Positions 1-21,043 of a stretch of 21,043 bases of DNA are shown in pieces. The DNA is taken from IMG/VR virus record IMGVR_UViG_3300009068_000233, positions 1-21,043 of that record, one strand, 5' to 3'. The stretch comes from a virus. A program made the position numbers and the translations under genes. Position 1 is the first letter of the stretch. Each line of letters starts with the position of its first letter. The notes below the pieces were generated by a model. It was not told the DNA's origin. It ran no database searches and worked only from the letters and a program-made list of their open reading frames with translations.

Positions 1-111
1 AGAAGGAGACTGTTTGTGATTGGATTGTTTTTAATCTTGTGCCTTGGAGCCGCCGTAACTATTATGGTTGGATGGATATTTGTGCAAATATTACTGTGGG
101 CTGAGGAATAA
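1..111 (+). CDS. Small plus-strand membrane ORF, converging on the endolysin (possibly partial)
   Basis: This is the only plus-strand reading frame I consider credible. A strong Shine-Dalgarno (GGAG at 5-8) sits 7 bases before a GTG at 16. From there the frame codes for 31 residues, almost all hydrophobic (roughly residues 2-29), ending in WAEE and a TAA at 109-111. It looks like one membrane-spanning segment. The frame is also open back to base 1 (RRRLF before the GTG), so it could instead be the C-terminus of a longer protein lying to the left. Its last 21 bases overlap the 3' end of the endolysin gene on the opposite strand. Function is unknown. A single-TM micro-protein beside a lysis cassette could be a lysis accessory, or the tail of the next, divergently oriented operon. 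Confidence 0.45.
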   Translation, partial: RRRLFVIGLFLILCLGAAVTIMVGWIFVQILLWAEE

Positions 112-573
112 CGCTCGTTCATCCTGACGACGTTTAACTAATCCTGGCAGGACTTTGCCACCACCTTTAGTGTACTTCAAGAGTTCTTCCGCAGCACCCG
201 CTTTATCGCCTCTGAGCAACTTTTGACGAAGCGTTGAACGCTGGAGTGTCCCAAGCCCGACGTTAAAACTAAAACTAACAAGGCTGTCAAACATACCTTG
301 TGTAAGGGGAACGGGGCAGAACTGAGCCACTCCACGCTCAAACCTTGCAAGATCGCTTCTGAGAATTCCATCTACTTCCTCTGTTGAAAACGTGCGGTTA
401 TCTTCTGGGTGTAACGCATAACTATCTCTTTGATCGATTGGCATTTTGCCTTGATCTGGGTAAAGTACATGACCGACTCCTATTGTCCAAAGTTTTGCTG
501 GGCAGCGGTAAGGCTTAAACCTCACGCCTTCATGGTGTTTGACCATCTCAACAGCTTTAGGGCTGATGTTCAT
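91..573 (-). CDS. Endolysin, GH24 lysozyme family
   Basis: This is a 160-aa soluble muramidase that would cleave the glycan backbone of peptidoglycan at the end of infection. The N-terminus shows the GH24 triad spacing Glu-x8-(Asp/Cys)-x5-Thr: E15 in HHEG, C24 and T30 in WTIGVGH. The middle position is Cys rather than the T4-type Asp, a variant known in this family. Later family features include the long insert after GHV (about 36-60) and the helical lobe with SFNVGLG (about 101-107) and RRQDERALF near the end. Length is normal for phage GH24 enzymes. There is no N-terminal membrane or SAR segment, so it should accumulate in the cytoplasm and need the holin. Its ATG overlaps the holin stop codon as ATGA and there is no strong ribosome site, which suggests translational coupling. 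Confidence 0.93.
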   Translation of the reverse strand: MNISPKAVEMVKHHEGVRFKPYRCPAKLWTIGVGHVLYPDQGKMPIDQRDSYALHPEDNRTFSTEEVDGILRSDLARFERGVAQFCPVPLTQGMFDSLVSFSFNVGLGTLQRSTLRQKLLRGDKAGAAEELLKYTKGGGKVLPGLVKRRQDERALFLSPQ

Positions 574-1073
574 TTCTTAAACGCCTGACCACCAAACCAG
601 AACGACACAATGCAAGCCCAAATGATCTGAGTTTCATCGTCCCACAGTTGATCCATTGCTACATTAAAGGCAACATCTGTGTGCCATGCGTAATAAAAAC
701 CAAAGACCTCCACAAACATAAACATAGCAAACATGCCATAGGTAATGACGCTACGAGTAGCGGCTCTCATGTTAATGACCCAAATACTTGCCCCCTGCCC
801 AATGGCTACATCGTGTGCATACAAAGCTTGTCGCTCTTGCATAGCTGTTTGGTTATTAGTAACTTCTGCATTGATTTGAATTTGTTCAGTTTGGATATGC
901 TCAATGCGTTCTTGTGCTTCCAGACCAGCTTTCTTGAGGGTCAGTTCCCTCTCAGTTTGCATTGCAGCTAACGCAAGTTCATGCTTCTTGTCAGACTTGT
1001 CTTGTATAAATTCAAGGATTTTTGGGAGTCCCCCCATTAGGAAGCTCACCAGGGATGAGAATAGAGTTATCAT
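570..1073 (-). CDS. Holin-like protein, 3TM type with coiled-coil linker
   Basis: This 167-aa protein has a short hydrophobic or amphipathic N-terminus (about 1-22), a long charged coiled coil (about 25-90) and two C-terminal membrane segments (about 108-130 and 147-163), ending FWFGGQAFKK. The layout, the conserved stretch before the second hydrophobic segment (RSVITYGMF) and the FGG-x-x-x-K ending resemble the 'holin of 3TMs' family (GTA_holin_3TM type), judged from memory of the family. Its place directly before the endolysin, with a 4-base ATGA overlap, supports a role in making membrane lesions that release the endolysin. The ribosome site GAAAGG lies 7 bases before the ATG. The first 62 bases overlap the end of the upstream spanin-like gene in another frame. 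Confidence 0.75.
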   Translation of the reverse strand: MITLFSSLVSFLMGGLPKILEFIQDKSDKKHELALAAMQTERELTLKKAGLEAQERIEHIQTEQIQINAEVTNNQTAMQERQALYAHDVAIGQGASIWVINMRAATRSVITYGMFAMFMFVEVFGFYYAWHTDVAFNVAMDQLWDDETQIIWACIVSFWFGGQAFKK

Positions 1074-1254
1074 TTTTTAACCTTTCAAGTTGTTTGCGTT
1101 CATACTCTAACTGTTGTCGTAGTTTTTCCATGCGCTCAATTTGCAGTTTACTTTCTCTTTGTACTGCTAATGTGTCATAGTAAATGGAGCCTATTAGCGG
1201 AAGCAATAAGACAAAGACCAACACCATAGCAACTAATGCAACTAAAAACCCCAT
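1012..1254 (-). CDS. Inner-spanin-like small membrane protein
   Basis: I place the start at the ATG at 1254, giving 80 aa. The longer open frame back to 1377 is a shadow of the C-terminus of the upstream gene. The protein opens with a strong membrane helix (about residues 2-24), followed by SIYYDT, a Gln/Glu/Arg-rich coiled coil (about 30-62) and a Gly/Pro-rich tail. N-in/C-out topology with a periplasmic coiled coil is what Rz-like inner spanins look like, and it sits in the lysis cassette. It overlaps the upstream gene by 13 bases and the holin gene by 62 bases. The ribosome site is weak (AAAGTAAG next to the ATG), so expression may be coupled to the upstream gene. I found no outer-spanin lipoprotein with a lipobox, so the spanin assignment stays tentative. 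Confidence 0.6.
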   Translation of the reverse strand: MGFLVALVAMVLVFVLLLPLIGSIYYDTLAVQRESKLQIERMEKLRQQLEYERKQLERLKNDNSILIPGELPNGGTPKNP

Positions 1255-1943
1255 CTTACTTTTCGATCCATCACTAGAAGACTGAAGAACAGAACCAGGT
1301 ACAGAACGAACACCAGACAAGCTCCCACGTAGATTGCCTTGTTTTGGATTGCTTCGATTACCTTTCTGCGTTGCCACTCAACTTCCCTTTGTTTTTGTTC
1401 TTGTGCTAATCGGGCTTGTTCTTGTTCTTCTATGATTTGAACTCGCATTGTATTAACACGGGTATATAGATTACCCAACTCAGGGGGAGATTGGTACACC
1501 ATTATCTCCCTAATTTCTTTAGCCAGTTTTTCAAACTGTGTTTTAGCAAGTTCTCTGTTTAGCGCCGACTCCATGATGTTCTGACTTGGATCATAAACAG
1601 TCTTAGACTTCTCTTCTTCCTCTCGAATATGATCTGCAAGTTGTTGTTGAACTTTGAAGAATTGACCAAGATTTGCTGCCAAATTAGCTACAACTGCATG
1701 TTCATCCCAAACTTGGGCTTCAGCTTTTTTTGGCTTTGGAACAACTGAAGTTGCTGTAGGCTTGGGTTTTTTCTTTTTGAAGAACCCAAAGAATCCACTA
1801 ACTTCTTCTGCAATTGCTTGAACTTCTTTGACAGTCTTTTTGGCTTCAGCAATAGTTCCCTTGACTTCTTTGTAAAGTTCACAGCCTTTACGGATTGCTG
1901 CAACACATCCGTTTGCCATTGCAAGAAGGGTAAGAGGATCAAT
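1242..1943 (-). CDS. C-terminally membrane-anchored coiled-coil protein, probable ATT start
   Basis: Function is not known. From the ATG at 1919 the protein is 225 aa; from the ATT at 1943 it is 233 aa. Visible parts are a helical N-terminus containing GCELYKEVKG, a Lys/Pro-rich linker (about 50-70), a long charged helical region (about 80-190) and one C-terminal membrane segment (about 195-218) followed by a basic end. The ATG at 1919 is preceded by pyrimidine-rich sequence with no ribosome site. The in-frame ATT at 1941-1943 has AGGAAG at 1950-1955 with a 6-base spacer and adds eight residues (IDPLTLLA) that look like natural coding sequence. Placed between a tail fibre and the lysis genes, it could belong to either module. 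The last 13 bases overlap the spanin-like gene. Confidence 0.75.
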   Translation of the reverse strand: MDPLTLLAMANGCVAAIRKGCELYKEVKGTIAEAKKTVKEVQAIAEEVSGFFGFFKKKKPKPTATSVVPKPKKAEAQVWDEHAVVANLAANLGQFFKVQQQLADHIREEEEKSKTVYDPSQNIMESALNRELAKTQFEKLAKEIREIMVYQSPPELGNLYTRVNTMRVQIIEEQEQARLAQEQKQREVEWQRRKVIEAIQNKAIYVGACLVFVLYLVLFFSLLVMDRKVRWGF

Positions 1944-1955
1944 TTTAAGCTTCCT
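1941..1955 (-). promoter_or_regulatory. Ribosome binding site with likely ATT start codon
   Basis: Read on the minus strand, AGGAAG (1955-1950) is followed by six bases and then ATT (1943-1941). The site overlaps the last bases of the upstream fibre gene, as elsewhere in this operon. The only alternative in-frame ATG (1919) has CTTACCCTTCTTGCA in front of it, which cannot pair with the 16S tail. AUU starts are rare but documented, for example infC of Escherichia coli. Confidence 0.5.
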
Positions 1956-1956
1956 A

Positions 1957-2793
1957 TTATTCCAAAAGCAGATTGTTGTTAGACATATATTGAGTCATCA
2001 ACCAACTGGTTCCATCAGATACCAATGTGCATTGATCCCCAGAACTAGCCAATAGAATTGATGTTCCAGCAGCACCTCCTGTAATAGCCACAACGTTACT
2101 AGTAGCAGATACAACTGTTTGAACTTGATAGTTTTGAAAGAATAGTATTCGACCAGAATAACTAGATGCTGTTGGTAAAGTAACTGTGCAAGTTGAACCA
2201 GATTTGTTATTGATTAACCAAAGATCAGTAGCAGCAACAGTAAAGTCAGCAGTTTTGGTAACAGGAGCAGCTACAGATTGTTTGTTGTTAAACGTAGACC
2301 AATCAGTTGAAGTTAAATACCCATTAACACTAGAGGTAGCAGCAGCCATGCTAATAACAGGAGTTGTACCACCAGAAGAAACAACTGGGGCTGTACCTGT
2401 TACAGATGTAACAGTTCCTACGTAATCAGTGCCCCAAGCAGGAATGCCCGATATTACACGCAACACTTGTCCTGTACTACCTATTGCTAATTTAGACCAA
2501 GTGTTAGCTGCTGACCCATATAAAAGGTTTCCAGTAGCTACAGATGATTGCCCTGTACCACCATAAATTGCACCTAAAGCAGTGTCTAAAGATAGAGTTG
2601 TAAAGTGTCCTGTAGAAGCAGTTGTAACACCAATAGGTGTACCATCAATGTTTCCACCAGTAATGCTAACGACATTAGAGTCTTGAGCTGACATAGACCC
2701 AAAGACTTTATTACTAAGCTTTTGAAACCAATCTCTCCAGGCAAAGTTCTCCCCAATCTCATTTGGAGGAATGGGGGTAGAAGGTCTAGCCAT
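1957..2793 (-). CDS. Tail fibre-like structural protein (distal copy)
   Basis: This 278-aa protein has an aromatic N-terminal segment (FAWRDWFQKL, about 18-27) of the kind phage fibres use to attach to the virion. It continues with Ser/Thr/Gly-rich beta sequence, including low-complexity blocks such as VVSITGGNIDGTPIG and GAIYGGTGQSS. The C-terminal part (about 175-270) looks like a compact beta domain, possibly for receptor binding or trimerisation, and ends NNNLLLE. It stands apart from the other fibre genes, between the giant ejection protein and the lysis cassette, which is the usual position of podovirus fibre genes (as in T7). No enzymatic motif is visible. The N-terminal type supports 'fibre' better than the repetitive middle does. 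Confidence 0.75.
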   Translation of the reverse strand: MARPSTPIPPNEIGENFAWRDWFQKLSNKVFGSMSAQDSNVVSITGGNIDGTPIGVTTASTGHFTTLSLDTALGAIYGGTGQSSVATGNLLYGSAANTWSKLAIGSTGQVLRVISGIPAWGTDYVGTVTSVTGTAPVVSSGGTTPVISMAAATSSVNGYLTSTDWSTFNNKQSVAAPVTKTADFTVAATDLWLINNKSGSTCTVTLPTASSYSGRILFFQNYQVQTVVSATSNVVAITGGAAGTSILLASSGDQCTLVSDGTSWLMTQYMSNNNLLLE

Positions 2794-2826
2794 GACTGTT
2801 AGTATTAGAGTTAAATAATCTTATAA

Positions 2827-5800
2827 TCATTTTTCCCAACCTCTTAGTTTGGCTTTTTCACGATACTCTTGTGCTTGTTTCTTAAGCAGCTTTTCACGCT
2901 CTGCTCTAGCAGCTTTCTTTTGTTCTGGTGTTCCACCATAAACAGGAAAGCCAAGTGTTCCTAGTAACGCACGTTTAGCACCTTCGCCTTCAGGAGCGCC
3001 AGCAGCAGCTTGAATTTGAAAGGGTGTAGCCATTTGAGCAACAGCTTTAAGCCTACCAAAAGCACTACGATCAACCAATTTTGGCGCATCAGGACTAGCG
3101 TACTCTAAACCACCAATACCAACAATAGCAGCCTTGGGTATAAACCCTAGTTTATTAGACAGTGTTTTACTTGGGTCCATTATCCAGTGATAGGGTTCCA
3201 TAGCGTGTTTCATAGCTTGCATGGACGTACCGTCAGGATACTCAATACGAGTTGGGTCTTTATTTTCCCAAATAGGACGATCCGCAGTCATCAAGTTAAT
3301 AGCATTAACTAGCGTAAGGTACGTCAAAGCAGTTTTGAATTGATACAACCTAGCATAATCTGCTTTAGTTGTAGGAACCATCATGCCTTTAAGACCTTCA
3401 ACAGGTTGCCATTTAGTAGGATTCAATCCTTTGGGAAGAGCAGCAGTAAATGCTCGCAAAGTAGATATAGTCCAATCAGGAGCAAACAAAAGAACTTGCA
3501 AAGCTCTACGACCTTCAGGACTATACGCAGCCATAGACATGCGTTTAGCAAACTCATTTTGAGTCTGCGTAGCAGCATCAAACCAATTCAAACCACCAAA
3601 ACTGTCGTTAACAAATCTAGAGATTTCTTTACGAGCAACAGCTTCATCAAAAGGTTTGCCGTCTTTAGAAGCTTGTATACGAGCTTTATCTAAATAAGCA
3701 TTAGCCACCATCAACTTACCACCAGTATGCAAATAGTCCCACGTATATTTGTCAAACAAACCTAGGGTGTATTTTTCAACAGCAGTCAAAGACGATTCAA
3801 GTATGCGGGTCTTAGGACCATACTTACCAATCATTGAATCTACAAACTTGCCTGTAGAAGACAAAATACCTCTAACAACATCTTCGGGAATTTCAAGTAC
3901 AAGTCCACCATCTCTAATCCACAGGTCAACACTTTCCCCAACTCCACCTTTTCTAAACTGCTCAACAGCCTTAGAAATTGCAGATAACTGCAACTCTTTA
4001 CCAGTGACAGCTTTGATACCTCTCTCAACAAGAGGCAACACAATAGCTTCTTTAAGTGGTGTCAAAATAGGAATCTGAGCACTAGACATAACTTCCATCA
4101 AAGACTTAGCATGGAAGAAAGAACCAATAACGTTAATACGTTTAGTAAGTTGAGAAACAGCTCCAAGAGCTTTCATCATCTCACCAGGACCAGCATCAAA
4201 AACAAACTTCAAAGCTGGCATCATGTCAGGATGCACGGCATAACCAGCAAACTGAGGACTATCCATCATCTGCCAACCAGGTGGCATTGGATTGTCTTTA
4301 GAAACTTCTTTGATTAAAGTCTCACCATTGACGTTGCGAATCTGTTTAAGACTATCTACAAGATTTTTGTTTTCAATTGCCTTTTCCATTGACAAGGCAT
4401 ACTCTTTATAGATTTCAGCGATGTCTTTGGTCTTAATCTGAATACGATAATCAGATTTACCAGCAGCAGCAATACGAGTGTTAGCTTCGTTTATATACCA
4501 CTCTAAGTCTGCAAAGGTTTTGAACTTACGTTCTTTACCAAATTTAGACTCAGTGCTCATACCTCTCATAGAAGGGTCCCGTGCAGCTGTTCCTAGTAAC
4601 GCTTGGATAAACTCTTCACGAGCACCTTTGGGAGCACCTTTCCAATCAATGATGTGGGTAACGTAATCTTCCAACAGACCTTTAACAACACCAGCATCGA
4701 CAGCACGATTGCCAATATCCTTGACAAGAGCTTCATACTTCTTAGCAAGAACAACTTCTTCAGGACTTAGTTTAGATAGATCACCCCTGTCAACAGCTTC
4801 AGCAACAGCTTCACGCCTAGCAGGATCAGAGATGTCCTTCATCATGTCACTTGCTTCATTGTGAATGATGCGCTCATTGGCAAGTTTGTTTTGGATATTC
4901 ATTCCAACAAACTTCTCAGTCTCTTTGATGGGTTCTAACCAAGTCTTTTTGTAGTTTTTATAACCCTCATAGAACTCAACAGCAGCTACCTTGCCATGTT
5001 TTGCAAAGATGTCAGCAGCAATATCGTAGAACTCTTCCTCACTTTTAACATCACGAGGATCAGTTTTAGTCTTGTCAACAGGAAGCTCATCTGGTGAGCT
5101 TATGGCTTTAGAAGGAACACTTGTTGCAAAATCAGCACGAGGAGTAAACTGCTCAGACTGCTTAAGCATTGAAATGCCACTGTCCATGACCTCATCAAAG
5201 GCTGTACGAGCACCTTCAGGAATGCCGTTGCTTTTACGAACAACTTCTTTGAAAGCACCCCATAAGTTATTAAGAACACCTTTAGGTTGTTGACCAACAC
5301 TAATGCCGCTTAACAATGTTTGAAATCTTTTGCTAGTAAATGCTTCAGCAGTAAACTCATGTATGTCTTCAAATCCGTAATATGGTTTACCTGTAGCAGG
5401 ATCAATTTCTTTACCACGAGCAGCTAGATAGGTATCAAATAGCTCTTGCATCTTGATAGCAGCAGCACTACCCTTTTCATTTAGTAGTCGATGTGTACCA
5501 GCATGAATAGCTTCATGTAACAAGACACGTAAACTGCCGTCTTTACCTAATTGAACTAGGTGTGAATTGCCGCCTGTGTACAAACCCGAAGCATTTTGTT
5601 GTTCAGCACCACTCTTATCTACGTACTCAAGAGGATCATTTGAAAGCTTAAGCTTAGCACTGCGAATGAAATCAGACTTGTTAAGAGCTTTAGCAAGTAT
5701 GCGTTGACTAACAGTTCCTAAACTGGGAGTATCAACAACACGATCTAAAGCTTCGCCTACATTCTTAACGCCATACAAATGATTGTGAAATTCTTCCCAA

Positions 5801-7515
5801 GTAGGTTTGTTGATGTTAGCAAATTTAACTGGAGGCATACTGTCAATTAAATCTTTACGCTTCTGCTCCAATTGTTGTTGTTTTTCTTGCAGATTTTTAA
5901 CAGCCTCAAAATCACCTTTGACTGTAGCTCTTTTTATGTCAATAGGTATGCCAATGTTTAAATCCCAATCTATTTTGGAAACATCATCTTTAATATCCTG
6001 TCTGCCTAAAGGGGCAGACTCCAACATAGATTCTTGTTTAGCAATTTCAGCATTTATTTTGTTTATATTTTTTTGTGCAAGGTCTATTTCAGCTTGATTG
6101 TTATTTTCTTTAGCCAACTTTAGTTCTTCAGTGGCTTCAATTCTAATCATTTCAAGATTGCTAATAACTCTTTTATAGAAGTCTTTATTTTCTTTTGGCA
6201 CACCAATAGGTTGCTCATCAGTAGTTTGAAAACGTTTATCACCAGCTTTACGCAAGTCGTCACTACGCAACCCTACTTCAGGAACTTCTGGCACATAATC
6301 TTTAGGAAGTTGTCCAGTATTTTTAGCACGATCAGCAGCTTCTTGACGAGTTAAAAAGTTACCACGTTCATCTAAGAAACCCTGGTCATGGGTGTCAAAA
6401 GTTTCAAGCTTACGTTGTTCATCATGTTTTGGTCCCATGCGTTCTACTGCACCAGTCTCTTTGTTCCTAATAGCAGCTTCAACAATAGGAGTTTTAGAGT
6501 CACGAATAACTTCAAGCTTATTTAAATAAGCATCTATTTCTTGTGGAGGAGAATCTTTAGGGGGTTCAGGAGGCAAATCAACTGGAGTTATTTCAATAGG
6601 TTTGACAGGTCTAACACCACCAGGTAAGACACTAGAAATTTTTTCACCAATCTTTTGACCAGCAACAAAAGGAATCCTACCTGCTATGTTAAATCCAGGC
6701 ATAGCTGCACCAGCAGCCGTAGCTGCTGCTACTTTCAAAGGTTCAATTGTTCCTGTTTCAGCATATTCAGTACCAGCCTCAATACCACCTTGTAAACCAC
6801 CAGATACAGTACGTTGTCCAATAGGACTAGCAACAAATCGAGCAGCTCTACTAGCGCCATCAGACACAGCACTAACAGCAGTTCTGGGAGACATGCCAGC
6901 CATACCTACACCTAATTCAGTTAAGAATGTAGATGTTGGATATGCTTCTTTTTCTATTTGACGTTGTGCATAATCTTCAGGAGCAAATGTTTTGTGCATC
7001 AAGTCTTGAACTTTTTTAGCAGCACCAGATGCAACCATTGCTCCACCAAATCCACCACCAAGCATAACAGCTCCCCCAACAATAGGAGCAAATGGAGCAC
7101 CAACACCCGTGGCTGCTGTAGCAGCAGCAGCACTAGCAGCATATGGAGCAGCTATAGCCATACCAGCACCAAAGCCAGCTAAACCAGCACCAGTAGGAAC
7201 AATTGCTTCTCCACCAGTACGATATATGTTTCTTCCGAGTCTACTTGCAGCGTCGCTTGTAGAGCCTGATTGCAAACCAGGTTTAGAGTACATACCAAAA
7301 GCAGCACCACCCTCACCCTCAATAATAGGAGTAGTTGAAGGTCTAGCTTCTGGTTTTTTAGGTATCAAATTATCAAAAGAAATATTAGCTTCTTTGGAAG
7401 AACTTGCTTTGCTTGGGATCAAATCATCAAAAGAAATGTTTGTCCCTTTACTTGGAGTTGATGATCCTTGTTGTTTGGTTGGAATAAGATCGTCAAAAGA
7501 AATGTCAGTAGCCAT
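2827..7515 (-). CDS. Giant internal virion / DNA-ejection protein with zincin-like domain
   Basis: This 1562-aa protein is the largest here and probably leaves the capsid with the DNA, like P22 gp16 or T7 gp16. In order: three short repeats of the form ISFDDLIPxK at residues 5-14, 27-36 and 45-54; an Ala/Gly-rich, membrane-like region (about 105-165); long helical segments rich in Lys/Glu (about 450-560); a zinc-protease signature H667-E668-A-I-H671, with candidate third ligands E720/E724 in HEFTAEAF; a helical region with YVTHIIDW near 950; hydrophobic stretches near 1130-1165; and a basic helical C-terminus. The HExxH plus downstream Glu arrangement matches zincin domains of phage polyvalent proteins. 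The ribosome site AGGAG lies inside the end of the upstream gene, 6 bases before the ATG. The role is inferred from size, domains and synteny. Confidence 0.8.
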   Translation of the reverse strand: MATDISFDDLIPTKQQGSSTPSKGTNISFDDLIPSKASSSKEANISFDNLIPKKPEARPSTTPIIEGEGGAAFGMYSKPGLQSGSTSDAASRLGRNIYRTGGEAIVPTGAGLAGFGAGMAIAAPYAASAAAATAATGVGAPFAPIVGGAVMLGGGFGGAMVASGAAKKVQDLMHKTFAPEDYAQRQIEKEAYPTSTFLTELGVGMAGMSPRTAVSAVSDGASRAARFVASPIGQRTVSGGLQGGIEAGTEYAETGTIEPLKVAAATAAGAAMPGFNIAGRIPFVAGQKIGEKISSVLPGGVRPVKPIEITPVDLPPEPPKDSPPQEIDAYLNKLEVIRDSKTPIVEAAIRNKETGAVERMGPKHDEQRKLETFDTHDQGFLDERGNFLTRQEAADRAKNTGQLPKDYVPEVPEVGLRSDDLRKAGDKRFQTTDEQPIGVPKENKDFYKRVISNLEMIRIEATEELKLAKENNNQAEIDLAQKNINKINAEIAKQESMLESAPLGRQDIKDDVSKIDWDLNIGIPIDIKRATVKGDFEAVKNLQEKQQQLEQKRKDLIDSMPPVKFANINKPTWEEFHNHLYGVKNVGEALDRVVDTPSLGTVSQRILAKALNKSDFIRSAKLKLSNDPLEYVDKSGAEQQNASGLYTGGNSHLVQLGKDGSLRVLLHEAIHAGTHRLLNEKGSAAAIKMQELFDTYLAARGKEIDPATGKPYYGFEDIHEFTAEAFTSKRFQTLLSGISVGQQPKGVLNNLWGAFKEVVRKSNGIPEGARTAFDEVMDSGISMLKQSEQFTPRADFATSVPSKAISSPDELPVDKTKTDPRDVKSEEEFYDIAADIFAKHGKVAAVEFYEGYKNYKKTWLEPIKETEKFVGMNIQNKLANERIIHNEASDMMKDISDPARREAVAEAVDRGDLSKLSPEEVVLAKKYEALVKDIGNRAVDAGVVKGLLEDYVTHIIDWKGAPKGAREEFIQALLGTAARDPSMRGMSTESKFGKERKFKTFADLEWYINEANTRIAAAGKSDYRIQIKTKDIAEIYKEYALSMEKAIENKNLVDSLKQIRNVNGETLIKEVSKDNPMPPGWQMMDSPQFAGYAVHPDMMPALKFVFDAGPGEMMKALGAVSQLTKRINVIGSFFHAKSLMEVMSSAQIPILTPLKEAIVLPLVERGIKAVTGKELQLSAISKAVEQFRKGGVGESVDLWIRDGGLVLEIPEDVVRGILSSTGKFVDSMIGKYGPKTRILESSLTAVEKYTLGLFDKYTWDYLHTGGKLMVANAYLDKARIQASKDGKPFDEAVARKEISRFVNDSFGGLNWFDAATQTQNEFAKRMSMAAYSPEGRRALQVLLFAPDWTISTLRAFTAALPKGLNPTKWQPVEGLKGMMVPTTKADYARLYQFKTALTYLTLVNAINLMTADRPIWENKDPTRIEYPDGTSMQAMKHAMEPYHWIMDPSKTLSNKLGFIPKAAIVGIGGLEYASPDAPKLVDRSAFGRLKAVAQMATPFQIQAAAGAPEGEGAKRALLGTLGFPVYGGTPEQKKAARAEREKLLKKQAQEYREKAKLRGWEK
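7354..7503 (-). repeat. Three tandem copies of an ISFDDLIPxK-type peptide motif
   Basis: Within the first 54 residues of the giant ejection protein the motif occurs as ISFDDLIPTK, ISFDDLIPSK and ISFDNLIPKK, separated by Ser/Lys-rich flexible linkers of 12 and 8 residues. Short acidic-hydrophobic motifs spaced by disordered linkers look like docking peptides. The partner is not known. Confidence 0.9.
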
Positions 7516-7518
7516 ACA

Positions 7519-9126
7519 TTACTCCTGGAACGTGAACTTAACACCAGCTGCTTTAAGCCGTTCTAAAACTTTTTCACGAGGAGCCCCGTCCTTAACAGCT
7601 TTGTTAGCCCTATCAATAGCCGCTTGATTTTGCTCTGGAGTTAGTTGGGGAGGTTGGTTGTTACTAGTAGCAGCAGCCCCACCTCCTTTAGATTTTTCTT
7701 TGGCAGCACTTACAGCTTCAGGAATGGTAGAAAAACTATCGTACTTAGTACCAGAAGCTAAAGCATTTGCAACAGCAGTTTCTTCATTAACCTCTTTACC
7801 TTTCCACAAAGATGGAATGTTAGTAGGTTTGCCCCCGTTTAGTTTGGGATTGGTAACTGTGATGCTTAGTTCAGTAGAGTAACTTCCATCAGCATTTTTC
7901 CTAGCAGGATACCCATCATGAGTTTTAGCATTAGTAGGCATTCCACCTTTAGCAGAAGGAATCTTTCCTTCAACTGCTTTGCTACCAGTAGATTTATCTT
8001 CAATGTCAATGGGTGTTGCTCCTCCGTACAACTCAAGTTCTTTTCTAAGATTGTCTAAGATGCTTTGCTTACCTGGAAAATCTGGAGCAGTAGAATTTAG
8101 AGTAATCTCTTTTTTAATTTGGTCACGTTTAAAGTTATCGCGCTCTGTAACAGCTTTTTGATAGTTAGCTTTTTCAGCAGCATCAAAGAACCAAGTTTTA
8201 TCAAGCTTAGCTTCAGCATCAGATACTTTTTTATCTAAAGCCTCAAGAGGTTTTTTAGCAGATTTTTCAAGACCTTCTACAGCCCTAGTGTAAGCAGACC
8301 AAGCCAAGCGATCTTCTTTGTCAGCAGCAGTATTAGAATCACTGCCTACCATTCTACGATTAAGCAAACCATTTTGACGAATAACTTCTATACGCTCACG
8401 AGATTCAGCAAGAACTCTAGCTTTTTCAATCTCAATATTTTTTAGTTGCGTAGCCATCTGCCCCTTGGCATTAAGCATAAGATTCTTAGCTGCTTCTTTT
8501 TTTTCAGCACCAGTCATGTTGTTCCAGTTTACTTCTCCAATCTGAGATATAAGAGCTTTTTTATTGGCTTCTGGAAGACGATCTACAAACTCTTGCACCT
8601 TATCATCAGGTAATGCAGCAATAACACCATAAGCATTACCCACTTCTTGAGCTTGTTGATCTAGTTGTTTTTGTCTGCCAGCTATTTGTCTTACTTCGAG
8701 TAACTCAGCAGCAGCTAAGTTTGTTTTTAAATTTTCAACATTTCCAGACTGGGCATCAAGCATAGCTGCCATACGCAGCTTTTCAGGATCACTAGCATTT
8801 TTAAATTCAACAGTCTCTGATAAAACTTTGAGACTAGCTTTAGAAGCTTCAGAAGATTTAAAATTAGTATCAGTAACCAAGTTACTTAACCTAATTTTTT
8901 CTAAAGTCTGTTGGTCTTGTTGAGCTTGTAAAGCTAATGCTTCTGGAGCATAGGAAGCTTTAAGGCGATCTTGTTCTAGTTTAAGACGATCTTGTTGTAG
9001 TTTGAGTTGTGTTTGTTCAGCAGCAGCATCAGTTTGCTCTTGCACATAAGGTGCAGCAGCCATACTTTGCTGAAGTTGTAAAGCTGCTTGTCCACCAGCA
9101 GCTGCATCGGTCATTAGGTATGCCAT
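7519..9126 (-). CDS. Internal virion / ejection protein, 535 aa
   Basis: The N-terminus is Ala/Gln-rich and runs into a coiled coil that contains an exact-register heptad duplication (LKLQQDR and LKLEQDR, residues 41-54). Long charged helices continue to about 380. The C-terminal part (about 400-485) carries a small domain of the type GYPARKNADGSYST...NIPSLWKGK...A...SGTKYDSF, a module I know from phage virion proteins without a firm function. The very end is a Lys/Gln-rich helix. It sits between a gp7-like protein and the giant ejection protein, the position of P22 gp20 in the 7-20-16 order, so an ejection role is inferred. The ribosome site is AAGGA 8 bases before the ATG. Confidence 0.75.
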   Translation of the reverse strand: MAYLMTDAAAGGQAALQLQQSMAAAPYVQEQTDAAAEQTQLKLQQDRLKLEQDRLKASYAPEALALQAQQDQQTLEKIRLSNLVTDTNFKSSEASKASLKVLSETVEFKNASDPEKLRMAAMLDAQSGNVENLKTNLAAAELLEVRQIAGRQKQLDQQAQEVGNAYGVIAALPDDKVQEFVDRLPEANKKALISQIGEVNWNNMTGAEKKEAAKNLMLNAKGQMATQLKNIEIEKARVLAESRERIEVIRQNGLLNRRMVGSDSNTAADKEDRLAWSAYTRAVEGLEKSAKKPLEALDKKVSDAEAKLDKTWFFDAAEKANYQKAVTERDNFKRDQIKKEITLNSTAPDFPGKQSILDNLRKELELYGGATPIDIEDKSTGSKAVEGKIPSAKGGMPTNAKTHDGYPARKNADGSYSTELSITVTNPKLNGGKPTNIPSLWKGKEVNEETAVANALASGTKYDSFSTIPEAVSAAKEKSKGGGAAATSNNQPPQLTPEQNQAAIDRANKAVKDGAPREKVLERLKAAGVKFTFQE

Positions 9127-9136
9127 ATATTAATCC

Positions 9137-9826
9137 TTAACGAATAGAAGGGCCATAAGCACCTCCATAATTAGCAGTGTCAACCGCACCCATACCGCCA
9201 CTACCAATACCGTAGCCACTTTCATACTGACTAAATCCTTGATCGTTGTATCCATATGGTGCGTTCATTTGTGCGCCAGTACCAGTACCACGATATTGTC
9301 CAGCAAGACCAGAAAGACCTATAGAAAGAGCACCAAGACCTTGTTGAAAGGCTTGTTGATTTTGACTATCTTGAACTAAACCAAGTCTAGCTGCTTCAGA
9401 TGGTGCAGCACCTGCACCAGAACCCACAGCAAGTCGATTAAGATAGTCGGTCATAAAGCCATAGTAGCCTTTTTGTCCAATGCCTTGAAGATCTATTTGC
9501 TCATTACCAGAGTACAACATTCCAGACTTTGATGCAGAACGTTTAGAAGCTTCCATAGCAGGATCTAATACACCACTTTGAAATTGACTATATCCTGGCA
9601 TTTTGGTAGGGTCTAATGTGCTACCACTAGTTAAAGCACCACTATACATAGAAGCAAGATTACTTCTATAAGGAGCAAAAGGATCAGCAGCAGCTTGAGC
9701 TTCAGCACCACTAGCAGAACCCTTGCCACCAAAAAGTTTACTTACTCCACCACCAGTAAGTGCGTTAACACCTGCGGCAATGCCTACAACTGAAGCAACA
9801 GTTGTTAATGAGATTCCAGCAGACAT
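9137..9826 (-). CDS. P22 gp7-like DNA ejection protein
   Basis: This 229-aa protein has a hydrophobic N-terminus (about 5-30, SVVGIAAGVNALTGG) that could insert into a membrane. A Gln/Ser/Ala-rich helical middle and a Gly/Tyr-rich C-terminus with repeated YG elements follow. Small, Gly/Ala-rich proteins with this profile precede the larger ejection proteins in P22-like podoviruses, and the order here matches. The start is secure: a long purine site (GGAGAGGGG) lies 7 bases before the ATG, inside the end of the cupin-SET gene, which it overlaps by 22 bases. Confidence 0.65.
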   Translation of the reverse strand: MSAGISLTTVASVVGIAAGVNALTGGGVSKLFGGKGSASGAEAQAAADPFAPYRSNLASMYSGALTSGSTLDPTKMPGYSQFQSGVLDPAMEASKRSASKSGMLYSGNEQIDLQGIGQKGYYGFMTDYLNRLAVGSGAGAAPSEAARLGLVQDSQNQQAFQQGLGALSIGLSGLAGQYRGTGTGAQMNAPYGYNDQGFSQYESGYGIGSGGMGAVDTANYGGAYGPSIR

Positions 9827-10707
9827 TTTTTATCCCCTCTCCAAAGATTATTTACTTGCATAGCTTGTCGATAGTCTAGAGTTATTTCTTCACCCAGATC
9901 ACCGCCTACCATGCCACTTATATCTCGTAATGCTACTAAGAACATATCTCCAAGACTGTTTGTAAAAGCTACTGCATTAGGAGTCTTAGAGTGGTTAATT
10001 AAATACCCCGCAGGGGTTCTACAACCACCAAGTCTCATAGGTGCAATGATGCTGTTTTGTTTAATCACAGCAGTAGAAAACATTCCTTTACCTTCTATAG
10101 GCGAGTCTCCAGCACATATGCTGTAGCTGCCATCTGGAAAGGGAATGCAATCTTCTCTGTGCTTAGAAGCTAACTCAATGTCTTCTAGAGTCCATCCAGA
10201 CTCTTCAACCATTAGCAAGAAGTCTTGTCGATCTTCTTCATGCAGCGGATATTCTTTAAGCAGTTTTTCTTGTTGATGTTGCTTAAGAATATCTGGAGAC
10301 TTGAACAACACAGACTCAAGGTATTGAACATCTGTGTTATTAGTAACATAGATATTTTGCCACACAACGTCCTCTAAAGTAAAGCCAACTTTACTACCAG
10401 CTTTAGCGACAAACATGTGTGGAGCTACCAAAGTTTGGACTTGACCATCCCCATCAACAACATTGATGCTACCTTTAAGCAACACATTCATATGTTCTGA
10501 AAGGTGTTCCTGACCCACAATCATTGTGTTTTTAGGATAGTAGGCTTCTCGAATATATAAGCCTCCACCAAATCTGTGGACAATAGAATTAGGAGTTTGC
10601 TCCTCATTCATCAACGCTTTAGCCAAAGCTAATTTACTATCTGTAGTACGGAGGTCAAAGCCTTCTTTAGTAGCAACAGAGTTAATAGCTTCTACAATTT
10701 GGTCCAA
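9805..10707 (-). CDS. Cupin-SET fusion protein, putative protein lysine methyltransferase
   Basis: This 300-aa protein has two recognisable parts. Residues about 45-125 look like a cupin barrel: GQEHLSEHMNVLLKGS (65-80) carries H68 and H72 in the first cupin motif, followed by a Pro/Gly turn (AP 95-96, AGS 103-105). The second-motif histidine is not obvious. Residues about 202-282 look like a SET domain: GKGMF (206-210) matches the AdoMet-side GxG segment, NHSKTPNA (238-245) the NHS pseudoknot strand, and GEEITLDY (272-279) the final motif with its Tyr. Cysteines of a post-SET motif are missing. The start is a TTG with AGGAGA 6 bases upstream, embedded in the last codons of the gp10-like gene. 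Likely activity is methylation of a protein Lys, of the virion or the host. The substrate is unknown. Confidence 0.8.
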   Translation of the reverse strand: MDQIVEAINSVATKEGFDLRTTDSKLALAKALMNEEQTPNSIVHRFGGGLYIREAYYPKNTMIVGQEHLSEHMNVLLKGSINVVDGDGQVQTLVAPHMFVAKAGSKVGFTLEDVVWQNIYVTNNTDVQYLESVLFKSPDILKQHQQEKLLKEYPLHEEDRQDFLLMVEESGWTLEDIELASKHREDCIPFPDGSYSICAGDSPIEGKGMFSTAVIKQNSIIAPMRLGGCRTPAGYLINHSKTPNAVAFTNSLGDMFLVALRDISGMVGGDLGEEITLDYRQAMQVNNLWRGDKKCLLESH

Positions 10708-10709
10708 GA

Positions 10710-12179
10710 TTATCTCCTGTAACGTCCACCACCAACTTCTTGCTCTTGGTCCATTTCACCTATCCTAAAGTCTATTTCAGCAGTATCTAAACGAAGAGCA
10801 ACATTACTGCTACACAAGAACTCCCAGGCTCTACGCCTATCAGCACCGCTTAAATAAACTTCTGATCTAGAAGCATTAAGATCAATAGACCTGTAGTTTG
10901 ACCAAGTGTTGTAGTCATCCCCAGTGTGACGTACTTGCATAGTACCAGCAACTTTATCACCAAGGATCTCTAACCTTCCATAGAACTTACGTTTAGTAGT
11001 ACCGTTGTCTATGATGTCTGTGACTGTTCTGCAATAAATTGCTTGCCCATTATCTTGATATGTATCTACACCTAGAGTGTATAAAGTTGCAGTATCATCG
11101 TCTAGAATATATGGAACATTTAAAACCTCTGCATAAAATGCAGGACGGAAATAAGATTCTTGATACGTACCAGGATTGGCTTGATTACTACTTTGTATAG
11201 AGTATTGAGTCCAGGTATACCACATCTTTTCATTGATGTCATATACAAGAGTTTGGTTAGTAGTATATAAAGTTAATATGTAAAGACTGTGCCCATTAAT
11301 AGTGTAGCAATAAGCAGATACTTCGCTAAGCCCATCAGCTGTTAGATGTCGGTCTATATTAGCTGTAGAAATTTTAACAGGAGACACACCGTCCATAATA
11401 TATACAGCTCGTCCATAAGATTTGCCAGAACCTACCCACAACACAGTGTTACTAGTGGCAACAATACTGTCTCCATTAACACAACCAACTTCAGAAGAAT
11501 AACTTGTGGCTACTCCCAAAGGAGAGCCAGTAGCATTGGCAACATCATAAAAAAATTGAGTACTAGAATTACCAAAAGCCACAAGATAATTTAAGTGTCT
11601 GACAATGCCAACAAGTGTGTCTGATGTTTGTTCGAAACTTATGTAGTTTAAAGAATTCCAAGTAGTTGCATCACCAACATCACAGTTGTATATACGATTG
11701 GTAGTTGTACCAAGAAATATATAGTTATTTAAAGCCACAACCCCAGGCACGTAGGGTGCTGTAGGTAAAGTGGCTGTAGCTACAAATGAACCTGCTTGAT
11801 TTAATAGGTAGCCAGTTACTTTATTGTGAAAGAACAGGTTGGCATCTAAAAATGTCTTGGCAAAATAACTTTGGCTAGTTGATGTTGACGTAGTTCCTAA
11901 ATTTGTTACTGCAAAAGAACTGCTAGGATTAATCTGATATACCGTGTTATTAATAACAGCAATAAGTTTGTCGTTAAATTCTACTAGCCCTTGGCTTGGG
12001 GTATATGCAGGGGGTGTAACAGACACAATCTGTTTAACAGACACAAGGCCAGGGCGTTTAACAAACTCTCGTTTTTGATCTCTTGTTTCAAAAAAGCAAT
12101 TAGAAGAATACGAGTCTTTAGCAAACGTCCCATTGCGAGATTCTATTGGTTGAGTAAGAGGAATACGCAAGGTAGCCAT
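10710..12179 (-). CDS. P22 gp10-like tail hub / packaged DNA stabilisation protein
   Basis: This 489-aa protein is beta-rich throughout and of the size of P22 gp10 (about 470 aa), which plugs the tail below the adaptor ring and keeps the DNA inside. Family-like stretches include the N-terminal RNGTFAKDSYSSNCFFE (about 15-31) and KRPGL (41-45). The central AFGNSSTQFFYDVANATGSP (201-220) and the segment VGCVNGDSIVATSNTVLWVG (231-250) are typical of the family and are followed by IMDGVSPVKIST. It lies directly after the gp4-like adaptor, separated by 2 bases, exactly as in P22. The C-terminal codons also carry the ribosome site of the next gene. Confidence 0.85.
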   Translation of the reverse strand: MATLRIPLTQPIESRNGTFAKDSYSSNCFFETRDQKREFVKRPGLVSVKQIVSVTPPAYTPSQGLVEFNDKLIAVINNTVYQINPSSSFAVTNLGTTSTSTSQSYFAKTFLDANLFFHNKVTGYLLNQAGSFVATATLPTAPYVPGVVALNNYIFLGTTTNRIYNCDVGDATTWNSLNYISFEQTSDTLVGIVRHLNYLVAFGNSSTQFFYDVANATGSPLGVATSYSSEVGCVNGDSIVATSNTVLWVGSGKSYGRAVYIMDGVSPVKISTANIDRHLTADGLSEVSAYCYTINGHSLYILTLYTTNQTLVYDINEKMWYTWTQYSIQSSNQANPGTYQESYFRPAFYAEVLNVPYILDDDTATLYTLGVDTYQDNGQAIYCRTVTDIIDNGTTKRKFYGRLEILGDKVAGTMQVRHTGDDYNTWSNYRSIDLNASRSEVYLSGADRRRAWEFLCSSNVALRLDTAEIDFRIGEMDQEQEVGGGRYRR

Positions 12180-12181
12180 AA

Positions 12182-12946
12182 TTACTGCCCATAGGAGTTG
12201 TTGTTTGTAGATCTAAAATCAGGAGAAAAGAATGTGCTAGAAGCTTCTACATCCCAATCAGACAACATGGTTTTGTACGTACTTGCTCGATTGGCAATCT
12301 CTTGTCTAGCGTTCATAGGAACACCGTACTCAAGAGACAGTTGATCAGCTAGGTTCCACATCAAACAGTTCATCCACTCATTAGGAAAGTCTGGAACTCC
12401 TAACGCAGTAGTCAAATCATCTAGAGGCATTTGAGCAACAATGTGCAACTCTAAGTTAGTTTGAGCATTTAAGTCGGGGGTTAGATACACATACAGTACG
12501 CCATTTAATTTTCTAGGATCATAGAAAATAGTGTTGGCTGTACCTGTAGAAAACTTAGAGCCTAAAACGTTGTACTCTTGTTTAGACATCACCATTACTG
12601 GTATGTCAATATATGGAGTAGTTTGCTTGTTACGGTAGAACCCTTGAATAACTTTTAAAGGTTTGTCAGTAATAGCTACAGTAGGACTCAAAGAATCGTA
12701 CATCAAAGTAGAACTAGCGCCACCTAGGGTATAACTAGTTTGGTTGTTAGTTAGAGGAATAATGATCTCTGAAATCTTCCACAGTTTTAATCCGTCTGTA
12801 CTAAATTGCTTGATAAGCAAGTTTAAAGACATAGACGCATTGCTAATAGTAGCGGCATCAGGTGAACTACCAATTTCCAGAACACCTAGTTTACGAAGAG
12901 CCATGGTAATAATTTCATCCCGAGTGACTGTATAAGTAGAACTCAT
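12182..12946 (-). CDS. P22 gp4-like head-tail adaptor
   Basis: I use the ATG at 12946 (254 aa). A TTG four codons earlier has no ribosome site. The N-terminus (about 5-70) shows the helical pattern of P22 tail accessory factor gp4-like proteins: TVTRDEIITMALRKLGVLE, then SLNLLIKQFSTDGLKLWKI. A beta region with PLTNNQTSYTLG follows, and the C-terminus has helical sequence (NEWMNCLMWNLADQLSLEYG) that may extend down the tail. Gp4 proteins form the ring under the portal on which gp10 assembles, and the gp10-like gene follows at once. The start lies 4 bases after the previous stop, so re-initiation is likely. It is longer than P22 gp4 (about 166 aa), which is common in related phages. Confidence 0.8.
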   Translation of the reverse strand: MSSTYTVTRDEIITMALRKLGVLEIGSSPDAATISNASMSLNLLIKQFSTDGLKLWKISEIIIPLTNNQTSYTLGGASSTLMYDSLSPTVAITDKPLKVIQGFYRNKQTTPYIDIPVMVMSKQEYNVLGSKFSTGTANTIFYDPRKLNGVLYVYLTPDLNAQTNLELHIVAQMPLDDLTTALGVPDFPNEWMNCLMWNLADQLSLEYGVPMNARQEIANRASTYKTMLSDWDVEASSTFFSPDFRSTNNNSYGQ

Positions 12947-12950
12947 AGTT

Positions 12951-13361
12951 TTATCCAATTAAAAAGTCGTTTAAACCAGGAGCTTGTTTGTTTGTTATAG
13001 CACATCCTGCTACAGCAGTTGGAGGAATAGCTATAGATCCCTCTAGAGTACATACAGGAAGGTTGCCATAGTTTACATCTGCTTTAGCACAGTCTGCTTG
13101 CCCATAGTCTGCTATACCTTGGGTAGTAATAGGGGTACAAACAACAGCAAAAACATCTGCTTGCCCTGGCCTAGTAAATGGGGGAACTTGTTTATCAGCT
13201 ACACCATGTACAAAGTCTTGTGGTTGCCTTGGTTCCCAATCTCCAGAACAGACCATAAGTCCATCCCAACGAAGTTGTAAATCATCATTTTTAAATTGAC
13301 GACCACAAACATCGCAAACAACTTTCCAAGCTCCATTGTCCCACCTAGGTCTGTACGACAT
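12951..13361 (-). CDS. Small structural-region protein with Cys motif
   Basis: This 136-aa protein is of a type often seen near the neck genes of phages, but I cannot give it a function. The N-terminal 65 residues contain C16-x2-C19 and C38, with RWDGLMVCSGDW followed by EPRQPQDF and H52. This could be an incomplete or His-completed zinc knuckle. The second half is Cys- and Ala-containing with no clear motif (TPITTQGIADYGQADC). The ribosome site is a modest AGG 7 bases before the ATG, overlapping the previous gene's end. Its place just before the gp4-like adaptor suggests a role in head completion or fibre attachment. Confidence 0.7.
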   Translation of the reverse strand: MSYRPRWDNGAWKVVCDVCGRQFKNDDLQLRWDGLMVCSGDWEPRQPQDFVHGVADKQVPPFTRPGQADVFAVVCTPITTQGIADYGQADCAKADVNYGNLPVCTLEGSIAIPPTAVAGCAITNKQAPGLNDFLIG

Positions 13362-13363
13362 AG

Positions 13364-13651
13364 TTAGCCTATAAATTCTACAACAGCATTAATAGGAACG
13401 CCTTCAGTAAAAGTAACTGTAGTAGTGGTAGTTTCTGTATAACTAGAAGTTAAGATTTGTCGCACACCATTGATATACACATCAAGAGTTTTAGCTCCTA
13501 CACTATAAACAAAAGGAACTGTAAATACAGTTTGTCCTGACGTAGCAGTCACAGTACCACGTTGACGACCTTGGTAAACGTAGTTGTTTACATCGTTAAG
13601 CCATGCAGCAACTATAGGAGTACTGTTGTCAATAAAGTAAGTAGTTGCCAT
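13364..13651 (-). CDS. Small tail-fibre-like protein with WLNDVN anchor
   Basis: This 95-aa protein starts with an N-terminal segment containing AAWLNDVNNYVYQ (15-27), which closely matches the N-terminus of the 267-aa fibre in this window (TWLNDVNAAIYT). The rest is one beta domain with FTVPF, DVYINGVRQ (about 57-65) and a run of Thr before VTFTEGVPINAVVEFIG. This resembles the small beta domain found in many phage appendage proteins. It probably sits on the tail as a short appendage or adaptor. The ribosome site AGGAA lies 6-7 bases before the ATG. Confidence 0.75.
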   Translation of the reverse strand: MATTYFIDNSTPIVAAWLNDVNNYVYQGRQRGTVTATSGQTVFTVPFVYSVGAKTLDVYINGVRQILTSSYTETTTTTVTFTEGVPINAVVEFIG

Positions 13652-13678
13652 GTTCTGTTCCTAGTAACAAGTAGATTG

Positions 13679-13855
13679 TTATTTTGTATGAAGAATGAAT
13701 GTCCAGATTATTCCAGACATTCCAACTAACAACGCACCACAAGCTTTGATGATAATACCTTCTAACCGTTTAAGTCTAGCGTTAATTTGTTCGTATCTAA
13801 ACGCACAAACTTCTTCGTGGTTAGATAGTCTTGTTTGGATTGAAGGTTGAGCCAC
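13679..13855 (-). CDS. Small coiled-coil / C-terminal TM protein, XhlA-like
   Basis: From the GTG at 13855 this is 58 aa. The frame is also open to a TTG at 13903 (74 aa), which would overlap the upstream gene by 23 bases. Neither start has a good ribosome site, so the N-terminus is uncertain. The body has an amphipathic helix (TRLSNHEEVCAFRYEQINAR, 8-27, then LKRLE) and one membrane helix (about 35-54, IIKACGALLVGMSGIIWTFI). This resembles haemolysin XhlA-like membrane proteins of phages, a family linked to lysis, but here the gene is among fibre genes rather than in the lysis cassette. Function is therefore open. Confidence 0.55.
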   Translation of the reverse strand: MAQPSIQTRLSNHEEVCAFRYEQINARLKRLEGIIIKACGALLVGMSGIIWTFILHTK

Positions 13856-13880
13856 AATAATTATCTGTTTTAGTTTTGGT

Positions 13881-14174
13881 TTAACAATCAATTGCGTCAG
13901 CAAATTCTGGCAGCGTTTTTAAATATTCATAAGCTTGGGCAATAAAGTTTATAGAATCTATGCTTACAGATGGAACAAATAAATAGTTCTTGGTGAACTT
14001 GTGCGAGTCACTTTTAAACAAAACTTCAGCATTAAGCTGAGTTTTAGAACCTGTGATGCTGACGACTTTCACATAAGCAGAAAACGTAATTTTCTGATTA
14101 CCATTTTTTACTACGCCAAGTGGTGTTTCAATGAATGAATCACCTTCTGTTTCAATAAGTTTTTGCAAAGCCAT
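13881..14174 (-). CDS. Hypothetical protein, 97 aa
   Basis: I do not recognise this protein. It looks like a small, soluble alpha/beta protein. The sequence VVKNGNQKITFSAYVKVVSI (about 21-40) and the following LNAEVLFKSDSHKF alternate like beta strands, and the C-terminus (about 77-95, INFIAQAYEYLKTLPEF) looks helical. The start is well supported: AAGGAGA lies 6-7 bases before the ATG. It follows the tailspike gene by 12 bases and could be a tailspike-associated chaperone or accessory, but only the position suggests this. Confidence 0.65.
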   Translation of the reverse strand: MALQKLIETEGDSFIETPLGVVKNGNQKITFSAYVKVVSITGSKTQLNAEVLFKSDSHKFTKNYLFVPSVSIDSINFIAQAYEYLKTLPEFADAIDC

Positions 14175-14186
14175 TTGATTTCTCCT

Positions 14187-16007
14187 TTATACCGTGATGT
14201 TGGTGGCGCAAACATACCAAGTTGAACTTCCCAATGTGACCGAACCACCAGTTTCATTTTGAATTACAACGGTAACTATATTAGCCGCCGTGACTGTAGC
14301 TGATACCAAACAATCAACCACATCTACACCAGCACCCGCTGTTGCAGACATTCCTAATGTTGCACCAAGAACTGTAAAGTCTTTAGCTACAAAAGTTCCA
14401 TCACTAATAGTGCCTGGATTCCATGTAGCTTGACCTGTGTAGCGTACAAATTCATTAGCATTTGGCGTAAAAAACGACGAACCACCAGCATTTCCAAACG
14501 TAATTGACCAACCGTCTAAGTAAAAAGTGGTTGACCCAGTAGCCGATGAAAAATTAATATTTAAACTTGAATAAATGCCAGTGTAATTTAAATCAAAACT
14601 AAATGTAACTTTTTTCCAAGCGTTTCGGGTTGTTACTGTTTCAACGCCAATAACAGCAGCACCAGCATTGTAAAAAAGGTTAATTTGTATATCGTTGCCC
14701 CCAACTGTTGGAATGTAAATCCATCCAGTTGCGGTGGCACGATTTGACCCAAAAGCAGCAGTTGAAATTGGAACAGAAAGTTGCACTTGACTGGTTGGGT
14801 ATGCGCTTGCTAAAACACATGCAGCTGACGATACACCTTGCTTAACAATACTAGTTTCCCTCGTCATGGTTGCACTTGCGGTTCCCCACGACCCAGCGGG
14901 GGTGGTTGTACCAATCCAGCGATCTAACGAACCATTGTAAACAATGCTACTAAAGTCAGATAACTGACCAGCCCTATTGACGTTTTGATAGCCTGTTGCG
15001 TTGGCATTTAATTGAGATGTATTTGTGCCATTGTCAGTAATGGTTGAAGATGTTTGGCCTTCACAAGAAATAGCGCCAATTTTGGTATTTGTTGACCCCG
15101 AATCAATTACCAACTTAGTCATTGTAACGCCGTCAACTATGCAGCCATCACAAGTTTGTAATTGAAGTCCTGTATTTGCACCATTATGAAAAATGCCTGG
15201 GCCGTACACATTTCTCTGCCCATCAGCATCAATCATTGATATTGATGTAGTTCCAGCTTCGGTGTAAAAATTACGAATATTGTTGTATAAACAATCTTTT
15301 AATGATAAATTATAGGTAGAGTTGCCTTCGGATAGCCCCGTTAAGACACTGGCTTGCATACCTTGCATATAAATGCCGTAGCCCAACCCACCGTCAGCGA
15401 CCAAATTAAATTCACAATCAACTAATGAGGTGTTTGTTCCATCTAATTTTGCACCTCTAAACCCGTTAGCTGGGACTGTGCAAGAAACTGGGTATTTAGT
15501 ATAAAACTGATTTGTATTAAATTGAACTGGGCGGCATGATTGCAAAGAGGACATTCTTACGGCATATCCTGTTGCACTTGTGCCCGTTATTACATGAATA
15601 TTAACAAAAGAGCATTGAATTAAACCAGTTAAAACAAGCGCGTCTTTACATGATCCAGTATTGCCATAAATTCCAAAATCTTGCCATACACTGTGCATTA
15701 ACGCTGTGCTACTACTTAACGATTCAGCGTTTCCATACCGAATACCATTTGCGCTAGTTCCTACAACTAAGTAAAAACCCGAATTAATACCAGTGCCAAT
15801 AATGTTGACAGACTTTGTGATTTGGATATTTTGCGTGATCTTAAAAATACCGTTCGACAGGTAAACCGTTCCGTACTCAGGCACAGCAGCAAATGCAGCC
15901 AAAACTGCGGCTGTATCGTCTGTAGTGGCATCGCCTACACCGCCAAAATCTTGAATGGTGACGCTACCGCCAACAATCATTGACTGAGAAACTTTAGTCA
16001 AAGCCAT
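14187..16007 (-). CDS. Tailspike with pectate-lyase-type beta-helix
   Basis: This 606-aa protein starts with IQDFGGVGDATTDDTAAVLA (about 18-37) and GTVYLSNGIFKI, the entry signature of the pectate-lyase-3 superfamily right-handed beta-helix. Helix-like turns with conserved small and polar residues follow to about 330. Residues about 350-505 (YNGSLDRWIG to TFYLDGWSITFG) resemble a carbohydrate-binding jelly-roll module. The last 70 residues (VLGATLGMSATAGAG to the end) form a small beta module common at the ends of phage tail proteins. It probably binds and may cut host surface polysaccharide; catalytic acids cannot be assigned by eye. The ribosome site AGGAA is 8 bases before the ATG, inside the end of the S74 gene. 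Codons look richer in G/C at the third position than those of the capsid and ejection genes. Confidence 0.85.
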   Translation of the reverse strand: MALTKVSQSMIVGGSVTIQDFGGVGDATTDDTAAVLAAFAAVPEYGTVYLSNGIFKITQNIQITKSVNIIGTGINSGFYLVVGTSANGIRYGNAESLSSSTALMHSVWQDFGIYGNTGSCKDALVLTGLIQCSFVNIHVITGTSATGYAVRMSSLQSCRPVQFNTNQFYTKYPVSCTVPANGFRGAKLDGTNTSLVDCEFNLVADGGLGYGIYMQGMQASVLTGLSEGNSTYNLSLKDCLYNNIRNFYTEAGTTSISMIDADGQRNVYGPGIFHNGANTGLQLQTCDGCIVDGVTMTKLVIDSGSTNTKIGAISCEGQTSSTITDNGTNTSQLNANATGYQNVNRAGQLSDFSSIVYNGSLDRWIGTTTPAGSWGTASATMTRETSIVKQGVSSAACVLASAYPTSQVQLSVPISTAAFGSNRATATGWIYIPTVGGNDIQINLFYNAGAAVIGVETVTTRNAWKKVTFSFDLNYTGIYSSLNINFSSATGSTTFYLDGWSITFGNAGGSSFFTPNANEFVRYTGQATWNPGTISDGTFVAKDFTVLGATLGMSATAGAGVDVVDCLVSATVTAANIVTVVIQNETGGSVTLGSSTWYVCATNITV

Positions 16008-16010
16008 TAT

Positions 16011-16916
16011 TTATGTTCCTTCTAAAGCGGTTATACGGGCGTTAAGCAATTCAATAGTTGCAAGTGCTTTTTGCAATGACATAACCGTAACCGCCAAAAC
16101 AGAACGGTCATAGTAACCCCACGGCTTACCTTCTTCTGGGGTTGGGGCGGCTTCTGGGCCAATAGCGGCATTTACGTTTTGTGCGTAAAAACCTAATTGC
16201 CTGTCAGTTCCAAAAATTTCTTTCTTCTCATCGTTATAGAACCAATATCCCGGCTCAAGTTTTTTAAGCATGGCATCTGGGTCAACTGGAACACCGTCTT
16301 TAATCTTCCATGTTTCATCTGAAACAGAAGATATAACACCAGCGGCTGAAAATGTTGCTGTGCCAACACCATAAGCCGACATAGTAACAATGCCAGCATT
16401 GCTGATACGCATCCATTCGGGAACAGTAGCACCCCCGTTGTATACGCAAAAAGTCATAGACCCAAGATTCCCAGATGCGTTATTAACTACACCTATAACA
16501 CCAATCGCTTCTTTTGCACCACTTGCGGCATTAATCCTAATGCCAGCACCTTCTCCTACTGTTGTTGTGGGTGCGGAAATAGTTATTTGTTGTTTAGCAT
16601 CCGTTTGCGCCCCTGCTGTTCCTGTTACTTGAAGTCTTGTATAAGAAGGAATTGATGTAGTTCCGACACCCAAATTACTATTGGAGTCAAAAACAAGTCC
16701 AGAACTATCTTGTAATACACCTGATGTTCCCGCATAGGTCACTCGACCAGATGTTAATGCAGAATTAGTAACTGAAGATGCGCTTATTGCCCGACCAGCA
16801 GTCAAATTAGCAACAGACACTTGTTTAGTAGTGCTAGACTGAACAATTGGTAATACTTCGGTACCCGCTAAGGGAACTGTTGCTGCTGGTAACGCTGAAA
16901 TTTTACTATCTGCCAT
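16011..16916 (-). CDS. Tail fibre with C-terminal S74 intramolecular chaperone domain
   Basis: This 301-aa protein has a short N-terminus (DSKISALPAATVPLAGTEVLPIVQ, first 20 residues of it typical of fibre attachment regions), a Ser/Thr-rich beta stem (about 30-195) and a C-terminal peptidase S74 / ICA domain (about 196-301). The domain shows the Ser-Lys dyad spacing S199-DETW-K204, then LEPGYWFYNDE, GFYAQNV (242-248) and a final helix ending LLNARITALEG that would trimerise. In this family the domain folds the trimer and then cuts itself off in front of the Ser, here predicted between V198 and S199. The ribosome site AAAGGA is 7 bases before the ATG and lies inside a 25-codon micro-ORF. The neighbouring tailspike has no such domain of its own. 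Confidence 0.9.
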   Translation of the reverse strand: MADSKISALPAATVPLAGTEVLPIVQSSTTKQVSVANLTAGRAISASSVTNSALTSGRVTYAGTSGVLQDSSGLVFDSNSNLGVGTTSIPSYTRLQVTGTAGAQTDAKQQITISAPTTTVGEGAGIRINAASGAKEAIGVIGVVNNASGNLGSMTFCVYNGGATVPEWMRISNAGIVTMSAYGVGTATFSAAGVISSVSDETWKIKDGVPVDPDAMLKKLEPGYWFYNDEKKEIFGTDRQLGFYAQNVNAAIGPEAAPTPEEGKPWGYYDRSVLAVTVMSLQKALATIELLNARITALEGT

Positions 16917-16983
16917 GATTTATTCCTTTGTATATTGTGTAGTTGTCAGCCGCATTGACAGATGACTTGGGCTTGGTTGCCAT
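16906..16983 (-). CDS. Possible 25-aa micro-ORF coupled as TAATG
   Basis: The stop codon of the 267-aa fibre and the ATG of this frame share one base (TAATG). GTGAG lies 6 bases in front of the ATG. The product would be 25 residues, basic and polar (starting MATKPKSSVN, ending GINHGR). Its last 11 bases overlap the start of the S74 fibre gene, whose ribosome site lies inside it. It may be a true small protein or only a coupling device that carries ribosomes across a 66-base gap. I see no similarity to anything known. Confidence 0.4.
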   Translation of the reverse strand: MATKPKSSVNAADNYTIYKGINHGR

Positions 16984-17786
16984 TACGCACTCACAGCCTT
17001 AATCACAGCAAAGGCAATCACAATCGCCTCAGATAAAGAACCCAAGGAAATGTTACGCACGTTAATGCTTGCTGACCCTGCCGCTGATTGAGCATTCAAT
17101 AAGTATGAACCAGCCGTGCCACCACTGATATGATTCATTATCAAGATGTCGCCAGCTTCAATGACTGTATTAGTCAAAGTAAAACTCACAGTTGTGGATG
17201 CCGCCAATGCAGCAGCAGCCAATGTAATTTGACCTGTTGATTTGCTTAAGGTTACTGCTGTTGTTTTGTCAGTGAGCTGTGTTACTAATCCACCTGAACC
17301 TGTTGCATAACCTTGTTTGCCCGTGCCAGTGATGACTTGATTGCCAGTGGTTGAAAGACTTGTGCCAGTAGCCGCACCAATGACTGGGGTCACCAATGTT
17401 GGGGTATTGGCAAATACATTTGCCCCTGTACCTGTTTCATCAGTTAATGCCGCCAACAAATTTGCACTTGATGGGGTTGTCAAAAATGTTGCTACGCCTG
17501 TACCTAAATTAGATACACCACTTGCAATAGGCAAACCAGTGCAGTTTGTCAATGTTCCAGAGGTTGGTGTCCCTAATATAGGAGCAGTTAAAGTTTTATT
17601 AGTTAAAGTTTGTGCTGTATTCTGCGTAGCTAATCCACCAGCTTGACTAAGATTTGTTACTACCTGTGCAGTAGTATTTGGTGGACTACCGCTTGTATTT
17701 GCAATAGCTGTATAAATAGCAGCATTAACGTCATTAAGCCAAGTAGACTCAATAACAGTTCCACTAGTAAAAACAGTTGTAGTCAT
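16983..17786 (-). CDS. Tail fibre protein with WLNDVN anchor
   Basis: This 267-aa protein begins with TVIESTWLNDVNAAIY (10-25), the same attachment-like segment as in the 95-aa protein of this window. It then has a Thr/Gly/Ala-rich repetitive stem (LTNKTLTAPILGTPTSGT and similar, about 60-150) and a C-terminal beta domain (about 160-267) with GGLVTQLTDKTTAVTLSKST, which I know from many phage and prophage fibres. It is probably a short trimeric fibre or an adaptor that carries other fibres. It is the first of three consecutive host-recognition genes. The ribosome site AAGGA is 5-6 bases before the ATG. Confidence 0.8.
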   Translation of the reverse strand: MTTTVFTSGTVIESTWLNDVNAAIYTAIANTSGSPPNTTAQVVTNLSQAGGLATQNTAQTLTNKTLTAPILGTPTSGTLTNCTGLPIASGVSNLGTGVATFLTTPSSANLLAALTDETGTGANVFANTPTLVTPVIGAATGTSLSTTGNQVITGTGKQGYATGSGGLVTQLTDKTTAVTLSKSTGQITLAAAALAASTTVSFTLTNTVIEAGDILIMNHISGGTAGSYLLNAQSAAGSASINVRNISLGSLSEAIVIAFAVIKAVSA

Positions 17787-17798
17787 AAGTATCCTTGG

Positions 17799-17981
17799 TT
17801 ACAACAAGATATTGCTGCTAGATTCTTGTAGCAACAAATCATTTGTTTCTAGTAACAAAAGTGAGGCTGTAAATGGATCAGAGGTTACACCATATAAGTC
17901 TGTAGCTACACCATACTGTGTAATAGTAGTTGGTCTAGGTTCTTCAAAACCCCCATAGGTGCTGTCTGCTACAACTGACAT
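17799..17981 (-). CDS. Hypothetical small structural protein, 60 aa
   Basis: This gene starts 2 bases after the preceding stop and has no independent strong ribosome site, so it is probably translated by coupling. The N-terminal half is Tyr/Thr/Gly-rich (YGGFEEPRPTTITQYG). The C-terminal half carries Leu-rich pseudo-repeats (LLLLETNDLLLQESSSNILL), a pattern I associate with short phage appendage proteins. A similar LLLE ending occurs in the 278-aa fibre. Function is unknown; its position suggests a fibre-associated or virion-surface role. Confidence 0.6.
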   Translation of the reverse strand: MSVVADSTYGGFEEPRPTTITQYGVATDLYGVTSDPFTASLLLLETNDLLLQESSSNILL

Positions 17982-17983
17982 GA

Positions 17984-18346
17984 TTACACGCCCATAATAA
18001 TTTCAACAGTAGCCGAGGTTCCAGAACGAGCAGTTACATTAGCTCGAACATATCTCCAAGGACATACTGTTGTAAAACCATCAGTAGCGGTTGTAGTACC
18101 AGACAAACTAATAGTACCAATAGTTATCCAATTGGCTTTAACACCATTGAATGTGTCTGTTTCATTAGATACTTGAATATCAATAGCAGCAGTTACAGCA
18201 CCTGTGCCAGTAACAATAGCCTGAAAAGAACTGTAAGGACTCTCTTTATAAATAGAGGAAGAAGCAGCAACAGCAGTTGTTGAGGTTACTCCGCTAAAAG
18301 CAAAGTAGCGAGGTTGCTCACCACTTTTAAGAAACATGTCAGCCAT
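17984..18346 (-). CDS. Hypothetical beta-sandwich virion protein, 120 aa
   Basis: This protein is rich in Thr, Ser and Val and alternates like beta strands throughout. Clear blocks are FQAIVTGTGAVTAAIDIQVS (about 41-60), WITIGTISLSG and the ending WRYVRANVTARSGTSATVEI (about 97-116). The compact, all-beta character and the position between head and fibre genes suggest a head-decoration or appendage domain. I know similar 'PW-RYVRA-VT' proteins from other phages but not a proven function. The ribosome site GGGAG is 7 bases before the ATG. Confidence 0.7.
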   Translation of the reverse strand: MADMFLKSGEQPRYFAFSGVTSTTAVAASSSIYKESPYSSFQAIVTGTGAVTAAIDIQVSNETDTFNGVKANWITIGTISLSGTTTATDGFTTVCPWRYVRANVTARSGTSATVEIIMGV

Positions 18347-18370
18347 AGTAGACTCCCGTTTTGCTAGTGT

Positions 18371-18481
18371 TTAACACGATAAAAAATCAACTACTAAGAA
18401 GACAGCATCCTTACTTCTCTTAGTTACAAAAGAAATATGAATGCTGCCACTAGTGTTTTTGTGTACCAATTTAATTGGCAT
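18371..18481 (-). CDS. Possible 36-aa ORF in the intergenic gap
   Basis: The gap between the beta-helix gene and the 120-aa gene holds an ATG frame of 36 codons. It begins with MPIKLVHKNTSG, has a basic middle (TKRSK) and ends with a hydrophobic stretch (AVFLVVDFL) and Cys. The natural-looking amino acid mix is the main support. There is no usable ribosome site (GAG is only one base from the ATG), although the ATG lies 12 bases after the upstream stop and could be reached by re-initiation. A hairpin with a T-run lies in the same bases, so the stretch may instead be purely regulatory. Confidence 0.3.
   Translation of the reverse strand: MPIKLVHKNTSGSIHISFVTKRSKDAVFLVVDFLSC
18381..18424 (-). 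terminator. Weak hairpin with T-run, possible terminator
   Basis: Read on the minus strand, ACTAAGA (18424-18418) pairs with TCTTAGT (18399-18393), with an imperfect GAAG/CTTC extension inside. Six T's follow at 18386-18381 after a 6-base spacer. The stem is A+T-rich and the spacer is long, so it would be leaky at best. Also in this 147-base gap are a palindrome CCAATT-T-AATTGG at 18466-18478 and a GTGTT-T-AACAC at 18368-18378. Confidence 0.3.
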
Positions 18482-18493
18482 ACTCACTAGTTA

Positions 18494-19477
18494 TTAGTCA
18501 GTGCCAATAGCAGGAAGTACAAACCCAGAAAAACCTACATCTCCAATATAGAGGTTATTAAACAATCCATATTGAACAGCAGCAGCGGTAATCATCAAAG
18601 CACCAGCAACATCTAGACCACGAACTACATTGCCTTGAATAATACCTGAGCCAGTAGTAGCAGAAGTAGTAACCAAGAAAGCACCAGTAGCACTATCAGT
18701 ATTAACGCTGTATATCTTGTTATCTGTAATTAAAGCAGCAGTCATTACTAGTGCTGCATGACTCAAAAATTGAGATACGTTGTTTTGAGCAACAGTTTGA
18801 ATTACAACGTTATCAGTCAATGTTAGACCAGTCATTGTGTTGAGCACAACAATAGGAGCAACAGCTTTGGTTGTAGCATCAGATTTAATGAAGCAATTAG
18901 ATACTTGCAAGAAGTCTGAATTGGTAGACACAGTAGTTTTAACTGCTGACAAGAAGCCAAGGATGGCACTTGTATCAGTAAACGAACAGTTGTCAATGGT
19001 GAAGTACGCAGCAGCAGCAACTGTAAAGCACGAAGTAATGCTCAAGAAGTTACCAATAAAGCGACAATTAGAAATTGATACGTTATCAGCAGAAACAGCA
19101 ATAGTGGTTGTGGCTGCTGTATCAAGAGTAAACGTAGGACGTTTAGTACCAGCACCTAGACCAACAATTGCTACACCAGCAATATCAAAGGACAAAGCTG
19201 TAGCACTAGAAATAGTTTCAGCGTGACCTGGTTTAATAAAGATGATGTCTCCACGGTTAGCAGTACACCTACTAATAGCATACTCTAGAGTACTAAATGG
19301 AGCATTAAAAGTACCTGGATTACCATCAGAACCACCAATTTGTCCAGGCAAAGTTGGGGTAGCATTAGACACCCAATACACTTGACCAGGATGAGACTGG
19401 GTGATTGGAACACCTCGGATAGTTACGTTGTTAAAACCACCAGGGAAGTTGGATGCGGGAGATTGTGGGAGAGCCAT
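18494..19477 (-). CDS. Right-handed beta-helix virion protein next to the capsid gene
   Basis: This 327-aa protein has a short N-terminal part with GNPGTFNAPFSTLEYAISRC (about 52-71). From about 75 to 310 it has the coil pattern of a right-handed parallel beta-helix: RGDIIFIKPGHAETI, IAGVAIVGLGAG, then repeated turns such as NVSISNCRFIGN, FTIDNCSFTD, FLQVSNCFIKS and LTLTDNVVIQ, with stacked Asn/Cys/Phe positions. It lacks the tailspike-type N-terminus and the carbohydrate-binding modules of the 606-aa protein. Its place two genes after the capsid gene suggests a head-surface fibre or decoration rather than a tail depolymerase. The ribosome site AGGA is 8-9 bases before the ATG. Confidence 0.75.
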   Translation of the reverse strand: MALPQSPASNFPGGFNNVTIRGVPITQSHPGQVYWVSNATPTLPGQIGGSDGNPGTFNAPFSTLEYAISRCTANRGDIIFIKPGHAETISSATALSFDIAGVAIVGLGAGTKRPTFTLDTAATTTIAVSADNVSISNCRFIGNFLSITSCFTVAAAAYFTIDNCSFTDTSAILGFLSAVKTTVSTNSDFLQVSNCFIKSDATTKAVAPIVVLNTMTGLTLTDNVVIQTVAQNNVSQFLSHAALVMTAALITDNKIYSVNTDSATGAFLVTTSATTGSGIIQGNVVRGLDVAGALMITAAAVQYGLFNNLYIGDVGFSGFVLPAIGTD

Positions 19478-19517
19478 TTTAAAATCCTATGTTGACATAA
19501 GTGTTACACAAACAACA

Positions 19518-19564
19518 CTATCTATTAGATAGCGTCATCATCAGGGTTTGCACAAACATTGTGC
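19518..19564. repeat. Two perfect inverted repeats in an intergenic stretch
   Basis: In the roughly 100-base gap between the 46-aa gene and the beta-helix gene are a 15-base palindrome CTATCTA-T-TAGATAG (19518-19532) and a 6-bp hairpin GCACAA-ACA-TTGTGC (19550-19564). Neither is followed by a T-run on the minus strand. They could be mRNA-stabilising hairpins, a processing site or an operator. No convincing promoter is visible around them. Confidence 0.6.
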
Positions 19565-19579
19565 TGATTACATTCTACG

Positions 19580-19720
19580 TTACATTTTCTTTTTGTACAT
19601 AGTTTTTTTAGCAGTCATGGTCTTTTTAGTGTCCATCATTTTTTTAGCTGGAGCCATTTTAGACATAGACATTTTGGGTTCAGGTTTCTGACCCATTTCT
19701 TTACGTTTTTCGTATGCCAT
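19580..19720 (-). CDS. Lys/Met-rich 46-aa basic protein
   Basis: This gene is supported by a strong ribosome site (AAAGGAA, 7 bases before the ATG) and lies just downstream of the capsid gene. Of 46 residues, 14 are Lys and 10 are Met, with only four acidic residues. Motifs such as PKMSMSKMAPAKKMM and TKKTMTAKKTM suggest irregular repeats of a K-K-x-M unit. It has no hydrophobic segment and is strongly positively charged, so it could bind DNA, RNA or acidic capsid surfaces, or be packaged with the genome. No known family is recognised. The extreme composition comes from AAA/AAG and ATG codons, so low complexity should be kept in mind. Confidence 0.75.
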   Translation of the reverse strand: MAYEKRKEMGQKPEPKMSMSKMAPAKKMMDTKKTMTAKKTMYKKKM

Positions 19721-19742
19721 GATAAATTTCCTTTAAAGAAGA

Positions 19743-19766
19743 ACCCCCTCTTTTTAGGGAGGGGGT
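19743..19766 (-). terminator. G+C-rich hairpin after the capsid gene
   Basis: ACCCCCTC (19743-19750) and GAGGGGGT (19759-19766) form a perfect 8-bp stem with an 8-base loop. On the minus strand the stem is followed by TTCTTCTTT, an interrupted U-tract. It sits 17 bases after the capsid stop and before the ribosome site of the 46-aa gene. A terminator in this place, partly read through, is also found after the T7 capsid gene. It may set high capsid expression relative to the downstream genes, or stabilise the capsid mRNA's 3' end. Confidence 0.75.
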
Positions 19767-19782
19767 ATGTTACTAATAACAA

Positions 19783-20703
19783 TTACGGACCGTTACTACC
19801 CCAGACAGCACGAGAATCAGACCAGCCAAAGCTGTAACGCTCATAGCCTTTAGCTTTGACGTTCATGGTATCAAAGTCATTGTCTTGATCAAACGTGATA
19901 GCATGGCGTTCATAGTACTTCATACCACTACCACCAGGGATAGTATTACGAATAAACCAAGCATGTGGGCTTGAGAAGTAGTGATTTACTTTGAAGCCTC
20001 CAGGCAAGTAGTTACTACTAGCAATAACGTTAATGTCATTGTTAGCATTACCTGTTTGGTACTTAGAGTGAAGAATGCGTTGAGCATTAAACACTTCTTG
20101 ACGAGCAATGTGCAAGCAGTAAGGTTGAATAGCAATCATCAAACCACGATCATTTTGCAGACCCATGATTGCAATCACTGCATCTTCCAAAGCAGCTTCA
20201 GACAAATCTACATCAACTGTAGGCTTGTTGGCCCAAGTTCCACCAGTGGTGTTGGGATGGTCTGTAGCACAGAGTGCTTTGCCATCACCGCCAGCATAAG
20301 TAGAATTAAACGCACGGTTGTAAACGTTAGCAGCTACGTTTTCTTTCGTTTGACGGAAAGACATAGCGAGTGCTGCTGCACGTTTTTTGGACACTACTTC
20401 ATACAAGTTGTCGTCCATCTCTTCTTTAGTAACAATATAACCCATTGCATATGCAACGTGCGTATAACGAGTTACGTAGCCTTGCACTTCAGAATCATAC
20501 TGAACACCAGAGCCTTGTGACTTAACTGGTACAAGACCAAATCCAGTCAGTTGGACATCTTCTTCGTAGTTTTGAGTAGAAGTGTCTTTGTCAAACAAGT
20601 CTACATACTCTTCAGGGTGCTCGTCATAAGTCTGTCCCCACCAAGCCTTGATGCCAGGCCATAGTGCTTTCGGGTGGGAACTGGTTGTGATAATGCCAGC
20701 CAT
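19783..20703 (-). CDS. Major capsid protein
   Basis: This 306-aa protein has the profile of an HK97-fold capsid protein of the Mu gpT-like kind. Features are an N-terminal helix with ALWPGIKAWWGQTYDE (about 13-28), a beta region (GLVPVKSQGSGVQYDSEVQG, about 56-75), and the alpha-spine-like helix EVVSKKRAAALAMSFRQTKE (about 102-121). A loop with ALCATDHPNTTGGTWANKP (about 143-161) and a C-terminal half with YYERHAITFDQDNDFDTM and FGWSDSRAVWG follow. The gene context (head protein before, hairpin after) agrees. The ribosome site AGGAGA lies 7 bases before the ATG. No N-terminal pro-domain is visible, so any scaffold should be a separate gene to the right. Confidence 0.88.
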   Translation of the reverse strand: MAGIITTSSHPKALWPGIKAWWGQTYDEHPEEYVDLFDKDTSTQNYEEDVQLTGFGLVPVKSQGSGVQYDSEVQGYVTRYTHVAYAMGYIVTKEEMDDNLYEVVSKKRAAALAMSFRQTKENVAANVYNRAFNSTYAGGDGKALCATDHPNTTGGTWANKPTVDVDLSEAALEDAVIAIMGLQNDRGLMIAIQPYCLHIARQEVFNAQRILHSKYQTGNANNDINVIASSNYLPGGFKVNHYFSSPHAWFIRNTIPGGSGMKYYERHAITFDQDNDFDTMNVKAKGYERYSFGWSDSRAVWGSNGP

Positions 20704-20718
20704 AATCTATTCTCCTAA

Positions 20719-21043
20719 TTAAATGCCAGCAGTGCCAGTGGCAGCGTAAGCGTGATTGTTAATCTTAACCAACAGCTTTGCGTAAGCAGTGGCAGGGGTG
20801 TTGTCAACTCGTTGGGTAAAGCCCATAAGTTTCAAGTTAGAAGTAGTGCCATCTGTAAGAGTAGCGGCAGTTACAGTACCTGAATCACTATAGTCTGTAG
20901 CACCAGCAGCAATGGCAAAGTTGGTATTACGACCAATATCAGTAACAGCAGTAGGAACTGTTTGACCATCTTGAATTTCAAAAATCAAGTTTGGATCATC
21001 AGCAACCATAGCATACTGAACAACAGTAGCACTAGCTTGAATG
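20719..21043 (-). CDS. Head accessory / decoration-like protein, 5' end outside window
   Basis: The frame is open to the right edge. An internal ATG at 21009 would give 96 aa, but the codons before it (coding for QASATVVQYA) look like continuous protein and there is no ribosome site at that ATG, so this is the C-terminal part of a longer gene. Visible blocks are DDPNLIFEIQDGQTVP, TDIGRNTNFAIAAGATDYSDSG and the ending RVDNTPATAYAKLLVKINNH. This pattern is familiar from proteins encoded immediately before podovirus capsid genes, possibly decoration or head-stabilising proteins. It ends 15 bases before the capsid ATG, with the capsid ribosome site between them. Confidence 0.7.
   Translation of the reverse strand, partial: IQASATVVQYAMVADDPNLIFEIQDGQTVPTAVTDIGRNTNFAIAAGATDYSDSGTVTAATLTDGTTSNLKLMGFTQRVDNTPATAYAKLLVKINNHAYAATGTAGI

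Follow-up and report, generated by a model that had tools for sequence, protein, structure and literature searches.

A phage cupin-SET fusion family encoded beside ejection-protein-like genes, with a putative protein methyltransferase as an optional module

SET enzymes, which methylate lysines of proteins, have been described mainly in eukaryotes and in a small number of bacteria and archaea. The length of the SET-I insert varies among these enzymes, and MLL1 (KMT2A) has both SET-I and a cysteine post-SET. A compact viral SET domain is found in vSET, a protein of the algal virus PBCV-1. In the PDB, vSET (3kma) is named a histone H3-Lys27 methyltransferase. Among phages, ORF62 of Stenotrophomonas phage Ps15 is described, in the accessible part of the report, as a SET domain protein without assigned function (PMC9025141); its likeness to the protein studied here lies in that description. 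Relatives of our protein have also been catalogued. PHROG 34170 lists the family without function and leaves its SET domain unnamed, the copy in GenBank record MW202744.1 is called 'pbcV-1 histone H3-lys 27 methyltransferase structure', and a structural match in BFVD (A0A6J5PTS6) is labelled 'SET domain containing protein'. Thus, the PHROG family, one GenBank name noting the likeness to a methyltransferase, and published phage SET proteins were already known. Two further families, PHROG 12032 ('short tail fiber protein', an annotation label only) and PHROG 24280 ('tail fiber adhesin', e.g., Thalassomonas phage BA3_0007), have the same cupin in the same gene slot, but the 22 cupin-only proteins compared here are 140-186 aa long and, unlike our protein, lack SET.

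In a search of titles and the beginnings of abstracts, mostly from journals readable without subscription, we found no paper on a cupin-SET fusion. The available portions of reviews on bacterial methyltransferases made no mention of phage SET proteins, and some 'set domain' mentions in the literature referred to immunoglobulin sets. The portions available to us of the P26218 genome paper (PMC4657236) contained no mention of methyltransferase, cupin, or mass spectrometry; those of the PBR31 paper (PMC10975493) mentioned neither methyltransferase nor cupin; and those of the VvAW1 (PMC3558961) and X14 (PMC9011153) papers did not mention mass spectrometry.

The window, by which we mean the whole 21,043-base stretch analyzed, is a linear viral contig. 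An initial annotation had placed a cupin-SET ORF of 300 aa at 9805-10707, and we find it at exactly these coordinates on the minus strand, as are all genes discussed here; the plus-strand reading contains many stops. The ORF starts with TTG, preceded by AGGAGA (10713-10718), which resembles a ribosome-binding site. Directly upstream lies a gp10-like head-closure Hc3 gene (10710-12179; phrog_578, E = 3.5e-43). A 229-aa gene beginning MSAGISL (9137-9826) follows directly downstream and shares 22 bases with the end of the cupin-SET gene. We call it ejection-protein-like from its position and N terminus; it had no match in PHROG. The cupin-SET protein consists of a cupin, or jelly-roll, domain (residues 37-138; 10294-10599), a linker (residues 139-189; 10141-10293) in which DSSP assigned a long helix (139-170) and a second helix (174-181) to the predicted model, and a compact SET domain (residues 190-283; 9859-10140). 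Recurring C-terminal tails in the family, CLLES and GDLCQ, fall inside the overlap with the downstream gene (9805-9826) and may be set by the start of that gene.

The joining of a cupin-like barrel to a SET domain in a single protein, proposed from sequence inspection, was borne out by Pfam, a profile search, and a confident AlphaFold2 model. The Pfam SET profile (PF00856) matched residues 235-279 with 24.4 bits (gathering cut-off 22.4; E = 3.9e-5), and a cyclic-nucleotide-binding profile matched the barrel weakly, below its cut-off. When a family profile (alignment A1) was compared to the PDB, MLL1 was matched (E = 3.5e-6), with the SPIxGxGLF, NHS, and GEExTxDY motifs of the two proteins lining up. 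A single-sequence search of the PDB gave no SET chain, and an NCBIfam search with the cupin-SET protein gave no match. PHROG 12032 matched residues 6-144 (E = 4.1e-24) and PHROG 34170 matched residues 28-284 (E = 7.7e-64); the 296-position profile of the latter also covers the SET-bearing protein of a second locus, L153, from 4 to 290.

The whole-protein AlphaFold2 model, built on 37 aligned natural sequences with the window protein among them, had a mean pLDDT of 91.6 and a pTM of 0.87. Residues 38-123 of this model matched cupins (Z = 11.0 with 5j4g_A, 85 residues aligned, rmsd 2.5; VIA-align 2), assigning the barrel to the cupin-fold (RmlC-like) superfamily of double-stranded beta-barrels, and cupin-fold entries were within the top 50 Foldseek matches of the whole model. 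Residues 190-280 matched the MLL1 SET domain (Z = 9.8 with 7u5v_A, 79 aligned, rmsd 1.9, 29% identity; VIA-align 2). Modelled alone (22 rows; pLDDT 89.9), the SET half had vSET (3kma_A) as its first Foldseek match (E = 3.8e-6), with Z scores of 9.3 against vSET and 10.7 against MLL1 (81 aligned, rmsd 2.1, 30% identity). The SET fold sought at residues 200-280 is therefore present in the predicted structures and, together with the GxG (206-208), NHS (238-240), and GEEITLDY (272-279) motifs and an RT pair at 230-231, assigns this half to the SET family. The NHS and GEEITLDY motifs, as well as H68 and H72 of the barrel, lie at the positions given in the initial annotation. Our protein differs from vSET in that its SET domain is fused to a phage cupin, and from MLL1, with which it shares three SET motifs, in that SET-I is nearly absent.

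To follow up a proposal to search phage genomes for the same fusion and its synteny, we collected relatives, and these form a real family with a recurrent gene slot. A protein scan of viral contigs yielded 76 relatives from 78 stretches. In a scan with the cupin profile, 375 of 388 stretches proved to be relatives. We kept the best 80, a choice that favors loci nearest the window, and many of these repeated contigs that had been fetched already. Among 53 loci that were read, 47 ORFs were complete and all except one contained the GEExTxDY motif (46/47); the exception, L118, has SY at this site and so keeps the tyrosine. In GenBank phages, 57 records were matched, eight over at least 80% of the query and 49 in the cupin part only. 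By name, length, and match, the eight records merge into five distinct phages with the fusion: zth2-2, MW202744, P26218, MW202557/MW202655, and PH1. Four MAG contigs also carry it. A search that used one cupin-only protein as query returned no relatives.

The gene had been placed between the gp10-like gene and an ejection-protein-like gene, and this order holds in the window. At the stop codon of the SET gene, a gene starting with MS[A/G/S] was present in all 64 SET loci with enough sequence (one further locus was too short for this reading). Elsewhere in these loci, the same rule held at 68 of the 736 remaining ORF stops and at 124 of 1300 positions drawn at random. In 54 of the 64 loci, this ejection-like gene and the SET gene overlap, and the two may therefore be translationally coupled. 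In P26218 and L153, the next gene belongs to phrog_598, 'DNA ejection'; the next gene of L116, like that of the window, had no match in PHROG. Searches with phmmer recovered these neighbors less often: with the gp10-like protein of the window as query, the nearest upstream ORF was matched in only 31 of 64 loci, and with the downstream protein of the window, the downstream ORF was matched in only 19 of 54. In some loci, another gene intervenes between gp10 and the cupin.

Phages that encode the cupin alone use the same slot. An ejection or internal-virion gene came next in 13 of 15 annotated phages, a set that includes P22-like and T7-like phages, as called from annotation (BA3, VPMS1, 234P9, and VvAW1), from PHROG (X14, Amaethon, L160, L161, L162, L164, L166, and L167), or from Pfam (Sphaerotilus R1, where the order is tubular B, cupin, and T7_gp14, PF24072, E = 2.2e-23). 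The exceptions were Alteromonas R8W, with RNA polymerase and connector genes on either side of the cupin, and a Melvirus, in which the next gene (phrog_8168) is without assigned function. Homology and the slot before an ejection gene together assign our protein to the podoviral cupin family of PHROG 12032, and, judged from gene order, the cupin-SET gene lies in the virion gene block. In a T7-like phage, the cupin takes the place of gp13, a likeness that we regard as positional analogy only; T7 gp13 matched only its own Pfam family, PF11090. An acetyltransferase-like gp13 gained no support, and Pfam revealed no acetyltransferase-like gene among the eight proteins encoded between the gp10-like gene and the cupin in seven phages.

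By sequence comparison, SET is an optional C-terminal module of this cupin protein. The clearest case is a pair of loci, L153 (287 aa, with SET) and L155 (184 aa, without), which align on both sides of the gene, with 73-82% nucleotide identity in the flanks and 89% in the cupin, and the difference between them is the SET part. In the 39,239-base L155 record, we found no match to SET at E 0.001. We compared 88 proteins picked from the fetched loci (66 with SET and 22 cupin-only): 37 rows of alignment A1 (one per 93%-identity group, with truncated ORFs dropped), 15 + 15 further loci from two later picks, L076, and 20 from GenBank phages. All 22 cupin-only proteins are 140-186 aa long and lack SET, and no other domain was found on the same cupin in the 88 rows, where ORFs either carry SET or have at most 186 aa. 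Outside this check lie longer BFVD matches, for example A0A6J5NYB6, and extensions at the N termini of L070 and L085. When the SET label is mapped on a cupin tree of these rows, four changes are required, two or more of which are forced by starred branches, and a tree that keeps all SET rows together was rejected (p-AU 0.00106). The tree is a quick one built on 112 columns; its branches are long and many of its forks are open, so gains of SET are not separable from losses. Since cupin-only phages share the slot, the cupin seems to be the core, with SET as an added module. In many short-tailed phages the gene for a small barrel protein adjoins DNA-ejection genes, and in the window and its relatives this protein appears to have gained a methyltransferase-type domain.

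One explanation for these observations, which we consider fairly probable, is that the protein is an active compact SET enzyme tethered by its cupin, whichever its target. The gene would encode the cupin protein of the slot between nozzle/head-closure and gp7/gp14-like ejection genes, extended by a C-terminal SET domain. Through its cupin half, the protein would dock on the tail, portal, or ejection-protein assembly. Carried on the long helical arm, the SET half would bind AdoMet through GxG and NH, and Y279 would serve methyl transfer to a lysine of a protein brought near. We regard active protein methylation by the SET half as probable. AdoMet is present in cells at late stages of infection, which makes it somewhat more likely that the target is a structural or ejected protein of the phage, modified during assembly, than that it is a host protein modified after ejection. 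Our most specific proposal is more tentative: that a lineage of short-tailed phages has a tail- or ejection-anchored SET lysine methyltransferase, an exchangeable module on a conserved cupin, that methylates the ejection machinery or a host protein at infection. If so, a eukaryote-style protein-methylation mark would operate within the infection apparatus of a phage. Because the SET domain is conserved and apparently intact in the virion block of cultured phages (Rhodoferax phage P26218 and Pseudoalteromonas phage PH1), phage protein methylation is directly testable, and relatives with and without SET provide a natural comparison.

The same enzyme could have another target. Possibly, the protein is co-ejected and enters the host with the DNA, where it would methylate a host protein, such as a nucleoid, ribosomal, or defense protein. 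This reading, which overlaps with the tethered enzyme proposed above, fits the position of the gene in the ejection block and the coming and going of SET among close relatives, as is often seen with host-interaction genes. It also fits our comparison of the adjacent ejection proteins, in which no column held lysine in more than half of 55 SET-plus rows. Lysine content was 2.1% in the SET-plus and 3.4% in the 20 SET-minus rows. The lack of a shared lysine column weakens the adjacent ejection protein as a substrate with a conserved site, but these proteins align poorly, which leaves room for one. As most of the matched GenBank records (49 of the 57) contain the cupin part only, the slot itself needs no enzyme, and ejection of the protein is conjecture. 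We therefore consider a co-ejected effector rather unlikely.

A tethered enzyme and an effector both presuppose catalysis, and we examined conservation in the SET half. In the 66 SET-bearing rows, G208, R230, T231, N238, E274, T276, and Y279 are invariant, while G206 and H239 are each kept in 65 (once K and once Q, respectively). S240 is A in 18 rows, and D278 is replaced in 10 (N in seven, S in three). The SET-I region, however, is reduced. G208 and N238 are separated by 29 residues in all 66 rows, so SET-I, a usual but not a required part of SET domains, is nearly absent and falls short of its usual length. A cysteine-rich post-SET is also absent from the window protein, and part of the usual AdoMet/peptide pocket must therefore come from elsewhere, perhaps from a dimer partner or the substrate complex. 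The very short SET-I, the absent post-SET, and the replacements of D278 and, once, H239 could instead mean that the SET fold is a structural beta-clip domain that performs no catalysis. As the residues linked to catalysis are among the most fixed (Y279 and N238 in 66/66, H239 in 65/66), while H68 of the cupin drifts in the same proteins, we consider a purely structural role improbable.

The SET half is also under purifying selection. Median dN/dS, calculated from 120 pairs of 16 window-clade genes after excluding saturated and tiny-dS pairs, was 0.075 for the cupin (97 pairs), 0.151 for SET (residues 190-283; 119 pairs), 0.223 for the linker (107 pairs), and 0.382 for the N-terminal 36 residues (102 pairs), values that are rough because synonymous sites are near saturation. 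The existence of a homologue family and this purifying selection rule out a chance or artefactual ORF. Within the family, a second clade of nine loci (L144-L152; Pseudoalteromonas phage PH1 and relatives) has NHA in place of NHS in eight, and NY (six) or SY (two) in place of DY, with the tyrosine kept in all nine.

Two suggestions about the cupin half were not supported: that H68/H72 form a conserved metal motif, and that the cupin could sense a metal or metabolite. Position 68 is H in 32, Q in 25, and Y in nine of the 66 SET rows. H72 is fixed in all 66 (79 of 88 when cupin-only rows are added). Position 107, which we take to be the site of the motif-2 histidine after placing the canonical cupin motif by eye, is V, A, M, I, L, or T in 65 of 66. 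With H72 the only one of these residues fixed in SET rows, the barrel lacks the conserved motif-1 and motif-2 histidines of metal-binding cupins, and we consider it most improbable, despite the clear cupin fold, that the protein is a conventional cupin enzyme or a metal sensor in which SET is regulatory. Given that the metal residues vary or are lacking, and that many phages have a SET-free cupin in this slot, the cupin looks like a structural or assembly part.

We also made observations beyond this gene. Upstream of the adaptor-like and gp10-like genes, the window encodes a protein of 136 aa (12951-13361) that has paired cysteines and a LIM-like match below threshold. A 1562-aa large late protein (2827-7515), which had only a partial match to phrog_839, is perhaps a big internal or ejected protein. 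In a Paraburkholderia MAG (L083), two strong SET-module matches lie on one contig, ~83 kb apart, and perhaps represent two prophages; one stop was counted in the stretch of the first match, yet its ORF reads complete.

Follow-up and report, generated by a model that had tools for sequence, protein, structure and literature searches.

Judged from comparison with its relatives, the gene for a 46-residue protein behind the major capsid gene of the virus record IMGVR_UViG_3300009068_000233 is a real coding gene, under purifying selection on its protein product. We tentatively propose, with a probability of about 40%, that this product is an accessory peptide of the capsid module, in which a conserved core would dock onto another protein (probably the shell) and a variable basic tail would bind nucleic acid, in a manner similar to protein J of phiX174.

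A conserved coding gene behind the capsid gene

The analyzed DNA (positions 1 to 21,043 of the record, 21,043 nucleotides; hereafter referred to as the window) carries this microgene on the minus strand at 19580..19720, with an ATG start codon at 19718-19720. Its product, MAYEKRKEMGQKPEPKMSMSKMAPAKKMMDTKKTMTAKKTMYKKKM, contains 14 lysines and 10 methionines among its 46 residues and has a net charge of +11; position and residue counts thus agree with the original prediction. The predicted ribosome site was found as well: an SD-like AAAGGA (19729..19734, minus strand) lies 8 nt before the ATG. The slot is part of the structural module and is defined by the gene for the 306-aa major capsid protein of the HK97 fold (19783..20703, minus strand; phrog_371, PF25209), which is encoded on the same strand directly upstream. 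The AF2 model of the capsid protein (pLDDT 82), calculated from an alignment of the window and viral-contig rows only, matched HK97-fold shells in Foldseek, both encapsulins and phage shells. The capsid stop codon occupies 19783-19785, and the microgene begins 62 nt downstream of the capsid gene. The claim that it follows directly after the capsid gene needs one qualification: the 62-nt gap contains a strong terminator-like hairpin. The composition of the protein exceeds chance: the window has 65 ORFs that encode 30-70 aa, of which this one alone consists of at least 50% lysine plus methionine, and none of 8574 ORFs of this size across 100 simulated windows did so.

Related loci were collected with the window capsid protein as bait (best 80 related loci), with two divergent capsid queries (160 further loci, the best 80 for each) and with a DNA motif (36 further contigs). 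As each scan is limited to its best 80 loci, the edge of the clade is approximate. Where the capsid was at least 69% identical (among the matches listed), all 135 distinct regions had a tiny ORF downstream of the capsid gene, and 123 of these regions had been found by capsid searches alone. No frame was broken in any of them, so the predicted gene withstood the search for frame-disrupting indels. The slot ORFs comprised 103 type A proteins with a KGKRP-like core, to which the window protein belongs, 31 type B proteins and one variant. An ATG start was found in 134 and an SD also in 134 of the 135; the apparent SD failure at L155 is a matter of start-codon choice, and the internal ATG there reads MQTIKTP, as in relatives. 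From the 36 motif matches in the viral collection, 31 were a microgene behind the capsid gene. Fourteen tiny genes lie farther from the capsid gene owing to inserted sequence, yet are kept. At several loci (L132, L135, L138, L143, L159, L161, L162 and L069), extra genes occupy precisely the gap from the capsid gene to the microgene, which is kept behind them, and several of these genes show HNH-like Cys/His sequence.

Selection across the relatives was purifying, in line with the prediction of a gene. For 53 distinct cores, pN/pS was 0.40 in the true frame (bootstrap 0.35-0.44), whereas the two alternative frames gave 2.2 and 1.2; pS was 0.69, which is near saturation. Pairs that were at least 75% identical had lower pN/pS values, 0.13 in the core and 0.20 in the tail. 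Since the amino acids are under purifying selection and synonymous sites are near saturation, we conclude that the product, and not the RNA, is constrained. The microgene is short and of low complexity, as a spurious ORF could be, but the difference in pN/pS between the frames, the retention of the slot ORF in every one of the 135 regions and a composition unmatched among the 8574 simulated ORFs leave practically no room for this explanation.

The suspicion that such a short gene is easily missed by automatic annotation proved correct. The window protein had no significant match in PHROGs, Pfam and NCBIfam, and other variants of the microprotein had none in PHROGs and NCBIfam. The one annotated close GenBank relative is MW202796, whose capsid is 71% identical to that of the window. 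There, the true homologue MGAALEEQKGKRPPVPPIKKPQ starts at L082:5003 (span L082:5003-5071, MW202796.1), and the record annotates an overlapping ORF in the wrong frame, started with GTG, over the true microgene. A tblastn search of GenBank phages with the peptide gave no match, probably owing to the brevity and low complexity of the query; homologues were obtained through the capsid gene and not by peptide search. Our literature searches found no earlier description of a basic microprotein encoded downstream of the capsid gene in phages of this kind.

Among distant capsid relatives (less than 68% identity), 10 of 62 first ORFs in the slot were small, and 5 of those were strongly basic. As small ORFs are so few there, the microgene is a trait of the clade and is not universal. 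A search of bacterial genomes for the capsid retrieved only relatives of 55-64% identity, all from alpha- and betaproteobacteria (Zavarzinia, Gluconacetobacter and a Rhodocyclaceae bin). The Gluconacetobacter genomes (L285, L293, L294 and L297; capsid ~56% identical) have small basic ORFs with His runs downstream of the capsid gene (MTKRKPTPPAPRR...HHHYHG; HHHHHYH).

Core, tail and the type B proteins

The N-terminal core MAYEKRKEMGQKPEP (19676..19720, minus strand) has the consensus M[SGA][YF]E..K..G[KQM][KR]P, which in the window protein reads MAYEKRKEMGQKP. Its residues M1, E4, K7, G10 and P13 were invariant in a 22-row alignment, and AF2 predicted a short helix at core residues 3-8. The shortest members of the family have 18 residues (MSYEREKEKGKRPEPNSK) and a net charge of about +2; many members have 19-31 residues, and the long forms with a K/M/A tail have 40-58.

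The tail itself (residues 16-46; 19583..19675, minus strand) is rich in K, M and A and contains an imperfect direct repeat of 36 nt (12 codons). Its length varies in frame. AF2 predicted a helix at residues 19-45 with moderate confidence (peptide pTM 0.34). An amphipathic or coiled-coil tail was rejected, as the helical moment was 0.18 versus 0.43 for shuffles. The capsid tree places the short form on deep branches of both major clades, and the long tail changes about nine times on it, at least seven of which are forced by well-supported branches; these counts may be off by one, since the label of L179, a type B-like protein, was assigned by an automatic step. By these comparisons, the K/M/A tail is a recent extension that arose inside the window's clade and has been repeatedly gained or lost. 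Richness in lysine and methionine, the feature that had drawn attention to the gene, is thus not a conserved trait but belongs to a derived tail that the shortest and the deep-branching members lack. Conserved are the N-terminal core and, as predicted, a basic microprotein in its slot, kept in 135 of 135 regions: the net charge is positive in all members, with a median of +11 with the long tail and of +5 without it. Given charges of only +1 to +7 in the members of 18-22 residues, DNA condensation, one of the roles suggested originally, is unlikely as a shared function.

Type B proteins occupy the same slot, mostly in one subclade. They are basic, 59-74 aa long, and end in ...SG[VF]KKKR[ML]. 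Homology between types A and B was not supported (hhalign probability 1.9%). Two loci (L053 and L079) have two tandem tiny basic ORFs behind the capsid gene, the first ending in a Lys/Arg-rich stretch plus Cys and the second being the KGKRP form.

Two other genes of the window had unusual features. The 300-aa protein encoded at 9805-10707 (minus strand) resembles tail fibre families in its N-terminal half, and its C-terminal half passes the Pfam cut-off for the SET domain (NHSKTPN, GEEITLDY), so that the structural module may encode a lysine methyltransferase. A link between this SET protein and the Lys-rich tail was rejected: 8 of 31 relatives have the SET gene, some beside the short and some beside the long microgene form, and it is missing from several long contigs with a long tail. 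The 1562-aa protein encoded at 2827-7515 (minus strand) begins with three imperfect ISFDDLIP copies, within its first ~55 residues.

Expression signals and RNA elements

Right after the capsid stop lies a conserved small inverted repeat, TTGTTAYTAGTAACA (19768..19782, minus strand). Between it and the microgene is the terminator-like hairpin, ACCCCCTC-loop-GAGGGGGT with a T-rich run (19743..19766, minus strand; 8 pairs), which is kept in relatives with some pairs changed. Because this hairpin separates the two genes, high co-expression with the capsid gene cannot be assumed. Strong expression could instead come from the sigma-70 promoters of the sister clade, which in perfect form stand immediately before the microgene. 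Many members of that clade, as well as certain deep members of the clade to which the window belongs, carry a TTGACA-N17-TATAAT, perfect or nearly so, in the gap from capsid gene to microgene, and a stem-loop often comes after it (capsids of these promoter-bearing members were 69-81% identical). Before the window's own microgene, no sigma-70 promoter was detected above background; in its clade, those deep members aside, the gene is preceded by the terminator-like hairpin and by no promoter. The complete MW202796 has three perfect TTGACA-N17-TATAAT promoters in total. Two are on the microgene strand: the first precedes the microgene, and the second lies near the start of the late region, which it opens. 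The third is on the opposite strand, within a polymerase gene. These positions make the microgene promoter-proximal in MW202796, which fits strong expression; the sigma-70 promoter of the sister clade could also mean early or constitutive expression. At several loci (L146, L168, L156, L171 and others), the -35 TTGACA shortly after the capsid stop is flanked by an inverted repeat, the stems of which change together (TATACTT/AAGTATA, ACACTT/AAGTGT, ATGCTT/AAGCAT and ACTCTT/AAGAGT). These co-changing stems suggest a hairpin overlapping the promoter.

A second structured element, the covarying RNA hairpin GATGACGCTATC..GATAGTGTTGTT (19485..19545, minus strand), lies between the microgene and the next gene. 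Its consensus, ATGACGCYCT..AGRGCGTTGTT..AACAACGTCAnAGGA, shows several compensatory pair changes in 51 sequences (the window and 50 related regions). As its arms permit alternative pairings beside the ribosome site, this element may regulate the next gene. A search of the leader for known RNA families gave only a chance snoRNA-like match, far below its cut-off.

Possible functions of the microprotein

From the combination of a selected protein, the capsid slot, a fixed core and a free basic tail, we infer a docking motif with an electrostatic tail. Such a capsid-module accessory peptide would be expressed late. Its core, E-x-x-K-x-x-G-K-R-P, would serve as a short linear motif that docks onto another protein, most likely the HK97-fold product of the upstream capsid gene, and the Lys-rich tail, where present, would follow the packaged DNA (or RNA) through its charge and tune the contact between shell and genome. 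The strict linkage to the capsid gene in 135 of 135 regions, kept despite gene insertions, argues for this reading, as do the basic nature of all members, the in-frame variation of tail length with a 12-codon repeat, the slot in the structural module next to an HK97-fold shell and, in the sister clade, a microgene that comes first after a perfect promoter. On the other side, members of 18 aa with a charge of +2 would hardly bind DNA alone, and the peptide helix predicted by AF2, only moderately confident, is silent on the partner.

In phiX174, the gene for protein J likewise adjoins the capsid gene. The window protein resembles J-type peptides in being short, highly basic and encoded beside the capsid gene (46 aa, +11, 62 nt). 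J and VP8 line the interior of the shell, contact the genome and have few conserved anchor residues and a divergent basic part (SpV4 VP8, PMC11281519). The microprotein shares with phiX174 J and Microviridae VP8 the tiny size, the high basicity and the combination of a short conserved anchor with a divergent basic part. It differs in that J belongs to ssDNA phages with an unrelated capsid fold and has its anchor at the C-terminus, whereas the core of the microprotein is N-terminal. The likeness is architectural only, with no sequence relation or membership claimed. A parallel for the docking may be found in encapsulins, whose targeting peptides are C-terminal tags of cargo enzymes: a short motif that docks to the inner face of an HK97-fold shell is the mode proposed here for the core. 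The tail resembles the Lys/Ala-rich tails of histone H1-like proteins, which are low-complexity AKK-type repeats of variable length and strong positive charge; the microprotein has these features but, unlike histone H1, is Met-rich, has no globular domain, and its tail is optional in the family.

It is somewhat unlikely that the peptide is instead a regulator acting outside the virion, with a core that binds a host or phage enzyme (e.g., of the transcription or translation machinery) and a slot that is simply a convenient site of strong expression. Host functions are the targets of many known small phage proteins (PMC11323111), and the short linear motif conserved in members of 18-22 residues would suit such a role, as would the perfect host-type sigma-70 promoter and leader hairpin before the microgene of the sister clade. 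However, the gene is always found in the structural module behind the capsid gene and never among early genes, and its basic charge is kept while the sequences change.

We also consider it unlikely that the peptide works purely through protein-protein contacts, as an assembly or cement peptide gluing capsomers to each other or to the next structural protein, with an incidental basic tail. The strict slot adjoining the capsid gene and the tighter conservation of the core than of the tail in close pairs are compatible with this, and annotated cement or minor capsid proteins occupy the same slot in distant relatives, immediately behind the homologous capsid gene (DSL-LC04 and Pag-Yong1). These proteins are far larger, though, with about 140-150 aa versus 18-74 aa in the microproteins, and the maintenance of a net basic charge across the apparently unrelated types A and B speaks against an incidental role of charge.

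An attenuator, in which ribosomes translating a short leader ORF would govern the conserved RNA hairpin that precedes the next gene, is improbable. A tiny ORF with a conserved, covarying RNA element behind it, immediately ahead of the next gene, recalls this arrangement, as does the Pro-rich core of some members (RPPVPP), but the distance from core to stop ranges from about 3 to 45 codons, so that a stalled ribosome would stand at very different places. Moreover, the amino-acid constraint reaches into the tail, and in MW202796 the next gene follows without a hairpin.

Our preferred reading is that of a capsid-module accessory peptide. Extended to the whole family, it would mean that tailed phages equip a dsDNA head with a J-like peptide of 18-74 residues, built from an HK97-shell docking motif and an interchangeable, fast-evolving cationic tail, and that basic peptides of no apparent relation have substituted for each other in the slot. 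Such a system, which would be previously undescribed, we regard as doubtful in this full form. Standard annotation misses the microgene family or calls it in the wrong frame, although all members examined of a freshwater phage group, for which metagenomes yield hundreds of capsid matches, have kept it. Its strict slot recommends it as a test case for small-gene callers. Should the product be part of the head, it would rank with the smallest virion proteins that tailed phages have and offer a clean case of a short motif with a disposable charged tail in capsid assembly or genome contact.
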